From NCBI RefSeq assembly GCF_900129495.1, contig NZ_FQVX01000002.1:1116001-1180000 (forward strand): 64,000 bases of DNA. The letters are read 5' to 3'. The stretch is from Geodermatophilus nigrescens (GTDB lineage Bacteria; Actinomycetota; Actinomycetes; Mycobacteriales; Geodermatophilaceae). Position numbers and translations under genes: made by a program. Every line of letters begins with the position of its first letter. Positions within the stretch are counted from its first letter, which is position 1. Shown here one piece after another: positions 1-64,000 of this stretch. The notes under the pieces were generated by a model. That model saw only the letters and a list, made by a program, of their open reading frames with translations, had not been told where the DNA came from and made no database searches.

Positions 1-480
1 GAGTGCATCGACATCACCGCGCTGAACCCCCCGCCGTCGCCGGAGGAGGTGTTCCAGTACTTCCAGCGCCTGCCTCTCCCCCAGCTCGCCACCTCGCAGG
101 CGCCGCCCGGCCGAGGACTGTCCGGCCTCCCCGTCGTCTTCTGGACCGACACCCCGTCCATGCAGACCTTCACCGTGGACATCCGCGGGTTCGCCGTCGT
201 CATCGTCGCCGAGGCGCAGCGCTACGACTGGCACACCGGCGACCCCGCCCGGCCAACGCTCACCACCACCGTCCCCGGCCGCGCCTACCCCGGCCAGGCC
301 ACCGAGCACCTCTACCGCTCCGGCACGTACACCGCGTCGCTCACCGTCACCTGGGGCGCCACGTTCACCGTCGACGGCAGCGCGCCGGCCGACGTGCCCG
401 GCACCACCACGACCGACGGCCCGCCGGTCACCTTCTCCGTCGTCGAGGCCGCCGCCATCCTCACGAACCCCTACGACTGA
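1..480 (+). CDS. C-terminal part of a secreted or surface protein with a PKD-like beta fold (5' end outside window)
   Basis: The reading frame is open from base 1, so the gene starts upstream of the window; 159 codons are seen. The visible part has many alternating hydrophobic/Thr residues (VTWGATFTVDG, YRSGTYTASLTV) and the phrase YDWHTGD followed by a GTYTASLTV strand, which resembles PKD/Ig-like beta-sandwich modules of secreted actinobacterial proteins. No catalytic motif is visible and no membrane anchor lies in this part. The next gene, a lipoprotein, follows at short distance on the same strand, so both may act outside the membrane. Similar proteins are common as hypotheticals in Geodermatophilaceae (recollection, not a search). 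Function unknown. Confidence 0.75.
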   Translation, partial: ECIDITALNPPPSPEEVFQYFQRLPLPQLATSQAPPGRGLSGLPVVFWTDTPSMQTFTVDIRGFAVVIVAEAQRYDWHTGDPARPTLTTTVPGRAYPGQATEHLYRSGTYTASLTVTWGATFTVDGSAPADVPGTTTTDGPPVTFSVVEAAAILTNPYD

Positions 481-531
481 CCGCGCCGCGACTCCTTGTC
501 GCACCGGAACGGCCCGGCCAGACTCCGGCGG

Positions 532-1548
532 GTGCGCCGCTCACCCGCGCTGCTGGTGGCCGCCGTCCTGCTCACCGGCTGCGGCGGCCCGGTCGCCGCG
601 GACGCTGCCGGCAGCCAGGGCCCGGACCCGATCCCGCTGGGAGACGTCGCCGGGGCCGACGACGGCGTCCTCGGGGTCGCCTCCCTCCCCGACGGGCGGT
701 CGGTCGTCCTGCTCGCCCCGCCCGGCGGCCCGCTCACCCTCGCCGACGTCGCCGCCGACGGCACCGCCACCGCCGTCCCCGTGCCCGGCCTCGACGCCGA
801 GCGGCCCGGCCTCACCCGCATCGCGGCCACCGGCGACGGCGTGGTCGTCGTCGGCACGGCCGCGGGGCGCGTAGCCCTGGTCGCCGTCGGCCCGCAGGGC
901 GCCGGCGAGGTCCAGCCGGTCGGCACGATCGGCGCCGCCGACGTCGCGGCCGTCCACGTCGCCGGCGGCACCGACTCGCTGCACCTCGCGCTCGGCGGCA
1001 TCACCGGCACCGCGCGGGTGGTCGCCGTCGACCCGGCGACCGGCGCCGTCCGCGGTACCGCCACGCTGCCCGGCACCCCGCGCGACCTGCAGCCGACCGG
1101 CGACGGCGGCGCGGTCGTCGCCACCGAGGACGGGCCGGCGGCCGCCGTCACCACGGTCGACGCCGCGGCGGCCGTCGTGGGCGCGACGCCGCTCGGCAAC
1201 GGGTCCGCGGGACCGCTGACCGTGGCAGGCGGCGAGGTGTACGCGACCGCCGGCAGCCGCGGCGAGCTGCGCATCACCCGCGGCGCCGAGGTGGTCACCA
1301 CCGTCGACGGCGACCTGCCCGCTGCGATCGCCGTCGACGGGAGCACCGCCACGCTCGTCGACACCGTGTCCGACGCCGAGGTGCCGCGGGTGCTCGAGCG
1401 CACCGTCGACCTGGCCTCCGGGGAGGTGACCGGAGAGGTGGAGCTGTGCGACAGCGGGTCGGTCGCCGGGGCGGACCTCGACGACGAGGGCGGCGGCGCG
1501 GTGGTCGCCGACTGCCGCGGCGAGCCCACCCTCTGGCGCCTCGGCTAG
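532..1548 (+). CDS. Predicted lipoprotein, beta-propeller-like
   Basis: A 338-residue product begins with a short basic stretch, a hydrophobic core and the lipobox LLTGC, so it should be exported and lipid-anchored. The body is made of repeated short beta-like segments (VASLPDGRSVVLL, TRIAATGDGVVVVG, LHLALGG) spaced roughly 40-50 residues, suggesting a beta-propeller or WD40-like fold. I chose the GTG at 532 because it puts the basic n-region directly before the hydrophobic core; a TTG at 496 in the same frame would add 12 residues and neither start has a clear ribosome site. Its stop overlaps the stop of the convergent next gene by three bases. Role unknown; possibly a cell-surface sensor or scaffold. 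Confidence 0.75.
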   Translation: MRRSPALLVAAVLLTGCGGPVAADAAGSQGPDPIPLGDVAGADDGVLGVASLPDGRSVVLLAPPGGPLTLADVAADGTATAVPVPGLDAERPGLTRIAATGDGVVVVGTAAGRVALVAVGPQGAGEVQPVGTIGAADVAAVHVAGGTDSLHLALGGITGTARVVAVDPATGAVRGTATLPGTPRDLQPTGDGGAVVATEDGPAAAVTTVDAAAAVVGATPLGNGSAGPLTVAGGEVYATAGSRGELRITRGAEVVTTVDGDLPAAIAVDGSTATLVDTVSDAEVPRVLERTVDLASGEVTGEVELCDSGSVAGADLDDEGGGAVVADCRGEPTLWRLG

Positions 1549-2114
1549 GCCGGCGGCTTCCAACCCGGGTCGCGGCCGGTGGCGCCCAGCAGGCGGTCGA
1601 GCGCGGGCGCGCCGGCGGGCACCGGCACGACCGGCCCGTACAGGCTCGGCGGGCGGTCGTCGCCGAAGGACTCGGCGAACTCCCGGCACGCGTCGGCCGC
1701 CGCTAGGTCGACGTCGTAGGGCTGTCCGGTGGCGACGGCGAGGTCCCAGCCGTGCACGACCACCTCGTCCAGCGCGACGACGGCGGTGACGTCGCCCGGC
1801 ATCTCCACGCCGCCGGCCGCCGTCATCCCCTCCCACGCGGCCGGGTCGCGCCAGGCGGCGGCCAGCGCGTCGAGCTCGGCGGGGATGCGGGTGCGCCAGT
1901 CGGCGGGCAGATGCGCCGGGTCGACCGACGCGGCGCCCTCGACCGGCGTCTTCGCCGCGGCCATCCGGAACGCGTACGCCAGCCCGGCGAGGTGACCGAG
2001 GAGGCCCGCGACGGAGGTGCCGGCGCAGGGCGTGGGGGCGTCGAGTTGCTCGTCGCGGATGCCGGCGACCACCCCCGCCGTCGTCGCCGCGGCCGGTCCC
2101 AGGTCGAAGGTCAT
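1545..2114 (-). CDS. TIGR03086-type metal-binding protein (DinB/mycothiol-dependent isomerase-like fold)
   Basis: The 189-residue product matches the TIGR03086 family: the start MTFDLGPAA, then QLDAPTPC, the helix LLGHLAGLAYAF with a metal-ligand-type His, and LDEVVVHGWDLAVATGQ, which carries the second conserved His. These are four-helix-bundle proteins related to DinB and mycothiol-dependent maleylpyruvate isomerase; the substrate is unknown in most members. A start at 2147 would add 11 residues (MSPGAPSGLPS); 2114 matches the usual family start but neither has a good ribosome site. The gene converges on the lipoprotein gene with overlapping stops and diverges from the next gene. Confidence 0.82.
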   Translation of the reverse strand: MTFDLGPAAATTAGVVAGIRDEQLDAPTPCAGTSVAGLLGHLAGLAYAFRMAAAKTPVEGAASVDPAHLPADWRTRIPAELDALAAAWRDPAAWEGMTAAGGVEMPGDVTAVVALDEVVVHGWDLAVATGQPYDVDLAAADACREFAESFGDDRPPSLYGPVVPVPAGAPALDRLLGATGRDPGWKPPA

Positions 2115-2180
2115 GGACGGCAGACCGGACGGCGCGCCGGGACTCATCGCCGTCGCGGGAACGGAGTAAGAAGGACAGCC

Positions 2181-2960
2181 GTGACCGCGGGACGAGGGAG
2201 CGACGCCGTCCTGGTGCTGCCCAGCGCCGGACCCGACCCGATCCCGCTGCCGACCGCGCTGGCCGCCGTCCTCGGGTACGCGCGCGGCCGCCGGCCGCTG
2301 TTCTTCCGCTCCCCCAGCCAGCCGCAGGGACGCTGGGTTGAGGTGCTCGCCTACGCCCTCGACCGCTTCGACGGCCAGGCGCCCGAGACCGCCGACCGGC
2401 CCACCGACCGCGACGTCCTCGTCGCCGAGGGCCTGCACGGCCGGCTCGACCCGGCCGCCTGGCGGGAGGTGCGCGGCACCCTCGACGACGTCTGGCCGCT
2501 GGTGCGCACGATGCTCGACCGCGCCGCCGGCCGCCCGATGTGGGAGCTGCCCGACGACGAGTTCTCCGTGCTCGGCGAGCCCGGCACCGTCGGCGCGGCG
2601 CTGCGCACGCTCACCGGCTCGCCGGGCGCCCGGCACGTGGTCGCCGCGCTGCACTCGCGGTACCCGGGGCTCGTGCCGCTGGTCGACGGCGTCACGCGGC
2701 GCCAGCTCTACGGCCACGTGAGCGAGGGCGACAGCGGACCGGAGGCCGTCGTGCACCGCGAGCTCACCGCCAACGCCGCCGCGTTCGCCTCCCTGGAGAC
2801 GGCGACGGCGGCGCTCATCGGCCGTCCGCTCACCCGGCTGCGCCTGCACGACGTGCTGCTCTGGCTGTCCGGGTCGCTGCGGATGACGCACGCGGTCGCC
2901 GTCGGCCGGGCGCTGGCCGCCGACTCCGAGCAGGGCCTGGACGCGCTGCTGCCCGCCTGA
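2181..2960 (+). CDS. DUF6308-like protein (divergent copy)
   Basis: 259 residues from a GTG preceded by AAGGAC five bases upstream. The protein has no signal or membrane segment. Its order of segments parallels the next gene: a middle stretch TDRDVLVAEGLHGRL, then HSRYPGLVPLVDGVTRRQL, and finally RLRLHDVLLWLSG. These align with the DUF6308 hallmark of a basic helix, LVPxxDxV, and a C-terminal D-V-x-W-M segment. I therefore call it a diverged DUF6308 member; the family has no established function, although the layout recalls small helical DNA-binding folds (inference). It is followed 30 bases later by a clearer DUF6308 gene, so the two probably arose by duplication and may be co-transcribed. 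Confidence 0.65.
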   Translation: MTAGRGSDAVLVLPSAGPDPIPLPTALAAVLGYARGRRPLFFRSPSQPQGRWVEVLAYALDRFDGQAPETADRPTDRDVLVAEGLHGRLDPAAWREVRGTLDDVWPLVRTMLDRAAGRPMWELPDDEFSVLGEPGTVGAALRTLTGSPGARHVVAALHSRYPGLVPLVDGVTRRQLYGHVSEGDSGPEAVVHRELTANAAAFASLETATAALIGRPLTRLRLHDVLLWLSGSLRMTHAVAVGRALAADSEQGLDALLPA

Positions 2961-2990
2961 ACCGTCGGACCCCCGCGGCACCGTGCCGCC

Positions 2991-3614
2991 ATGCCCGTCG
3001 ATCTGCTCCCCCTCGTCGACGACCCGCACGCGGTCGAGGACCTGCGCCGGCACGACGCGCCGTTCTACCCCGGCCGGCGCTTCGCGTTCCTCGGCGCCCG
3101 CGACCCGGTGCGCGTCACCGCCGACGACCTGGTCGCCGTCGGGCTGGTCGGCGTCACGCTGCCGGGCGACGTCGCCCTCGACCTGCTGGAGGGCGACCTC
3201 GGTCTCGACGTCGCCGACTGCCTCGCCCAGGTCCCGGACGACGTGCCGGTCGGCGACCCGCGCGCTCCCGGGCTGCTCGGGACGGCGTCGTCGCTCGGCC
3301 TCGCGCGGGACCTGCTCGAGGAACGCGCGGGCCTGCGCGCCGCCGGCACGCTGCTCGCGCGCAAGCGGCCCCTGCTCGTGCCGGTGCCCGACCCCGTCGT
3401 GTGGTGCGCGCTCGACGTGACCGGCGACGGGTGGGACTGGGCGCTGGACGCGTTCGCGGACGACGACCTCGTGGACCGGGTGACCGCGGTCCGGCGGGCG
3501 GCCGGGCTCGTCACGACGGGGGACCTGCGCGCGCTGCAGGACCTGGTGTGGATGCGTCACCACCGCGAGCACCTGCGCGTCCGCTGCGCCGGGCTGCGAC
3601 TGCCCGCGGCCTGA
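2991..3614 (+). CDS. DUF6308 family protein
   Basis: 207 residues, ATG start. Family marks are visible in order: RVTADDLVAVGLV near residue 40, ALDLLEGDLG, then LLARKRPLLVPVPDPVVW around residue 125 and LRALQDLVWMRHH near the end. This is the standard DUF6308 length and layout. The function of DUF6308 proteins is not known; they are widespread in actinobacteria and appear cytoplasmic. It lies 30 bases after a diverged relative on the same strand. No obvious ribosome site precedes the ATG. Confidence 0.8.
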   Translation: MPVDLLPLVDDPHAVEDLRRHDAPFYPGRRFAFLGARDPVRVTADDLVAVGLVGVTLPGDVALDLLEGDLGLDVADCLAQVPDDVPVGDPRAPGLLGTASSLGLARDLLEERAGLRAAGTLLARKRPLLVPVPDPVVWCALDVTGDGWDWALDAFADDDLVDRVTAVRRAAGLVTTGDLRALQDLVWMRHHREHLRVRCAGLRLPAA

Positions 3615-3673
3615 GGGTGCCGGTCGGCGTCCGGCCTGCCGATGGACAGGAGGACCCCTCCGGAAGGACGCCC

Positions 3674-3874
3674 GTGCACCCCCCGCTCGACCGCATGTCC
3701 CGCTCGATCTCCACCGGCCACCTGCTGGCCGACTGCGAGCGGTGGTGCCGCGACGTCCTCCCGCCGCGCGAGGCCTGGGTGCAGCGGACGGCGCCCGCGC
3801 GGAGCAACGTCACCTCGCTGCGGGACGCCGCGCAGCGCCTCCGCGAGGGGACGCAGCACCGCCTCGCCAGTTGA
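3674..3874 (+). CDS. Small hypothetical protein, 66 residues
   Basis: A GTG at 3674 is preceded by GGAAGG at a workable distance. The product has a hydrophilic, helix-rich sequence with LADCERWCRDVL near the middle (two Cys four residues apart) and ends with RLREGTQHRLAS. I do not recognise a family. The reading frame extends far upstream without a stop, but only this stretch looks coding. Its stop codon lies in the left arm of the long inverted repeat at 3871-3940. A longer antisense reading frame over the same bases looks like a shadow. Confidence 0.5.
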   Translation: MHPPLDRMSRSISTGHLLADCERWCRDVLPPREAWVQRTAPARSNVTSLRDAAQRLREGTQHRLAS

Positions 3875-3940
3875 TCATCGGATGCGTGCCGCCGACACGC
3901 GCGGACACGCCGGAGCGAGCGGCACACATCCGATGATCAA
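3871..3940. repeat. Long inverted repeat, 22-base arms
   Basis: Left arm 3871-3892 begins TTGATCATCGGATG; right arm 3919-3940 is its reverse complement except for one base, with a 26-base spacer. The arms begin at the stop codon of the upstream small gene. As RNA it would form a stable hairpin, so it could end transcription, but the AT-containing outer arm is unusual for this GC-rich sequence and looks more like a dispersed palindromic element. Only one copy is in the window. Confidence 0.8.
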
Positions 3941-4153
3941 CACGTAGGCCACCGCCGGCACCCGGGATTCACCCCGGCGCACGACGGGCAGCCACAGCCC
4001 GTGACCGGCACCGCGCGCTCCGCCTCCCGCCCGATGCCCGGCGTCACCGGCGTCGACGAGTCCGCCGGCGTCGACCCGGCCCGCACCGAGGTGCCCCGAC
4101 CCGGCGCCGTGCGCGTCGAGAGCCTGCGCTGGGGCGACGGCCGCGAGGCACCG

Positions 4154-5944
4154 GTGACCGAGCGCGACGACCTCGGCTACGCCGACCTGCGCACCTACGC
4201 CTCGATCGGCGACGGCCGCACCCTCGCGCTGGTCGCCCGCGACGGCCGGATCGACTGGCTGCCGCTGCCCGAGCTCGACGGCGCCCCGGTGTTCGGCGCG
4301 CTGCTCGACACCGACAACGGCGGCTGCCTGGAGCTGTGCCCCGACGGCGAGTTCACCGTCGCCCGCGCGTACGTCGGCGACTCGAACGTCCTGGCCACGA
4401 CGTTCACCACGCCCACCGGCCGGGTCCGGGTCACCGACGCGCTCAACACCGGCATCGCCGGCCGGCTGCCCTGGGTCGAGCTGGCCCGCCGGGTCGAGGG
4501 GCTCGAGGGATCGGTGACGATGCGCGGCACCGTCCGCCCGGGCACCTGCCTGAACACCGTCAGCCCGTGGGTGCACGACACCACGCACGGTCCAGTGCTG
4601 CGGGTGGCCGGCCTGACCCTCGCCGTCCGCACGCTGGCCGCCGACGACGTGACCGCCGCCGACCGCCGCATCGACGTCACCTTCACCACGCACGCGGGCT
4701 CGCGGCACCTGCTCGCCGTCGTCGGCACCGAGGACGAGCCGCTGTTCCTCCCGCCGCCGGAGGCCATCGACGCCGGCATCGACCGCACCGTCGACCGCTG
4801 GGGCGCGTGGATGGACGCCTTCGAGTGGAAGGGGCCGTGGGCCGACGCCGTCCGCCGCAGCACGCTCATCCTCAAGCAGCTCATCCACGCCTCGACCGGC
4901 GCGATCGTCGCCGCGCCGACGACGTCGCTGCCCGAAGGCCCGGCCGGCGGGCGCACCTGGGACTACCGCTACGCCTGGGTGCGCGACTCCGCCTATGCCC
5001 TCGTGGCACTCATCCGGTTCGGCCTGCGCGAGGAGACCCACGGCGCGATGAGCTGGCTGCTGTCGGTGATGCGCCGGCACGGGCCCGAGCCGCGGGTCTG
5101 CTACACCGTCGACGGCGGCCGCAGCGACGGCGTCACCGTGGCCGACGTGCCCGGCTGGCGCGGCATCGGCCCGGTGCGGGTGGGCAACGCCGCGGCCGAC
5201 CAGCTGCAGCTCGGCGTCTTCGGCGACGTCTTCGGCATCGTGTCGCTGTACGTGGAGAACGGGCACGTGCTCGACGCCGGGACCGGCCGGATGCTCGCCG
5301 GCATCGCCGACCTCGCCTGCGACCGCTGGCAGGTGCGCGACTCCGGCATGTGGGAGCTGCCGGAGCTGCGCCACTACACGACGTCGAAGCTCGGCTGCTG
5401 GCAGGCGCTGACCAAGGCCGTGGAGCTCGCCGAGCGCGGGCAGATCCCCGGCGACCCGGCGCGGTGGGCACACGAGGCCGAGCGGATCGCTGCGTGGGTG
5501 GACGAGAACGCGTGGGACGCCGAGCGCGGCGCCTACGTCTGGTACCCGGGCTCGGACGCGCTGGACGCCTCGATCGTGCTGCACGCGATCAGCGGCTTCG
5601 ACCGCGGCGAGCGGATGAGCTCGACACTGGACGCGCTGCGCCGCGAGCTCGGCGCCGGCCCGCACCTGTACCGCTTCACCGGCGCGTCCGACGTCGAGGG
5701 CGTCTTCCTGCCGTGCTCGTTCTGGACCGTCTCGGCGCTCGCGCTCTGCGGCCGGCGCGAGGAGGCGTACGCGCTCATGGACGAGCTGATGACGACGGCG
5801 AACGACGTCGGCCTGCTGCCTGAGGTGCTCGACCCGGCCACCGGCGACTGGCTGGGCAACCTCCCCCAGGCGCTCACCCACCTGGCGCTGATCAACGCCG
5901 CGATCACGGTCGGCACCGACGACGACCCGGCGGAGACCCGCTAG
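4154..5944 (+). CDS. Glycoside hydrolase family 15 protein (glucoamylase/trehalase type)
   Basis: 596 residues. The N-terminal third starts with YASIGDGRTLALVARDGR and IDWLPLPELD, the usual GH15 opening, and carries a beta-sandwich; the (alpha/alpha)6 barrel follows with WDYRYAWVRDSAYAL, GWRGIGPVRVGNAA, DLACDRWQVRDSGMWELPE, and YVWYPGSD. The Glu in GMWELPE (general acid) and the C-terminal PEVLDP region fit GH15 enzymes that cleave trehalose or alpha-glucans in the cytoplasm. I chose GTG 4154, with GAGG five bases upstream, because the extra 51 residues gained from GTG 4001 are Pro/Arg-rich and unlike the family. It is a single gene, not beside trehalose synthesis genes. Confidence 0.9.
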   Translation: MTERDDLGYADLRTYASIGDGRTLALVARDGRIDWLPLPELDGAPVFGALLDTDNGGCLELCPDGEFTVARAYVGDSNVLATTFTTPTGRVRVTDALNTGIAGRLPWVELARRVEGLEGSVTMRGTVRPGTCLNTVSPWVHDTTHGPVLRVAGLTLAVRTLAADDVTAADRRIDVTFTTHAGSRHLLAVVGTEDEPLFLPPPEAIDAGIDRTVDRWGAWMDAFEWKGPWADAVRRSTLILKQLIHASTGAIVAAPTTSLPEGPAGGRTWDYRYAWVRDSAYALVALIRFGLREETHGAMSWLLSVMRRHGPEPRVCYTVDGGRSDGVTVADVPGWRGIGPVRVGNAAADQLQLGVFGDVFGIVSLYVENGHVLDAGTGRMLAGIADLACDRWQVRDSGMWELPELRHYTTSKLGCWQALTKAVELAERGQIPGDPARWAHEAERIAAWVDENAWDAERGAYVWYPGSDALDASIVLHAISGFDRGERMSSTLDALRRELGAGPHLYRFTGASDVEGVFLPCSFWTVSALALCGRREEAYALMDELMTTANDVGLLPEVLDPATGDWLGNLPQALTHLALINAAITVGTDDDPAETR

Positions 5945-5951
5945 GACCGGC

Positions 5952-6401
5952 TCAGACCCCGGCCAGCACCGCGCGGACCTCGGCGTCCCAGGCGCGCACC
6001 CGCTCGGCGAGGTCGGCGGCCGCGGCGTCGAGCGGGACGGGCAGGCCGCGCACCGCGACCTCGGGCAGCCGCAGCGAGGGCAGGTCGGCCAGCCCGACGG
6101 GACCGGCCGGCCGCTCGGTGGCCAGCGCCGCGCGGATGCGCGCCATGTCGACCGCCCGCGACCAGGCGGGCACCGGGTCGCGCAGCGGGTCGACGCCGAA
6201 GACGGCGGCGCGCTGCAGGTGCGCCCGGCGGCGGGCGCGCAGCTGCCAGGGCCGCGCCGGCGCCATCGCGGAGGGGGGCACCGCGGCCGCGACCGCGTCC
6301 ACCCACGCCCGGCGCCAGGTCTCGTCGGCGCGGTCCAGAGCCGCGGCGGCGAGGGCGGCGGCCTCCGACCACGCCGTCCACACCGGGTCGTCGTGCTGCA
6401 T
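5952..6401 (-). CDS. Hypothetical cytoplasmic protein, 149 residues
   Basis: ATG at 6401 follows a very strong ribosome site (GGAAGGGAGGG) in the right place, which decides the start. The protein is Ala-rich and helical (WSEAAALAAAALDRADETW), with a Pro-rich centre and a C-terminal helix ending EVRAVLAGV. No signal peptide, membrane segment or metal motif is visible, and I do not recognise a family. It converges with the GH15 gene seven bases away and diverges from the DUF1810 gene. Confidence 0.65.
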   Translation of the reverse strand: MQHDDPVWTAWSEAAALAAAALDRADETWRRAWVDAVAAAVPPSAMAPARPWQLRARRRAHLQRAAVFGVDPLRDPVPAWSRAVDMARIRAALATERPAGPVGLADLPSLRLPEVAVRGLPVPLDAAAADLAERVRAWDAEVRAVLAGV

Positions 6402-6494
6402 CCGGTGGCCCTCCCTTCCGTCGCGTGTGCCGGGGACCATGGTGAGCGCCGCCGTCCGCCCGCGCCCGTCGGGCCCCCGTCCGCGGAGTGGGCG

Positions 6495-6929
6495 ATGCTG
6501 CCGGTCGTGACCGACGACCCGTACCGGCTGTCCCGCTTCGTCGACGCCCAGACCGACACCTACGCCCAGGCGCTCACCGAGCTGCGCGCCGGGCACAAGA
6601 CCAGCCACTGGATGTGGTTCGTGTTCCCGCAGGTCGAGGGCCTGGGCCGCAGCGCGACCGCGCAGCGCTACGCGATCAGCGGGCTCGACGAGGCGCGCGC
6701 CTACCTGGCGCACCCCGTGCTCGGCGAGCGCCTGGTCGAGGCGGCGCGGGCGCTCACCGACCTGCCCGGCCGCGACGCCGCCGCCGTCCTCGGTCCCGTC
6801 GACGCGCAGAAGCTGCGCTCGTCGATGACCCTGTTCGCGCACGCCGACCCGGCGCAGCCGGTGTTCCGCGCCGTGCTGGACCAGTACTTCGGCGGCGAGG
6901 AGGACGGGGCGACGACGTCGCGGCTGTAG
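6495..6929 (+). CDS. DUF1810 domain-containing protein
   Basis: 144 residues, covering a full DUF1810 domain: RLSRFVDAQTDTYAQAL, the hallmark KTSHWMWFVFPQ, the segment RSATAQRYAISGLDEA, then KLRSSMTLF and the end YFGGEEDGATT. The fold is a small helical domain also seen in calpastatin-annotated bacterial proteins; no reaction is established. ATG 6495 has GGAG upstream; a GTG at 6507 is the alternative. A hairpin repeat directly follows the stop. Confidence 0.9.
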   Translation: MLPVVTDDPYRLSRFVDAQTDTYAQALTELRAGHKTSHWMWFVFPQVEGLGRSATAQRYAISGLDEARAYLAHPVLGERLVEAARALTDLPGRDAAAVLGPVDAQKLRSSMTLFAHADPAQPVFRAVLDQYFGGEEDGATTSRL

Positions 6930-6933
6930 TCCT

Positions 6934-6985
6934 GGAGCCAGTCGTGCTCTGCCCCGCCTCCGTGGGTAGAGCACGACTCCGCTCC
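6934..6985. repeat. Dispersed hairpin element, copy 1
   Basis: Arms 6940-6954 (AGTCGTGCTCTGCCC) and 6964-6978 form a 15-base stem with a 9-base loop and one G-U pair; a further GGAGC/GCTCC pairing lies outside. The same core with the same loop length recurs at 25835-25887. It sits five to ten bases after the DUF1810 stop, so it may act as a terminator, but the two-copy sequence identity is more than a generic terminator needs. Confidence 0.8.
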
Positions 6986-7087
6986 GGACACCTGTGCTTC
7001 CGCTGGCGCAACCGGACGTTGCGGGTGAGTTGCGGATCGCGACCGTCCGGCGGGCGGTCGCGCCCCGGGTCGGCGACCCTTGATCAC

Positions 7088-8146
7088 GTGAGCGACAACA
7101 GCGGATCCGGGTACGTCACCAGCGGCCAGGAGTACAGCCGCGACACGAACTACATCACCGACCGGATCACCGCCGACGGGTCGAGCCCCTGGCCCGTGGA
7201 GGCCGGCCGGTACCGGCTGGTCATCGCGCGGGCGTGCCCCTGGGCCAACCGCGCGGCGATCGTGCGCCGGCTGCTCGGGCTGGAGCAGGCCTTCTCGATG
7301 GGCATCTGCGGACCCACGCACGACGAGCGCAGCTGGACCTTCGACCTCGACCCCGGCGGCCGCGACCCGGTGCTGGGCTACGAGCGGCTGCAGGAGGCCT
7401 TCTTCGCCCGCGACCCGGAGTACCCGCGCGGCATCACGGTCCCGGCGATGGTCGACGTCCCGACGAAGGCCGTCGTCACCAACGACTTCATGCAGATGAC
7501 GCTCGACTTCTCCACCGAGTGGACGGCGCACCACCGCGACGGCGCCCCCGACCTCTACCCCGAGCACCTGCGGGACGAGATGGACGCCGTCATGAAGCGC
7601 GTCTACACGGAGATCAACAACGGCGTGTACCGGTGCGGGTTCGCCGGCTCGCAGGACGCCTACGACGCGGCCTACGAGCGGCTGTGGACGGCGCTGGACT
7701 GGCTCGAGGAGCGGCTGACGACGCAGCGCTACCTCATGGGCGACACGATCACCGAGGCCGACGTCCGGCTGTTCACCACGCTGGCCCGCTTCGACGCCGT
7801 CTACCACGGCCACTTCAAGGCGAACCGGCAGAAGCTCTCCGAGATGCCGGCGCTGTGGGGCTACGCGCGCGACCTGTTCCAGACGCCGGGGTTCGGGGAC
7901 ACCACCGACTTCCCGCAGATCAAGGAGCACTACTACGTGGTGCACGCCGACATCAACCCGACGCAGGTCATCCCGATGGGGCCCGACACCCGCAACTGGC
8001 TGACCCCGCACGGGCGCGAGGAGCTCGGCGGCTCACCGTTCGGGGACGGGACGCCGCCCGGTCCGGTGGCGCCCGGCGAGGAGGTGCCGGAGTCGCACGG
8101 CCCGGGCGGGATCGGCCACCGCCCCGACGAGGAGCGGCAGTCCTGA
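7088..8146 (+). CDS. Xi-class glutathione transferase: S-thiolyl-hydroquinone reductase
   Basis: 352 residues from GTG 7088. The catalytic segment ACPWANRAAIVRRLLGLE (Cys in CPWA) and the preceding RYRLVIARACPW are the signature of the ECM4/YqjG family, which reduces thiol-conjugated hydroquinones back to hydroquinones. The long N-terminal lead (SGQEYSRDTNYITDRI), the FYPxxL-like C-terminal helical domain with GDTITEADVRLFTTLARFD, and the dimerisation tail are all present. Actinobacteria make mycothiol rather than glutathione, and some relatives use mycothiol conjugates; that is the likely cofactor here (inference). The last 40 residues are hydrophilic and Pro/Gly-rich, longer than usual. Stands alone. 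Confidence 0.9.
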   Translation: MSDNSGSGYVTSGQEYSRDTNYITDRITADGSSPWPVEAGRYRLVIARACPWANRAAIVRRLLGLEQAFSMGICGPTHDERSWTFDLDPGGRDPVLGYERLQEAFFARDPEYPRGITVPAMVDVPTKAVVTNDFMQMTLDFSTEWTAHHRDGAPDLYPEHLRDEMDAVMKRVYTEINNGVYRCGFAGSQDAYDAAYERLWTALDWLEERLTTQRYLMGDTITEADVRLFTTLARFDAVYHGHFKANRQKLSEMPALWGYARDLFQTPGFGDTTDFPQIKEHYYVVHADINPTQVIPMGPDTRNWLTPHGREELGGSPFGDGTPPGPVAPGEEVPESHGPGGIGHRPDEERQS

Positions 8147-8165
8147 GCCCGGTCGGCGGGGGCGG

Positions 8166-8417
8166 TCAGCAGCCGCCTCCGCCGTCCCCTCCCCCGCCAC
8201 CACCGCCGGCGTCAAAGCCACCACCGCCGCCGTCGGCGGCGGTGTAGCCGGCGGCGCCGCCGGCCAGATAGCGGCCGGAGTGGCCGCGGCCGACGCCGTA
8301 GCCGCCGGCGGCGTCCCAGGAGCCGCCCCGCCGCTCAGCGCGGACGCGGTTGCGCTGCTGTGCCAGTGCCAGGAGGAGGACCACCGCCACCGCGGCGATC
8401 ACCACGACTGCCGTCAT
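8166..8417 (-). CDS. Small glycine-rich membrane-anchored protein A
   Basis: 83 residues from ATG 8417: one N-terminal membrane helix (MTAVVVIAAVAVVLLLAL), a basic stretch, a Tyr/Gly-rich middle and a tail of nearly pure Gly with a few Asp, ending in Cys. It is laid out like the next small gene on the same strand, so they look like paralogs. A start at 8435 would add six residues. Tails of this kind occur in proteins annotated only as membrane proteins in Geodermatophilaceae; function unknown. Low complexity makes similarity calls unsafe. Confidence 0.6.
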   Translation of the reverse strand: MTAVVVIAAVAVVLLLALAQQRNRVRAERRGGSWDAAGGYGVGRGHSGRYLAGGAAGYTAADGGGGGFDAGGGGGGGDGGGGC

Positions 8418-8474
8418 GGCGGAACGGTCCCGCATCCGGCTCGTGCGCGCCAGGGACCTCCGGCTCGGCGGCGC

Positions 8475-8723
8475 TCAGTCGCCGCCGCCACCGCCTCCGC
8501 CGCCGTCCCCGCCGCCACCGCCGTCGCCGCCGCCCCAGCCGCTGTCGGAATGCGAGTGCGAGCCGCCGTCGTAGCCGTCACCGCCGTACCAGGTGCCGCC
8601 GTCGCCACCGCCGCTGCTGCGGTGGCGCGGCCGGTGGCGGGGCGCGCGGAGGCGGTTGGTCAGCGCGCCGACAGCGAAGGAGAAGGCGACCGTGAGGGCG
8701 ATCACGACCAGGACGACCGTCAT
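8475..8723 (-). CDS. Small glycine-rich membrane-anchored protein B
   Basis: 82 residues from ATG 8723 (three more if 8732 is used). It has one N-terminal membrane helix (MTVVLVVIALTVAFSFAVG), then NRLRAPRHRPRHR, a Trp/Tyr/Gly/His middle with GGTWYGGDGYDGG, and a Gly/Asp tail. It matches protein A in order and size, 57 bases upstream of it on the same strand, so they likely form one transcript made by duplication. The basic segment after the helix predicts that the Gly-rich tail stays in the cytoplasm. Function unknown. Confidence 0.6.
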   Translation of the reverse strand: MTVVLVVIALTVAFSFAVGALTNRLRAPRHRPRHRSSGGGDGGTWYGGDGYDGGSHSHSDSGWGGGDGGGGGDGGGGGGGGD

Positions 8724-8774
8724 GGGCGGCACTGTGCCCGATGGGTCCGCGGTGCGGGGGGATCTCCCGCGCGG

Positions 8775-8942
8775 TCAGGCGGCGGCCGGGGCCTCCGGCT
8801 CGGGCAGCTCGTCGCGGGGCCGGTCGAGCGCGGCGTGCGCGAGGGTCCCGAGGTCGAGCCACTCGAGCAGGAACCGGGAGCCGTGGACCTCGACGACCGT
8901 CGCGTCCTCCCGTCGTGGGACCAGGGTCGGACGAGTCGTCAT
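8775..8942 (-). CDS. Small hypothetical protein, 55 residues
   Basis: Begins MTTRPTLVPRRED and contains VVEVHGSRFLLEWLDLG, then an acidic Pro-rich tail. No membrane segment. An upstream ATG at 8960 in frame would add six residues (MCCHDV). The start codon lies inside the 16-base palindrome at 8938-8953, so a DNA-binding protein there could control it directly. Family not recognised; the short conserved-looking centre and good codon pattern support a real gene. Confidence 0.5.
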   Translation of the reverse strand: MTTRPTLVPRREDATVVEVHGSRFLLEWLDLGTLAHAALDRPRDELPEPEAPAAA

Positions 8943-8953
8943 GACGTCATGAC
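8938..8953. promoter_or_regulatory. Perfect 16-base palindrome over a start codon (candidate operator)
   Basis: GTCATGAC occurs twice in direct succession; since the octamer is itself a palindrome, the whole 16 bases are also one. It contains TGACGTCA and covers the ATG of the 55-residue gene. Such symmetry fits a dimeric repressor site. Confidence 0.4.
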
Positions 8954-9254
8954 AGCACATCTCCGTGTCGAACGGGTGGCCTGTCGACGTCGCCGAGGTG
9001 TCCGCCGAGAGGTCGACGGAGGCGGCGGTGCACCCACCGCCTCCGTCGGCCTGAGGATCGGGCGGGGAGGTCAGGGGTGCCCCGACGGCGCGGCCGTGCG
9101 TGGAACCCCCAGCCCCGATACCTCCCCGCCCGGTGGCCCCGGCCCAGCCGGAGGCCAGGACGGGGTCACACCCGGGAGGCAGCGCCCAGCGCGGCGATGT
9201 GGTGCGGGCGGGACCCGGACCCGGCCGGCGGCTGGAGCGCGCCTGGCGAGGAGG
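8954..9254. other. Non-coding gap of about 300 bases
   Basis: No reading frame here looks coding. The stretch holds the strong hairpin at 9014-9048 just after the big Val/Pro repeat gene (which runs leftward and ends at 9255) and presumably the promoter of the small gene ending at 8775. Nothing else stands out; C-rich runs near 9110-9160 are not repeated elsewhere. Confidence 0.5.
9014..9048 (-). terminator. Hairpin after the Val/Pro repeat gene
   Basis: Arms 9014-9025 (CGACGGAGGCGG) and 9037-9048 pair perfectly over 12 bases with an 11-base loop. There is no U-tract, as is common in high-GC actinobacteria. Confidence 0.6.
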
Positions 9255-11408
9255 TCAGTCGGGCGAGAAGGAGGGGTCGCGCAGGTAGGCCGACGCGACC
9301 GCCGGGGCCGGCGCGGGCACGAGGAGCTCGAAGGCGCCCGGTGCCGGGAGCCCAGCCGAGAGGACGGCGGCAACCGCCGCGGGCCCACCGGACGAGGACT
9401 GCGAGGAGCCCGACGGCGCGCTGGGCGCGACGGGCGGCATGGTGCCGGTGTCACCGGCGGGCAGGGTCGGGAGCGGCGCCGGTGCCGGGGTGCGGTGGTG
9501 CCCGGCCGGGTGCGGCGCCGCCGGCGCGGTCAGGTCCGCGGTGAGCGGCGCGACGGCCTCGGCGATCGAGCGGACGGCGACTGTCCGGACGTCGGCCGGG
9601 ACGACGTCGGCCGCGACGGCGTCGGCCGGGACGGCGCCGGCCGGGGCGACGGTGACCGCGGACGCGGCGGCCGCCAGGGTGGCCGGGATGACGGCGGCCG
9701 GGGCGGCGGCGGTGGGTGCGGTGCTCGCGGTGGTCGCGGTGGTGGCGGGCTGAGTGGCCGCCGCCACGACCGTGGTGGCCGGCTCGGCGACCCCGACGAC
9801 GACCGGCCGGAGAACGGGAGGGGCGGCCGGGGCCGCCACCTCGATCACCGGCGCGACGACCGGGACCACGACCTCGATCACCGGCGTCACGACGGGAGCG
9901 ATGGCCTCGGCGACGGGTGAGACCACGGGCGGCACGACCGTCTCGACCACCGGGACCACGACGCCGACCACCGGCGGGACGTCCGAGTCCACCACCGGGG
10001 TCGACACCTCGATCGCCGGCGGGACCACGGCGTCCACCACCGGGGTCGACACCTCGATCGCCGGCTCGACGACCGGCGGCACGACCGCCTCGACCACGGG
10101 GACCACGACGTCCACGACCGGCGGCACGACGGCCTCGACGTCGGGGACGACGACCGGAGCCACGACCTCGTCGACGACGGGAGCGAGCACCTCGGTGACC
10201 GGCTGCAGCACCGGCGGGACGACGGTCTCGACCACCGGGGTCAGCACCTCGACCACCGGCTCGAGGGCCGGCGGGACCACGACCTCCACGACCGGGACGA
10301 CGACCTCTGTCACCGGCGGCAGGACGGAGTCGACGACCGGCACCACGACCTCGGCCACGGGCGGCACGACACCGCGGAGGACCGGTCTCACCACGGCATC
10401 GACCACGGGCGTGACGCCCCGGGCAACCGGCGCCCCGACCGGCTTCAGGACTGGCGGAACGACTCCGGTCACCGGCGACACCACCGGCGGCACCACGGTC
10501 TCCACCACCGGAGGCGCGACCTCGACCACCGGCACGACGACCTCAGTGACCGGTTCGAGGACCGGCGGCACCACGGCGTCGACCACCGGCGCCACGACCT
10601 CGACCACCGGCGGGAGGACGGCCTCGACAGCCGGCGGCACGACGGTCTCGACAGCCGGCGGCACGACGGCCCCGACAGCCGGCGTGACGACCTCGGTGAC
10701 CGGCTCGGTCACGCTCTCGACGACCGGCGCGACCACCTCAGTGGCCGGCTCGGTCACGCTCTCGACGACCGGCGCGACCACCTCAGTGACCGGCGCGGTC
10801 ACGCTCTCGACGACCGGCGCGACCACCTCAGTGACCGGCGCGACGACGGCCTCGACCGCGTTGGTCACCGGCTCGGCGGCGGGCTGCACGACCTCCGCGA
10901 CGACCGGGGCGACCACCTCGGACACGGGCTCGGTCACCGCGTCGCCGACCGGCGCGACCGTCTCCACCACCGGCTGCAGCGTCTCCGCGGGAACGCCGGC
11001 GGCAGCCTCGACCGGAACGAAGACCTCCGCGACCGGCTCGGTCACCGCGTCGACGACCGGCTCGACGGTCTCGACGACCGGCTGCAGCGTTTCCGCGGGA
11101 ACGTCGGCGACGGCCTCGACGACCGGAGCCACGACATCCGTCACCGGCTCGGGCACCGCGTCGACGACCGGCTGCGCGACCTCCTCGACCACCGGAGCGA
11201 CGACCTCGGCGGCCGGCTCGGTCACGGCCTCGGCCGCTCCCCCGAGCACGCCGCCGGCCGGCGCGAGCGGGTCCTCGGCCCGCGCCCGGGAGTCGGAGAC
11301 GGCGAGCAGAACCGCGTACAGGCACGCGACGAGGCCGACGAGCAACAGAGCTCGCCTGAGCCACGCATGGGCGGTCTGCGCCGCCGGTGCCGAGCCGGTC
11401 CTCGCCAC
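9255..11408 (-). CDS. 717-residue exported Val/Pro/Glu repeat protein
   Basis: Starts at GTG 11408. An N-terminal basic stretch and the hydrophobic core LLLVGLVACLYAVLLAV, then ARAEDP, make a signal peptide or anchor. Residues ~50-500 are a degenerate repeat of about 15 residues built on VVAPVVESVTEPVTE, rich in Val, Pro, Glu and Thr; copies around residues 190-260 are nearly identical, later ones drift to VVPPVVE. An Ala/Thr/Pro linker (~510-600) and a Ser/Gly/Pro stretch precede a C-terminal piece ending AYLRDPSFSPD. No sortase motif, enzyme motif or Cys is visible in the repeats. It may form an extended cell-surface stalk (inference). A Thr/Gly-rich open frame on the other strand is produced by the same repeats. 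Confidence 0.75.
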   Translation of the reverse strand: MARTGSAPAAQTAHAWLRRALLLVGLVACLYAVLLAVSDSRARAEDPLAPAGGVLGGAAEAVTEPAAEVVAPVVEEVAQPVVDAVPEPVTDVVAPVVEAVADVPAETLQPVVETVEPVVDAVTEPVAEVFVPVEAAAGVPAETLQPVVETVAPVGDAVTEPVSEVVAPVVAEVVQPAAEPVTNAVEAVVAPVTEVVAPVVESVTAPVTEVVAPVVESVTEPATEVVAPVVESVTEPVTEVVTPAVGAVVPPAVETVVPPAVEAVLPPVVEVVAPVVDAVVPPVLEPVTEVVVPVVEVAPPVVETVVPPVVSPVTGVVPPVLKPVGAPVARGVTPVVDAVVRPVLRGVVPPVAEVVVPVVDSVLPPVTEVVVPVVEVVVPPALEPVVEVLTPVVETVVPPVLQPVTEVLAPVVDEVVAPVVVPDVEAVVPPVVDVVVPVVEAVVPPVVEPAIEVSTPVVDAVVPPAIEVSTPVVDSDVPPVVGVVVPVVETVVPPVVSPVAEAIAPVVTPVIEVVVPVVAPVIEVAAPAAPPVLRPVVVGVAEPATTVVAAATQPATTATTASTAPTAAAPAAVIPATLAAAASAVTVAPAGAVPADAVAADVVPADVRTVAVRSIAEAVAPLTADLTAPAAPHPAGHHRTPAPAPLPTLPAGDTGTMPPVAPSAPSGSSQSSSGGPAAVAAVLSAGLPAPGAFELLVPAPAPAVASAYLRDPSFSPD

Positions 11409-11459
11409 GGACGGAGATTAGATCCGTCCGGGTCCGTCCGCTCGTCGATCACGCGGATC

Positions 11460-12194
11460 TCAGACGATCCGGATCCGGAGCCGCCGGAACCCGCGCCCCT
11501 TGTTCTCCAGCTTCACCACCTCGACCCGGCCGACCATCGCCGTCGAGGCCACGTGCGTGCCGCCGTCGGCCTGCAGGTCCAGGCCCACGATGTCGACGAT
11601 CCGCACCTGCTCGATGTCGGGCGGCAGCAGGTCGGTCGCGGTGCGGATGAGGTCCGGGATGGCGTAGGCCTCCGCGCGGGGCAGCGTGCGCACCTCGATG
11701 CGCCGGTCGGCGACGATCTCGGCGTTCACCGCCTCGGCGATGCGGTCGCGGAAGTCGGCCGGCACCTCGGGCAGGTCGAAGTCCATCCGCGCGGTCAGCG
11801 GCTCCATGTTGCCGCCGGTGACCTTCGCGCCGAAGTCGCGGAGCACCACGCCGGTGAGCACGTGCAGCCCCGAGTGGGTGCGCATCAGCGCGGTGCGCCG
11901 CTCGTCGTCGAGGGCCCCGCGCACGGCGGTCCCGGGCGGCGGCAGCGGGTCGCCCTCGACCGGGACCAGGTACAGCTCGTCGCCCCTGCGCGTGCCGGCG
12001 ATCCGGGTGCGCACCCCGCCCCACAGCAGCACGCCCTCGTCCGGCGGCTGCCCGCCGCCGCCGGGGTAGAACGCCGACCGGTCCAGCACGATCCCCTGCT
12101 CGGGGTCGGCGGCGACGACGGTGGCGTCCCACTCCCGGACGGTGGCGTCGTCGAGGTCGAGGCGGTGGGTGTGCCCGTGCAGGTCAGCGCTCAC
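11460..12194 (-). CDS. Alanyl-tRNA editing protein (AlaX/ThrRS second-additional-domain type)
   Basis: 244 residues from GTG 12194. An N-terminal beta domain with the Gly-rich turn FYPGGGGQPPDEG leads to the editing core with THSGLHVLTG (metal-binding HxxxH) and, near the C-terminus, GLDLQADGGTHVAST, which supplies the last His ligand. Such proteins hydrolyse Ser- or Gly-charged tRNA-Ala in trans in the cytoplasm, preventing mistranslation. Length fits the two-domain AlaX-M type. It is followed on the same strand by nothing coding for 50 bases, and upstream lies the amidotransferase 22 bases away, so the two may share a transcript. Confidence 0.9.
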   Translation of the reverse strand: MSADLHGHTHRLDLDDATVREWDATVVAADPEQGIVLDRSAFYPGGGGQPPDEGVLLWGGVRTRIAGTRRGDELYLVPVEGDPLPPPGTAVRGALDDERRTALMRTHSGLHVLTGVVLRDFGAKVTGGNMEPLTARMDFDLPEVPADFRDRIAEAVNAEIVADRRIEVRTLPRAEAYAIPDLIRTATDLLPPDIEQVRIVDIVGLDLQADGGTHVASTAMVGRVEVVKLENKGRGFRRLRIRIV

Positions 12195-12216
12195 GGGACG
12201 GCATCCTGCCGAACGC

Positions 12217-12936
12217 TCAGGCGGCCGGGCGGAGCTCCTCCGCGCGGGCGAGGAACGCCTCCACCAGCCGGGCACAGGACGCGGCCGACTCCGGCGCCCG
12301 CTCGGCGATCTCCCGCCGCAGCGCGGGCACCAGCGCGGCGGCCTCGGGCGGCGGCGGGCCGGTGAGCTCCCAGGTCTCCTCCCACGCCGAGAAAGCGCCC
12401 GGGTCGATCTCCGGGTGGAACTGCACGCCCAGGTGCGGGCCGGAGACGAACGCTTGCACCGCGCGCCCGGTGCGGGCCACCTCCACCGCGCCGGGCGGCA
12501 CGGTGAACCGGTCGCCGTGGTACTCGAACCACGGTCCGGCCGGGACCAGCGCGGGGTCGGCGGTCTCGACGTCGAGGAAGCCGTGCTCGCCGGCCGGCGC
12601 CTGCGCCACCACCCCGCCGAGCACCCGCGACAGCGCCTGCCCGCCGAAGCAGACGCCGAGCACCGGCGTCCCGACGGCGACCGCCCAGCGCAGGTACGCG
12701 AGCTCGCCGGCCAGCCACGGGACGGTGTCGTCGTAGGCGGCCGCGCCGGACCCCATGACCACCACCGTGCGCAGCGCCGCCGGGTCGGGCAGCTCGGTCA
12801 TCAGGGGCGAGGGTCCGACGGTCGTGCCGACGACGACCTCCAGCCCCTGGGCCTCCAGCGCCGGGCGGAGCGTGCCCACGAGGCGGTGCCCGCGGGAGGG
12901 GTCGGCGTCGTGGACGAGGACGAGAGCGGTCGTCAC
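12217..12936 (-). CDS. Class I glutamine amidotransferase-like protein
   Basis: 239 residues. The nucleophile elbow GVCFGGQAL (Cys ~96) and the HPEID motif near residue 172 give the Cys-His-Glu triad of free-standing class I amidotransferases (GuaA/YfeJ-like). The N-terminal start TTALVLVHDADPSRGHRL is typical. The acceptor reaction is unknown; relatives include gamma-glutamyl-compound hydrolases. Start GTG 12936 is only two bases from the divergent AlkA-type start, so the two promoters must lie inside each other's coding sequence or act leaderless. Confidence 0.88.
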   Translation of the reverse strand: MTTALVLVHDADPSRGHRLVGTLRPALEAQGLEVVVGTTVGPSPLMTELPDPAALRTVVVMGSGAAAYDDTVPWLAGELAYLRWAVAVGTPVLGVCFGGQALSRVLGGVVAQAPAGEHGFLDVETADPALVPAGPWFEYHGDRFTVPPGAVEVARTGRAVQAFVSGPHLGVQFHPEIDPGAFSAWEETWELTGPPPPEAAALVPALRREIAERAPESAASCARLVEAFLARAEELRPAA

Positions 12937-12938
12937 GG

Positions 12939-13868
12939 GTGCAGTATCGGCAGGTGCCCGAGGAGCCCGGAACGACGACGGCGCGGACCGTCCCCACCGG
13001 CGACGTCGACCTCGCGGCCACCCTCGGCGCGGTCGCGTGGCTGCCCGGCGACCCGACGGTGCGGGTCGGGGCGAGCCGGTTCGAGCGCGCCACCTGGACG
13101 CCGGAGGGCCCCGGCACCGTCGTCGTCACCTGGGACGGCGGCAGCGCGCGGGTCGAGGCGCACGGCGACGGCGCCGGCTGGCTGCTCGAGCGCGCGCCCC
13201 GGCTGCTCGGCTGCGAGGACGACGTGACCGGCTTCGACCCCGCCACGCCACCGCTGCGCGACCTCTGGCGCCGGCACCGCCGCCGGCGCATCGCCCGCAC
13301 CGGCACGCTCTGGCACGACCTGGCCTGCCTGGTCGTGCAGCAGCGGGTCAGCCGCGCCGACGCCGCCGACCAGTGGCGCCGTCTGGTCACCGCGCACGGC
13401 TCCCCCGCGCCCGGCATCCCGGGCCTGTGGGTGCCGCCCGCGCCAGAGGTCGTCGGCCGGCTGTCGACGCCGAAGCTGCACCTCACCGGCCTGGAGCGGC
13501 GGCGGGCGCAGACGCTCGTCACCGCCGCCGTCGCGCTGGCCCGGCACCAGGACCTCGCCGACAGCGACGTCGCCGCGGGGACGGCGGCGCTGCGCAGCGT
13601 GCCGGGCGTCGGCCCGTGGACCACCGGCTGCCTGGCCGCGCTGACCTGGGGCGACCGCGACGCCGTCATCCCCGGCGACAGCGGCATCCCCTCCCTCGTG
13701 GCGTGGGTGCTCGCGGGCCGCAGGCGGGCCGACGACGCCGCGATGCTCGAGCTGCTGGAGCCGCACCGCCCGCACCGCTACCGGGTGCTCGGGCTGGTCA
13801 TGGCCAGCGGGCGGAGGCCCCCGCGCCACGGGCCGCGCGGACGCAGCGAGGACATCACCCGGCTGTGA
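12939..13868 (+). CDS. DNA-3-methyladenine glycosylase II-type protein (AlkA/HhH-GPD)
   Basis: 309 residues from GTG 12939 (GTG 12954 also possible). The helix-hairpin-helix is LRSVPGVGPWTTGCLA near residue 215, followed by GDRDAVIPGDSGI, where the Asp of GDSG sits at the place of the AlkA catalytic Asp. The upstream LVVQQRVSRADAADQWRRL matches the helical core of base-excision glycosylases. The N-terminal ~100 residues form the TBP-like beta domain. It would remove alkylated bases from DNA. Not beside an Ada gene. Confidence 0.88.
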   Translation: MQYRQVPEEPGTTTARTVPTGDVDLAATLGAVAWLPGDPTVRVGASRFERATWTPEGPGTVVVTWDGGSARVEAHGDGAGWLLERAPRLLGCEDDVTGFDPATPPLRDLWRRHRRRRIARTGTLWHDLACLVVQQRVSRADAADQWRRLVTAHGSPAPGIPGLWVPPAPEVVGRLSTPKLHLTGLERRRAQTLVTAAVALARHQDLADSDVAAGTAALRSVPGVGPWTTGCLAALTWGDRDAVIPGDSGIPSLVAWVLAGRRRADDAAMLELLEPHRPHRYRVLGLVMASGRRPPRHGPRGRSEDITRL

Positions 13869-13877
13869 GCCACTGCA

Positions 13878-13901
13878 CACCGCACCAGCCGGTGCACGGT
13901 G
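13878..13901 (+). terminator. Hairpin after the AlkA-type gene
   Basis: Inner stem GCACC/GGTGC (13882-13886 with 13891-13895), loop of four, then four more pairs (13878-13881 with 13898-13901) beyond a two-base bulge. It lies ten bases after the stop. Confidence 0.4.
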
Positions 13902-14015
13902 GGTCACGGACGTCCCGGGCGCGTCGCGCAGGCGCTCCCGGTGATCGGCGAGAGCGAGCACGCTGACCGGGCGGCGGTGCCGCGCGGGCGCCGCCGTCTG
14001 CGACAGGAGGACGGC

Positions 14016-14636
14016 ATGTACGCACGCTCGACCACGCTCACCGGTGCGCCCGCCACCATCGACGACGGCATCGCCCACGTCTGCGACGAGGTCATGCCCG
14101 CGATCACCGCGATGCCCGGCTGCATGGGGATGTCGATGCTGGCCGACCGGGCGACCGGCCGGTGCATCGTCACCTCCTCCTGGCGCGACCTCGCCGCGAT
14201 GCGCAGCAGCGCCGACGCCGTCCGCGGGCTGCGCGAGCGCGCCGCCTCGGTGTTCGGCGGCCCGCCCGAGGTGCACGACTGGGAGGTCGCGGTCATGCAC
14301 CGCCGGTCCGAGTCGCCCTCGGGCGCCGGCTGCCGGGTGACCTGGTTCCGCATGGAGCCGGCCGCCGTCGACCGGGTGCTCGACGCCTACCGCTCGGTGA
14401 TGGTGCCGCGCATGGAGGACTACCCCGGGTTCTGCAGCGTGAGCCTGTTCCTCGACCGCGAGGAGGGCCTGGCCGCCTCCGCGGTGGTGTTCGAGGACCG
14501 CGACTGCATGGAGGCCAGCCGCACCCACGCGCGCGCCAGCCGCGACGACTTCGCCCGCCTCATGAAGGTCGCGATCATCGACGCCGACGAGTTCGACCTC
14601 GTCCTCGCCCACCTGCGCGTGCCCGAGACCGTCTGA
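14016..14636 (+). CDS. Tandem ABM/EthD-like ferredoxin-fold protein
   Basis: 206 residues from ATG 14016, with GACAGGAGG five bases upstream. Two similar halves are visible: the first ends around HDWEVAVMHRR (~95), the second runs from CRVTWFRMEP to the end. Each has the layout of an antibiotic-biosynthesis-monooxygenase-like domain: strand, helix with MP(A/R), a PGFCSVSLF or PGCMGMSML strand, and a later SSWRD or FEDRD strand. Members are haem-degrading or oxygenating enzymes or just small-molecule binders; no cofactor residue can be assigned. The methyltransferase follows 17 bases later. Confidence 0.7.
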   Translation: MYARSTTLTGAPATIDDGIAHVCDEVMPAITAMPGCMGMSMLADRATGRCIVTSSWRDLAAMRSSADAVRGLRERAASVFGGPPEVHDWEVAVMHRRSESPSGAGCRVTWFRMEPAAVDRVLDAYRSVMVPRMEDYPGFCSVSLFLDREEGLAASAVVFEDRDCMEASRTHARASRDDFARLMKVAIIDADEFDLVLAHLRVPETV

Positions 14637-14653
14637 CCGGCGGGCCGCCTGCC

Positions 14654-15538
14654 GTGGAAACCGCGATGGCCCAGGCGGTCCGCCTGGGCGCCGCGGCCGA
14701 CGCGCTTGCCGCGCTGGCCGCCTCCCTCCGCCTGGAGACCGAGCACCTGGACGCCGACCCCGCGGTCCGCCGGCTGCTCGCCGAGGTGACCATGGAGCTG
14801 CTGGGCGAGGGCGGCGCCGCCGACCCCGCCGCGGCGGTCCCGGTCGTGGGGGTGGCGCGGGCCGTCCTCCGGCAGGCCCTGGACCTGGTCGAGGACCCGG
14901 GCCGCAGCGGGGGCTGGGACCGCGTCGACGTGCCGCTGCTGCAGAGCACCGGCCGGATGTCGATGGGCATCGCGGGCGCCGTGCGCGCCGCCGAGCGGGA
15001 GCTCGACGGCCTCGGGGAGGCACTCGCCGCCCCGGGCGGCCGTTTCCTCGACGTCGGCACGGGCGTCGGCTGGCTCGCCGTCGCGCTGGCGCACGCCTAC
15101 CCGCGGCTGCAGGTGACCGGGATCGACCTGTTCGCGCCGTCGCTCGACCTCGCCCGCGGCAACGTGGCGACCGAGGGCCTGGCCGACCGCGTGACACTGC
15201 GGCAGCAGGACGCCGCCGAGCTCGACGAGGCGGCCGCCTACGACGCCGTCTGGCTGCCGATGCCGTTCCTCCGGCGCGACGCCGTCGCACGGGTGGTGGC
15301 CGCGGCCTGCCGCGCGCTGCGGCCCGGCGGCTGGCTGCTGGCCGGTACGTTCACCGGCCCCGGCGACCGGCTGTCGCAGCTGCTCACCGACCTGCGCACC
15401 GTGCGCTCCGGCGGCCATCCGTGGCCGCCGGACGAGCTCGTCGCCCTGCTCTGCGACGCCGGGCTCGCCGGCGCGCGGGAGGTGACGCGGACCTGGGCGG
15501 CGCCAGTGCGGCTCTGGGCCGCCCGGCGCCCCCGATAG
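14654..15538 (+). CDS. Class I SAM-dependent methyltransferase
   Basis: 294 residues from GTG 14654 (ATG 14666 possible). A helical N-terminal ~120 residues precedes the SAM site GRFLDVGTGVGWLAVALA, then LQVTGIDLFAPSLDLAR (acidic residue after strand 2), LRQQDAAEL and the late strand GGWLLAGTF. The helical cap resembles those of natural-product O-methyltransferases, but the usual His/Asp catalytic residues are not evident, so the substrate is open. Probably co-transcribed with the ABM-like gene. Confidence 0.85.
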   Translation: METAMAQAVRLGAAADALAALAASLRLETEHLDADPAVRRLLAEVTMELLGEGGAADPAAAVPVVGVARAVLRQALDLVEDPGRSGGWDRVDVPLLQSTGRMSMGIAGAVRAAERELDGLGEALAAPGGRFLDVGTGVGWLAVALAHAYPRLQVTGIDLFAPSLDLARGNVATEGLADRVTLRQQDAAELDEAAAYDAVWLPMPFLRRDAVARVVAAACRALRPGGWLLAGTFTGPGDRLSQLLTDLRTVRSGGHPWPPDELVALLCDAGLAGAREVTRTWAAPVRLWAARRPR

Positions 15539-15553
15539 GCCGAGCGGAGCGGC

Positions 15554-16630
15554 TCAGACGACCGCGGTGAAGGCCGGCCAGACGTCGTCGGGGCCGGCCG
15601 CCACCAGCGCGGCACCGAGCGTGCGGGACCAGGTCAGCTCGGAGCCGGCCTCGTCGCGCCACGACCAGCAGCGCCGGGTGAGGTGGTGCAGCCGGTGCTC
15701 CTGGGTGAACCCGATCGCGCCGTGCACCTGGTGGGCGAGCTTGGCCACCCGCTCCACCGCCTCGCCGGCCCGCACCTTGGCGGCCGCGGCGGCCAGCGGC
15801 AGGGTCTCCTCGCCGCGGCCGAGGGCCTGGACGGCGGCGTCGACGAGCGCGGCGGTAGCGGTGACCTCGCCGGCCATCTGCGCGAGCTCCATCTGGATCG
15901 CCTGGAACTTGCCCAGCGGCCGGCCGAACTGCACCCGCTCGCCGGCGTACTGCACCGTCCAGGCGAGCACCTGCTGCAGCGCCGCGGAGATCTGCACCGC
16001 GCGGGCCAGGGCGTAGCGGGCACGCAGCTGGGCGGCCCGCGCCGGGTCCAGCAGCGCGCCGGGCACGCCGACGCCGTCGAGCACGAGCGAGCCGCGCGGC
16101 TCCCCGGCGAGGTTGACCGCACGCGACGCCGTCAGTCCCGAGGCGTCGACGACGGCGAGCACCGCGCCCTCGATGCCGGCCGGCGGGGTGGCGAGCACCG
16201 CGACGTGCCGCGCGACGCCGGCCCACGGGACGTCGGTGGCGGTGCCGGTGAGCACGAACCGACCGGGGCCGTCGCCGTCGTCGGAGGGCTCGGCGGCCAC
16301 CGTGCCCTCGAACGCCACGGTCAGCGGCTCGTCGGGCGAGGGCAGGTCGAGGTCGGCGGCCACGAGCGCGGGCCCGGCGACGAGCAGCTGCTCGGCCACC
16401 GGCACGGCGCCGGCCCCGGCGGCCAGGGTGCGCACGACCGCGACGGCGTCGGCGAGCTCCCCGCCGGAGCCGCCGGCCTCCTCGGGCAGCCCGACGCCGG
16501 TCAGCCCGGCGTCGGCCAGGGCGGCCCACAGGCCCTCGTCCCACGACCGCTCGGCGGTGAGCACGAACGGCTCGTGCCCGTGGAGGATCTCCCGGACGGT
16601 CTCGACCACCAGGTCCTGGTCGGATGCCAT
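15554..16630 (-). CDS. Acyl-CoA dehydrogenase, short subunit-like
   Basis: 358 residues. N-terminal helices with LPEEAGGSGGEL, a loose middle beta domain, and the C-terminal helical domain with GERVQFGRPLGKFQAIQ and HQVHGAIGFTQEHRLHHL are of the FadE type. The middle domain is weakly conserved, as is usual in the partner subunit of alpha2beta2 acyl-CoA dehydrogenases that act on steroid or branched side chains. Its ATG overlaps the TGA of the upstream dehydrogenase by one base (TGATG), so the two are translationally coupled and probably form one enzyme. Confidence 0.88.
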   Translation of the reverse strand: MASDQDLVVETVREILHGHEPFVLTAERSWDEGLWAALADAGLTGVGLPEEAGGSGGELADAVAVVRTLAAGAGAVPVAEQLLVAGPALVAADLDLPSPDEPLTVAFEGTVAAEPSDDGDGPGRFVLTGTATDVPWAGVARHVAVLATPPAGIEGAVLAVVDASGLTASRAVNLAGEPRGSLVLDGVGVPGALLDPARAAQLRARYALARAVQISAALQQVLAWTVQYAGERVQFGRPLGKFQAIQMELAQMAGEVTATAALVDAAVQALGRGEETLPLAAAAAKVRAGEAVERVAKLAHQVHGAIGFTQEHRLHHLTRRCWSWRDEAGSELTWSRTLGAALVAAGPDDVWPAFTAVV

Positions 16631-17799
16631 CAGCGCAGCCCCAGCCCTCGCGCCACGATCCCCTTGAGGATCTCGTTGGTGCCGCCGCGCAGCGTGTAGC
16701 CCGGCGCGTGCAGCTGCGCCTCGGCCAGCGCCCGCCCGAGCGGGTCGGGGCTGTCCAGCGACGCCGGCACGTCGGCCACCCGGCGCACCTCGTCGACGAC
16801 GTCCTGCTCGAACGTCGTCCCCACGTCCTTGACCAGCGCGGCCGGGATGTCGGGCAGCTCCCCGCGGTCCAGGGCCGCGGCGATGCGCAGCGACAGCTGG
16901 CGCAGCGCCAGCGCCCGTGACGACAGCCGGCCCAGCGTGGCCAGCTGCGCCGGGTCCTGCGTGGCGGCGGCGCGGCGGCCGAACTCCGCCAGCAGCGGCC
17001 AGGTGGACAGGAACCGCTCGGGGCCCGATCGCTCGAACGCGAGCTCCGCGGTCACCTGGTGCCAGCCGGCGCCCTCGGTGCCCAGCAGCATGTCGCCGGG
17101 GACGACGACGTCGCTGAACACGACCTCGTTGAAGTGGTGGCCGCCGTCGAGGATGCGGATCGGGTTGATGGCGATCCCCGGCAGCGACAGGTCGACCAGC
17201 AGCTGGGTGAGGCCCTGGTGCTTGCCGCGCGGGCCCTCCCCGGGCGGGCCGGTGCGCACCAGCACGATCGCGTAGTGCGAGTGGTGGGCGTTGCTCGTCC
17301 AGACCTTCGCGCCGTTGACGACGAAGTCGCCGTCGGCGTTGCGGGTGGCCCGGGTGCGGATGGAGGCGAGGTCGGAGCCGCTGTCGGGCTCGCTCATCCC
17401 GATGACGAAGTAGCACTCCCCCGCGGCGATGCGCGGCAGGATCTCCTTGCGCTGCGCCTCGGTGCCGTAGCGCAGCAGGTTCGGCCCGGACTGCCGGTCG
17501 GCGATCCAGTGCGCGGCCACCGGGGCGCCGGCGGCGAGCAGCTCCTCGGTGACGGCGTAGCGCTCCTGCGCGGTGCGCTCGTGGCCGCCGTACTCCTTCG
17601 GCCAGGTCATGCCGAGCCAGCCGCGGGCGCCGAGCTTGCGGGAGAACTCCGGGTCGACGCCGGACAGCCAGGTGTCGACGTGCGTGCTGAAGCTGCCGGC
17701 GGCGAGCTCCTCGGCGAGGAACTGGCGCACCTCGAGCCGCACGCGCTCGGCGGCCTCGGACGGTGGCGCGGGCGCCAGGGTGAGCTGGTCGGTGGTCAT
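16630..17799 (-). CDS. Acyl-CoA dehydrogenase, main subunit
   Basis: 389 residues from ATG 17799, with GGGAG upstream (a longer start at 17850 looks less good). Family marks: WPKEYGGHERTAQERY, the FAD/substrate strand CYFVIGMSEPDSGSDLAS, NGAKVWTSNAHHSHY, and the C-terminal YTLRGGTNEILKGIVARGLG. It would oxidise an acyl-CoA to the enoyl-CoA and pass electrons to ETF. Coupled by a one-base overlap to the second dehydrogenase. No other beta-oxidation gene is next to it; a thiolase and FabG-type reductase are 16 kb away. Confidence 0.9.
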   Translation of the reverse strand: MTTDQLTLAPAPPSEAAERVRLEVRQFLAEELAAGSFSTHVDTWLSGVDPEFSRKLGARGWLGMTWPKEYGGHERTAQERYAVTEELLAAGAPVAAHWIADRQSGPNLLRYGTEAQRKEILPRIAAGECYFVIGMSEPDSGSDLASIRTRATRNADGDFVVNGAKVWTSNAHHSHYAIVLVRTGPPGEGPRGKHQGLTQLLVDLSLPGIAINPIRILDGGHHFNEVVFSDVVVPGDMLLGTEGAGWHQVTAELAFERSGPERFLSTWPLLAEFGRRAAATQDPAQLATLGRLSSRALALRQLSLRIAAALDRGELPDIPAALVKDVGTTFEQDVVDEVRRVADVPASLDSPDPLGRALAEAQLHAPGYTLRGGTNEILKGIVARGLGLR

Positions 17800-17825
17800 G
17801 CGGTCTCCCACGTCGGCGTGGCAGT

Positions 17826-17852
17826 GGTCACCGTCGGTTGTACAGGTCACCG
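17826..17852 (-). promoter_or_regulatory. Direct repeat upstream of the acyl-CoA dehydrogenase pair
   Basis: GGTCACCG occurs at 17826-17833 and again at 17845-17852, 19 bases apart, flanking TTGTACA. The spacing (about two helical turns) and location 27-53 bases before the start fit an operator over the promoter. The cognate regulator is unknown. Confidence 0.35.
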
Positions 17853-17933
17853 ACGTGTCGCACCCGCGGGCGGGGGTGTCGGATGTCCCACTCCCGGGAC
17901 TGCATCCGGCCGTGCACCCGACGCGCCCGCGGG

Positions 17934-18227
17934 TCAGGAGCGGTCGTCGCCCGGGAAGGCGTCGGCGGCGAGCCGCCGCAGCTCCGCGACCGCGTCGCCC
18001 GCGGCGACCGCCAGCCGCCCGGCCGCCTCGGACACCAGCCGGCGGACGGTCGCCGGGTCGAAGCCGAGGAACTCCCCGATCCCGGCGGCGACGTCGGCCC
18101 CCGGGAAGGCCGGGGGCGGCTCGGCCCCGGACCGCTCCGGTGACCAGCGCATCGCGTCCCCGGAGACGGTCAGGTCGGCGCCCGCGCCGTCGAGCGCGTC
18201 GGACAGGTCCCCCGGCTCAGGTCCCAC
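17934..18227 (-). CDS. Hypothetical protein, 97 residues
   Basis: GTG 18227 follows GAGGAGG at five bases, which supports the start. The protein is acidic, with a Pro/Gly-rich first half and a helical second half: GEFLGFDPATVRRLVSEAAG. No Cys, membrane segment or recognisable domain. It lies between the dehydrogenase pair and the stress phosphatase on the same strand; the phosphatase ends in the tandem array 80 bases upstream. Confidence 0.6.
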   Translation of the reverse strand: MGPEPGDLSDALDGAGADLTVSGDAMRWSPERSGAEPPPAFPGADVAAGIGEFLGFDPATVRRLVSEAAGRLAVAAGDAVAELRRLAADAFPGDDRS

Positions 18228-18304
18228 GGCCGCCTCCTCGCGGGTGGGCGCCGGCGCGGCCGGCGCTACGGGGATGGTCCGCCCGCCGGGACCGGGCGTC
18301 CACC

Positions 18305-18388
18305 GGTCAGGGCAGCCGGGTCAGGGCAGCCGGGTCAGAGCAACCGGGTCAGAGCAACGGGGTCAGGGCAACCGGGTCAGGGCCAGCA
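18305..18388. repeat. 14-base tandem array spanning the RsbP-like stop codon
   Basis: Five full units and one partial unit of 14 bases on the plus strand (type GGTCAGGGCAACCG) start at 18305, 18319, 18333, 18347, 18361 and 18375. Each carries TCA, i.e. TGA on the coding minus strand. The real stop is at 18365-18363; because 14 is not a multiple of three, later units put TGA in the other frames. Confidence 0.9.
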
Positions 18389-20624
18389 GCGCGACGTCGT
18401 CGGCCCGGCGCGGCCCGGTGAGCGCGGCGAGCAGCCGGTCGGCCAGCACGCCGGGGTCGGCGTCCCCGCCGTCGCGGGCCGCGTCGGCGGCGACCGTGCG
18501 CAGCCGGGCCAGGCCGTCGTCGAGGTCGGCCGTGCGGCTCTCCACCAGCCCGTCGGTGTAGAGCACCAGGGTGGCGCCGGGCAGCAGCACGCCGGTCCAC
18601 TCCGGCGCCGGGCCCGGCGGCGCGCCGAGCAGCCGGCCGGGGACGACGTCGAGCAGCTCGGCCCGCCCGCCGGCGACCACCAGCGGCGGGAGGTGCCCGG
18701 CCGACGCGATCCGCAGCGCCCCGGTGGCCGGGTCGAGCCGGGCGAACAGCGCGGTGGCCATCCGCGGCAGGCCGAGCAGCGGCCAGCTGCCGTGCAGCCG
18801 GTCGACCAGCTCGGCCGGGCCCGGCCGCTCGGCCAGCAGCGCGCGGTGCACGCTGCGCAGCTGGCCCATCGTGGCGGCGGCGGTGACGTCGTGGCCGACG
18901 ACGTCGCCGACGGCCAGCGCCACGTCGCCCTCGGGCAGCGGCACGACGTCGTGGAAGTCGCCGCCGACGTCGGCGCCGCGGCTGCCTGGCAGGTAGCGCG
19001 CCGCCACCGCGAGGCCGGGCAGGTGCGGGGGCGCCGGCGGCAGCAGGCTGGCCTGCAGCGTGTGCGACGTCCGCGACTCCAGCTCGAAGCGCGCGGCGAC
19101 CTCCATGCCCTGCGCCATCTGCAGCGCCAGCTGCTCGGCGGTGTCGACGTCGGCCTCGGTGAACGAGCCGCGCCGGACGTCGTTGCCCAGGGTGATCACC
19201 CCGAGCGGCCGGTTGTCGACCACCAGCGGCACGCAGATGAGGTCGGTGACCTCCAGCGCCCGCGAGATCGCCAGGTGGCCGGGGCCGGAGGTGAACCGCG
19301 CTCGCAACGCCTCGTCGATGCCGCGCAGCCACACCGTCCGGCGGCCGACCATCGCCTGCACGCTCGGGTGGGAGCCGTCGCGCCGCGGCAGGTGCACGTC
19401 GCGCAGCTCCTCGATGAGTGACCGGCGCGTCGGGTCGGCGTGCGCGACCACCGGCTCGGTCAGGCCGTGCTCGGTCACCAGGTCGATGACGCACATGTCG
19501 GCCAGCCGCTCCACCGCCAGCCGGGCGAGGCCCTCGCTGGTCTCGGCGACCCCGTGGCCGGCGGCCATCAGCCGCGCGGCGTCGAGCAGGAACGCCGAGC
19601 GGGTGGCCTGCCGGGCGGTCTCCTCGTGCAGCCGGACCCGCTCCAGTGCCTGCCCGGCCTGGCGGCCGAGGGTCGCCAGCAGGTCGGCGTCGGCGGGCGC
19701 GAGCGACCCCCGCGTGCCGGGCTCGGCGAGGCTGATGAGGTCGCTGTCGTCGGTGACGCCGAGGACGAGCACGAGCGCCCCGAGGTGCCGGTCGTCGGTG
19801 GCCGACACCGGCACGACGACGATCGCCTCCTGCCCGGCCTCCGCCAGCAGCTCCGCCAGCAGCGGCCAGCGCCCCCGCAGCCCCGGGCCCAGCGGCACCG
19901 TGCGCACCCCGCCGGTGCGCACCAGCTCCGCGCCCGCGCCGGCGGCCTCCGCCATCGCGGCGAGCAGCTCGGGGCCCAGGCCGTCGGCCGAGGCGAGCTC
20001 GACCGGCACCGGCCGGCCCTCGACCGGGCGGCCCGGCCCGCCCGCCGCCAGCCACAGCCCGGCGCCGCCGGCCTGCACCGCCTGCCGGGCCCGGCGGACG
20101 ACGACGTCGGCGACGTCCGCGGGCGTGGCCGCGGCGGCGAGCTCGGACACCACCTGCTGCAGCGTGCGGGCGCGGCCCTCGGACTCCTCGGCGGCCCGCT
20201 GCGCGGCGAGCAGCGCCCGCTCGTAGCGCCGCCGCGAGGTGGCCTCGAACACGGTGGCGCGGATGAGCAGCGGTCGCCCGTCGGGGTCGCGGACCTCGAC
20301 GGCGTTGACCAGGCACGGCAGCACCGACCCGTCGGCGCGGACGACGTCGAGGGCCACCTCGCGCACCGCGCCCTGCAGCCGCAGCAGCGGCGCGAGGTGG
20401 GTCTCGTAGTAGACCCGCCCGCCCGCGCTGAGCAGGTCGGGCAGCCGGCTGCCGCGGATGTCGTCGGGAGCCCGGCCGGTCCAGGAGCAGAAGGTGCCGT
20501 TGACCTTGACGACCCGCCCGTCCGGGACCATCGACAGGTACCCGCAGGGCGCGTTCTCGTAGAGGTCGGCGGGGTCCTCCTCCAGCAGCCGCGCCAGCCC
20601 GCCCGCCCCGTGCTCCCCCTGCAC
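18363..20624 (-). CDS. rsbP: PAS-GAF-GAF-PP2C (SpoIIE-type) protein phosphatase, RsbP-like
   Basis: 753 residues from GTG 20624, with GAGGGAG upstream. Domains in order: PAS (~15-135; ENAPCGYLSMVPDGR, FCSWTGRAPDDI), GAF 1 (~160-330), GAF 2 (~345-520; ICVPLVVDNRPLGVI), and a PP2C/SpoIIE domain (~535-750) with LPGSRGADVGGDFHDV, VALAVGDVVGHDV and LVLYTDGLVESR, whose Asp residues bind the metal ions. It should dephosphorylate a STAS anti-sigma antagonist. Bacillus RsbP has only PAS plus PP2C; this one has two extra sensor domains. It directly follows the RsbQ-type gene (10-base gap), the known partner order. Confidence 0.88.
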   Translation of the reverse strand: MQGEHGAGGLARLLEEDPADLYENAPCGYLSMVPDGRVVKVNGTFCSWTGRAPDDIRGSRLPDLLSAGGRVYYETHLAPLLRLQGAVREVALDVVRADGSVLPCLVNAVEVRDPDGRPLLIRATVFEATSRRRYERALLAAQRAAEESEGRARTLQQVVSELAAAATPADVADVVVRRARQAVQAGGAGLWLAAGGPGRPVEGRPVPVELASADGLGPELLAAMAEAAGAGAELVRTGGVRTVPLGPGLRGRWPLLAELLAEAGQEAIVVVPVSATDDRHLGALVLVLGVTDDSDLISLAEPGTRGSLAPADADLLATLGRQAGQALERVRLHEETARQATRSAFLLDAARLMAAGHGVAETSEGLARLAVERLADMCVIDLVTEHGLTEPVVAHADPTRRSLIEELRDVHLPRRDGSHPSVQAMVGRRTVWLRGIDEALRARFTSGPGHLAISRALEVTDLICVPLVVDNRPLGVITLGNDVRRGSFTEADVDTAEQLALQMAQGMEVAARFELESRTSHTLQASLLPPAPPHLPGLAVAARYLPGSRGADVGGDFHDVVPLPEGDVALAVGDVVGHDVTAAATMGQLRSVHRALLAERPGPAELVDRLHGSWPLLGLPRMATALFARLDPATGALRIASAGHLPPLVVAGGRAELLDVVPGRLLGAPPGPAPEWTGVLLPGATLVLYTDGLVESRTADLDDGLARLRTVAADAARDGGDADPGVLADRLLAALTGPRRADDVALLALTRLP

Positions 20625-20634
20625 CGGCGCTCCC

Positions 20635-21435
20635 TCAGGTCCCCGCGAGGAGGAAGGTCCGGATCGCCGCCGCCGTCTCCTCCGGCGCGGACAGGTGCGG
20701 GCAGTGGCCGGTGGCCGCCAGCTGGTGGAAGACGCTGCCGGGCACGTGCGCGTGCACGTACCGGCCGACCGGCTCGGGCGCGATCGTGTCGTCGGTGCAC
20801 TGCAGCACCAGCGTGGGCACGGTGACGGCGGGCAGGTCGGCGCGGTTGTCGGAGAGGAACGTGACCCGCGCGAACTGGCGGGCCACCCCGGGGTCGGTGC
20901 GGCAGAAGCTCTGCTGCAGCTCGGCGGCGACCTCGGGGTTGCCGGGCCCGGCGACGACCGGCGCCAGCGCCGCCGACCAGAGGTCCGGGTCGCTGTCGAG
21001 GGAGTCCAGCAGGCCCGCGATGTCGGCGCGGCTGAACCCGCCGGTGTAGCCCTCGTCGTCGACGTAGCGCGGGCTCGGCCCGACCATCACCAGCGCCCCG
21101 AACAGCTCCGGCGCCCGCCGGACGGCGAGCACGCCGATCATGGAGCTCACCGAGTGGCCGACCAGCACGACGTCGGAGAGGCCGAGCTCGCGGCAGATCT
21201 CGACGACGTCGTCGGCGTACCCATCGAGCGTGCCGTAGCGCCGCGGGTCGTAGGCGCCGACGTCGGACGAGCCGGAGCCGACGTGGTCGAAGGTGACCAC
21301 GCGGTGGTCGACGGAGAAGTGCGGGACGACGGCCCGCCACATCGCCTGGTCGCAGCCGAAGCCGTGTGCCAGCAGCATGGGCCGGCCGGTCGGCGGGCCG
21401 CTCACGCGCACACAGTTCCGCGTGATCACGCTCAC
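20635..21435 (-). CDS. rsbQ: RsbQ-like alpha/beta hydrolase
   Basis: 266 residues from GTG 21435. It starts VSVITRNCVRVSG and has AHGFGCDQAMWR, FDHVGSGSSDVGAYDPRRY, the elbow VGHSVSSMIG (Ser nucleophile), MVGPSPRYVDDEGYTGGFS, CTDDTIAP (Asp) and TGHCPHLS (His). These are close to the RsbQ/KAI2-type hydrolases. In Bacillus, RsbQ is required with the phosphatase RsbP for the energy-stress branch of the sigma-B response. The phosphatase gene follows 10 bases later. The start has TACGGT exactly seven bases upstream and no ribosome site, so the mRNA is probably leaderless. Confidence 0.88.
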   Translation of the reverse strand: MSVITRNCVRVSGPPTGRPMLLAHGFGCDQAMWRAVVPHFSVDHRVVTFDHVGSGSSDVGAYDPRRYGTLDGYADDVVEICRELGLSDVVLVGHSVSSMIGVLAVRRAPELFGALVMVGPSPRYVDDEGYTGGFSRADIAGLLDSLDSDPDLWSAALAPVVAGPGNPEVAAELQQSFCRTDPGVARQFARVTFLSDNRADLPAVTVPTLVLQCTDDTIAPEPVGRYVHAHVPGSVFHQLAATGHCPHLSAPEETAAAIRTFLLAGT

Positions 21436-21442
21436 CGTACCG

Positions 21443-21471
21443 ACCGTAACGGACGCCGCCGTCTGTGTCCC
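21443..21471 (-). promoter_or_regulatory. Predicted leaderless promoter of the rsbQ-rsbP operon
   Basis: On the minus strand: -35 GGGACA (21471-21466), 17-base spacer, -10 TACGGT (21448-21443), then seven bases to the GTG. This spacing places the transcript start at or next to the start codon. Confidence 0.45.
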
Positions 21472-21589
21472 CGTCCCGTTCCACACCGGCGCGGGGCCGC
21501 AGGTCAGCGGGGTGCCCGGCCGGCCGGGGCGCCGGGGCGGGGACGCCGGGAGCCGGGTGCCGGGCGCGACGACGGGCCCGGCACCGGGT

Positions 21590-21721
21590 TCACCAGCGGG
21601 AGGTGCCGCAGTCGCGGCAGCGCTTCTTGGCCGTCGTGGTCTCGCCCTGGCAGTTCGGGCAGGACCAGGTGGCCCGGTCGGTGGTGCGCTCGGTCGGTCG
21701 CTCGGTGACGGTCGTGGTCAT
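21590..21721 (-). CDS. 43-residue zinc-ribbon protein
   Basis: ATG 21721 has GGGGAGAAGAG directly upstream. The product has a Thr/Arg-rich start and then CPNCQGETTTAKKRCRDC, i.e. two CxxC knuckles that should bind one zinc ion. No other domain. Small single-ribbon proteins like this are usually annotated hypothetical; it could be a protein- or nucleic-acid-binding module. It lies upstream of the rsbQ gene on the same strand, with about 150 bases between. Confidence 0.7.
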   Translation of the reverse strand: MTTTVTERPTERTTDRATWSCPNCQGETTTAKKRCRDCGTSRW

Positions 21722-21969
21722 CTCTTCTCCCCTGTCGTCCGGGAGCCCCCGACGGTAGGCAGCCGGGATGACGGGGAGATGTCCTGCGGGTTGCGGAAGG
21801 TTCCGGATCTCCCCTGACTCCGCGTCCATCCCGCCACGGGGCGCTGGCGGCGCACTGGGAACGGGCTGCAAGCCGGCTCCCCAGTCGCGGCCCAGTCCCC
21901 TGCAGGCGGCGGGCGGGAGCGTCCTCCCCAGCGAGCCGGACCACGGCTCCCCACCGAGGAGGCACTGCC

Positions 21970-22635
21970 ATGACCCGCACCCGCCTGACCCGCACGCTGC
22001 TCCGCACCGCCGTCCCCGTGGCCGCGATGGCCACGGTCCTGGCCACCGCCGGCACCGCGTCGGCCGACTCCTACGCCTACAACGCCTACGACACGGACTA
22101 CAACGGCTACTACGACCAGTACGCCTTCGACGACAGCGGCGACGGGTACGAGGACACCTGGGCGATCGACTGGGACGAGAACGGCTACGTCGAGCAGGTC
22201 GCCGTCGACACCGACGGGGACGGCTGGGCCGACACATTCGCCTTCGACAGCGACGAGGACGGCTACAGCGAGGAGGTCGGCGTCGACACGACCTACAACG
22301 GCCTGCCCGACGTGTGGGGCGCCGACAGCGACTACGACGGCTTCATCGACGCCGTGGCCTACGACCACGACGACGACGGCTACGCCGACTGGTCGGAGGC
22401 CGCCGTGCCCTCCTCCTACGCCTACGCGACGGTGACCTACGTCTTCGCCGAGGCCGACGGCTGGGCCTACTGGGAGGTCGGCGTGGAGTACGGCTACGGC
22501 CTGACCGGCGACCACGACAACGGCAGCACCGGCATCGCCGCCCCGGAGTCGGGCACGGTCGAGTTCTCCGGCAACTCCGCCGACGACGACGCCGCGTCCG
22601 ACGCCTTCGCCGAGGCCCTGCGCACCCTGTTCTGA
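21970..22635 (+). CDS. Secreted acidic protein with calcium-binding-like DxDxDG repeats
   Basis: 221 residues with GAGGAGG upstream. A Sec signal peptide ends near TAGTASADS. The mature part repeats a 14-20 residue unit around DxDxDG: DTDGDGWADTF, DSDEDGYSEEV, DSDYDGFIDAV, DHDDDGYADWS, very like thrombospondin type-3 or dockerin calcium loops. It is strongly acidic and rich in Tyr and Trp. The C-terminal ~60 residues (AYATVTYVFAEADGW onward) lack the repeat. It should bind calcium outside the cell; no enzyme motif is visible. Confidence 0.85.
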   Translation: MTRTRLTRTLLRTAVPVAAMATVLATAGTASADSYAYNAYDTDYNGYYDQYAFDDSGDGYEDTWAIDWDENGYVEQVAVDTDGDGWADTFAFDSDEDGYSEEVGVDTTYNGLPDVWGADSDYDGFIDAVAYDHDDDGYADWSEAAVPSSYAYATVTYVFAEADGWAYWEVGVEYGYGLTGDHDNGSTGIAAPESGTVEFSGNSADDDAASDAFAEALRTLF

Positions 22636-22676
22636 CCGGGCCGATGAGTCCGGGGGCCGGCGCCGGTCGGGAGGAC

Positions 22677-23402
22677 GTGAGCACCCTCCTCCTCGTCCCC
22701 GGCGCCGGCGGCCGCGCCTGGTACTGGCACCGCCTGGTCCCCGAGCTGGAGAGCCGCGGGCACCGGGCGGTGGCCGTCGACCTGCCGGCCGGCGACGACG
22801 CCGCGGGCCTGGAGCGCTACGCCGCGGTGGCGACGGCCGCCCTGGACGCGGCGGCCGGGAGCCGCCGGGACGCCGACGTCGACGGGGACGTCGTCGTGGT
22901 CGGGCAGTCGATGGGCGGGCTGAGCGCGCCGCTGGTGGCGGCGCGCCGGCCGGTGCGGCTGCTGGTCCTGCTCAACGCGATGGTCCCGCGGCCCGGCGAG
23001 ACCGGCGGGCAGTGGTGGGAGGCGGTCGGCCAGGCCGCCGCCCGCGCCGAGCTGGCGCGGGCGCAGGGGCGCCCCGAGGACGACGACCCCGACAGCGACT
23101 TCTCCCACGACGTCCCGCCGGAGGTCTGGGCGGCCGGCGCGGACCAGCCGTTCGCGCAGTCGGGCACGCCGTTCGCCGAGCCGTGGCCGCTGCCCGCCTG
23201 GCCCGACGTGCCCACCCGCGTGCTGGCCGGGCGGGACGACCGGTTCTTCCCGCCCGCCCTGCAGCGGCGGGTGGCCCGCGAGCGGCTGGGCCTCGACGTC
23301 GACGAGGTGCCGGGCGGCCACCTGTGCGCGCTGAGCCGGCCGGCCGAGCTGGCGGAACGCCTGGACGGGCTCGTGCGGGAGACGACACGCCCGCACGCGT
23401 GA
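22677..23402 (+). CDS. Alpha/beta hydrolase
   Basis: 241 residues from GTG 22677 with GGGAGG just upstream (ATG 22644 is the alternative). Begins STLLLVPGAGGRAWYW, then the elbow VGQSMGGLSAPLV (Ser), RVLAGRDDRFFP (Asp) and PGGHLCALS (His): a full triad. Such single-domain esterase-like hydrolases are common in actinobacteria and the substrate cannot be told. Preceded 41 bases upstream by the acidic secreted protein; the helicase follows 98 bases later. Confidence 0.85.
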   Translation: MSTLLLVPGAGGRAWYWHRLVPELESRGHRAVAVDLPAGDDAAGLERYAAVATAALDAAAGSRRDADVDGDVVVVGQSMGGLSAPLVAARRPVRLLVLLNAMVPRPGETGGQWWEAVGQAAARAELARAQGRPEDDDPDSDFSHDVPPEVWAAGADQPFAQSGTPFAEPWPLPAWPDVPTRVLAGRDDRFFPPALQRRVARERLGLDVDEVPGGHLCALSRPAELAERLDGLVRETTRPHA

Positions 23403-23500
23403 CGCGCGGCCCGCGACGGCGCAGGATGGACGGCCGCCCGTGGTGCCGGTCATCCGGTACCACGCGGTCCGATCGCCACCCCGAGCACGAGGGAAGTGCA

Positions 23501-25828
23501 TTGCCGGCCACCCCGTCCGACGTCGTCCCCGACCCAGAACTGGCCCGCGAGCAGGAGTACGTCAGCGACCTCTACGCCCGGCTCGACGCCGCCCGGGCCC
23601 TGGCCGAGCAGCGGTGGAGGCAGGCGATCACCTGGCCCGCCGTCGACCCGCAGGCGCTGCAGGAGCGCGACGCGACCGTCCGCTTCCACGGGGAGCGGAT
23701 GGTCGCGCTCGACGCGGCCGAGGCGGGCCTGTGCGTGGGCCGCATCGACCGCGAGGACGACGGAGGCGCGCTCTACGTCGGCCGCATCGGCCTGCCCGCC
23801 GACGACGCCGGCGGCGACCCGGCGCTGGTCGACTGGCGGGCGCCGGCTGCCCGGCCGTTCTACGTGGCCACGCCGGTGCACCCGCTCGGCATCGTCCGGC
23901 GCCGGCACATCCGCACCCGCGGGCGCACCGTCGTCCGCCTCGACGACGAGCTGCTCACCACCGGCATCGCCGGGTCGGGGCTGACCGGCGAGGCGGCGCT
24001 GCTGTCGGCCCTGGACGCCTCGCGCACCGGCCGGATGACCGACATCGTGCGCACCATCCAGGCCGAGCAGGACCGGATCATCCGCAGCGACGCCGCCGGC
24101 GTGCTGGTCGTCCAGGGCGGGCCGGGCACCGGCAAGACGGCGGTCGCGCTGCACCGGGCGGCCTACCTGCTCTACACGCACCGCGAGCGGCTGGCCCGCC
24201 GCGGCCTGCTCGTCGTCGGCCCGACGCCCACCTTCCTGCGCTACATCGCCGACGTGCTGCCCTCCCTCGGCGAGACCGGCGTGCTGCTGGCCGGGCTGGG
24301 ACAGCTGCGGCCGGGCCTGGACGCGCGCGGCGAGGAGTCGCCGGAGACGGCGGCCGTGAAGGGCCGGCTGGAGATGGTCGACGTGCTGCGCGCCGCCGTC
24401 CGCGACCGCCAGGTGGTGCCCGACGCGCCGGTCGAGGTCGTCGTCGACGGCTTCCCCCTCAAGCTGCGGCCGATCGACGTCAGCCGGGCGCAGGCCGCCG
24501 CCCGCAAGGCCGACCCGCTGCACAACCTGGCCCGGCCGGTGTTCGTGCGCCGGGTCGTCGACCTGCTGACCCGCCGCTACGTCGACCGCATCGGCGCCGG
24601 AGTGCAGGCCGGGCCCGACCTGCTCGACCGGGAGGACGTCGCCGCCCTGCGGAGCGAGGTGGCCCAGGACCCCGGCGTGCGCTCGCTGCTCGCGCGGCTG
24701 TGGCCGGTGCTCACGCCGGAGCGACTGCTCACCGACCTCTACGCCGACCCCGCGCGGATCGCCACGGCCACCCCGGGCTGGTCCGACGCCGACCGGGCGC
24801 TGCTGCACCGCCCGCGCCCGTCATCCGCCCACCCGGCGGCGTGGACCCCGGCCGACGTGCCGCTGCTCGAGGAGGCCGAGGAGCTGCTCGGGTTCGACGA
24901 CAGCGCGCAGCGGGCCCGCGCCGACCGCGACCGGCAGCGCGCGCTCCGGCGGGCGCAGGAGACCCTCGACGTGCTGCACGGCTCGCGGTCGGTGGACCTC
25001 GAGGACGAGCACCTGGAGGCCGAGGTGCTCAGCGCCGGCGACCTGCTGTCGGCCGAGGACCTCGCCGACCGGCAGCGCGAGGTCGACCTGCGGACCACCG
25101 CTGAGCGGGCCGCCGCCGACCGCACGTGGACCTTCGGGCACGTGGTGGTCGACGAGGCGCAGGAGCTCTCGCCGATGGCGTGGCGGCTGCTGGTGCGCCG
25201 CTGCCCCACCCGGTCGATGACCGTCGTCGGCGACGTCGCGCAGACCGGCAGCCTGGCCGGCACCGACCGGTGGGAGGCCGTGCTCACCCCGCACGTCGGC
25301 AACGCGTGGCGGCTGGAGGAGCTGACCGTCAACTACCGGACGCCGGCCGAGGTGATGGCCGTGGCCGCCGACGTGCTCGCCGCGACCGGCACCGGCCTCA
25401 CGCCCCCGCGGTCGGTGCGCACCGGCGGGGCGCCGCCGGTCGCGGAGGTGACCGGCGAGTCGGGCCTGGCGTCGCGGGCGGCGTCGGTCGGGGCGGACCT
25501 GGCCGCCGGCGAGGGGACGACGGCGCTCGTCGTGCCGCCGGGCCGTCGCGACGAGGTGGTCGCGGCGCTGGCGGAGCTGCGGCCGGACGTCCAGTCGGGC
25601 CCGGACGCCGACTCCTCGCTCGGGCCGGTGGTGCTGCTCCCGGGCGAGGCCAAGGGGCTGGAGTTCGACTCGGTCGTCGTCGTGGACCCGCAGGGCGTGC
25701 TCGACGAGGGCGTGCGCGGACTCAACGACCTGTACGTGGCGCTGACCCGGGCCACCCAGCGGCTGACGGTGCTCTCCCCCGGCCCGCTGCCGGCCGTGCT
25801 CGGGGCGCTGAAGCCGGCGGCGGCCTAG
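23501..25828 (+). CDS. helD: HelD/HelR-like RNA polymerase-associated motor ATPase (UvrD-type superfamily 1)
   Basis: 775 residues from TTG 23501, preceded by GAGGGAAG. The N-terminal coiled segment QEYVSDLYARLDAARAL, the GGPGTGKTAVALHRAAYLL Walker A (~206), HVVVDEAQELSPM Walker B (~550), VVGDVAQTGS, VNYRTPAEVM (~612) and LNDLYVALTRATQRLTVL (~747) give the split UvrD-type helicase core with a large insertion typical of HelD. HelD proteins pull stalled RNA polymerase off DNA; some actinobacterial versions (HelR) protect against rifampicin. A dispersed hairpin repeat follows the stop. Confidence 0.9.
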   Translation: MPATPSDVVPDPELAREQEYVSDLYARLDAARALAEQRWRQAITWPAVDPQALQERDATVRFHGERMVALDAAEAGLCVGRIDREDDGGALYVGRIGLPADDAGGDPALVDWRAPAARPFYVATPVHPLGIVRRRHIRTRGRTVVRLDDELLTTGIAGSGLTGEAALLSALDASRTGRMTDIVRTIQAEQDRIIRSDAAGVLVVQGGPGTGKTAVALHRAAYLLYTHRERLARRGLLVVGPTPTFLRYIADVLPSLGETGVLLAGLGQLRPGLDARGEESPETAAVKGRLEMVDVLRAAVRDRQVVPDAPVEVVVDGFPLKLRPIDVSRAQAAARKADPLHNLARPVFVRRVVDLLTRRYVDRIGAGVQAGPDLLDREDVAALRSEVAQDPGVRSLLARLWPVLTPERLLTDLYADPARIATATPGWSDADRALLHRPRPSSAHPAAWTPADVPLLEEAEELLGFDDSAQRARADRDRQRALRRAQETLDVLHGSRSVDLEDEHLEAEVLSAGDLLSAEDLADRQREVDLRTTAERAAADRTWTFGHVVVDEAQELSPMAWRLLVRRCPTRSMTVVGDVAQTGSLAGTDRWEAVLTPHVGNAWRLEELTVNYRTPAEVMAVAADVLAATGTGLTPPRSVRTGGAPPVAEVTGESGLASRAASVGADLAAGEGTTALVVPPGRRDEVVAALAELRPDVQSGPDADSSLGPVVLLPGEAKGLEFDSVVVVDPQGVLDEGVRGLNDLYVALTRATQRLTVLSPGPLPAVLGALKPAAA

Positions 25829-25834
25829 TCCTCT

Positions 25835-25887
25835 CGAGCGGAGTCGTGCTCTGCCCACGGGGACGGGGCAGAGCACGACTGCGCTCG
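25835..25887. repeat. Dispersed hairpin element, copy 2
   Basis: Arms 25842-25856 (AGTCGTGCTCTGCCC) and 25866-25880 pair perfectly; beyond one mismatch, CGAGCG/CGCTCG extends the stem to about 22 pairs. Loop nine bases. Same core as at 6934-6985. It lies between convergent genes (helicase and P450), so it may stop transcription in both directions. Confidence 0.85.
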
Positions 25888-25914
25888 GGGAAGGGCACCT
25901 GCTCCCGGGCGGTC

Positions 25915-25955
25915 CAGGAGGCAGGGCCGCTCAGGCGGCAGGGCCGCTCAGGAGG
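25915..25955. repeat. 17-base tandem repeat spanning the P450 stop codon
   Basis: The unit CAGGGCCGCTCAGGCGG (25922-25938) is repeated at 25939-25955, with a seven-base partial copy before it. TCA in the second unit (25948-25950) is the TGA stop of the P450 gene on the minus strand; the first unit holds another TGA. Confidence 0.85.
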
Positions 25956-27180
25956 ACGCGACCGCCGGCCGGAGGACGACGCCGCTGGCCGGGCGAGCCG
26001 GGATGCGGTGCAGCGCGATGGTGAGGTCCTGGTCCTCCGGGATGTCGACCGGCGCCGCCGCCAGCCGCGGGGCGAGGGTCGCCAGCAGCGCGATGGTGAT
26101 CTGCTCGCCCGGGCAGCGGTGGTTCGTGCGCGGGTCACCGCCGCCCTGCGGCACCAGCTCGAACTCGCCGATCTCCCGGCCGAGGAATCGCTCGGGCCGG
26201 AACGCGTAGGGCTCCTCCCACAGCGCCGGGTCGTGGTTCTGCCCGTACAGGTCGAGCAGCACCATCGAGTTCTTCCGGATCGTCTCCCCGCCGAACTCCA
26301 GCCGCTGCGGCGCCCGCCCGCCGATGAACGGCGCGAAGGGGTAGAACCGGCGCACCTCGTGCGCCCACGCCTCGGCGAACCCCGGGTCGGCCGAGGCGAG
26401 CTTCCCGCGGTACCCGGGCCAGCGGGCCAGCGCGTGCCCGCTGAAGGCCATGAACCAGGCGACCGCCGTCGTCGGGCGGATGACGTTGAGCAGCTCGACG
26501 GCGGCCACCCGCGGGTCGAGCAGCGAGCCGTCGGCGTCGCGGTGCGCCGACACCACGGCCAGCACCGAGCCCGCCGGCGCGGGGAGCTCCCCCGCCCGCA
26601 CACGCTGCACGACGTCGGCCAGCCAGCGCTCGCGCCGGCCGCGCGCCCGCCGCGCCCGCCAGTGCCGGGGCCCGCCGGTGGCGAAGCCGTCGACCATCGC
26701 GAGCAGGTCCCGGGTCAGGGCCGGCACCTCGGCGTCGGTCACGGGGATGCCGGCCCAGCGGGTGACCGAACCGGCGATCACCTCCGCGGAGGCGTCGAAG
26801 AGCACCACCTGCGGCCGGGTGGCCCAGTCGCGCACGGCGTCGTCCCAGGCGGCCGCCGTCCGCTCCGCGAGGGCGTCGATGCCCGCGCCGTCCATCAGCA
26901 TGGCCACGAACATCGCCTTGCGGACGCGGTGCGCCTCGCCGTCGAGGGTGTGCACGGCCCCCTTGCCGAACAGCGTGCCCTGCACCGGCTCGGGGATGGC
27001 GTGCGAGCGGCGCACGTGGTCCTCGTCGTAGAGGAACCGGGCGGCGTCGGGACCCTCGATGCCCACCGCCGGCAGCCCGCCCAGCCGCGTGCCGACCGCC
27101 CGCGGGCCGCGGGCCCGGCGCAGGTCCGGCAGCCAGGCGTAGCCCTTGGTCAGCAGGGCGATCGAGTTCTCCAGGCGCAT
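25948..27180 (-). CDS. Cytochrome P450 of the CYP152 (fatty acid peroxygenase) type
   Basis: 410 residues from ATG 27180. Starts with NSIALLTKGYAWLPDLRR and has EPVQGTLFGKGAVHTLDGEAHRVRK-type N-terminal marks of CYP152 (peroxide-driven alpha/beta-hydroxylases and decarboxylases). The I-helix region reads LNVIRPTTAVAWFMAF: an Arg-Pro pair replaces the usual acid/Thr pair, as in P450s that use hydrogen peroxide and bind the fatty-acid carboxylate through Arg. The haem Cys is in NHRCPGEQIT (~355). It should not need a reductase partner, and none is near. Stop lies in a tandem repeat. The SIR2 gene is 74 bases upstream on the same strand. Confidence 0.9.
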   Translation of the reverse strand: MRLENSIALLTKGYAWLPDLRRARGPRAVGTRLGGLPAVGIEGPDAARFLYDEDHVRRSHAIPEPVQGTLFGKGAVHTLDGEAHRVRKAMFVAMLMDGAGIDALAERTAAAWDDAVRDWATRPQVVLFDASAEVIAGSVTRWAGIPVTDAEVPALTRDLLAMVDGFATGGPRHWRARRARGRRERWLADVVQRVRAGELPAPAGSVLAVVSAHRDADGSLLDPRVAAVELLNVIRPTTAVAWFMAFSGHALARWPGYRGKLASADPGFAEAWAHEVRRFYPFAPFIGGRAPQRLEFGGETIRKNSMVLLDLYGQNHDPALWEEPYAFRPERFLGREIGEFELVPQGGGDPRTNHRCPGEQITIALLATLAPRLAAAPVDIPEDQDLTIALHRIPARPASGVVLRPAVASS

Positions 27181-27214
27181 GGCCCGGCGGGTTCCCCGAC
27201 CGGCAGGAGGCCAA

Positions 27215-27264
27215 CCGCCCGGCCGGAGCCGGCCGCCCGGCCGGGGCCGGCCGCTCAGCCGGGG
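27215..27264. repeat. 18-base tandem repeat at the 3' end of the SIR2 gene
   Basis: Units 27215-27232 and 27233-27250 (CCGCCCGGCCGGRGCCGG) are followed by a diverged third unit at 27251-27264 that contains the TGA stop (27257-27255) of the SIR2 gene. The GC-rich units are also self-complementary and may fold as terminators. Confidence 0.75.
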
Positions 27265-28880
27265 CGCTGGGACTGCAGGCGGTCGTCGCGCGGCTCGCTG
27301 GCAGCGTCGGCGGGGCCGTCGGAGGCGTCCGCGCCGTCGCGGCGCCCCGCCGACCGCCCGTGCCCGAGCCGGCGCAGCAGCGCGCCCACCTCGGCGGCCG
27401 CCGACGTCGTCGCCGCGCCCTCCGGCAGCCGCGCGGCCACCTGCTGCAGTGCCTCGGCGAGGTCGCGCTCGTCGGCGTCGAGCATCCCGCGGTAGGCGGG
27501 GTCGAGCAGGTAGCCGGTGGGCGGGGTGGACAGGCAGCCGATGAGGTCGAGCAGCACCTCGAGCCGACGCGCGGCCTCGGCGGGCGGGGTGCTGCCGCGC
27601 GACATCGCGACCGTCTCCACGTCCTGCTCCCACAGGCGGCTGCGGGCGGCGTCCTCCCGGAGCGCGAGCACGGTGCCGGTGCGGTGCCGGGGCTCGCGGC
27701 CCGGCCCGGAGACGGCGCTGCGCACCTGGTGGGCGATGCGGATGAGGTCGTCGTCGAGCATCGAGGTGCCCACGAACAGCACGTGCCGGGTGAGCAGCAG
27801 CGAGTGCAGGACGCCGGCCAGGGCGGCCCGCGAGTCGCCCAGCTGCAGGTACTCCTCGCGCGTGAGGACGACGCTCTCCGGGTGCGCGGCGTCGCCGTGC
27901 AGCTTGAGCAGCCACGGCTTGCCGGGCCGGGCCTCGTCGTAGGGCAGCACCGACAGCTCCCGGCCGATGTCGGCGGCGGCGAGCTCCACCAGCGGGTCGT
28001 AGTTCGTCGTCACGAACTCCTGCACCGGCAGGTCGGCGATCAGCGCGTGCGCCAGCGCGTAGGGCCCGGGGCCGAAGCGGTCCTGCACGAACTCCTGCAG
28101 CCGGTCGCGGCCGAGCTCGCGGGCCAGCAGCGCCGCGGAGTCCTGGGGCGGCAGCTGCGCGAGCCCGGCGCGCAGGTCCTCGTCGAGGCCGGAGCGGCCG
28201 GCGAGCTCGCCGAGCAGCTGCTCCCACGTGGGCAGGCCGGCCGCGGCGCTCACCCCCGCGCCGATGAACAGCGCCAGCTGGCCGCGCCGCGCGCGCTCCC
28301 CCAGCTGCTCGGCGAGCGTGCGCAGCGTGTCCGGCAGGTCCCAGCCGGTGTCCTCGCCGCGGCGGATGCGCTGGGCGGCGGCGAGGTCGCTGGGCCCGCG
28401 CAGCACCAGCGCGACGTCGAAGCCGTGCTCGTCGGCGGCCTCGCGCAGCACCGGCAGCAGCTGCTGCAGCAGGTCCCCGCGCCGCCCGGCCGCGCCGCCC
28501 CAGCCGGTGCCCAGCGCCGGCAGCCCGACCAGCCGGCGCGCCCGGCCGTGCACCGGCTCGGTCACCTCCCGGCGGGCGACGGCGGCCAGCGCCTCCCGGG
28601 CGCCGTCGAGCAGCCAGTCCAGGCCACGGCCGCAGTCGTCGACGGTGTCGAGCAGCCACGCCTGGCGCGGGCCCTCCCCCGGCACGGCCAGCACCCGCTC
28701 GTCGCCGGACCACGCGAGGTCCACGCAGACGCCCTCGTGGTCCTCCTCGGCGACCAGGTCGGCCGGGAGCAGGTCCCGCCAGCTCGCGGCCACCCGCAGC
28801 GTGCGGCCGGTGGGCACCAGGACGTCGTCGCAGGTCAGGCGGGTGAGGTCGGCGCCGACGACGAAGACGTGTCCGCTCAC
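27255..28880 (-). CDS. SIR2 family protein with N-terminal macro-like domain
   Basis: 541 residues from GTG 28880, with GGGGAGGGG directly upstream. Residues ~1-170 resemble a macro domain: strand FVVGADLTRL, then RARRLVGLPALGTGWGGA and a late strand FDVALVL. Residues ~200-400 are a SIR2 domain: LFIGAGVSAAAGLPTW (NAD-binding, ~205-220), FVTTNYDPLVE (Asn, ~290), LLKLHGD (His, ~327) and HVLFVGTSMLDDDL. There is no Cys4 zinc module, which fits bacterial SIR2 NADases of defence systems (ThsA- or DSR-like) rather than deacetylases. The C-terminal ~40 residues are disordered. No TIR, HEPN or helicase partner is adjacent. Role in defence is inference. Confidence 0.82.
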   Translation of the reverse strand: MSGHVFVVGADLTRLTCDDVLVPTGRTLRVAASWRDLLPADLVAEEDHEGVCVDLAWSGDERVLAVPGEGPRQAWLLDTVDDCGRGLDWLLDGAREALAAVARREVTEPVHGRARRLVGLPALGTGWGGAAGRRGDLLQQLLPVLREAADEHGFDVALVLRGPSDLAAAQRIRRGEDTGWDLPDTLRTLAEQLGERARRGQLALFIGAGVSAAAGLPTWEQLLGELAGRSGLDEDLRAGLAQLPPQDSAALLARELGRDRLQEFVQDRFGPGPYALAHALIADLPVQEFVTTNYDPLVELAAADIGRELSVLPYDEARPGKPWLLKLHGDAAHPESVVLTREEYLQLGDSRAALAGVLHSLLLTRHVLFVGTSMLDDDLIRIAHQVRSAVSGPGREPRHRTGTVLALREDAARSRLWEQDVETVAMSRGSTPPAEAARRLEVLLDLIGCLSTPPTGYLLDPAYRGMLDADERDLAEALQQVAARLPEGAATTSAAAEVGALLRRLGHGRSAGRRDGADASDGPADAASEPRDDRLQSQRPG

Positions 28881-28935
28881 GCCCCTCCCCTACCCACCCC
28901 GCCCCCGGGGCGGAACGGGACCGGGGCGTTCCGCC

Positions 28936-29601
28936 TCAGGCGCTGCCGCAGCCCCCGGCCGAGCAGGCGCAGCCACCGCAGCCGAGCGGGCGGGCGGGCG
29001 CCGGCTGCCGCGCCACCGTGCGCAGCCCGGCCGCGGCGACCAGCAGCGGCACCCCGGCCACCCCGGTGGCCAGCGCCGCCACGACGGTGGCGACGTCGGC
29101 CGCGCGGCCGGTGCCCTGCACCAGCGCGGTGGCGGCCAGCAGGCCGCCGACCAGCAGCGCCCACACCAGCAGCGCCAGCCCGCCCCGCCGGGCGGCGCCC
29201 CCGCGGGCGAGCGCGACGGCGGCCGCGCCGACCAGCGCCAGCGGCACCCCGAGCAGCAGCACCCACCCGGTGAGCGGGGCGGAGAGGACGGCGACGGCCA
29301 CCGCGGCCAGTCCCCCGGCGACGGCGAGCCCGCCGGGCAGCGCCGTCCCGGCCCGGAGCAGCTGCGCGCCGCGGGCGGCGGCGAGCACGCCCAGGGCACC
29401 CAGCAGCAGGCGGGCGCCGAGGTCGCCGGTCAGCACCGCGACGACGGCCACGACGGCGACGACGAGCAGCGCGACGCCGAGGGCGGCCCGCAGCGGCCAG
29501 GCACGGCGGGCGGCCTCCTGCTCGGTCGGCGCGGCCGCCGTCCGTCCCGGGGTCCCTGCTGCCGTACCTGCTGCCGTGCGTGCTGCCGTCGGGGTCGCCA
29601 C
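28936..29601 (-). CDS. Multi-pass membrane protein with Cys-rich tail
   Basis: 221 residues from GTG 29601. After an Ala/Thr-rich lead, about six hydrophobic helices follow (ALLVVAVVAVVAVL, LLLGALGVLAAARG, GLAVAGGLAAVAVAVL, VLLLGVPLALVGAAAV, LALLVWALLVGGLLAA, VAGVPLLVAAAGL). The end reads RPLGCGGCACSAGGCGSA: four Cys in a Gly-rich stretch, which could bind metal or make disulfides. I do not recognise a family. It diverges from the first DUF1206 gene (118 bases between). Confidence 0.65.
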   Translation of the reverse strand: MATPTAARTAAGTAAGTPGRTAAAPTEQEAARRAWPLRAALGVALLVVAVVAVVAVLTGDLGARLLLGALGVLAAARGAQLLRAGTALPGGLAVAGGLAAVAVAVLSAPLTGWVLLLGVPLALVGAAAVALARGGAARRGGLALLVWALLVGGLLAATALVQGTGRAADVATVVAALATGVAGVPLLVAAAGLRTVARQPAPARPLGCGGCACSAGGCGSA

Positions 29602-29719
29602 GGAGGCCAGTGTCCCGCATCCGCCGGCCGGGGTGGCGGCGCACCCGGCAGGCGGGGCGAGGACGTGCGAGGCTGCACCGGCCGCGCAGCCCACCGCGGC
29701 ACGGGACGACGGGAGGCGC

Positions 29720-30562
29720 GTGGCCGAGGAGGTCGCCCCCGCCGTCCGGCGTGCCGCGCGGAGTCCAGCGCTCCGCCACACCGCCCGCGCCGGCCTGCTC
29801 GGCTACGCGCTCATCCACCTGCTCGTCGCCTGGCTCGCGCTGCAGCTGGCGTGGGGCCCGGGCCGGGCACGCACCGCCGGGCGCTCGGCCGACTCCGCCG
29901 GGGCCCTCGACGTCCTGGCCGAGTCCCCACTCGGCGACGGCCTGCTCTGGGTGCTCGCCGCGTCGCTGGCCGGGCTGTGCCTGTGGCAGGCGGTGGAGGT
30001 GCTGCGCCACCACCGCGGGGTTCCACCGCCGGGACCGCGCCGCCGCGAGGCGCTCGGGCAGCTGGGCAAGACCGTCGGGACGGCGCTGCTCTACGGGTTC
30101 CTCGCCGTCTCCGCCGTCCGCGCCGCGTTGGGCGACCGGTCGGGGCGCCGCGAGGAGGAGGAGACGGTGCGCGGCGTGCTCGGCTGGCCCGGCGGCCAGG
30201 TGCTCGTGGTCGCCGTCGCACTGGTCGTCGTCGGCATCGGCGCCTACCACGTGCGCAAGGGCTGGCGGTCGGACTTCCTGGGCGAGATCGAGCTGTCCAC
30301 CGTCGCCCCGACCCTCCGCGCGCTCACCCACCGCGCGGCCCAGGCCGGGTTCGTGCTCAAGGGCGTCGCGCTCGTGCTCGTGGGCGCGGTGGTCGGCTGG
30401 GCGGCGGTCACCGTCGACGCCGACAGCGCCACCGGCCTCGACGGCGCCCTGCGCACGGTGGCCACCTCGCCGGTCGGCCCGGCCGCGCTGACCGTCGTCG
30501 CCACCGGGCTGGCCGCCTTCGCCGTGTACCTGCTGGCGCGGGCCCGGCACCCCGTCGGCTGA
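29720..30562 (+). CDS. DUF1206 membrane protein 1
   Basis: 280 residues from GTG 29720 with GGGAGG upstream. DUF1206 consists of three repeats of two helices; here they start at RAGLLGYALIHLLVAWLALQ, LGQLGKTVGTALLYGFL and THRAAQAGFVLKGVALVLVG. Between repeats lie the family motifs AGALDVLAESPLGDGLLWVL and GLDGALRTVATSPVGPAALT. The acidic RREEEETV segment before helix four is specific to this copy. Function of the family is unknown. First of three tandem paralogs. Confidence 0.92.
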   Translation: MAEEVAPAVRRAARSPALRHTARAGLLGYALIHLLVAWLALQLAWGPGRARTAGRSADSAGALDVLAESPLGDGLLWVLAASLAGLCLWQAVEVLRHHRGVPPPGPRRREALGQLGKTVGTALLYGFLAVSAVRAALGDRSGRREEEETVRGVLGWPGGQVLVVAVALVVVGIGAYHVRKGWRSDFLGEIELSTVAPTLRALTHRAAQAGFVLKGVALVLVGAVVGWAAVTVDADSATGLDGALRTVATSPVGPAALTVVATGLAAFAVYLLARARHPVG

Positions 30563-30644
30563 GCCCGCGCGCTCGACCCGCGCGGTGATCGTCTCCGTGC
30601 CACGCTGAACGGCGCACGGGGGTGCGACGACGGGAGGCCAGACG

Positions 30645-31484
30645 ATGAGCGGTACGGGGTCGGTGACGGGCGCGGCCGGCCGCGCGGGCAACAGCGACGC
30701 ACTGGAGAACCTGGCCCGGGTCGGGTTGATCGCCTACGGCGTCGTCCACCTGCTCATCGCCTGGCTGTCCCTGCAGCTGGCGTGGGGCGGCGGCGGCCAG
30801 TCCGCCGACCAGTCCGGCGCGCTGGCCACCCTCGCGGAGTCGCCGGTGGGCAAGCCGCTGCTCTGGGTGCTCGCGATCGGCCTGGTCGCGCTGGCGCTGT
30901 GGCAGGCCGCGGAGGTGTTCCGCTGGCGGTCGGGCTGGTCGGCGTCGGGCGACCAGCGGAAGAAGGCGCTCGGCCGCTCGGGCAAGGCGGTGGCCAAGGC
31001 CGTCGTCTACCTCGTCCTCGCGGTCACCGCGTTCCGCGCCGCGACCGGCGGCGGGCAGTCGAGCTCGGGCCAGCAGCAGCAGACCGCGGCCGGCGTCTTC
31101 GGCTGGCCCGCCGGGCGCTGGCTGGTCGGGCTGGCGGGCCTGGTCGTCGTCGGCGTGGGGATCTACCACGTGGTCAAGGGCGTGACGAAGAAGTTCCTCG
31201 AGCAGGTCGACCTGTCCTCGGCGCCGCAGTCCGCGCGCCGGACGGTCACCCGCCTCGGGCAGGTCGGCTACCCGGCGAAGGGCGTCGCGCTCGGCGTCGT
31301 CGGCGTCCTGTTCGTCTGGGCCGCGGTCACCTTCGACCCCGCCAAGGCCTCGGGCCTCGACGGCGCCATGCGCACCATCCTCGACGCGCCGTTCGGCCGG
31401 GTCCTGCTCACCCTGGTCGCGCTCGGCATCGCCGCGTTCGGCGCCTTCTGCTTCGTCCGGGCCCGCTACCCCGAGCGGACGTGA
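30645..31484 (+). CDS. DUF1206 membrane protein 2
   Basis: 279 residues from ATG 30645 with GGGAGG upstream. Same three-repeat layout: ARVGLIAYGVVHLLIAWLSL, SGKAVAKAVVYLVLAVTAF and RLGQVGYPAKGVALGVVGV. A Gln/Ser-rich loop (QSSSGQQQQ) sits where copy 1 has its acidic loop. The stop overlaps the start of the third copy by four bases (GTGA), so the last two are translationally coupled. Confidence 0.93.
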   Translation: MSGTGSVTGAAGRAGNSDALENLARVGLIAYGVVHLLIAWLSLQLAWGGGGQSADQSGALATLAESPVGKPLLWVLAIGLVALALWQAAEVFRWRSGWSASGDQRKKALGRSGKAVAKAVVYLVLAVTAFRAATGGGQSSSGQQQQTAAGVFGWPAGRWLVGLAGLVVVGVGIYHVVKGVTKKFLEQVDLSSAPQSARRTVTRLGQVGYPAKGVALGVVGVLFVWAAVTFDPAKASGLDGAMRTILDAPFGRVLLTLVALGIAAFGAFCFVRARYPERT

Positions 31485-32341
31485 CGGGCGGTCTCCTCGC
31501 CCGGGTGCACCGCGCGGTCACCGCCGCCCGCGAGGTCACCGACCACCCGGTCCTGCGCGCGCTCGCCCGGGTCGGGCTGGTCGCCTACGGCGTGGTGCAC
31601 CTGCTCATCGCCTGGCTGACCTGGCGGGTGTCCCGCGGGGCGGAGGAGGCCGACGCCGACCAGACCGGCGCGCTGCACGCGGTCGCCGGCACCCCGGGCG
31701 GCGGGGTGCTGCTCTGGGCGATCGGGCTGGGCCTGCTCGCGCTGGCGCTGTGGCAGGCCGGCGAGGTGCTGCTGTGGTGGCACGGCGTCCTCGACGGAGC
31801 GCACCGGCTCCGCGCCGCCGTCGTCTGCGCCAAGTGCCTGGCGAAGGCCGCCGTCTACGCCGTCCTCGGCGTCACGGCGCTGCTGTTCGCCGTCGGCGCG
31901 GAGTACGAGGCCGGCGCGCGGCTGCGGGAGCTCACCGGCGAGACGCTCGAGGTGCCCGGCGGCGCGGTGGCCGTGGGCGCGGCGGCGGTCGGCATCGTCG
32001 CCCTCGGCCTCTACTCGCTGTGGCGCGGGGCCACCGGCGGCTTCATGAAGGACGTCGACCTGCCCGCCGCCCCCGACCGGTTCGAGCCGGTGATCGAGGT
32101 GATCGGCCGGGTCGGGTACGCGGCCAAGGGCGTGGCGTTCGGCGTCGTCGGCGTGCTGCTGTTCCGCGCCGCGACGACGGCCGACGTCTCCACCGCCACC
32201 GGCCTCGACGGCGCGATGACGGCGATCGGCCGCACGGGCGCGGGCCCGGCGCTGCTGGCCGTCGTCGCGGCCGGCTTCGCCGCGTTCGGCGTGTACGCCC
32301 TGGCCCGCGCCCGCTACCCCGACCGCGACCCCTCACAGTGA
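31481..32341 (+). CDS. DUF1206 membrane protein 3
   Basis: 286 residues from GTG 31481, overlapping copy 2 by GTGA. Repeats begin at ARVGLVAYGVVHLLIAWLTW, VCAKCLAKAAVYAVLGVTAL and VIGRVGYAAKGVAFGVVGVL. It has a longer N-terminal cytoplasmic lead and a Cys pair (VVCAKCLAK) missing from the other two. Ends convergent with the FabG-type reductase gene, 72 bases apart. Confidence 0.93.
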   Translation: MTGGLLARVHRAVTAAREVTDHPVLRALARVGLVAYGVVHLLIAWLTWRVSRGAEEADADQTGALHAVAGTPGGGVLLWAIGLGLLALALWQAGEVLLWWHGVLDGAHRLRAAVVCAKCLAKAAVYAVLGVTALLFAVGAEYEAGARLRELTGETLEVPGGAVAVGAAAVGIVALGLYSLWRGATGGFMKDVDLPAAPDRFEPVIEVIGRVGYAAKGVAFGVVGVLLFRAATTADVSTATGLDGAMTAIGRTGAGPALLAVVAAGFAAFGVYALARARYPDRDPSQ

Positions 32342-32413
32342 CGTGCTGGGACGGCCCTCGTGCAGGGGCCCGCGCCGAGCCTGCGAGGCGTGGGGGGCAC
32401 GGGGGTCCTTCGC

Positions 32414-33175
32414 CTAGGTGCGGGGTCCGCCGGCGACGTAGACGACCTGGCCGGACACGAAGCCCGCGCCCTCGCTGACGAAGAACGAGACGGTGTGCGC
32501 GATGTCCTCGGGCGTGCCGGCGCGGGCCACCGGGATGGCGGCGGCCCGCTCGGCCACGTACTCGTCCCAGTCGCGGCCGATCCGCTCGGCGGTCGCCTTG
32601 GTCATCTCCGTCTGGATGAAGCCGGGGGCGATCGCGTTGGCGGTGACGCCGAACTTGCCGAGCTCGATCGCGAGGGTCTTGGTGAAGCCCTGCAGGCCGG
32701 CCTTGGCGGTGGCGTAGTTGGCCTGGCCGCGGTTGCCGAGCGCCGAGGTGCTCGACAGGTTGACCACGCGGCCCCACTTCGCATCCACCATGTACTTCTG
32801 GCACGCGCGCGCCATGAGGAACGAGCCGCGCAGGTGCACGTGCATGACCAGGTCCCAGTCGGCGTCGGTCATCTTGAACAGCATGTTGTCGCGGGTGACG
32901 CCCGCGTTGTTGACCAGGACGACGGGCGGGCCGAGCTCGGCGGCGATCCGGTCGACGGCGGCCTGCACCTGCTCGGCGTCGCCGACGTCGGCCCCCACCC
33001 CCAGCGCCCGCCCGCCGGCGGCCTCGACGGCCTGCACGGTGTCGGCCGTGGAGGCCTCGTCGAGGTCGAGGACGGCGACGGCGAACCCGTCGGCGGCCAG
33101 GCGCAGCGCGGTGGCCGCGCCGATGCCGCGGGCGGCGCCGGTGACGATCGCGACGCGGGCGGGGGACTCGCTCAT
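32414..33175 (-). CDS. fabG: 3-oxoacyl reductase, FabG-type SDR
   Basis: 253 residues from ATG 33175. Cofactor loop VTGAARGIGAA (TGxxxGIG), NNAG at NNAGVTRDNML, catalytic Ser in VNLSSTSALG, and YATAK (Tyr/Lys). LDLDEAS after strand 2 has Asp where NAD(H)-type enzymes have it. The C-terminus GFVSGQVVYVAGG is standard for FabG/3-hydroxyacyl-CoA reductases. It lies downstream of the thiolase gene on the same strand, so the pair may carry out condensation and reduction of acyl-CoAs, or the reverse in degradation. A hairpin separates the two genes. Confidence 0.9.
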   Translation of the reverse strand: MSESPARVAIVTGAARGIGAATALRLAADGFAVAVLDLDEASTADTVQAVEAAGGRALGVGADVGDAEQVQAAVDRIAAELGPPVVLVNNAGVTRDNMLFKMTDADWDLVMHVHLRGSFLMARACQKYMVDAKWGRVVNLSSTSALGNRGQANYATAKAGLQGFTKTLAIELGKFGVTANAIAPGFIQTEMTKATAERIGRDWDEYVAERAAAIPVARAGTPEDIAHTVSFFVSEGAGFVSGQVVYVAGGPRT

Positions 33176-33196
33176 GGGGAGGCTCTCCTCGGGGTC

Positions 33197-33230
33197 GGGG
33201 GCTGCCGGCCGATCATGCCGGGCAGCCCCC
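33197..33230 (-). terminator. Hairpin between thiolase and FabG-type genes
   Basis: Arms 33197-33206 (GGGGGCTGCC) and 33221-33230 pair perfectly over ten bases, with a 14-base loop. It may end or dampen transcription after the thiolase gene. Confidence 0.5.
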
Positions 33231-33282
33231 GGACACGCCGGGCGAGGGTGTCACATGTCGGAGGAGTGTTACAGCCGGCGGC

Positions 33283-34494
<1,212 letters not shown>

Positions 34495-34587
34495 GGCGTC
34501 CTCCTCGGCTCCGGCGGGCACGGTCCCGCACCGACGCCGAGTGTGCTCCCCGCCGCAGGGAGCCGCGCAGCCAGGTCGCAGCCGGGT

Positions 34588-34956
34588 TCAGGCGGCGCCG
34601 GCGGTGCCCGGGTGGACGGTCTCGCAGCCCAGCAGGTCCCACAGGCCGGTGACCTGCAGCGCCCGGGTGACCGCGCGGGTGGCGACCAGGACGCGCATCG
34701 GGACGCCGGCCTGGTCGGCGGTGCGGTGGGCGACGGCGAGGGCGGACAGGCCGGCGGAGTCGAGGAAGGTGACCGCCTCGAGGTCCACGGTCACCCGGCG
34801 CGGGCGGTCGGCGAAGGCGCCGTCGAGCGCCCGGCGCAGGGCCGGGGCGGTGGAGCAGTCCACCTCGCCGGCGCAGACGATGCGCACGGCGCCGTCCACC
34901 GGGATGGCGTCGACGGCGAGGAGTTCGCTGGTGGGCCCAGGGGAGACAGTGGTCAC
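34588..34956 (-). CDS. STAS domain anti-sigma factor antagonist
   Basis: 122 residues from GTG 34956 with GAGAGG upstream. The domain has strands AVRIVCAGEVDCSTAPAL and RRVTVDLEAVTFLDSAGLSAL; the Ser in LDSAGL is the usual phosphorylation site. The protein would bind an anti-sigma kinase when unphosphorylated, freeing a sigma factor. The RsbP-like phosphatase 14 kb away could act on such proteins (inference); no anti-sigma kinase gene is adjacent. Diverges from the small membrane protein gene. Confidence 0.88.
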   Translation of the reverse strand: MTTVSPGPTSELLAVDAIPVDGAVRIVCAGEVDCSTAPALRRALDGAFADRPRRVTVDLEAVTFLDSAGLSALAVAHRTADQAGVPMRVLVATRAVTRALQVTGLWDLLGCETVHPGTAGAA

Positions 34957-35181
34957 GGTGCGCCTCTCGGTCGAGGGCGAACCCGTGCGGAGGACAGCGG
35001 CTGGGGAGCCGTACCAAAGCGCGGAGTCCGGGAAGGACGAGCACGGCTGATGTTGAACCGCACCTCGGACGGTAGGCCCGGGGCAGGTGGGACGCAAGGG
35101 TCCCGCCGGTGTGTCCACCGCGCGACACCGGCCGTCCACCTGCGGCGGGACGACGGCGACCGCCTCCTCCGCGGGGGCGGG

Positions 35182-35187
35182 GATACT
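35182..35187 (+). promoter_or_regulatory. -10 element, probably leaderless start
   Basis: GATACT ends seven bases before the GTG at 35195, and there is no ribosome site. This is the layout of leaderless actinobacterial mRNAs. No clear -35 is seen. Confidence 0.4.
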
Positions 35188-35194
35188 GGTCGCC

Positions 35195-35503
35195 GTGAAC
35201 GGTCGGTTGGCCCTGGCGGGCGTGGTCTGGGCAGCGGTCTCGGTCGCCGCGTTCGTCGCCATCGGCAACGTGATCGTGGCCGCCGGCCTGGTCGTCTTCG
35301 GGCTCGTGCTCCTCGTCGTGCTGGCGATGGCCAGCGACTGGGACAGCCACCCCGACTTCGAGGAGCGCGAGCTGTACCGCTCCCGCCGGCGCAAGGACAA
35401 GTGGGACCGCAACGCCGACGTCCGCGCCCGCGACCGGCAGCGCTGGGAGGCCCACCAGGCCCGCCAGGCGGAGAAGGCCGCGCGCCGGCCCCGGCAGGAC
35501 TGA
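35195..35503 (+). CDS. Small membrane protein with charged C-terminal helix
   Basis: 102 residues from GTG 35195. Two membrane helices (LALAGVVWAAVSVAAFVAIG and IVAAGLVVFGLVLLVVLAM) are followed by an acidic then strongly basic helix (FEERELYRSRRRKDKW ... RQRWEAHQARQAEKAARR), which probably sits in the cytoplasm and may form a coiled coil or touch nucleic acid or lipid. No family recognised. Confidence 0.75.
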   Translation: MNGRLALAGVVWAAVSVAAFVAIGNVIVAAGLVVFGLVLLVVLAMASDWDSHPDFEERELYRSRRRKDKWDRNADVRARDRQRWEAHQARQAEKAARRPRQD

Positions 35504-35553
35504 CCGCGACCGGGCACGGGACGCCCGGAGGACAGCGGGGCCCGGTAAATCCG

Positions 35554-35583
35554 TGGACGGCGTCCGCGGGGTGGTCCTACGGT
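35554..35583 (+). promoter_or_regulatory. Promoter of a leaderless minigene
   Basis: -35 TGGACG (35554-35559), 18-base spacer, -10 TACGGT (35578-35583). The ATG of the three-codon frame is eight bases after the -10, so transcription should start at the ATG. Confidence 0.45.
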
Positions 35584-35590
35584 CGTCGTC

Positions 35591-35602
35591 ATGCGCCTCT
35601 GA
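35591..35602 (+). CDS. Possible three-codon leader peptide (Met-Arg-Leu-stop)
   Basis: ATGCGCCTCTGA sits directly behind a good leaderless promoter and 149 bases before the next GTG. Too short to be a protein; it could work as a minimal leader whose translation affects the downstream transcript. Confidence 0.25.
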   Translation: MRL

Positions 35603-35751
35603 GTCCTCCCGCGACCGAGTCCTGCCGCGTCCTCGCTGACGCCCGCGGGTCGAGCCCCGACTCCCCGCTCCCCTCCCGCCCGTCCCCCGGGCGCGCCCCT
35701 GCCTGGCTGCCGGCTGCCCGCGGCCGGTCCGACCTCCACCCGGAGGCCCCC

Positions 35752-36120
35752 GTGTCACGTCCCCTGCGTCCCCTCTCCCCCGCGGCCGCCGCCGCCCGCG
35801 CCGCGCTGCCCGCCGACGACGGGGCGGCGTTCGACCGGCTCGCGTCGGCCGTGCTCGCCTCACCGTCGGCCGCGCTGGGCGCCGTCCTGCGCTCGGTGCT
35901 CCCCGGCACGGCCGGCATCCGCTGGCTGCGCACGGCGGGCCTGCCGCCGACCACCCGGGCGTCCGCGCTCACGGCCGGCCAGTGGCAGTCCCTCCACGAG
36001 TGCTGGCGGGCCACCGCGCCGGCCCCCTCCGCCGGCGGCCCCGCCGGCCGGCGGGTCGGGGGGCGGACCTCCGCGCACGGGCACGCGCCCGGCGCGATGG
36101 CCGCCCCGCGCTGGCACTGA
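35752..36120 (+). CDS. Hypothetical protein, 122 residues
   Basis: GTG 35752 follows GGAGG at five bases. The first two thirds look folded: AAFDRLASAVLASPSAALGA, VLPGTAGIRWLRTAGLP and SALTAGQWQSLHECW; the last third is Pro/Gly/Arg-rich and disordered. No signal or membrane segment. Not recognised. A leaderless three-codon frame and promoter lie about 150 bases upstream. The reading frame is open far upstream, but codon pattern and the ribosome site favour this start. Convergent with the ATPase gene. Confidence 0.6.
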   Translation: MSRPLRPLSPAAAAARAALPADDGAAFDRLASAVLASPSAALGAVLRSVLPGTAGIRWLRTAGLPPTTRASALTAGQWQSLHECWRATAPAPSAGGPAGRRVGGRTSAHGHAPGAMAAPRWH

Positions 36121-36136
36121 TCCGTCCCCGGCCCGG

Positions 36137-39100
36137 TCAGCCGACCCCGTCCTCCGCGGCGAGGTCGGCCGACCGGCCGGGCTCGGCGAACGCCTCGGCC
36201 AGCGCCTGCCGCAGCGGCCACGCCCCGTGCCGCCAGGCCAGCGCCCGGCCGAGCGCGGCGGGCGTGCCGTCCACGGCGTCGGGGCCCCCGTCGCTCCCGG
36301 GCCACCAGGGCACCGGCCGCCCGCCCGCGAGCAGGGGGCCGTGCACCTCCACCTCCCCCGCCAGCCCCGGCAGCCCGAGCCGCGCCGCGGCGAGATCCGC
36401 GCCGGGCAGGTCCGCCCACGCGTGCCGGCTCTCCGGCGCGCTCTCCACCGCCGCCCGCACCCGCTCGCTCAGCAGCGGCAGGTCCAGCAGGTCGGCCACC
36501 GCGCCCGGCGCGCCGCCGGCGGGCACGAGCGGCCCGTCGGCCAGCGGCTGCAACCACGGCGCGTCGAGGACGGCGACCGGCTCGCGCCCGGGGTCGGCGA
36601 CCCGGTCCGGCGCCACCCGGACGCGCTCCGGGGGCTCGACGTCGAGGCCGTCCAGCGCCGCCGCGAGCCGCGCGTGCACGTCGCGCAGCACCGCCGCCGG
36701 CACCGTGCGCGCCGGGTCGCCGAGCCGCTCGAGCAGGTCGAGGGCGGCGTCGGGGTCGGCGAGCACGTCGTCGACGGTGGCCGGCGGCCGCAGCCGCGCG
36801 AGCACCTCCGGCGCGGCCTGCGCCGGTTCGTACAGCCCCTGCAGCTGTGTGCTCGAGGGGTGGCGGAGCCGGCCCGGCCGCTGCCCGTCGAGTACCGGGT
36901 GCGTGGCCAGCCACCAGCGGAGGTGGCAGGGCACGGTGACGGTGTCGAGCACGACGTCGGCCCACGCCTCGTCGGGCAGCGCGGCGAGCAGCGGCAGCGC
37001 CCCGGCCCAGTCGGCGACCAGGTCGAGGTCGCGGACGGTGGTCAGCGGCGGCCACGACGGCGGTGTCCCGGGCGGCAGCCGGTCGAGGACGGCGTCGGCC
37101 CACTCCCCCGCCCCGTCGACGTCGAGGTCGTCGGGGTCCTCGGCGCGCACCAGCGCGAAGGTCGACAGCACGCCCGCGGCCTGCAGCGCGGCGGGGTCGT
37201 GCGCGGCGGCGAAGTCCGGGTCGAGCGTGCCGAGCGCCCCGTCGCCGAGCACCGCGGCCAGCGGCGCCCCGGGCAGCAGCAGCTCGCCGGCCGGGGCCCA
37301 GGTGCCGTCGTCGTCGGGCAGGGCCAGCTCGGCGAGCCACGGCAGCTCGCCCGGTGCCGTGCCGGCCGCGGCGACCAGCGCCAGCACCGCGTCGGCGAGG
37401 TCGGCGGGGTCGCCGTCGTCGAAGCCCTCGTCGACGGCGTCGACCGACTCCTCGACGGCGGCGCGCACCGCCGGGTCGGCGAGCACCGCGGCGGCGGTGG
37501 CGGGGCGGGCGCCGAGCCGTTCGAGCAGCCGGCGCGCGGCGGGCGGGGCGACGGCGTCGGGGTGCGCGATGCGCAGCGACAGCGGCCCGAGCCGGCCGAC
37601 CGGGAGGTCGTCGCCGGCGAGCAGCACGCCGGCGGGGCCGGGCGCGGTGCGGCCGTCGGCCAGCGGCACCGGCAGCGCGCCGAGCTCCTCGCGGTCGGCG
37701 GTCTCGAACGCGGCGTAGAGCCGCGCCCACCACGACGGCGGCCGCGCGATGCCGGTGACCGCCTCGACGACGGCGGCCGGTCCCACCCGGCGGACGCCGA
37801 GCGCGGCCAGGGCCGGGGCGGCGTCGCGGCGGGCCCAGCCGGGCGGGAGCAGCCCGGGCACCACGCCGGTGAGGGCGCCGACGCGGTCGCCGGCGTCGTC
37901 GTCGAGGACGGCGGCGCGGCCGGGCGGCCGGCGGGTGCCGGCGTCGGTGTGGCTGTCGGCGTCGGCGACGGGGAGCCAGGCGGTCGCGCGCAGCCGGTCG
38001 AGGACGGCCGAGCCGAGGTCCGCGTCGAGCTCGGCGGCGGCCAGCCCGACGCGGGGCACGAGCGCGAGCACGGCCGGGTCGGGCGGGAGGGCGGTCACCA
38101 GGTCGGCGTAGGCCGCGGCGGCGGCGTCGACGAGGGCGGCGGTGACCGGCCCGGATGTCACGTGCCGCCGGTCGGGACCGAGCGGGAACGGGGCGAGGAG
38201 CCGGGCCGGCAGCGACAGCGGCTCGTCGCTCGGGGTCGGCGCGTGCACGACCGGGCGTCCGGGCGGCGGCACCGGGCGGCCGTCGTCGTCGAGCGGCACG
38301 GCCCAGGTGACGGTGAAGGCGCGCCGGGTGCGCTCCTCCACGGGCCGGTCGGCGAGCAGCGCCGCGGGCAGCTCGCCGCTGCGCTCGGCCAGCCGCCAGA
38401 CGGTGGTGCGGTCGCCGTCGCGGACGCGCGCCAGCGGCGGGGTGCGGGTGCAGGCGAGCGTGCGCACGGCGCCGTCGACGACGACCTCGACCTCCCGCAG
38501 GCCCGGCAGGGCGAGCAGCAGCTCGGCCTCCAGGTCCTGCAGCGCGGCGCGGACCGCCGCCCGGGCGCCGGCGCGCAGCGGGAGCACGACCTCGGTGGCG
38601 AAGCCCTCCGGCGGCGCGCCCTCGGCCGGCCAGGCCAGCCGCAGCACCGGCACGGCGCCCTCCCGGCGGGCCAGCTCCCCGGCGAGCGCCGGGACGGCGG
38701 CCACCTCGGCCCGGGTGCGCCCGGCGCTGAACCGCACGCCGCCGGAGAGTGAGTGCACGGCCGGTTCGTCACTGACGGCGAGCACCGCGGCGAAGCCGAC
38801 CCCGAACCGGCCGACCGTGGCCTCCTGGTCCCGCTTCGCCGACGCGCGCAGGCTCGCCAGCCCGGCCACGCCGTCGGCGTCCAGCGGTGCCCCGGTGTTG
38901 GCGGCGTGCAGCACCTCTCCCCCGCCGCCGACGGCCGCGAGCTCCAGCCGCAGCCGGCCCGGGACGCCCGCGCGGACGGCGGCGTCGGCGGCGTTCTGCG
39001 CGAGCTCGACGAGCAGCCGGTCGCGGTAGCCGCCGCGGACGAGGTCCTCCTCGGCGTTGGCGTCCTCGCGGAACCGCGCCGGGGAGTCGCCCCACGCGGC

Positions 39101-39145
39101 GAGCACGCGGCGGCGCAGCGCGGCGGTGTCGAAGGGGTCGGACAC
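36137..39145 (-). CDS. Hsp90/sacsin-like GHKL ATPase, 1002 residues
   Basis: GTG 39145. The N-terminal ~170 residues carry the GHKL nucleotide site: LLVELAQNAADAAVRAG (Asn/Asp box), HAANTGAPLDADGV (Asp/Gly box) and TVGRFGVGFAAVLAVSD (second Gly box). This matches the sacsin/Hsp90-type ATPase domain. The remaining ~800 residues have no motif I recognise: Leu/Ala/Asp/Pro-rich with several repeated helical hairpins and a few Trp-rich segments (LPWLAELALPDDDGTW). Such proteins are found at conserved places in many actinobacteria, which argues for a housekeeping role, possibly chaperone-like. Not next to defence genes. Confidence 0.85.
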   Translation of the reverse strand: MSDPFDTAALRRRVLAAWGDSPARFREDANAEEDLVRGGYRDRLLVELAQNAADAAVRAGVPGRLRLELAAVGGGGEVLHAANTGAPLDADGVAGLASLRASAKRDQEATVGRFGVGFAAVLAVSDEPAVHSLSGGVRFSAGRTRAEVAAVPALAGELARREGAVPVLRLAWPAEGAPPEGFATEVVLPLRAGARAAVRAALQDLEAELLLALPGLREVEVVVDGAVRTLACTRTPPLARVRDGDRTTVWRLAERSGELPAALLADRPVEERTRRAFTVTWAVPLDDDGRPVPPPGRPVVHAPTPSDEPLSLPARLLAPFPLGPDRRHVTSGPVTAALVDAAAAAYADLVTALPPDPAVLALVPRVGLAAAELDADLGSAVLDRLRATAWLPVADADSHTDAGTRRPPGRAAVLDDDAGDRVGALTGVVPGLLPPGWARRDAAPALAALGVRRVGPAAVVEAVTGIARPPSWWARLYAAFETADREELGALPVPLADGRTAPGPAGVLLAGDDLPVGRLGPLSLRIAHPDAVAPPAARRLLERLGARPATAAAVLADPAVRAAVEESVDAVDEGFDDGDPADLADAVLALVAAAGTAPGELPWLAELALPDDDGTWAPAGELLLPGAPLAAVLGDGALGTLDPDFAAAHDPAALQAAGVLSTFALVRAEDPDDLDVDGAGEWADAVLDRLPPGTPPSWPPLTTVRDLDLVADWAGALPLLAALPDEAWADVVLDTVTVPCHLRWWLATHPVLDGQRPGRLRHPSSTQLQGLYEPAQAAPEVLARLRPPATVDDVLADPDAALDLLERLGDPARTVPAAVLRDVHARLAAALDGLDVEPPERVRVAPDRVADPGREPVAVLDAPWLQPLADGPLVPAGGAPGAVADLLDLPLLSERVRAAVESAPESRHAWADLPGADLAAARLGLPGLAGEVEVHGPLLAGGRPVPWWPGSDGGPDAVDGTPAALGRALAWRHGAWPLRQALAEAFAEPGRSADLAAEDGVG

Positions 39146-39181
39146 GGTCCGAGCATGGGTCCCGGACCGGACCTACGCGCC

Positions 39182-39204
39182 GGTAACTTGCGGGGTAACC
39201 TGCG
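39182..39204 (+). promoter_or_regulatory. Direct repeat overlapping a leaderless -10 of the aldehyde dehydrogenase gene
   Basis: GGTAACTTGCG (39182-39192) and GGTAACCTGCG (39194-39204) differ in one base and are 12 bases apart. TAACCT (39196-39201) in the second copy ends seven bases before the ATG at 39209, fitting a leaderless -10. A protein on the repeat would block it. Confidence 0.45.
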
Positions 39205-39208
39205 CCAC

Positions 39209-40747
39209 ATGTCGCTCGCCGAGCAGTTGGACACGGTCACCGACGCCGCCGCCGGCACGGTCGACCGGCACGCCACCACCGAGACCTTCGAGTCGACGAA
39301 CCCGGCCTCCGGCGCGGTCGTCGGCGTCTTTCCGGTCCACGACGCCGACGCCGTCCGGGAGACCGTGGAGCGCGCCCGCGCGGCCGCGCAGCGGTGGGCG
39401 GAACTCGGCTTCGACGGCCGGCGCGAGCGGCTGGCCGCCTACCGCGGCTACCTGGCCCGGCGCATGCACGAGCTCGCCGACCTGGTGCACCGGGAGAACG
39501 GCAAGCCGCACGCCGACGCGATACTCGAGATCACCCTGGCGATCGACCACCTGGCCTGGGCCGGGGCGCACGCGCGGAAGACCCTCGGCCCGCGCCGGGT
39601 GCGCGCCGGGATGCTCGCGGCCAACCACGCCGCGTACCTGGAGTACCAGCCGCTCGGCGTCGTCGGCGTGATCGGCCCGTGGAACTACCCGGTGTTCACG
39701 CCGATGGGCTCGATCGCCTACGCGCTGGCCGCCGGCAACGCCGTCGTCTTCAAGCCGTCGGAGCACACCCCCGCCGTCGGCGCGTGGCTGGCCGCCGCGT
39801 GGCGCGCCGCCGTCCCCGACGTCGCCGACGCCCTCCAGGTGGTCACCGGGTACGGCGAGACCGGCGCGGCGCTGTGCCGGGCCGGGGTCGGCAAACTCGC
39901 CTTCACCGGCTCCGCGCCCACCGGCCGGAAGGTGATGGCCGCCTGCGCCGAGACGCTCACGCCGGTGCTCATGGAGCTCGGCGGCAAGGACGCGATGATC
40001 GTCGACGACGACGCCGACGTGGCCGCCGCCGCCGACGCCGCCGTCTGGGGTGCGATGAGCAACGCCGGGCAGACCTGCATCGGCATCGAGCGGGTGTACG
40101 TCTCCTCCCCCGTCTACGACCGGTTCGTCGCCGAGGTGACCGAGCGCGTGCAGGGGCTGCGCCCGGGGTCCGACGACGAGGCCGCGTACGGGCCGATGAC
40201 GATGGCCTCGCAGGCCGACGTCGTCCGCCGGCACCTCGACGACGCGACGTCCTCGGGCGGGCGGGCGGTGCTCGGCGGGACGCTGGACGGCGGGTTCGTG
40301 GCGCCGACCGTGCTGCTCGACGTGCCCGAGTCCTCGGCGGCCGTGCGGGAGGAGACCTTCGGCCCGACGCTGACGATCACCCGGGTGCGCGACGCCGAGG
40401 AGGCGCTGGAGCGCACGAACGCGACGTCGTACGGGCTGGCCGGGGCGGTGTTCTCCCGGTCGCGGGCGCGCGCGATGGACCTCGCCCGCCGGATGCGCAG
40501 CGGCATGACCAGCGTGAACTCGGTGCTCACCTTCGCCTCGGTGCCGGCGCTGCCCTTCGGCGGCGTGGGCGAGAGCGGGTTCGGCCGGATCCACGGCGAG
40601 GACGGGCTCAAGGAGTTCACCCGGGCCAAGGCGATCACCCGCCAGCGCTACGCCCTGCCGGTGAACCTGATGTCGTTCACCCGCCCGCCGGCCGCGGCCG
40701 ACGCGCTGGCGCGGGTCATGGGCGTGGTGCACGGGCGGCACCGGTGA
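39209..40747 (+). CDS. Aldehyde dehydrogenase (NAD(P)+)
   Basis: 512 residues from ATG 39209. Marks: GVVGVIGPWNYPVFTPMGS (substrate/cofactor strand), VFKPSEHTP, FTGSAPTGRKVM, catalytic Glu in LMELGGKDAM, catalytic Cys in NAGQTCIGIERV and PFGGVGESGFGR. It most resembles broad-range or succinate-semialdehyde-type enzymes. The C-terminus extends past the family end with a hydrophobic helical piece (RYALPVNLMSFTRPP). It overlaps the GMC oxidoreductase gene by GTGA, so the pair should turn an alcohol into an aldehyde and then an acid. Confidence 0.92.
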   Translation: MSLAEQLDTVTDAAAGTVDRHATTETFESTNPASGAVVGVFPVHDADAVRETVERARAAAQRWAELGFDGRRERLAAYRGYLARRMHELADLVHRENGKPHADAILEITLAIDHLAWAGAHARKTLGPRRVRAGMLAANHAAYLEYQPLGVVGVIGPWNYPVFTPMGSIAYALAAGNAVVFKPSEHTPAVGAWLAAAWRAAVPDVADALQVVTGYGETGAALCRAGVGKLAFTGSAPTGRKVMAACAETLTPVLMELGGKDAMIVDDDADVAAAADAAVWGAMSNAGQTCIGIERVYVSSPVYDRFVAEVTERVQGLRPGSDDEAAYGPMTMASQADVVRRHLDDATSSGGRAVLGGTLDGGFVAPTVLLDVPESSAAVREETFGPTLTITRVRDAEEALERTNATSYGLAGAVFSRSRARAMDLARRMRSGMTSVNSVLTFASVPALPFGGVGESGFGRIHGEDGLKEFTRAKAITRQRYALPVNLMSFTRPPAAADALARVMGVVHGRHR

Positions 40748-42363
40748 CCGCTGGCGTGGGCGACGGGTTCGACGTCGTCGTCGTCGGGGCGGGTTCGGCC
40801 GGGTGCGCGCTGGCCGCCCGGCTGACCGAGGACCCCTCGGTGCGGGTGCTGCTGCTGGAGGCGGGCGGGTCCGACGACGTCCTCGAGGTGCAGATCCCGG
40901 CCGCGATGTACAAGGTCTGGCGCACCCGGCGGGACTGGAACTACACGACCGGGCCGCAGCCGGGCCTCGGCGGCCGGGAGCTGTTCTGGCCGCGCGGCAA
41001 GCTCCTGGGCGGGTCGTCGTCGATCAACGCGATGATCTACATCAGGGGTGCGGCCGCCGACTACGACGAGTGGGCGCAGCTGACGGGTGATCCGTCGTGG
41101 TCCCACGACGCGGTGCTGCCGCTGTTCCGCCGCATGGAGGACAACGCGCGCGGCGCCGACCGTTTCCACGGCGTCGGCGGGCCGCTGCGGGTGGAGGACC
41201 TGCGCTCGCCGCACCCGTGGACGCGGGCGGTGGTCGAATCGGCGGTCGCCGCCGGCCACCCGCGCAACGACGACTTCAACGGCGCCGCCCAGGAGGGCGT
41301 CGGGCAGTACCAGGTGACGCAGAAGCGGGGCCGGCGGTGGTCGGCCGCCGACGCGTACCTGCGCCCGGCGCTCGGCCGGCCGAACCTGACCGTGCTCACC
41401 GGTGCGCTCACCACCCGGGTGCTCGTCTCCGGCGGGCGGGCCACCGGCGTCGAGTACCGGCGCGGCGGGCAGGTGCACACCGCGCACGCGTCGGGCGAGG
41501 TGGTGCTCTGCGGCGGCGCGGTGAACTCGCCGCAGCTGCTCATGCTCTCGGGCATCGGGCCGGCCGCCCACCTGCGGGAGGTCGGCGTCGACGTCGTCCA
41601 CGACCTGCCCGGTGTCGGCGGCGGGCTGCAGGACCACCCGCTCGTGCCGGTCATCTGGGACGTGCGGTCCGGGAAGTCGCTGCTGCGGGCGGAGTCGCCG
41701 TCGGGCTACGCGCGGTGGTTCGGCGCCCGGCGCGGGCCGCTGTCGTCGAACCTGGCGGAGGCGGGGCTGTTCACCCGCTCGCGGCCGGACCTCGACCAGC
41801 CCGACCTGCAGTACCACTTCCTGCCGGTCAAGTTCTGGCGTCAGGCGGAGGTCGACCCCGACGTCGACGCGTTCACCGCGGCCGCCGTCCTGGTGCACGT
41901 GCACTCGCGCGGCTCGGTGCGGCTGCGCTCGGCCGACCCGACGTGGGCGCCGGCCATCGACGCCGGCTACCTCACCGACGAGCGGGACCTCGACGCGCTG
42001 GTCACCGGCGTGGAGAAGGCGCGGGAGATTGCGTCGGTCGGGCCTCTGGCGGAGGTGCTGGCCGGGGAGTGGTCACCGGGCGGGGCCGCGACGGGGCGCG
42101 AGGCGCTGCGGGCGAAGGTGCGGGAGACGCTCGAGTCGCTGTACCACCCGGTGTCCTCGTGCCGGATGGGCACCGACGACTCCTCGGTCGTGGATCCGCA
42201 GCTGCGCGTGCACGGCCTGTCCGGTCTGCGGGTGGTCGACGCCTCGGTGATGCCGACGCTGGTCCGCGGCAACACGAACGCGCCGACGATCATGATCGCC
42301 GAGCGCGCCGCCGACCTCCTGGCCGGCCGCGCCGTCGACCCGGCCCTCGCCGCCACCGCCTGA
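40744..42363 (+). CDS. GMC family FAD oxidoreductase (choline/alcohol dehydrogenase type)
   Basis: 539 residues from GTG 40744. FAD loop VVVGAGSAGCALAARL, then PRGKLLGGSSSINAMIYIRG, GGAVNSPQLLMLSGIGP and the C-terminal YHPVSSCRMGTDDSSVVD with active-site His and the last FAD segment RGNTNAPTIMIAERAAD: all GMC signatures at standard length. Related enzymes oxidise choline, polyethylene glycol or primary alcohols. Coupled by a four-base overlap to the aldehyde dehydrogenase. A repeat of the 22-base family starts 14 bases after the stop. Confidence 0.93.
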   Translation: MTAGVGDGFDVVVVGAGSAGCALAARLTEDPSVRVLLLEAGGSDDVLEVQIPAAMYKVWRTRRDWNYTTGPQPGLGGRELFWPRGKLLGGSSSINAMIYIRGAAADYDEWAQLTGDPSWSHDAVLPLFRRMEDNARGADRFHGVGGPLRVEDLRSPHPWTRAVVESAVAAGHPRNDDFNGAAQEGVGQYQVTQKRGRRWSAADAYLRPALGRPNLTVLTGALTTRVLVSGGRATGVEYRRGGQVHTAHASGEVVLCGGAVNSPQLLMLSGIGPAAHLREVGVDVVHDLPGVGGGLQDHPLVPVIWDVRSGKSLLRAESPSGYARWFGARRGPLSSNLAEAGLFTRSRPDLDQPDLQYHFLPVKFWRQAEVDPDVDAFTAAAVLVHVHSRGSVRLRSADPTWAPAIDAGYLTDERDLDALVTGVEKAREIASVGPLAEVLAGEWSPGGAATGREALRAKVRETLESLYHPVSSCRMGTDDSSVVDPQLRVHGLSGLRVVDASVMPTLVRGNTNAPTIMIAERAADLLAGRAVDPALAATA

Positions 42364-42376
42364 CCCGCCCGCGCGG

Positions 42377-42397
42377 GGCCTTTGTAGCGCTGATGGC
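42377..42397 (+). repeat. 22-base repeat family, copy 1
   Basis: Core CTTTGTAGCGCTGATGGC, preceded by GGC. Located 14 bases after the GMC gene and 42 bases before copy 2, in the same direction. The right end is less well conserved than in other copies. Confidence 0.8.
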
Positions 42398-42418
42398 ACC
42401 CGGGCGGCGGCCCAACTG

Positions 42419-42440
42419 GGCCTTTGTAGCGCTATTGGCC
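42419..42440 (+). repeat. 22-base repeat family, copy 2
   Basis: GGCC, then TTTGTAGCGCTATT, then GGCC. The CTA in it (42432-42434) is the TAG stop of the DUF559 gene on the minus strand. Confidence 0.9.
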
Positions 42441-43307
42441 CTCTCCGGCCGCCAGTGCTGCGCGGATGCGGGCGAGCAGGGCGTCGAGGTCGCGCATGTC
42501 CGCGGCGGTCACCCGGATCACCCGCCAGCCGGCCGCCCGGAGCCGGTCGAGCCGGTCGTCGTCCTTGGCCATCTGGTCGTCCTCGAAGTGGTGGGCGCCG
42601 TCGTACTCGATCGCGAGCCGCGCCTCCGGGAACGCGAGGTCGACTCGCGCGACGAACCGACCGTGGTGCTCGATCTCGTACTGCGGCACCGGCGTGAGCC
42701 CCGCGAGGACGAGACACACCCGCAGCCGGGACTCCTGCGGCGACTCGGCGGACGGGTCGACCAGCGGCGCCGCGCGACGCACCTTGCTCACGCCCCAGCG
42801 ACCGGCACCACGCTCGGCCATCCCGAACAGGTCCTCGCGCGTCAGGTGCTCGGCCCGGACCATCGCGTCGAGTGCCGCCACCGCCGTCGTCAGCGGTTCG
42901 AGCGCCATGACGTCCCACGCCGTCCGCGTCGCCGTCGCCACCGGGACGTCGTCCACGAGCCTGACGTCCTCCGGCAGCAACGTCGTGTGGTGGACGGCCA
43001 CTCCTCGAGGACCGCGCCACCGGATCGCCTCAGGGCAGAGCACGGTCACCGGGTCACCGGCCCTCGCGAACGGTGCGCCGTACCAGGCGGCTGCCGAGTG
43101 ACCGCCGATGGCGCAGCCGTCCGGCAGCACGAGTGCGGCCCCGCGGCAGCGCAGGCCGTGGTCGACGGGGAGGCCCGGGTCGGCGTAGACGCCCTGGACG
43201 AGCCTGCGGTAGCTGCGGGTGCGGAGCTGTTTTCGCGTCAGGAGCCCCTCGGCGATGGCGTGGCTGCCGACGAAGACCCCGGGGAGGAGACGACGGTGGG
43301 TGGTCAC
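42432..43307 (-). CDS. DUF559/Vsr-like endonuclease-fold protein with AbiEi-like N-terminus
   Basis: 291 residues from GTG 43307. The N-terminal ~70 residues look like the winged-helix part of AbiEi-type antitoxins (GLLTRKQLRTRSYRRLVQGVYAD). The C-terminal ~100 residues are a Vsr/PD-(D/E)xK-like domain: VARVDLAFPEARLAIEYDGA with acidic residues at the expected places, then RLDRLRAAGWRVIRVTAADM. Many paralogs of this build occur in actinobacterial genomes; no biological role is proven. Here the gene lies between inverted pairs of 22-base repeats, and its stop codon is inside one of them. Confidence 0.85.
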   Translation of the reverse strand: MTTHRRLLPGVFVGSHAIAEGLLTRKQLRTRSYRRLVQGVYADPGLPVDHGLRCRGAALVLPDGCAIGGHSAAAWYGAPFARAGDPVTVLCPEAIRWRGPRGVAVHHTTLLPEDVRLVDDVPVATATRTAWDVMALEPLTTAVAALDAMVRAEHLTREDLFGMAERGAGRWGVSKVRRAAPLVDPSAESPQESRLRVCLVLAGLTPVPQYEIEHHGRFVARVDLAFPEARLAIEYDGAHHFEDDQMAKDDDRLDRLRAAGWRVIRVTAADMRDLDALLARIRAALAAGEGQ

Positions 43308-43362
43308 CCCGGCAGCCTCACGGGCCGGACGGCCACCACCGGGCGTCGTCCACAGGTAACAG

Positions 43363-43384
43363 GGCCAACAGCGCTACAAAGGCC
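43363..43384 (-). repeat. 22-base repeat family, copy 3
   Basis: Minus strand: GGCC, TTTGTAGCGCTGTT, GGCC. It lies 56 bases upstream of the DUF559 start, in inverted direction relative to copies 1 and 2. Confidence 0.9.
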
Positions 43385-43404
43385 GACCTGGGGACGGCCG
43401 AGAG

Positions 43405-43426
43405 GGCCGATAGCGCTACAAAGGCC
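43405..43426 (-). repeat. 22-base repeat family, copy 4
   Basis: Minus strand: GGCC, TTTGTAGCGCTATC, GGCC. Same 42-base distance from copy 3 as between copies 1 and 2. It ends five bases from the stop of the MFS gene. Confidence 0.9.
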
Positions 43427-43430
43427 CGGC

Positions 43431-44747
43431 TCAGCCGTGGGTGGTCGCTGCGGAGGCAGTGGTCGGCTCGGTGGGCGTCGCGGGCGGGGCGTCCGGGGCC
43501 GGGCGACGGCGGATCGAGATCGACAGCGCCGCGGCCACCAGGCACAGCGCGCCCGCGCCGAACCAGGCCAGGTCGTAGGAGCCGGTGACGTCGCGGATCA
43601 CGCCGCCACCGAACGCGGCCGCCGCCGACCCGACCTGGTGCGAGGCGAACACCCAGCCGAACACCACCGGCGCCCGCGCGCCGAAGTGCTCGCGGCACAG
43701 CGCCAGCGTCGGCGGCACGGTGGCCACCCAGTCCAGGCCGTAGAAGACGATGAACGCGATCATGCTGACGTGCAGGTCCGGCCCGAACAGGGGCGGCAGC
43801 AGGAACAGCGAGAAGCCGCGCAGCGCGTAGTAGGCCAGCAGCAGCACCCGCGGGTCGACGCGGTCGGTCAGCCAGCCGGAGAACACGGTGCCGGCGATGT
43901 CGAAGATCCCGACGACCGCCAGCAGCGACGCCGCCGTCGTCACCGGCATGCCGTGGTCGTGCGCGGCCGGGATGAAGTGCGGCTGCACCAGCCCGTTGGT
44001 CGACGCGCCGCAGATGAAGAAGCCGGCTGCCAGCAGCCAGAACGGCCGCGACCGCGCCGCGAGCGCCAGGCCGGCCAGCGCCGCGCGGGCCGCGCCGGTG
44101 CGCACCGGGTCGACGTCGTCGGCAGCGGTGCCGCCGTAGGGGACGGCGCCCACGTCGCGCGGCCGGTCGCGCAGCAGCCACAGCACCAGCGGGACGACGG
44201 CGAGCGCGGCCGCCGTGGTCCCCAGTGACGCCGCCCGCCACCCGCCGTCGGTCTCCGCCACCGCCGCGACGACAGGCAGGAACACCAGCTGCCCGGTCGC
44301 GCCGCCGGCGGTGAGGATGCCGCTGACCAGCCCGCGCCGGGCCACGAACCACCGCCCGGTCACCGTGGCCACCAGCGACAGCGCCATGGAGCCCGTGCCC
44401 AGCCCGACCGCGAGGCCCCACAGCAGCACCAGTTGCCAGCTCGCCGTCATGAACACCGTCAGCCCGCTGCCGACGGCGGTGAGCAGCAGCGCGCCGACGA
44501 CGACCCGCCGGATGCCGAACCGCTCCATCAGCGCGGCGGCGAACGGCGCGGTCAGCCCGTAGAGCGCCATGTTCACCGCGACGGCGGCCGAGATCGTCGA
44601 GACCGACCAGCCGAACTCCTCGCGCAGCGGGTCGATGAGCACGCCGGGCACCGCGCGGAAGGCCGCGGCGCCGACCAGCGCCAGGAAGGTCACCGCGGCC
44701 ACCCACCAGGCGGGGTGGATCCGGCGGCGGGGCACGGTCGTCGTCAC
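43431..44747 (-). CDS. MFS transporter
   Basis: 438 residues from GTG 44747. Twelve hydrophobic helices in two halves joined by a cytoplasmic loop (RDRPRDVGAVPYGG ... RTGAARAAL). The motif between helices 2 and 3 is ERFGIRRVVVGALLL, the drug/anion-type MFS loop. The second half contains CGASTNGLVQPHFIPAAHDHG, which resembles monocarboxylate/oxalate-type MFS proteins (MCT-like). Substrate unknown. It diverges from the AraC-type regulator gene, a natural candidate controller. Confidence 0.9.
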   Translation of the reverse strand: MTTTVPRRRIHPAWWVAAVTFLALVGAAAFRAVPGVLIDPLREEFGWSVSTISAAVAVNMALYGLTAPFAAALMERFGIRRVVVGALLLTAVGSGLTVFMTASWQLVLLWGLAVGLGTGSMALSLVATVTGRWFVARRGLVSGILTAGGATGQLVFLPVVAAVAETDGGWRAASLGTTAAALAVVPLVLWLLRDRPRDVGAVPYGGTAADDVDPVRTGAARAALAGLALAARSRPFWLLAAGFFICGASTNGLVQPHFIPAAHDHGMPVTTAASLLAVVGIFDIAGTVFSGWLTDRVDPRVLLLAYYALRGFSLFLLPPLFGPDLHVSMIAFIVFYGLDWVATVPPTLALCREHFGARAPVVFGWVFASHQVGSAAAAFGGGVIRDVTGSYDLAWFGAGALCLVAAALSISIRRRPAPDAPPATPTEPTTASAATTHG

Positions 44748-44810
44748 GAGCGGAGAGCATGACCGACCGCTGGCTGCAACGACCAGTGGCCCGACGGCCA
44801 ACACGTGCAA

Positions 44811-44906
44811 GGATCCGGCCATGAGACGAGGGCCGCGCCCGGCCGTGACAGCAGGTACGGGTCCGGCCATGGACCGAGGCCCGCGTCCGGCCGTGACCGC
44901 CGGCCC
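44811..44906. repeat. 48-base tandem duplication at the AraC-type start
   Basis: Units 44811-44858 and 44859-44906 each contain GG(A/G)TCCGGCC followed by ATG and code for a RGPRPAVTAG block. This gives two candidate starts (44821, 44869) and a further GTG at 44893. Confidence 0.85.
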
Positions 44907-45879
44907 CGCCCGGCACGAGGTCGCCGTCCTCGCGCTCCCCGGCACCATCGCCTTCGAGCTCGGCCTCCCCCACCGCCTGCTGGGCAGCGCCGTCGACGCC
45001 GACGAGCGCCCGCTCTACCGGGTGCGGGTGGCCACCCTCGACGGCGGTCCGGTGCGCACGTCGGCCGGCTACTCGATCCAGCCGGAGCACGACGCCACGC
45101 TGCTGGAGACCGCGCGCACCGTGGTCGTCCCCGGAGTCCAGGGCGGCCCGGCGATGAGCGACGGCCAGGTCCCGGCCGACCTCGCCGCCGCGCTCCGGGC
45201 CGCGGCGGCGCACGCCCGCCTGCTCTCGATCTGCACCGGCGCGTTCGTGCTCGCCGCGGCCGGGCTGCTCGACGGCCGGCCGGCCACCACGCACTGGATG
45301 CACACGCAGGCCTTCGCCCGGCACTTCCCCCGGGTGCGGCTGGACCCCGACGTCCTGTTCGTCGACGACGGCGACGTGCTCACCAGCGCGGGCAACGCGG
45401 CCGGCATCGACCTGCTGCTGCACCTCGTCCGGCGCGACCACGGCAGCGCGGTGGCCAACCGGGTGGCGCGGCGCAACGTCGTCGCGCCGTGGCGGGAGGG
45501 CGGGCAGTCGCAGTTCGTCGAGCGGCCGCTGCCCGAGACCGGCGACGCCGGCACCGCCGCCACCCGCGCCTGGGCGCTCGAGCGCCTCGGCGAGCCGCTG
45601 ACCCTCGCCGGGCTCGCCGCGCACGCCCGGATGAGCGTGCGCACCTTCACCCGGCGCTTCCGCGAGGAGACCGGCCAGTCGCCGCAGCGCTGGCTGGCCG
45701 CGCAGCGGATCGCACTGGCCCGCCGGCTGCTGGAGTCCACCGACGCCTCGGTCGACCGGGTGGCCGCCGAGGCCGGCTTCGGGACGACGGCGTCGCTGCG
45801 GGCGCACCTGCGCGCCTCGATCGGCGTCCCGCCGGGCGCCTACCGCCGCACCTACCGGGGTGCCGGCGTGGGCCGATAG
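44821..45879 (+). CDS. AraC-family regulator with DJ-1/PfpI-like N-terminal domain (FtrA type)
   Basis: 352 residues from ATG 44821, the start with AAGGA upstream; 44869 or GTG 44893 would remove 16 or 24 residues and fit the family length better. The amidotransferase-like domain runs from HEVAVLALPGTIAFELG through LLSICTGAFVLAAAGLLDG (Cys at the elbow) and TSAGNAAGIDLLLHLV. The two helix-turn-helix motifs are at ARMSVRTFTRRFREETGQSP and VDRVAAEAGFGTTASLRAHL. The N-terminus is a tandem duplicate. The stop TAG is inside copy 5 of the 22-base repeat. Probably regulates the divergent MFS gene. Confidence 0.88.
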   Translation: MRRGPRPAVTAGTGPAMDRGPRPAVTAGPARHEVAVLALPGTIAFELGLPHRLLGSAVDADERPLYRVRVATLDGGPVRTSAGYSIQPEHDATLLETARTVVVPGVQGGPAMSDGQVPADLAAALRAAAAHARLLSICTGAFVLAAAGLLDGRPATTHWMHTQAFARHFPRVRLDPDVLFVDDGDVLTSAGNAAGIDLLLHLVRRDHGSAVANRVARRNVVAPWREGGQSQFVERPLPETGDAGTAATRAWALERLGEPLTLAGLAAHARMSVRTFTRRFREETGQSPQRWLAAQRIALARRLLESTDASVDRVAAEAGFGTTASLRAHLRASIGVPPGAYRRTYRGAGVGR

Positions 45880-45892
45880 CGCTACAAAGGCC
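45871..45892 (-). repeat. 22-base repeat family, copy 5
   Basis: Identical to copy 4 (minus strand: GGCC, TTTGTAGCGCTATC, GGCC). It includes the stop codon (45877-45879) of the AraC-type gene. Stands alone, 2.4 kb from copy 4. Confidence 0.9.
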
Positions 45893-46144
45893 ACCCGGAC
45901 GGGGCGGGTGTGACGCGCGCCTCCCCCGCCCAGGGCAGGTCCGGCGGCCGCGTCTGGTTGAGTGGGACGTACCGGCGCCGCCCTCGCTCATCCGGAGCTG
46001 CAGGACTCGACGTCGGGCTGGAGCAGCGCCACCGAGGCGCGCCCGGCTGTCCGACGTCGCCGACGGCGCGACCCGCCCCCCGACCGGGGCCGGCGTGCGC
46101 CCGCGGTGGCCGAGGACGGCGACCCGAGCACCACCGAGGAACCC
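45893..46144 (+). other. Long leader region before the DEAD-box helicase
   Basis: About 250 bases without a convincing gene. A GTTGAGTGGGACGTACC stretch at 45958-45974 could hold promoter elements. DEAD-box genes often have long, structured leaders for cold or growth control; only the length supports that here. Confidence 0.35.
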
Positions 46145-47737
46145 ATGACCTCCCCGCAGTCCTCTCCTGCCGCCGGCACGTCCCGGCCCCGCCGCCGTCG
46201 CGGCGGCCGCGGCCGCGGCTCCGGCGCCGGCACCGGCGCCGCCCAGAACAGCCCGGTGCAGGCCCCCACCCAGACCCCGGCGGCGACGCCCGTGCTCCCG
46301 GCCGGCGACGTCGCCACCGTGCTGCCCACCGACGCCACCTTCGCCGAGCTCGGCGTGCCCGCCCCGCTGGTCGAGGTGCTCACCGCCAGCGGCATCACCG
46401 CGCCGTTCCCCATCCAGGTCGCGACGCTGCCCGACTCCCTGGCCGGCCGCGACGTGCTCGGCCGCGGTCGCACCGGCTCGGGCAAGACCATCGCCTTCGC
46501 CCTCCCGCTGGTGGCCCGCCTGGCCGCCTCCACCACGCGGCGCCAGGCGCGCAAGCCGCGCGCGCTGGTGCTCGTGCCGACCCGCGAGCTCGCCAACCAG
46601 GTGCTGGCCACCGTCGAGCCGCTCGCCACGGCCCTCGGCCTGCGCTCCACCGTCGTCTTCGGCGGCGTCGGCCAGAACCCGCAGGTGCAGGCCCTGGCCG
46701 CAGGCGTCGACGTGCTCGTCGCCTGCCCCGGCCGGCTCGAGGACCTCATCGGGCAGGGGCACGCCGACCTGTCCGCCGTCGAGGTCACCGTGCTCGACGA
46801 GGCCGACCACATGGCCGACCTGGGCTTCCTGCCCGGCGTGAAGCGGCTGCTCGACCGCACCCCGCAGGGCGGCCAGCGGCTGCTGTTCTCCGCCACGCTG
46901 GACAACGGCGTCGACGTGCTGGTCAAGCGCTACCTGTCGCAGCCGGTGACCCACTCGGTCGACCCGGCCGTCGCGCCGGTGGCCACGATGACCCACCACG
47001 TGTTCCAGGTCAGCGCCGCCGACAAGGCCGAGGTCGTGCGCCAGCTCGCCTCCGGGCTCGGCCGCAGCGTGCTGTTCACCCGCACCAAGCACCAGGCCAA
47101 GAAGCTCGCCAAGCAGCTGACCGCCGCCGGCATCCCGGCCGTCGACCTGCACGGCAACCTCAGCCAGAACGCCCGCGAGCGCAACCTCGAGGCGTTCAGC
47201 ACCGGCGGCACCCGCGTGCTGTGCGCGACCGACATCGCCGCCCGCGGCATCCACGTCGACGACGTCTCGCTGGTCGTGCACGTCGACCCGCCGACCGAGC
47301 ACAAGGCCTACCTGCACCGCTCCGGCCGCACGGCCCGCGCCGGTGCCGGCGGCACGGTGGTCACGGTGTCGACGCCGGACCAGAACGGCGAGGTCCGCAC
47401 GCTGACCCGCCAGGCCGGCATCACGCCGATCGTCAGCCAGGTGCGCCCCGGCGCGGAGCAGATCACCGGGCTCACCGGCCCGGCCGCGCCGTACGTCGAG
47501 CCGGCCCCGGCGCCCGCCCCTCAGCCGCAGGGCCAGGGCGGCGGCCGACGCCGCCGCGGCGGGTCCGGTGGCGGCAGCGGGACGGCGACGGCGTCGTCGT
47601 CCACGAAGGCGACCGGGAGCCGCGGCCAGTCCCGCAGCCCGCAGGGCCCGGCGCGCACCCGTGCCGAGCTCGCCGCGCGGGCCGGCTCGCACTCCGCGGC
47701 GTCGTTCAGCGGCCGTTCGCGGCGCGGCGGCCGCTGA
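46145..47737 (+). CDS. DEAD-box RNA helicase
   Basis: 530 residues from ATG 46145 with GAGG five bases upstream. A disordered basic N-terminus (RPRRRRGGRGRGSG) is followed by the two RecA domains: Q-motif FAELGVPAPLVEVLTASGI, GRGRTGSGKTIAFALPL (motif I), PTRELANQ, TVLDEADHMADLGFL (DEAD), LLFSATL (SAT), RVLCATDIAARGIHVDDVSL and YLHRSGRTARAG (motif VI). The C-terminal tail is Gly/Arg/Ser-rich, for RNA contacts. It unwinds structured RNA during ribosome assembly or cold stress. Motif I reads GRGRTGSGKT where most have AxTGSGKT. Confidence 0.95.
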   Translation: MTSPQSSPAAGTSRPRRRRGGRGRGSGAGTGAAQNSPVQAPTQTPAATPVLPAGDVATVLPTDATFAELGVPAPLVEVLTASGITAPFPIQVATLPDSLAGRDVLGRGRTGSGKTIAFALPLVARLAASTTRRQARKPRALVLVPTRELANQVLATVEPLATALGLRSTVVFGGVGQNPQVQALAAGVDVLVACPGRLEDLIGQGHADLSAVEVTVLDEADHMADLGFLPGVKRLLDRTPQGGQRLLFSATLDNGVDVLVKRYLSQPVTHSVDPAVAPVATMTHHVFQVSAADKAEVVRQLASGLGRSVLFTRTKHQAKKLAKQLTAAGIPAVDLHGNLSQNARERNLEAFSTGGTRVLCATDIAARGIHVDDVSLVVHVDPPTEHKAYLHRSGRTARAGAGGTVVTVSTPDQNGEVRTLTRQAGITPIVSQVRPGAEQITGLTGPAAPYVEPAPAPAPQPQGQGGGRRRRGGSGGGSGTATASSSTKATGSRGQSRSPQGPARTRAELAARAGSHSAASFSGRSRRGGR

Positions 47738-47756
47738 GCCCCGGGCGGTTTCCGGC

Positions 47757-47791
47757 GGGGACGGTCGGGCAGTGCAGTCCCGACCGTCCCC
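47757..47791 (+). terminator. Terminator of the DEAD-box helicase gene
   Basis: Perfect 13-base arms, GGGGACGGTCGGG (47757-47769) and its complement (47779-47791), loop nine bases, 20 bases after the stop. No U-tract. Confidence 0.8.
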
Positions 47792-47810
47792 GACCCCGCG
47801 GAGGTGCCCC

Positions 47811-48335
47811 GTGGCCCTGCCCATCACCCTGTCCGAGATCGGCCCCCGCATCTCGGCCGGCGCGTTCATCCTCAACAGCGGCCTGGGCAAGCGCGCCGCC
47901 GACGAGCAGACCGCGGCCGGCCTGCACGGCTTCGCGTCCGGCACGTATCCCTTCCTCAAGGACGTCGAGCCGCGGCAGTTCGTGCAGGCCCTCTCGACGG
48001 CGGAGATCGCCGTCGGCGCCGCGCTGCTGACGCCGTTCGTGCCCACCGCACTGGCCGGCGCCGTCCTCACCGGGTTCGCCGGCGGGCTGCTCGGGCTCTA
48101 CCTGCGCACGCCCGGCATGCGCAAGGAGGGCAGCCTCGCCCCCACCGAGCAGGGCCTGTCCATCGCCAAGGACGTCTGGCTGCTGGGCATCGGCGTCGGC
48201 CTGCTCACCCGCGGCACCGTCGACCGCAGCTCGCGGAAGATCTCGCGCGCCGGCAGGACGCTGGCCAAGGCGAACAAGCGGGTCGCCCGGGCCGAGCGCA
48301 AGGCGGAGCGGAAGGCCGAGCGCGCCGCCGCCTAG
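47811..48335 (+). CDS. DoxX-like membrane protein
   Basis: 174 residues from GTG 47811 with GGAGG upstream. Four hydrophobic stretches: ISAGAFILNSGLGK, FVQALSTAEIAVGAALLTPF, LAGAVLTGFAGGLLGLYL and LSIAKDVWLLGIGVGLL. LNSGLGK and the buried Glu in AEIAVGAALL are like DoxX/TerC-related proteins of actinobacteria. The last 40 residues are a basic helix (KANKRVARAERKAERKAER). Its stop abuts the stop of the convergent regulator. Confidence 0.75.
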   Translation: MALPITLSEIGPRISAGAFILNSGLGKRAADEQTAAGLHGFASGTYPFLKDVEPRQFVQALSTAEIAVGAALLTPFVPTALAGAVLTGFAGGLLGLYLRTPGMRKEGSLAPTEQGLSIAKDVWLLGIGVGLLTRGTVDRSSRKISRAGRTLAKANKRVARAERKAERKAERAAA

Positions 48336-48869
48336 TCAGCCGCCGGGCAGGAACACCGTCCCCACCAGCCGGCGCCGCCGGCCCGCGCGGGGCGTGTTGT
48401 CCAGCCGGGCCCGCAGCACCGCCCGGACGTCGTCGAGCAGGCCGCTGAACTCCTCGTCGTCCAGCCACAGGCCGGTCATCCGGTAGCCGACGCCGTCCCG
48501 GGCGGGGTCCAGCCCGTCCGGGCCGGCGGCGTCGGCCCAGCGGTCGAAGTCGGCGAGCAGCGCGGCGACGAACGTCCCGAAGGCGCGGCGGTGCTCCTCG
48601 GGGGTCATGCCCGCCGCCTCGTCCGGGCCGACGGACGCCGCGGCGGTCACCAGCCGGTAGGTGCGCTCGGTGCTGCCGCGCACCCGGCGCTCCCCCACCA
48701 CCTCGAGGACGCCCGCGTCCGCGAGCACGCCGACGTGCCGGTACAGCGTCGCCACCGGGACGTCGGGCAGCTCGGCGTGCAGGTTCCCGGTGGTCAGGGT
48801 GCGGTCCCCCAGCAGCGCCTGCACCACGCGCAGGCGGACGGGGTGCAGCAGCAGGTCGGCTGTTGCCAC
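48336..48869 (-). CDS. Helix-turn-helix transcriptional regulator (ArsR/PadR-like)
   Basis: 177 residues from GTG 48869 with AGAGAGG upstream. The winged helix starts LHPVRLRVVQALLGDRTLTT and has VPVATLYRHVGVLADAGVLEVVG as recognition helix and wing. The C-terminal ~100 residues are helical and end RRLVGTVFLPGG; they resemble the effector domain of YceH/ydfL-like HTH proteins. It diverges from a two-gene operon 53 bases away and likely represses it. Confidence 0.82.
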   Translation of the reverse strand: MATADLLLHPVRLRVVQALLGDRTLTTGNLHAELPDVPVATLYRHVGVLADAGVLEVVGERRVRGSTERTYRLVTAAASVGPDEAAGMTPEEHRRAFGTFVAALLADFDRWADAAGPDGLDPARDGVGYRMTGLWLDDEEFSGLLDDVRAVLRARLDNTPRAGRRRRLVGTVFLPGG

Positions 48870-48887
48870 GCTCGACCTCTCTCATGA

Positions 48888-48916
48888 TTGACAACGGTCT
48901 CACGGTCGAGAACGAT
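48888..48916 (+). promoter_or_regulatory. Predicted leaderless promoter of the 48.9-kb operon
   Basis: -35 TTGACA (48888-48893), 17-base spacer, -10 AACGAT (48911-48916), then six bases to the ATG at 48923. The -35 is perfect. It lies in the 53-base gap to the divergent regulator, so the regulator probably binds here. Confidence 0.5.
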
Positions 48917-48922
48917 GGTGCC

Positions 48923-49270
48923 ATGGCGACGATCGAGACGACAGCGCGGACCCTGCGGATCACCCTCACCCCGGCCGAGAGGGTGCTCGGCCTGCTGCGC
49001 GACCTCGAGGTCCCGCTGACGGCGGTGCGCTCGGCCGAGGTCGTCCCCGACGGGCCGGCCGCCGCCCGCGGCCTGCGCGCCCCCGGCCTCGGCCTGCCCG
49101 GCCTGCGGAAGATCGGCACCTGGCGCCGGCGCGGGAAGCGGACGTTCGTCAGCGTCCGCCGCGGTCCCGCCGTGCGGCTCGGACTGGCCGGTCAGCGGTT
49201 CGACGCCGCGCTCGTCAGCGCGCCCGACCCCGCAGCGGTCGTCGCCGCGGTCCCGGGCGCGCGGACGTGA
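48923..49270 (+). CDS. Hypothetical protein, PH-like
   Basis: 115 residues from ATG 48923, probably leaderless. The sequence RTLRITLTPAERVLGLLRDL, then VPLTAVRSAEVVPD, LPGLRKIGTWRRRGKRTFVSV and PAVRLGLAGQRFDAALVSAPD follows the strand order of bacterial PH-like domains that bind membranes or peptides. No Cys or membrane helix. It overlaps the next gene by GTGA. Confidence 0.7.
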   Translation: MATIETTARTLRITLTPAERVLGLLRDLEVPLTAVRSAEVVPDGPAAARGLRAPGLGLPGLRKIGTWRRRGKRTFVSVRRGPAVRLGLAGQRFDAALVSAPDPAAVVAAVPGART

Positions 49271-50202
49271 CCGGGCGCGAGCTGCCGGTGACCGTGCCGG
49301 GTGAGCCGCCGCTCGCGGGCACCCTCACCCTCCCGGGCACCGCCGGTCCGGTCCCGGCGGTGCTGCTCGCGCCGGGCTCCGGCCCGCTCGACCGCGACTC
49401 CGACCACCGGCGGATGCGGTTCGGCGTCACCCGCGACCTGGCGCACGCCCTCGCCGCCGCGGGCCTCGCCTCGCTGCGCTACGACAAGCGGGGCGTCGGC
49501 GGCTCACCGGGCGACTGGCGGCGGGCCGGGTTCACGGACAACGCCGACGACCTGCTCCGCGCCCTGGACACGCTGGCCGCGCGGCCGGAGGTCGACGGCG
49601 ACCGGATCGTCCTCGCCGGCCACAGCGAGGGCGCCCTGCTGGCCACCACGGCGGCCGGCACGGCAGGCGCTCGTGTCGCCGGCGTCGTCCTGCTCGCCGG
49701 GTCGGCCACCCCGGGCGACGCGCTGCTGCGCTGGCAGGCGCGGCAGATCGCGCCGACGCTGCCGGCGCCCGTGCGCGGGCTCCTGCGGTTGCTGCGGACC
49801 GACCTCGAGCGGAAGGTGGCGGCCAACCACGAGCGCATCCGGGCCACCACCGGCGACGTCGCCCGGGTCGGCGGCGTCCGCCTCAACGCGCGGTGGCACC
49901 GCGAGTTCCTGGCGTACGACCCCCGCGGCGACCTCTCCCGCATCCCCGTGCCGGTGCTCGCGGTGACCGGCGGGAAGGACCTTCAGGTGCCGGCCGCGGA
50001 CCTCGACACCATCGCCGCGACGGTCGCGGGCCCGGTCACCACCCTGCGCCCGCCCGACCTCACCCACACGCTGCGGCGCCAGCCCGGCCCGGCCTCGCTG
50101 CGCGCCTACCGCCGCGAGCTGCGGCAGCCGGTGGACCGTGAGGTGCTCGACGCCGTCACCTCGTGGTGCCGCGCCGTCACCGGCCTCGTCCCGGCGGCCT
50201 GA
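49267..50202 (+). CDS. Alpha/beta hydrolase (dienelactone/S9-like)
   Basis: 311 residues from GTG 49267, overlapping the PH-like gene by four bases. LLAPGSGPLDRDSDHRRM and the strand SLRYDKRGVGGS lead to the elbow VLAGHSEGALLATTA (Ser), VLAVTGGKDLQV (Asp) and DLTHTLRR (His). Cytoplasmic esterase/peptidase-like enzymes of this build act on small esters or peptides. The two-gene operon is probably controlled by the divergent HTH regulator. Confidence 0.85.
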   Translation: MTGRELPVTVPGEPPLAGTLTLPGTAGPVPAVLLAPGSGPLDRDSDHRRMRFGVTRDLAHALAAAGLASLRYDKRGVGGSPGDWRRAGFTDNADDLLRALDTLAARPEVDGDRIVLAGHSEGALLATTAAGTAGARVAGVVLLAGSATPGDALLRWQARQIAPTLPAPVRGLLRLLRTDLERKVAANHERIRATTGDVARVGGVRLNARWHREFLAYDPRGDLSRIPVPVLAVTGGKDLQVPAADLDTIAATVAGPVTTLRPPDLTHTLRRQPGPASLRAYRRELRQPVDREVLDAVTSWCRAVTGLVPAA

Positions 50203-50223
50203 GCACGACCTCCCGGACAGCAC

Positions 50224-50257
50224 GGAGGGCCGGGCGCGCGTCCGCGCCCGACCCTCC
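50224..50257. terminator. Bidirectional terminator between convergent genes
   Basis: Arms 50224-50238 and 50243-50257 form 14 pairs with one C-A mismatch and a four-base loop. It serves the hydrolase gene from the left and the isomerase operon from the right. Confidence 0.75.
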
Positions 50258-50289
50258 GCCGCACTCCCCCGGCAGACGCCGGGAGTTCC

Positions 50290-51297
50290 TCAGTTGCCGC
50301 TGGCGAAGGCGGCGTCGAACGCGGCCGCCGGCGGGTCGAAGGCCAGGCGGCGGACGAACGCCAGCGCCTCCGGGGCGCCGACGAGGCGGTCCATGCCGGC
50401 GTCCTCCCACTCCACCGAGATCGGGCCGTCGTAGCCGATCGTGTTCAGCATCCGGAAGCAGGCCTCCCACGGGACGTCGCCGTGCCCGGTGGAGACGAAG
50501 TCCCAGCCGCGCCGCGGGTCGGCCCAGGGCAGGTGCGAGCCCATCCGGCCGTTGCGGCCGTTGCCGACCTGCTTCTTCGCGTCCTTGCAGTCGACGTGGT
50601 AGATCCGGTCCTTGAAGTCCCAGATGAACGACACCGGGTCGAGGTCCTGCCACACGAAGTGGGACGGGTCCCAGTTGAGGCCGAACGCCTCGCGGTGGCC
50701 GATGGCCTCCATCGTGCGGACCGTCGTCCAGTAGTCGTAGGCGATCTCCGACGGGTGCACCTCGTGGGCGAACCGGACGCCGACCTCGTCGAAGACGTCG
50801 AGGATCGGGTTCCACCGGTCGGCGAAATCCCGGTAGCCGTCCTCGATCATCGACTCGGGCACCGGCGGGAACATCGCCACGGTCTTCCAGATCTTCGACC
50901 CGGTGAACCCGACGACGGTCTTCACGCCGAGCTTCGCCGCCGCGCGGGCGGTCAGCTTCATCTCCTCGGCCGCCCGCTGCCGGACGCCCTCGGGCTCGCC
51001 GTCGCCCCAGACGCGGGCGTTGACCATGCCGCGGTGCCGCTCGTCGATCGGGTCGTCGCAGACGGCCTGGCCGTTGAGGTGGTTGGAGATGGCGAAGACC
51101 TGCAGGCCGTGCTTCTCCAGCAGCGCGAGGCGCTCGGCGACGTAGGAGTCGTCGTTGGCGGCGCGCTCGACGTCGAGGTGGTCGCCCCAGCAGGCGATCT
51201 CCAGGCCGTCGTAGCCCCACTCGGAGGCCAGCCGGCACATCTCCTCGAAGGGCAGGTCGGCCCACTGGCCGGTGAACAGGGTGATCGGGCGTGGCAT
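50290..51297 (-). CDS. Sugar phosphate isomerase/epimerase (xylose isomerase-like TIM barrel)
   Basis: 335 residues from ATG 51297. TIM-barrel marks: [30 protein letters not shown], Glu/His in [35 protein letters not shown] and SVEWEDAGM: the carboxylate and His ligands for a divalent metal. Such IolE/YcjR-like enzymes isomerise or dehydrate inosose or keto-sugars. Last gene of the sugar operon, 19 bases after the Gfo/Idh/MocA gene, so the two likely work on the same sugar. Confidence 0.92.
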
Positions 51298-51316
51298 GAG
51301 GGAGAACCTCTCTTCG

Positions 51317-52498
51317 TCAGGCGGGGACGGGGGTCCAGGTCGCGTCCGCGGCGGCGCTGCGCTCCACGGCGTCGAGGACGCGCTGGATCTGCAGGCCGTC
51401 GGCGAACGACGGCGTGGGGTCCTCGTCCTTGGCGATCGCGGTGAGCAGGTCGACGACCTGGTGGGTGAAGCCGTGCTCGTAGCCCAGCCCGTGCCCGGCC
51501 GGCCACCACGCGGCGACGTAGGGGTGCTCGGGCTCGGTGACGATGATCCGGCGGAAGCCGGCCCGCTCGGCGGGCTCGCTGCCGTCGAAGAACTCCAGGA
51601 CGTTCATGTCCTCGAAGTCGAACGCCAGGCTGCCCTCGGACCCGTTGATCTCGATCCGGATGCCGTTCTTGCGGCCCAGGGCGAAGCGGGTGGCCTCGAA
51701 GGTGGCCAGCGCGCCGCCGGAGAAGCGGGCGAGGAAGACGGCGGCGTCGTCGACGGTCACCTGCCCCATGCCCTCGCCGGCGGTGCCGGACAGCGAGCCG
51801 GCGGAGGCGGCCAGCGGCCGCTCCTTGACGAACGTCTCCAGCAGCGCGCTCACGCCGGTGACGGTCTCGCCGGTGATGTACTGCGTCAGGTCGACGACGT
51901 GCGCGCCGATGTCGCCGAGCGCGCCGGAGCCGGCCTTGTCCTTCTCCAGCCGCCAGGACATCGGCGCCGACGGGTCGGCGATCCAGTCCTGCAGGTAGGC
52001 GGCGCGGACGTGCCGGATGCGGCCGAGGCGGCCCTCGGCGACCAGCCGGCGGGCCAGGCCGATCGCCGGCACGCGGCGGTAGGTGAAGCCGACCATCGAG
52101 CGGACGCCGCGGGCGGCGGCGCGCTGCGCGGCCTCGGCCATGGCCTCGGCCTCGGCGACGGTGTTGGCCAGCGGCTTCTCGCACAGGACGTGCTTGCCGG
52201 CCTCGAGCGCGGCGATCGCGATCTCGGCGTGCGTGTCGCCGGGGGTGCAGACGTCGACCAGGCCGACGTCCTCGCGCTCGACGACGCGGCGCCAGTCGGT
52301 CTCGGTCTGCGACCAGCCGAGCTTGCCGGCGGCCTCGGCCACGCGGCCGGCGTCGCGGCCGGCGAGCACCCGCAGGTCGGGGCGGATCGGCAGGTCGAAG
52401 AAGTGGGGGGCGGTGCGCCAGGCCTGCGAGTGCGCCGCGCCCATGAAGGCGTAGCCGATCAGGCCCACCCCGAGGGTCGGCCGGTCGGGCGGGGTCAT
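51317..52498 (-). CDS. Gfo/Idh/MocA family oxidoreductase
   Basis: 393 residues from ATG 52498 with CGAGGAGAA upstream. N-terminal Rossmann fold: [17 protein letters not shown], then [21 protein letters not shown] and [11 protein letters not shown] (the EKP motif). C-terminal: [20 protein letters not shown] with the catalytic-type Asp/His. It oxidises a sugar or cyclitol with NAD(P). Placed between the binding-protein gene (a strong hairpin lies between) and the isomerase gene. Confidence 0.93.
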
Positions 52499-52517
52499 CG
52501 GGTTCTCCTCGGGGAGT

Positions 52518-52552
52518 GGGGCGGGGCCGCCGTGGTCCGGCGGCCCCGCCCC
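52518..52552 (-). terminator. Intra-operon hairpin after the binding-protein gene
   Basis: Perfect 15-base arms (52518-52532 GGGGCGGGGCCGCCG; 52538-52552) with a five-base loop. It begins eight bases after the stop of the binding-protein gene and would reduce transcription into the enzymes or protect the upstream mRNA. Confidence 0.8.
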
Positions 52553-52559
52553 GGGCGGC

Positions 52560-53621
52560 TCAGGACTCGAAGGCGGTGTCGATGTACTGGTCGACGTTGT
52601 CCGCGGTGACGACCGGCGCGTTCAGCACGATCTGCCGCGGGATCTCGATCTCGACCAGGTCGGAGAGGGCCTTGTCCTGCGCGATGAGGCGGGCCAGGCG
52701 GACGCCGTCGGCGGCCTGGGTCGACGGGTAGATGACCGTCGCCTGGAGGACGGAGTTGCCCTCCTGGATCGCCCGCATGGCGTTGGCCGAGCCGGCGCCG
52801 CCGACCATGAAGAACTCGTCGCGGCCGGCGCTCTCGATGGCGGCCAGGACGCCGACGCCCTGGTCGTCGTCGTGGTTCCAGATGGCGTCGATCTGCGGGG
52901 CGGCCTGGAGCAGGTTGGAGGCCGCCTCCTCGCCGCCCTCGACGGTGAAGTCGGCGGCGACGCGGTTGTCGACGTCGAGACCGCACTCGGCCAGCGCGTC
53001 GGCGAAGCCCTGGCTGCGGTCCTGGGTCAGCGGCAGGGAGTCGATGCCGGCGATCTCCGCGACGACGGCGTCGGGGTTGTCGCCGAGCTGCTCGCAGACG
53101 TAGGTGCCGGCCGAGACGCCCATGCCGTAGTTGTCACCGAGGACGGTGGTGCGGGCGGCGAACGGGCTGTCGAACTCGCGGTCGACGTTGATGACCGGGA
53201 TGCCGGCCTCCATCGCCTGCAGCGCGACCGGGGTCATCGCCGCGCCGTCGAAGGGCAGCAGCACGATGGCGTCGACGCCGTCGTTGATGAAGGTCTCGAC
53301 CTGGCTGATCTGCGTGCTGACGTCGTTGGTGCCCTCCGCGACCACCAGCTCGACGTCCTCGTAGCTCTCGGCCTCGGCGCGGGCGGCCTCGGTGATGCCG
53401 GCCATCCAGCCGTGGTCGGCGGCGGGCGCCGAGAAGCCGATGGTGACGGTGTCGCCGGCCTCGTCGTTGTCGCTGGCGGCCGTGTTGCCGCCACCGCCGC
53501 CGCCGCTACCGGAGTCCTCCGGGGTGTTGCTGGTGCAGCCGGCCACGAGGACGCCTGCGCTGAGCAGGGCGACCGTGGCGTAGGGCAGGCGGCGGAACGG
53601 ACGCTGCCTCGTTGCAGACAT
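52560..53621 (-). CDS. Sugar ABC transporter substrate-binding lipoprotein
   Basis: 353 residues from ATG 53621 with CTGAGGAGA upstream. Signal with lipobox VLVAGCTSN, then a Gly/Ser linker and a type-1 periplasmic binding fold: TVTIGFSAPAADHGWMAGI, DAIVLLPFDGAAMTP, IPVINVDREFD, DAIWNHDDDQGVGVL and EFFMVGGAGS. It resembles RbsB/YtfQ-type proteins for pentoses, galactose or cyclitols. Lies after the permease in the operon. Confidence 0.92.
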   Translation of the reverse strand: MSATRQRPFRRLPYATVALLSAGVLVAGCTSNTPEDSGSGGGGGGNTAASDNDEAGDTVTIGFSAPAADHGWMAGITEAARAEAESYEDVELVVAEGTNDVSTQISQVETFINDGVDAIVLLPFDGAAMTPVALQAMEAGIPVINVDREFDSPFAARTTVLGDNYGMGVSAGTYVCEQLGDNPDAVVAEIAGIDSLPLTQDRSQGFADALAECGLDVDNRVAADFTVEGGEEAASNLLQAAPQIDAIWNHDDDQGVGVLAAIESAGRDEFFMVGGAGSANAMRAIQEGNSVLQATVIYPSTQAADGVRLARLIAQDKALSDLVEIEIPRQIVLNAPVVTADNVDQYIDTAFES

Positions 53622-53725
53622 GCTGTCTCCTCAGGTGTCGCCCCCTGTCCGGGAGCCGGGGTGGTCCGCCACCGGGCGGGCGCCCGGTGGGTGGTGCGGT
53701 CCGGCGCGCGGTCGCGCGCCGGGTG

Positions 53726-54913
53726 TCAGAGGGTCTTGCCGGGAGGCGCCGGGCGGGTGCCGCCCGGGCCGCCGTCGGTGGTGGTGCCGCCGGAGACGGC
53801 CCCCGACGGGGCGCCGGTCAGCACCGGCCCGCCGGCCTGTCCCCCGGACGACGGCCGGCGGAAGCTGAACCCGCCGGTGGCCAGCCGCTGCTGCAGCAGG
53901 ACGGCGAGGACGATGATCACGCCGGTCGCCACGGCCTGCGCCGAGCTCGACAGGTTGTTGAGCGTGAAGATGTTGCCGAGGGTCTCGAAGACGAGGACGC
54001 CGATGACGGTCCCGACGATCGTCCCGCGCCCGCCGATCAGCAGCGTCCCGCCGATGACCACCGCGGCGATGGCGTCGAGCTCGTAGAGCGTGCCGTGCGT
54101 CGAGCTGCCGGTCGTGGTGCGCGCCATGAGCATCACGGCGGCGATGCCGCAGCAGACGCCCGACAGGACGTAGAGCTTCACCGTGTGCCGCTGCACCCGG
54201 ATGCCGGCCAGACGGGCGGCCTCGGCGTTGCCGCCGACGGCGAAGGTGCGCCGGCCGAAGGTGGTCCGGTTGAGCAGCACCCACCCGGCGACCGCGACCA
54301 GGGCGAAGATGATCACCAGGGTCGGGATGCCGAGCACGTCGCCGGAGAAGAAGGCCAGGAAGTCGCTGTCCCGCACGATCTGGGTGCGCCGGTTCGCGAT
54401 GATCTCCGCCAGGCCGCGGGCCCCGGTGAGCATCGCCAGCGTCGCGATGAACGCGGCGAGTTTCCCGTAGGCGATGACCAGGCCGTTGACCAGTCCCGCG
54501 ACCCCGCCGACGACGACGGCCGTGAAGACCATGACGATCCAGTGGGTGTCCTCGGCCATCTGCTGGGTGGCCAGCGTGGTGGCCCAGATGGAGGACAGCG
54601 CCACCAGCGCGCCGACCGACAGGTCGATGCCGCCGCCGATGATCACGAACGTCATGCCGATGCTGACCACGCCGATGACCGAGGCCAGCCGCAGGATGGT
54701 CAGGACGTTGTCGACGCTGGCGAACCGGTCGCCGGCGGTGGCGACGCCGACGATGCAGAGGATGACCAGGGCGACGACCAGGCCGAGGTTGCGGCCGACC
54801 GGGCCGGCCAGCAGGCCACCGGAGCGGGCCCCCCGCGACCCGCCGGGGCCGTCGGCGTCGGACTTCCCGGTCCCCGCGGCCAGCGCGGTGCTGCCGCCGA
54901 TGTCGCTGCTCAT
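53726..54913 (-). CDS. Sugar ABC transporter permease (RbsC type)
   Basis: 395 residues from ATG 54913. About ten membrane helices; family motifs GGGIDLSVGALVALSS, GLVNGLVIAYGKLAAFIATLAM and GGTLLIGGRGTIVGTVIGVL. The 40-residue hydrophilic lead and the Gly/Pro-rich tail after the last helix are longer than usual. Its start overlaps the ATPase stop by four bases (ATGA). Confidence 0.94.
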   Translation of the reverse strand: MSSDIGGSTALAAGTGKSDADGPGGSRGARSGGLLAGPVGRNLGLVVALVILCIVGVATAGDRFASVDNVLTILRLASVIGVVSIGMTFVIIGGGIDLSVGALVALSSIWATTLATQQMAEDTHWIVMVFTAVVVGGVAGLVNGLVIAYGKLAAFIATLAMLTGARGLAEIIANRRTQIVRDSDFLAFFSGDVLGIPTLVIIFALVAVAGWVLLNRTTFGRRTFAVGGNAEAARLAGIRVQRHTVKLYVLSGVCCGIAAVMLMARTTTGSSTHGTLYELDAIAAVVIGGTLLIGGRGTIVGTVIGVLVFETLGNIFTLNNLSSSAQAVATGVIIVLAVLLQQRLATGGFSFRRPSSGGQAGGPVLTGAPSGAVSGGTTTDGGPGGTRPAPPGKTL

Positions 54914-56517
54914 GCTCCGGTCCCTTCGTGCTGCGCCTGCGCGACGCCTGTCGTGTGGTGGAGTTCCGGCGCGACGCCGTGCGTGGTGGTCCCCTGCATG
55001 ACCAGGTCGAGCACCCGGTGCTCGTCGAGCGCGGAGGCGGGCTCCTCGGCCATGACCCGGCCCTCGGCGACCACGAGCACGCGGTCGGCGAGGCCGAGGA
55101 CCTCGGGGATCTCGCTGGAGACGACGACGACGGCGACGCCGCGGTCGGCGAGGTCGCGCACCAGCGCGTAGATCTCCGAGCGGGCACCGACGTCGACACC
55201 GCGGGTGGGCTCGTCGAGCAGCAGCACCCGGCAGTCGCGCAGCAGCCAGCGCGCGAGCACGACCTTCTGCTGGTTGCCGCCGGACAGCGTCCGCACCTCG
55301 CGGGTCTCGTCGCCCGGGCGCACGTCCAGCGACCGGACCTGCTCGCGGGCGGCGGTGCGCTCGGCGGCTCCGGAGAGGAAGCCGCCGCGGGCGAACCGGG
55401 CCAGGCTGGAGATGCTGATGTTGCGGGCGACGGACTCGCCGAGCAGCAGCGCCTGGCTCTTGCGCTCCTCGGGAGCCAGCCCGACACCCGCGGCCACCGC
55501 GGCGCCGACGTCGCCGCGCCGCAGCGACCGGCCGCCGACCCGGACGACGCCGCCGGTGGCGCGGCGGGCGCCGTAGACGGTCTCGAGGATCTCCGAGCGG
55601 CCCGAGCCCACGAGGCCGGCCAGGCCGACGATCTCGCCGGGCCGGACGGCGAAGGAGACGCCGGAGAAGGACCCGCGCAGGGCCAGGTCCTCGACCTCGA
55701 GCAGCGGCGCGGTGCCCGCCGCGACGGGGGTCGCCCGCTCGGGGAAGACGTACTCGATGTCGCGGCCGGTCATCAGCGTGATGACCTCGCGGGTCGGGGT
55801 CTCGCGGGCCGGCAGGCCGGTGGCGACGGTGCGCCCGTCCTTGATGACGGTGATCCGGTCGCCGATCTCGCGGATCTCCTCGAGGCGGTGGGAGATGTAG
55901 ACGACGGCGACGCCGTCGGCGGTGAGGTCGCGGATGACGTCGAAGAGCCGCCCGACCTCCTCGTTGTCGAGCACCGCGGACGGCTCGTCCATGATGATCA
56001 GCCGCGCGTCCTGCGACAGCGCCCGCGCGATGCTGACCATCTGCTGTGAGGCGGCCGACAGCGAGCCGACCTCCGCGCCGGGCCGGATCTCGGGGTGGCC
56101 CAGACGGGTGAGCAGGGCCGCGGCCCGCCGGTTGATCTCACCGGGGAAGGTCAGCCCGAAGCGGGACTGCTCCCGGCCGAGGAAGACGTTGTCGGCGACG
56201 GTGAGCCCGGCGACGAGGTCGAGCTCCTGGTAGATCGTGGCGATGCCGAGCCTGAGCGCGGCCTGCGGGTTGCTCAGCGCCACCTGCTCGCCCTGCCAGG
56301 TGATCGTGCCCTCGTCGGGCTGGTGGGCACCGGCCAGGACCTTGATCAGCGTCGACTTGCCCGCGCCGTTCTGGCCGAGCAGGCAGTGCACCTCGCCGGC
56401 CCGCACGTCGAGGTCGACGCCGCCGAGGGCCCGGACGCCCGGGAAGGTCTTGACGATGCCCTGCATCTCCAGCAGCGGCGCACCGCGCAGCACTGCCTCC
56501 TGTGCCGGCGCCGTCAC
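54910..56517 (-). CDS. Sugar ABC transporter ATP-binding protein (RbsA/MglA type, two cassettes)
   Basis: 535 residues from GTG 56517. First cassette: LLGQNGAGKSTLIKVLAG, LSAASQQMVSIARALSQDAR and IMDEPSAVLD; second: GLAGLVGSGRSEILETVYG, TLSGGNQQKVVLARWLL and LLDEPTRGVDVG. The degenerate Walker A of the second cassette (GSGRSE) is normal for this class. First gene of the transport operon, overlapping the permease. Confidence 0.95.
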   Translation of the reverse strand: MTAPAQEAVLRGAPLLEMQGIVKTFPGVRALGGVDLDVRAGEVHCLLGQNGAGKSTLIKVLAGAHQPDEGTITWQGEQVALSNPQAALRLGIATIYQELDLVAGLTVADNVFLGREQSRFGLTFPGEINRRAAALLTRLGHPEIRPGAEVGSLSAASQQMVSIARALSQDARLIIMDEPSAVLDNEEVGRLFDVIRDLTADGVAVVYISHRLEEIREIGDRITVIKDGRTVATGLPARETPTREVITLMTGRDIEYVFPERATPVAAGTAPLLEVEDLALRGSFSGVSFAVRPGEIVGLAGLVGSGRSEILETVYGARRATGGVVRVGGRSLRRGDVGAAVAAGVGLAPEERKSQALLLGESVARNISISSLARFARGGFLSGAAERTAAREQVRSLDVRPGDETREVRTLSGGNQQKVVLARWLLRDCRVLLLDEPTRGVDVGARSEIYALVRDLADRGVAVVVVSSEIPEVLGLADRVLVVAEGRVMAEEPASALDEHRVLDLVMQGTTTHGVAPELHHTTGVAQAQHEGTGA

Positions 56518-56623
56518 CGGGCGACCGCCCGGGTACCGCCGGCGGTCGGTCGTCGCATCCCGTGGAGCACGACGTCACCTCCCGACTTCTGCTCATCGTT
56601 GACCATTAGTCCGCTGAGGGCAG

Positions 56624-56653
56624 AACGTATGAGGCGGTTCACAGGTCGGTCAA
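56624..56653 (-). promoter_or_regulatory. Promoter candidate of the sugar ABC operon
   Basis: Minus strand: -35 TTGACC (56653-56648), 18-base spacer, -10 TACGTT (56629-56624), about 107 bases before the GTG. ATTAGTCCGCTGAGGG on the plus strand at 56605-56620 lies just downstream and is the kind of site a ROK repressor would cover. Confidence 0.4.
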
Positions 56654-56720
56654 GGTCCCGATCGGGCGGTTACCGAATCGCGATGAAATCGCCGCCGCGC
56701 GGGCGACGGGAGGGACGCCG

Positions 56721-56756
56721 GTGACGCGGGTGGCGACGCGGGTGGTGACGCGGGTG
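56721..56756. repeat. 12-base tandem repeat downstream of the ROK gene
   Basis: GTGACGCGGGTG occurs three times in a row (56721, 56733, 56745; the middle copy starts GC), just after the ROK stop on the minus strand. Confidence 0.8.
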
Positions 56757-56767
56757 GGAGCGCCGGC

Positions 56768-57946
56768 TCAGCGGGCGAGTGCGCGGGTGAGGGCCTCGGA
56801 CACCGAGTCGTCGTCGAGGTAGCCCTCGATGGCCATCAGCGCGGCGCCGACCCGGCCGGAGAGGTCGGGGGCGTCGCTGACGGTGATCTCCAGCGCGCGG
56901 GCGGCCAGCGGCATGGAGCGCGCGTAGACGGCCTCGCGGATGCCGGCCAGCAGCGGGACGCCGGCCCGCGCGACCCCGCCGGTCATGACGATCCGGTGCG
57001 GGTTGAAGAAGTTGACCAGCGCGGCGAGCACCGTGCCGATCGTGCGGCCGGCGCGGCGGACGAGCTCGAGCGCCTGCCCGTCGCCCAGCGCCGCGCGCTC
57101 GACGACCTCGCGCGTCGTGGTGACCGGGAGGCCGGCCGCCTGCGCGTCGCGCAGCAGGGCCATGCCGCCGGCGATCGCCTCGAGGCAGTTGAGCTGCCCG
57201 CAGCGGCACACCACCTCGGTGCCGTCGGCCGACGGGACGTGGATGTGCCCGATGTCGCCGGCGCTGCCCTGGGCGCCGCGGTAGACGCCGCCCTCGACGA
57301 CGATCCCGCAGCCGATGCCGGTGCCGACCTTGACGACCAGCACGTCCTGGTCGGACCCGGCGACGCCCATCTCCCCCAGCGCCATCACGTTGACGTCGTT
57401 GTCGACGAACACGGGGCACTCGTAGCGGCCGAAGGCGCTCGGGATCGGGAAGTCGTGCCAGCCCGGCATGATCGGCGGGTGGGAGGGCCGGCCGGTCGAG
57501 AACTCCACCGGTCCGGGGACGCCGACGCCCACGGCGCACACGTCGGCCGGGGTGAGCCCCGCCTCGGCGAGCACCTCCTGGGCCAGCCGGTCGACCTCGG
57601 CGAGCACCGGCCGGGGCCCGTCGGCGATGTCGATCGGGTGACCGACGGTGGCCAGCACCTGCGCGGACAGGTCGGTGACCGCGACGTCGACGCTCGTGAC
57701 GCCCAGGTCGACGGCGAGCACGCAGCCGGCGGCGCTGTTGAAGCGCAGCAGCGTGGGCGGTCGCCCGCCGGTGCTCCAGCCGCGCCCGCCCTCCTCGAGC
57801 AGGCCGGCGGCGATGAGCTGGTCGACGCGGGCGCTGACGGTGTTGCGGGCCGCGCCGGTCAGCGCGACGAGCTCGGCCCGGCTCCGCGCGCGGCCGGTGC
57901 GCACGTGGTGCAGCAGCGCGCCGGCCGAGGCGGAGGAGGTGGCCAT
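56768..57946 (-). CDS. ROK family transcriptional repressor
   Basis: 392 residues from ATG 57946. The N-terminal winged helix is SRAELVALTGAARNTVSARVDQLIAAGLLEE. The sugar-kinase-like part has VLAVDLGVTSVDVAV (phosphate-like loop), VVKVGTGIGCGIVVEGGVYRG, GDIGHIHV and the zinc motif CRCGQLNCLEA. ROK repressors with an HTH control sugar operons and respond to sugars or their phosphates. Upstream on the same strand is a hydrolase gene (four bases away); downstream comes the ABC operon, its obvious target. Confidence 0.93.
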   Translation of the reverse strand: MATSSASAGALLHHVRTGRARSRAELVALTGAARNTVSARVDQLIAAGLLEEGGRGWSTGGRPPTLLRFNSAAGCVLAVDLGVTSVDVAVTDLSAQVLATVGHPIDIADGPRPVLAEVDRLAQEVLAEAGLTPADVCAVGVGVPGPVEFSTGRPSHPPIMPGWHDFPIPSAFGRYECPVFVDNDVNVMALGEMGVAGSDQDVLVVKVGTGIGCGIVVEGGVYRGAQGSAGDIGHIHVPSADGTEVVCRCGQLNCLEAIAGGMALLRDAQAAGLPVTTTREVVERAALGDGQALELVRRAGRTIGTVLAALVNFFNPHRIVMTGGVARAGVPLLAGIREAVYARSMPLAARALEITVSDAPDLSGRVGAALMAIEGYLDDDSVSEALTRALAR

Positions 57947-57950
57947 GCGG

Positions 57951-58658
57951 TCATGGTGGCACGCCCCTCCCCCGGTCCCGGGCCTCCGGCGGCGCCGGTT
58001 CGCCCGGCCGGGTCGCGCGCGCCACGGCGTCGCGCAGCACGGCGGCCACCTCGCCGGGGTGGGTCTGCGGCGTCATGTGCGCCGCGCCGGGCACCTCGAC
58101 GACCCGCCCGCGCGGCGCCGCGGCGGCCACCCGCGCGGCCCACGCGGCGTCGCACAGCCGGTCCCGGGTGCCGCGGACGACGGTCACCGGCGCGGTCACC
58201 GCGCGCAGCCGGCCGTCGATGCGGTCGGGGCTGCTCTCCCGCCACAGCGCGTGCATCGCCCGCGGCCCGGTGGTCAGCCACTGGGCGAGGATCAGCGGCA
58301 CCTGCCACCAGGGCTCGCGCAGCGCCGTGCGCAGCCACGCGCCCGCCAGCACCGGCGCCCGCCGCAGCCGCGGGTCGGTCGAGGGGCCGAGCAGCACGAC
58401 GGCGGCCACCCGCGGGTCGACGGCGGCCGCGGCGACCACCTGGCAGCCCTGGCTGTGGCCCACGAGGACGACCGGACCCTCGCCGAGGTGCGCCCGCAGC
58501 GCGGCGGCGAGGTCGTCGAGCGGCGGCACAGGTGCAGACCGCCCCATCCCGGGTAGGAGCACGACGTCGGCGGGCGACCGCCGGCGCAGCCGCGACCACG
58601 ACCGCCGGTCCAGCCCGAGCCCCGGGACCAGCACGATCCGGGGGATGACGGCGGGCAC
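57951..58658 (-). CDS. Alpha/beta hydrolase
   Basis: 235 residues from GTG 58658. Begins VPAVIPRIVLVPGLGLDRRSW; elbow VLVGHSQGCQVVA (Ser), VVRGTRDRLCD (Asp) and PGAAHMTPQTH (His). The C-terminus is Arg/Pro-rich and overlaps the ribosome-site region of the ROK gene, four bases away, so they are likely in one transcript. Substrate unknown. Confidence 0.82.
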   Translation of the reverse strand: MPAVIPRIVLVPGLGLDRRSWSRLRRRSPADVVLLPGMGRSAPVPPLDDLAAALRAHLGEGPVVLVGHSQGCQVVAAAAVDPRVAAVVLLGPSTDPRLRRAPVLAGAWLRTALREPWWQVPLILAQWLTTGPRAMHALWRESSPDRIDGRLRAVTAPVTVVRGTRDRLCDAAWAARVAAAAPRGRVVEVPGAAHMTPQTHPGEVAAVLRDAVARATRPGEPAPPEARDRGRGVPP

Positions 58659-58806
58659 CGGCCCGGTTGTACCGGGTGGGACCGGTGGCCGCGAGCGGAC
58701 CGACCGGCGAACAGACCAGCAGGCCGGCGCGGCCGTGACGGGGATCACCGCCCCGACCGGCCCGCCACAGGACAGCGGAGCCCCCGACGGGAGAGGATCA
58801 GTCATC

Positions 58807-60258
58807 ATGACGACATCACCTGCGCCCACCGCCCCCGGCAGCCCCTCGACCGGACGGCCGCGGGTGGTGATCGTCGGATCCGGCTTCGGTGGCCTGTTCG
58901 CCGCCAAGGCGCTGCGCAACGCCGACGTCGACGTCACCGTCATCGGCAAGACCAGCCACCACCTGTTCCAGCCGCTGCTCTACCAGGTGGCCACCGGGAT
59001 CCTGTCCGAGGGCGAGATCGCGCCGGCCACCCGCGAGGTGCTGCGCCACCAGAAGAACGCTCGGGTGGTGCTCGGTGAGGTCGTGGACATCGACGTCGAC
59101 GCGCGCACGGTCACCTCGACGATCCTCGGCCGCACCACGGTCCACCCCTACGACGAGCTCGTGGTCGCCGCCGGCGCCGGGCAGTCCTACTTCGGCAACG
59201 ACCGCTTCGCCGAGTTCGCCCCCGGCATGAAGAGCGTCGACGACGCCCTCGAGCTGCGCGGCCGCATCTTCGGCGCCTTCGAGCTGGCCGAGCTCGCCAC
59301 CGACCCGGCCGAGGTCGACCGGCTGATGACGTTCGTCGTCGTCGGCGCCGGCCCGACCGGCGTGGAGATGGCCGGCCAGATCGCCGAGCTCGCGCACCGC
59401 ACGCTGCGCCGCGACTTCCGCAACATCGACCCGCAGCGGGCCCGCATCATCCTGCTCGACGGCGCGCCGCAGGTGCTGCCGCCGTTCGGGCCGAAGCTCG
59501 GCGAGAAGGCCCGCCGGCACCTCAACGAGATCGGCGTCGAGGTCCAGCTCGGCGCCCTGGTCACCGACCTCGACGCCGACGGCCTGACCGTCAAGGACTC
59601 CGACGGCCAGCTGCGCCGCATCAGCGCCGCCACCAAGGTGTGGGCCGCCGGCGTGCAGGCCTCCCCGCTCGGCCGGCTGCTCGGCGACGCCACCGGCGCC
59701 GAGGTCGACCGCGCCGGCCGCATCTCGGTGCAGCCGGACCTCACGCTGCCGGGCCACCCGGAGATCCACGTCGTCGGCGACATGGCCAACCACCCCGACA
59801 AGCTGCCCGGCGTCGCCCAGGTGGCCATCCAGGGCGGGCGCTACGCCGCCGACGCCATCAAGCGGCGGGTGACCGGCCGCGGGCCCAAGCCGCCGTTCAA
59901 GTACCACGACAAGGGCAACATGGCGACGATCTCGCGGTTCTCCGCGGTCGCCGACATCAAGAACATGAAGTTCGAGGGCTTCATCGCCTGGGTGATCTGG
60001 CTGGTGGTGCACCTCTTCTACATCATCGGCTTCAAGAGCCGGGTCACCACGGTGCTGCACTGGATGGTCAGCTTCCTGGGCCGCGGCCGCTCCCAGCGGG
60101 TGGCCACCCAGCAGCAGGTCTACGGGCGCCTCGCGCTGGAGAAGCTCGGTGAGGGGTTCGCGACGTCGAAGACCGGCGGGCCCAAGGACCACCCCCAGAC
60201 CCCCGACGACGTCAACCCCGAGCAGCAGCACGACCTGGTCGGGCGCCGCACCGCCTGA
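58807..60258 (+). CDS. ndh: Type II NADH dehydrogenase (NDH-2)
   Basis: 483 residues from ATG 58807 with GGAGAGGA about ten bases upstream. FAD loop VVIVGSGFGGLFAAKAL (~20), SHHLFQPLLYQVATGIL, NAD loop FVVVGAGPTGVEMAGQ (~178), VVGDMANHPDKLPGVAQVAI and a C-terminal amphipathic/membrane segment FIAWVIWLVVHLFYIIGF (~392), normal for NDH-2. It feeds electrons from NADH to menaquinone without pumping protons. The stop lies in the first unit of a 14-base tandem array. Confidence 0.95.
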   Translation: MTTSPAPTAPGSPSTGRPRVVIVGSGFGGLFAAKALRNADVDVTVIGKTSHHLFQPLLYQVATGILSEGEIAPATREVLRHQKNARVVLGEVVDIDVDARTVTSTILGRTTVHPYDELVVAAGAGQSYFGNDRFAEFAPGMKSVDDALELRGRIFGAFELAELATDPAEVDRLMTFVVVGAGPTGVEMAGQIAELAHRTLRRDFRNIDPQRARIILLDGAPQVLPPFGPKLGEKARRHLNEIGVEVQLGALVTDLDADGLTVKDSDGQLRRISAATKVWAAGVQASPLGRLLGDATGAEVDRAGRISVQPDLTLPGHPEIHVVGDMANHPDKLPGVAQVAIQGGRYAADAIKRRVTGRGPKPPFKYHDKGNMATISRFSAVADIKNMKFEGFIAWVIWLVVHLFYIIGFKSRVTTVLHWMVSFLGRGRSQRVATQQQVYGRLALEKLGEGFATSKTGGPKDHPQTPDDVNPEQQHDLVGRRTA

Positions 60259-60316
60259 TCCGCACCGCCTGATCCGCACCGCCTGATCCGCACGACCTGA
60301 TCCGCACGACCTGATC
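60247..60316. repeat. 14-base tandem array spanning the ndh stop codon
   Basis: Five units of CGCACCGCCTGATC or CGCACGACCTGATC start at 60247, 60261, 60275, 60289 and 60303. Each carries TGA; the first one (60256-60258) ends the ndh gene, and as 14 is not divisible by three the others place TGA in all three frames. Confidence 0.92.
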
Positions 60317-60325
60317 CACTCCGCC

Positions 60326-60371
60326 GACGCACGCCGGCCCCGGACCCCGTGGTCCGGGGCCGGCGTGCGTC
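60326..60371 (+). terminator. Terminator after ndh
   Basis: A perfect 21-base stem (60326-60346 with 60351-60371) around a four-base loop CCGT. The strongest hairpin in the window, with no U-tract. Confidence 0.85.
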
Positions 60372-60480
60372 CGGGCCACGAGCGGTGGGGGCACCGGCTC
60401 GCGCGGGCCGAGCCGGGGTGGGGGAGAGTGCGGGTGCCGGGGAGGAGTCCCGGCCGGACCCCCGCCCCTGCGAGGCACCC

Positions 60481-61818
60481 ATGCCGACGACGTCCCGCGG
60501 CCGGAGCAGTGCCGAGAGCTCGCGCGCACCCCTGTGGGTGTGGCCGGCCACCGCCGGGCTGGTCGCCGCCGTGGCCGGGTGGTTGCTCGGCGAGGTCGAG
60601 CCGCGCTCCGGGCTCCTGGCCGGACTGTGGCCGAGCGACAGCAGCGCCGCCGGGTCGCTCCTGCAGGTGGTGGCCACCGGCGCGGTCACCATCACCACGC
60701 TCACGCTGAGCCTCACCGTCGTCGCGCTGCAGCTGGCGTCCTCGCAGTTCTCCCCCCGCCTGCTGCGGGACTTCGTCCGCGACCGGGTGACGAAGACGGT
60801 CCTCGCCGTGTTCGCCGCGACGTTCACCTTCGCCCTGGCCGGCCTCCGGGGGATCGACCAGGCCGAACCGGTGCCGACCCTCGTCTGCCTGGTCGCCGCG
60901 CTGCTGGGCCTGGCCTCCTTCGGTGCGCTGCTGGCCTTCGTCACGCACATCGCCCGCATGCTGCGGGTCGACTCGATGATGGTCCGCGTCCACGACGAGA
61001 CCGACACGGCGATCCGGGTGTTCTACCGGGACTACGGCGACCGTTCCGCTCGCTCCCCCGACGAGCTGGACACGGGCCGGGCCCGCGGGACACCCGTCCG
61101 GGCGACCCGCAGCGGCTTCGTGCGCGTCACCGACGCCGAGCACGCGGTGCGCGCCGCCCAGGCGCAGGACGCCGTCGTGCGCATCGAGGTCCGCCCCGGC
61201 GACCACGTCGTCCAGGGGTCCCCGATCGCCACGGTGTGGGCGGCGGGAGGCACGGCGGCGGACCGCGTCGCCGACGCCGTCCGCGAGGCGGTGCACCTGT
61301 CCGCGGAGCGCACCATCGACCAGGACGCCGGCTTCGGGTTCCGCCAGCTGGAGGACATCGCGATCAAGGCCATGTCGCCGGCGGTCAACGACCCGACGAC
61401 GGCCGCGACCGCCGTCGGCCACATGGCCGACCTGCTGGTGCGACTCACCGGACGCCACCTCGGCGCGACGCTGCACGAGGACGCCGAGGGCGTCGGCCGC
61501 GTCGTCGTCCCCGACCGGGACCTGCGCTACTACCTGGACCTCGCCTGCGGCCAGCTCCGCCGGTTCAGCGCCGGGGAGCCGACGGTGCTGGTCGCCCTCC
61601 TCCGGATGCTGCGCGACGTGGCCGTCGTCTGCCGGGACGACGAGCAGCGCACGGCGGTCGCCCGCGCCGCGGACGAGGTCTGCGGCCAGCTCGCCCACCA
61701 GCCGCTGGAGCAGGACGCCGACGGGGTCCGCGACCTGCGGATGCGGGTCGACCTCGCCCTGGCGGGCCGGCTCGAGGACGCCTTCGCCGACCGCGCGGGC
61801 GAGACCCGCTCGATCTGA
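60481..61818 (+). CDS. DUF2254 membrane protein
   Basis: 445 residues from ATG 60481 with CGAGG upstream. Four N-terminal membrane helices (LWVWPATAGLVAAVAGWLL, AGSLLQVVATGAVTITTLTL, TVLAVFAATFTFALAGL, LVCLVAALLGLASFGALLAF) precede a long cytoplasmic part with ATRSGFVRVTD, VVRIEVRPGDHVVQGSP and DIAIKAMSPAVNDPTTA. The last is the DUF2254 hallmark. Function unknown. Confidence 0.92.
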   Translation: MPTTSRGRSSAESSRAPLWVWPATAGLVAAVAGWLLGEVEPRSGLLAGLWPSDSSAAGSLLQVVATGAVTITTLTLSLTVVALQLASSQFSPRLLRDFVRDRVTKTVLAVFAATFTFALAGLRGIDQAEPVPTLVCLVAALLGLASFGALLAFVTHIARMLRVDSMMVRVHDETDTAIRVFYRDYGDRSARSPDELDTGRARGTPVRATRSGFVRVTDAEHAVRAAQAQDAVVRIEVRPGDHVVQGSPIATVWAAGGTAADRVADAVREAVHLSAERTIDQDAGFGFRQLEDIAIKAMSPAVNDPTTAATAVGHMADLLVRLTGRHLGATLHEDAEGVGRVVVPDRDLRYYLDLACGQLRRFSAGEPTVLVALLRMLRDVAVVCRDDEQRTAVARAADEVCGQLAHQPLEQDADGVRDLRMRVDLALAGRLEDAFADRAGETRSI

Positions 61819-61822
61819 GCGG

Positions 61823-62491
61823 TCAGTTCCCGAGCCAGGTGCCGAGCGCGGCGGTCACCAGGTCCGGCGTCACCACGTGACCGCCGGCGAACTCGTCGTA
61901 GGTGACGTCGTAGCCGGCGGCCGACAGCGCGTGCGACACCCGCCGGCCGCACCGCTCGACCGGCAGCACGCGGTCGGCGGTGCCGTGGGCGATCCACACC
62001 CGCGGCCGCCCCGTGCGGCCCGGCGGCGCCGCGAAGCCGGGCGAGAAGGCGAGCAGCGCCTCGAACAGGTCGCCGTTCGCCAGGCCCAGCGACAGCGCGT
62101 ACGAGGCGCCGTCGGAGAACCCGCCCAGCGCCAGCCGGGACACCGGCAGCCGCCCGGCGACGGCGTCGAGCGCGGCGTCGAGGACGGCGACGTCGCGGCC
62201 GAGCCCGCCGGCGATCAGGTCCCAGGTGGTCGCCACCGAGGAGGTGGCGAGCACCGCCACCCCGCGAGCCGCGGCGACGTCCCCGACCGCGGCCAGCGAC
62301 TGCACGGCGTCCCCGCCGGCGCCGTGGCAGAACACCAGCAGCGGGCGCGGCCCGGTGCCCTCGGGTAGCCGGACCAGCGCCTCGGCGTCCCCGCCGAGGT
62401 CGAGGCGGGTGACGCCGGCCGGCAGCGGCGGGCCGGCCGGACCGGCGCCGGGCCGGCTGTCGAGGCGGCCCTGCGCCGCGGGCCGCGTCAC
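61823..62491 (-). CDS. Phospholipase/carboxylesterase-type alpha/beta hydrolase
   Basis: 222 residues from GTG 62491. LLVFCHGAGGDAVQSLA, the elbow LALGGFSDGASYALSLG (Ser), AHGTADRVLPVERCG (Asp) and FAGGHVVTPDLV (His) match the phospholipase/carboxylesterase group. Its start overlaps the erythromycin-esterase stop by GTGA, so it is translated with it. Confidence 0.85.
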   Translation of the reverse strand: MTRPAAQGRLDSRPGAGPAGPPLPAGVTRLDLGGDAEALVRLPEGTGPRPLLVFCHGAGGDAVQSLAAVGDVAAARGVAVLATSSVATTWDLIAGGLGRDVAVLDAALDAVAGRLPVSRLALGGFSDGASYALSLGLANGDLFEALLAFSPGFAAPPGRTGRPRVWIAHGTADRVLPVERCGRRVSHALSAAGYDVTYDEFAGGHVVTPDLVTAALGTWLGN

Positions 62492-63783
62492 TCCGGGTGC
62501 CCCGGCGGGGGCACGTGCTCGTCCGGGCGCTCGAGGTGCAGCGGCTGCAGCGGCGTCGTGTCCTCGAGGTGGAGCAGGGCGTCGTACCGGTCGCCGGTCA
62601 CCGTGGGCACGTAGTTGCCCCACCGCTCCCGCTCGGGCCGGTAGACGACGCCGATCGCCCGGTGCCCGAGCCGCCGGTCCAGCCAGGCCGGCCGGTCGCC
62701 GCGCGGGACCACGACCAGCGCGTCCCGGCCGACCTCCTCGTGCAACAGCGCCTCCAGGCTGCCCTCCCGCGCCGCGGGCACGGCCATCCGCTCCATCTGC
62801 GCGCCCCACTCCCGCCCGGCGACCACGCCGCCGCGGTGGCCGGCGAACCCGACCAGGACGACGTCCCCCGTGCCGTACCGCTCGCGCAGCAGCTGCCCGA
62901 CGTTCGTCATGCCGGCGTCGGCCATGTCGGTGGCCCGCGCGTCGCCGACGTGCGTGTTGTGCTCCCAGACCACCGCCTTGGTGCCGGTGTGCCCGAGCAG
63001 CCGGTCGAGGGTGTCGGCCATGTGCTCGTCGCGGACGTTCCAGGACTCCGCCGAGCTGCCGACCATCGCCCGGTAGTAGCGCTCGGCGCCGACGACCACC
63101 GCGGCGTTCTGCTCGGCGGCGAAGCGGTCGTCGCGGTCGTCGGGGTCCCCGGGGCCGTCGTCGGCGGCGCGCCGCTCGCACAGCCGGCGGAGCAGCTCGA
63201 CGACGGTCTCCTCGCAGGTGCTGGGCGCGAACCGGGTGGCGAAGGCGTACTCGGCGCCGTCCTCCCCGAACGGCTCGAAGCAGTGCAGCGCCCGCCGGGC
63301 GGCGGCCACGTGGCCGGGCTCGTGCTCCTCCAGCCAGGCCAGCAGCTCGTGCATGGAGTCCCACAGGCTGTAGACGTCGAGCCCGGCGAAGGCGACCCGC
63401 TCCGGCTCCGGGCGCCCGGCGTTGACCCCGCGCAGCCACCGGGTGAAGTCGACGACGTCGTCGTTGGCCCACATCCAGGTCGGCCACCGGTCGATGGCGT
63501 CCAGGGCGTCCCGCGGGTCGGCGGCCCCGCCCGGTCGCAGCCGCACGCTGCGGTCCACCCGGCGGCAGTCGGGCCAGTCGCCCTCGACGGCCACCAGCCC
63601 GAAGCCGCGCTCCTCCACCAGCCGGCGCGTGAGCGCCGACCGCCAGGCGTAGTACTCGTGCGTGCCGTGGCTGGCCTCGCCGACGGCCACGACGCGCGCG
63701 TCGCCGATCCGGTCGAGCAGCGGGTCCAGGTCGGCGGGGTCGCGCAGGGGCAGCGCGAGCCGCCGGACGTCGTCGGGGTCCAT
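62488..63783 (-). CDS. Erythromycin esterase family protein
   Basis: 431 residues from ATG 63783 with GGGAGGG upstream. Motifs: VVAVGEASHGTHEYYAWR (acidic/His pair of the active site), VAVEGDWPDCRRVDR, AGLDVYSLWDSMHELL and VVWEHNTHVGDARATDM with the key His. Length and order fit the family, of which only a few members open macrolide rings; others are unassigned. Coupled at both ends: TGATG with the ligase gene upstream and GTGA with the esterase downstream. Confidence 0.9.
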   Translation of the reverse strand: MDPDDVRRLALPLRDPADLDPLLDRIGDARVVAVGEASHGTHEYYAWRSALTRRLVEERGFGLVAVEGDWPDCRRVDRSVRLRPGGAADPRDALDAIDRWPTWMWANDDVVDFTRWLRGVNAGRPEPERVAFAGLDVYSLWDSMHELLAWLEEHEPGHVAAARRALHCFEPFGEDGAEYAFATRFAPSTCEETVVELLRRLCERRAADDGPGDPDDRDDRFAAEQNAAVVVGAERYYRAMVGSSAESWNVRDEHMADTLDRLLGHTGTKAVVWEHNTHVGDARATDMADAGMTNVGQLLRERYGTGDVVLVGFAGHRGGVVAGREWGAQMERMAVPAAREGSLEALLHEEVGRDALVVVPRGDRPAWLDRRLGHRAIGVVYRPERERWGNYVPTVTGDRYDALLHLEDTTPLQPLHLERPDEHVPPPGHPE

Positions 63784-64000
63784 CAGGCCCTCCCGGCCGC
63801 CCCCTCGCGGACGACCCACTCCGCGACCGCCCGGCGGTCGCCCGTGCGCAGCCAGGTGCTCCGCTGCCGCGCCGCCGAGGTACCCCGCCCGAGCAGGTCC
63901 TGCACCAGGGCGGTGACCTCGTCCCACTCCCCGGCGTCGGCGAGGTCGGCCTCCAGCTCACCCAGCAGCCCCCCGACGGCGGCCCGGGCGTCGACCAGCT
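63783..64000 (-). CDS. C-terminal end of a YbdK-type carboxylate-amine ligase (partial)
   Basis: 72 codons are visible; the gene continues beyond the window. The piece LADAGEWDEVTALVQDLL, then GRGTSAARQRSTW, matches the C-terminal helices of the YbdK-type glutamate-cysteine-ligase relatives. TGA overlaps the ATG of the erythromycin-esterase gene by one base. In mycothiol-making bacteria such ligases may make ergothioneine-related or unknown gamma-glutamyl products. Confidence 0.75.
   Translation of the reverse strand, partial: LVDARAAVGGLLGELEADLADAGEWDEVTALVQDLLGRGTSAARQRSTWLRTGDRRAVAEWVVREGAAGRA

Follow-up and report, generated by a model that had tools for sequence, protein, structure and literature searches.

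Dispersed REP-like palindromes bracketing a probable cognate AbiEi-Vsr-like nuclease gene in Geodermatophilus nigrescens and its relatives

Introduction

How REP palindromes spread and persist is an open question that has been studied mainly through one enzyme family. As outlined in sections of PMC2817692, the REPtron consists of a RAYT (TnpA-REP) gene and its REPs, short palindromes lying outside genes. Each RAYT gene is flanked by inverted copies of its own palindrome, the REPs are dispersed, species-specific and arranged in mosaics, and their copy number tends to follow the presence of the RAYT gene. Here we describe a locus of the soil actinobacterium Geodermatophilus nigrescens, located in a stretch of 64,000 nucleotides (the window), whose features agree with the RAYT and REP features given in sections of PMC2817692 and PMC8266576, except for the enzyme. 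While that of the REPtron is a Y1 HUH transposase, the one encoded here joins an AbiEi-like part to a Vsr/EDxHD-like domain. Furthermore, REPtrons are known in Proteobacteria whereas this unit is actinobacterial, and REPs usually occur in more than 100 copies whereas the palindromes described here number 9-68 in the bracketed genomes counted.

Both parts of this enzyme resemble proteins of other systems. The C-terminal domain has, in a structural model, the same fold as Vsr and the EDxHD homing endonuclease I-Bth0305I, from which the present case differs by the dispersed palindromes beside the gene and by the AbiEi-like N-terminal part. The latter (about residues 1-183) has the same fold as AbiEi, the antitoxin of the type IV toxin-antitoxin system AbiE, and as Rv2827c; however, it is here fused to a nuclease, and an AbiEii toxin gene is absent among the direct neighbours. 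Antitoxins of the AbiEi type bind to inverted repeats located in the promoter of their own gene. TnsA of Tn7 is a PD-(D/E)XK nuclease acting in transposition, and the model bears a weak fold likeness to it (1f1z, Z 6.2, a range where chance is possible). In contrast to Tn7, the ends here are tiny palindromes, and TnsB/C partners are absent among the adjacent genes.

The bracketed gene of the window

The repeat, 22 bases long and assigned to a family that we call P1, brackets a single gene. Copies 1 (42377-42398) and 2 (42419-42440, identical to the consensus) lie on the plus strand, oriented towards the gene, and copies 3 (43363-43384) and 4 (43405-43426) lie on the minus strand, both pairs having a 42-base period. 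The gene itself (42432-43307, minus strand) encodes a 291-aa nuclease with AbiEi-like and DUF559/Vsr-like parts, and its TAG stop codon (42432-42434) falls inside copy 2. The first-pass annotation had described four copies with these orientations and this period, around one gene ending in copy 2, and all of this was found in place. Between the palindrome and the start codon lies the conserved element CTGTGGACGAC (43345-43355, minus strand). In 38 of 60 homologs, compared to 2 of 389 control genes, the motif CTGTGGAYRRC is found 42-70 bases upstream of the matched start, and its reverse strand resembles a DnaA box. Direct neighbours of the nuclease gene encode an MFS transporter and an oxidoreductase (the latter named by eye), and no intron or mismatch-repair context is seen at the gene. 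A scan of 41800-46500 against Rfam gave nothing relevant (best E 0.73, far below gathering).

The 14-base core of the repeat has five matches in the window at up to two mismatches, where 0.01 would be expected. The fifth (45876-45889, minus strand) belongs to a dispersed P1 copy (45871-45892, minus strand) at the 3′ end of a gene (44569-45879) that is AraC-like as judged by eye. Hereafter G-codes denote genomes, G000 being that of the window, and L-numbers denote loci. P1 copies supply the TAG stop of two window genes, the nuclease gene and that at 44569-45879, and of the G019 ortholog. Elsewhere in the window, at 3870-3941 and about 38 kb from the DUF559 gene, stands a 72-base hairpin of the family that goes with the L064 paralog.

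Domains and fold of the nuclease

By profile, the N-terminal part is AbiEi-like (PADLOC AbiEi, E 2e-07, residues 26-168) and the C-terminal part matches DUF559 (Pfam, E 1.7e-06, above its cut-off). In the Pfam scan, with E up to 1, DUF559 alone exceeded its cut-off, MTES_1575, DUF2726, PvuRts1I-like and RAP stayed below theirs, and no Y1 transposase domain was found. An AlphaFold2 model (65 sequences, pLDDT 93.7) aligns with I-Bth0305I (3r3p; Z 13.4, 95 residues, rmsd 2.3), Vsr (1cw0; Z 10.8, 98 residues, rmsd 2.4), AbiEi of S. agalactiae (6y8q; Z 10.4, 171 residues, rmsd 6.5) and Rv2827c (1zel; Z 7.3). Foldseek alone returned no match at E ≤0.001, its best being Rv2827c (1.7e-03) and 3r3p (2.0e-03). 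Conservation of 90% or more is seen at E192, D223, H240 and D249, a series that by analogy would fit a nuclease site of the EDxHD type. The earlier proposal of a Vsr/PD-(D/E)XK-like protein is thus borne out by the DUF559 match and by the Vsr/I-Bth0305I fold of the model. Matches to TALE repeats in a PDB sequence search were dismissed as composition artefacts, with zero stretches passing on their own, and a reading as a defence system was likewise rejected, the PADLOC matches being at domain level.

Matched palindromes beside homologous genes

Relatives of the protein (E up to 1e-10) are present in 54 of 61 genomes, the own genome included. For 12 close orthologs, with that of the window among them, the flanks were read, and most of these genes have palindromes close to either end, with a sequence that differs by species. 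Bracketing was scored as the best match between the 250 bases upstream and the 250 bases downstream, a score of at least 15 counting as a pass. From 72 named loci, two with too little flank were removed to leave 70, and 12 partial homologs were set aside to leave 58 full-length ones. Matched flanks were found in either direction in 49 of these 58 (43 inverted and 43 direct, as a palindrome matches in both), as against 6 of 454 other genes of the same loci (1 inverted, 5 direct). Over all 70 loci, 45 pass in the inverted and 44 in the direct comparison. Nine of the 58 lack matched flanks at 250 bases; at a failing locus of G. saharensis (G004), the stop-side copies lie about 520 bases off, outside the 250 scored. 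A further set of 25 loci, in part from the same species, gave 15 passes. The number of copies per side of the gene ranges from 1 to 3.

Outside the family, bracketed homologs were found in Pseudonocardia, Mycolicibacterium, Mycobacterium yunnanensis, Hoyosella, Lolliginicoccus, Amnibacterium, Agromyces and Leucobacter, and the failing full-length loci there are one of Hoyosella and two of Leucobacter. The bracket hence recurs across species and genera. A link between repeat and gene had been suspected from the window, and it is upheld both by the 49 bracketed homologs set against six other genes and by the copy number of the P1′ pattern, which follows the bracket as described below. At locus L119 of Pseudonocardia lacus (1916-2761), the homolog is preceded by a palindrome-like stretch of 65 bases, which is a strong match to the downstream flank whether compared direct or inverted.

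The own genome holds eight relatives, counting the window's gene. None of the other seven adjoins a P1 copy; the flanks of five score at least 15, each with a different repeat, and L062 and L063 fail. Palindrome families of these paralogs were followed into other genomes by fetching 14 regions, seven chosen for same-family copies 0.8-1.7 kb apart and seven around other copies. Six of the former seven hold a DUF559 gene, with copies on both sides in all six, and the remaining eight of the 14 hold none. L066-type palindromes bracket the L066 ortholog in five further genomes at 64-77% identity (in G006 the match covers only residues 166-265), and L064-type hairpins bracket the L064 ortholog in G003 at 71% identity. 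The L064-type pattern is unspecific at three mismatches, with matches in all 37 genomes and up to 3 for the control, and it was used for G003 only, a genome in which many close copies form inverted pairs.

Dispersal of the palindromes within the genome

In the own genome (4.74 Mb, 11 contigs), GGCCTTTGTAGCGCTATTGGCC has 32 copies at up to three mismatches and the reversed control pattern has 0. As these copies lie mostly outside genes, the repeat is a dispersed one as well as the end of a unit. According to a rough ORF call, 19 of 22 listed P1 copies (bracket copies included) are outside genes and 3 inside; of the 19, 7 are flanked by two gene ends, 8 by an end and a start, and 4 by two starts. 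No clear excess at gene 3′ ends is seen, since the 15 of 22 copies adjoining at least one gene end are about what random intergenic sites give. A CRISPR-like reading was discarded, as each site has few copies and the palindromes are scattered individually.

These positions bear on whether the palindromes are operators, in which case the AbiEi-like domain would bind them and control its own gene as well as others through the dispersed copies. Such a regulon would suit the AbiEi-type fold and the AbiEi profile matches, the palindromes upstream of most homologs, and the copies that lie between two starts or between an end and a start. However, the matched repeat is found downstream as well as upstream, copies between two gene ends have no promoter to act on and so count against operators, and corresponding sites in relatives are empty or hold another family (see below). 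We consider this explanation unlikely.

The P1 element consists of an outer stem and a conserved loop, the loop being conserved along with the stem within a genome; in G004 copies the outer pair is often T-A, not G-C. In REPs, one end of the palindrome reportedly bears a tag, GTAG or CGTC. In P1, GTAG sits in the loop and no constant tag is visible by eye at the foot. Side-by-side palindromes form mosaics at three places in G000 (C4:58622-58735, C4:146321-146407 and C5:28327-28470), with P1 beside P3 and, in two of the three, an L066-type palindrome, an arrangement similar to BIMEs. The L066-type palindrome is itself dispersed in G000, with 17 pattern matches. Same-direction P1′ neighbours in G000, G004, G013 and G019 are spaced 29-33, 42-45, 64-65 or 86 bases apart. 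For 23 such values, read by hand from part of the copies with one inverted pair excluded, the best period is 11.2, and neither null reached this degree of clustering in 5000 trials. This periodicity may be the source of the 42-base period on both sides of the window's gene.

Copy number and the bracketing gene

The patterns P1′, P2 and P3 were counted in 37 related genomes. P1′ matches number 68 in G004, 47 in G013, 43 in G012, 31 in G000 and 9 in G019 (control 0; a few fully palindromic copies are counted on both strands), followed by 7 in G029, 5 in G017, 2 in G001, 1 each in G030 and G035, and 0 in 27 genomes. The top five are the five genomes whose ortholog is P1′-flanked, on both sides in four of them and clearly on one side only in G013, where the upstream copies have decayed to 5-8 mismatches.

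P2 matches number 55 in G010, 27 in G022, 23 in G001, 16 in G020 and 9 in G018 (control 0), with 2 each in G017, G030 and G035, 1 in G014 and 0 in 28 genomes. P2 brackets the gene in G018 and G022, and a P2 variant does so in G020. In G001, P2 stands on both sides of a gene copy from which residues 133-238, the greater part of the nuclease half and including E192 and D223, are missing. G010 has 55 P2 copies (11 exact), yet P2 is absent from every DUF559 locus read there, 5 out of 8; its P2 is either an orphan family or has its cognate at another locus. P3 has 10 copies in G008, 4 of them at the bracketed gene, and is commoner in G013 (38), G012 (27), G016 (21) and G026 (13), with 0-2 matches for the control pattern. 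In G012, G013 and G016, the DUF559 locus with the best match, one per genome, is not P3-bracketed. The rule that abundance follows the gene is clear for P1′, holds mostly for P2 with G010 as the exception, and does not hold for P3. Dispersal is thus shown for several families in Geodermatophilaceae, and the copy-number link for P1.

Turnover at homologous sites

Three of five typed sites were aligned with their counterparts in relatives (L005, L001 and L016; L020 and L017 were left out). The convergent junction L005 holds P1 in G000, P2 in G010, an L067-type palindrome in G004 (by eye) and another sequence in G019, and G002 and G006 have almost nothing between the genes. L001 holds two P1 copies in G000, a third type in G010 and G007, one copy of this third type in G002, and the L067 type in G019. 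L016 holds P1 in G000, P2 in G010 and another hairpin in G019, and has no recognisable palindrome in G002, G004, G006 and G007. Since the same sites are filled, empty or occupied by another family in relatives, the palindromes are gained and lost at fixed positions. The empty sites found in this way (L005, L016) are for lone palindromes only.

Turnover also bears on the idea that the palindromes are bidirectional transcription terminators under ordinary selection, which flank this gene by chance. It is true that several P1 copies immediately follow a stop codon, as at C3:315735, where a copy lies between two convergent stops, and that six tested sequences fold into hairpins of −11 to −58 kcal/mol. 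However, a terminator would hardly explain why the loop is kept with the stem within a genome when a relative can have another family at that site. Neighbouring genes seldom have matched repeats on both sides, and the pairing with one protein family is left unexplained, and we regard this idea as very unlikely.

The gene itself is present or absent at a syntenic site, as the first-pass annotation had anticipated: an intact nuclease gene adjoins the MFS gene in 6 of 25 genomes and none was found there in the other 19. Decayed repeats and a gene fragment remain in G017, the oxidoreductase gene directly follows the MFS gene in G020 (DNA read by eye), and the other 17 have no DUF559 match within 1500 bases. 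Single linkage of near genes sorts 44 Geodermatophilaceae loci into 11 neighbourhoods, the largest comprising 13 and 10 loci, and within large groups the neighbour genes are common while the palindromes differ. Among 36 loci, the upstream flank is closer to its own downstream flank (median score 21) than to the upstream flanks of other species in its neighbourhood (median 10, 129 pairs); the corresponding downstream comparison (median 24) is confounded by coding sequence. A test for concerted evolution gave a pooled p of 0.036, with two groups (of 4 and 3 loci) going the opposite way. These sequence comparisons are suggestive of a gene that stays in place while its palindromes change together.

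A classical mobile unit with compound inverted ends, in which lone palindromes would be solo ends, was the original proposal for this locus, in the form of a self-contained unit of about 1.05 kb. The inward-pointing pairs on both sides, the 19 genomes lacking an intact gene beside MFS and the spread of 44 homologs over 11 neighbourhoods would all be in keeping with it. This part of the first-pass annotation is not supported, as palindromes are scattered where the gene is lacking, the genome yielded no further copy of the whole unit, and large groups share neighbours but carry different palindromes. The variable number of copies per side argues in the same direction, which makes a mobile unit of this kind quite unlikely.

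A proposed cognate nuclease

The explanation that we favour, and hold to be reasonably probable, is that the palindromes form a REP-like family which the cognate AbiEi-Vsr nuclease binds and probably also spreads or homogenises. Recognition of its repeats by the protein is likely, as the first-pass annotation had supposed. Binding of the cognate palindrome would fall to the AbiEi-like N-terminal part and its nicking to the Vsr/EDxHD-like domain at the C-terminus, perhaps when the palindrome forms a hairpin or cruciform in the course of replication. A nick, or an attack on hairpins in replication, seems likelier, since double-strand cuts at 30-68 chromosomal sites would be dangerous. Through repair or strand transfer, the palindrome could subsequently be copied to intergenic sites elsewhere or overwrite older palindromes. 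Gene and palindrome would diverge together, so that each paralog lineage comes to own a family of its own.

It could also be supposed that a HUH RAYT encoded elsewhere in the genome spreads the palindromes and that the nuclease gene merely travels along as a passenger. In Proteobacteria, REPs are associated with enzymes of this kind, as stated in sections of PMC2817692; however, palindromes specific to a gene lineage in many species are not expected of a passenger, and we find this most improbable. With the cognate nuclease as the preferred agent, the unit would work like a REPtron and is not a REPtron by homology.

In a wider and more tentative form, which we put forward as possible rather than probable, actinobacterial genomes would hold several palindrome families, each written and rewritten by its own AbiEi-Vsr nuclease, in a REP system whose origin is separate from that of HUH transposases, through nicking and copy-over (homing-like conversion) at intergenic sites. 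Among the matches listed in a search of open-licence papers by titles and the beginnings of abstracts, no link of DUF559 or AbiEi proteins to dispersed palindromes was found, and passages of PMC1189080 do not mention DUF559. The matched repeats beside most of the homologs that could be scored suggest a pairing of such a repeat with its own enzyme that has so far gone unrecognised.

Implications

With a second nuclease family that is unrelated to the first and yet has this anatomy, the spread and persistence of REP palindromes become a question that can be tested by comparison. As the anatomy is the same and the enzyme unrelated, the common factor would be the palindrome and the bracket, not HUH chemistry. 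If the wider form holds true, nucleases that come and go would lead to the replacement of whole sets of hairpins. The finding suggests what many actinobacterial DUF559/MTES_1575 genes may do, and a possible reason why intergenic hairpins are species-specific in these species.
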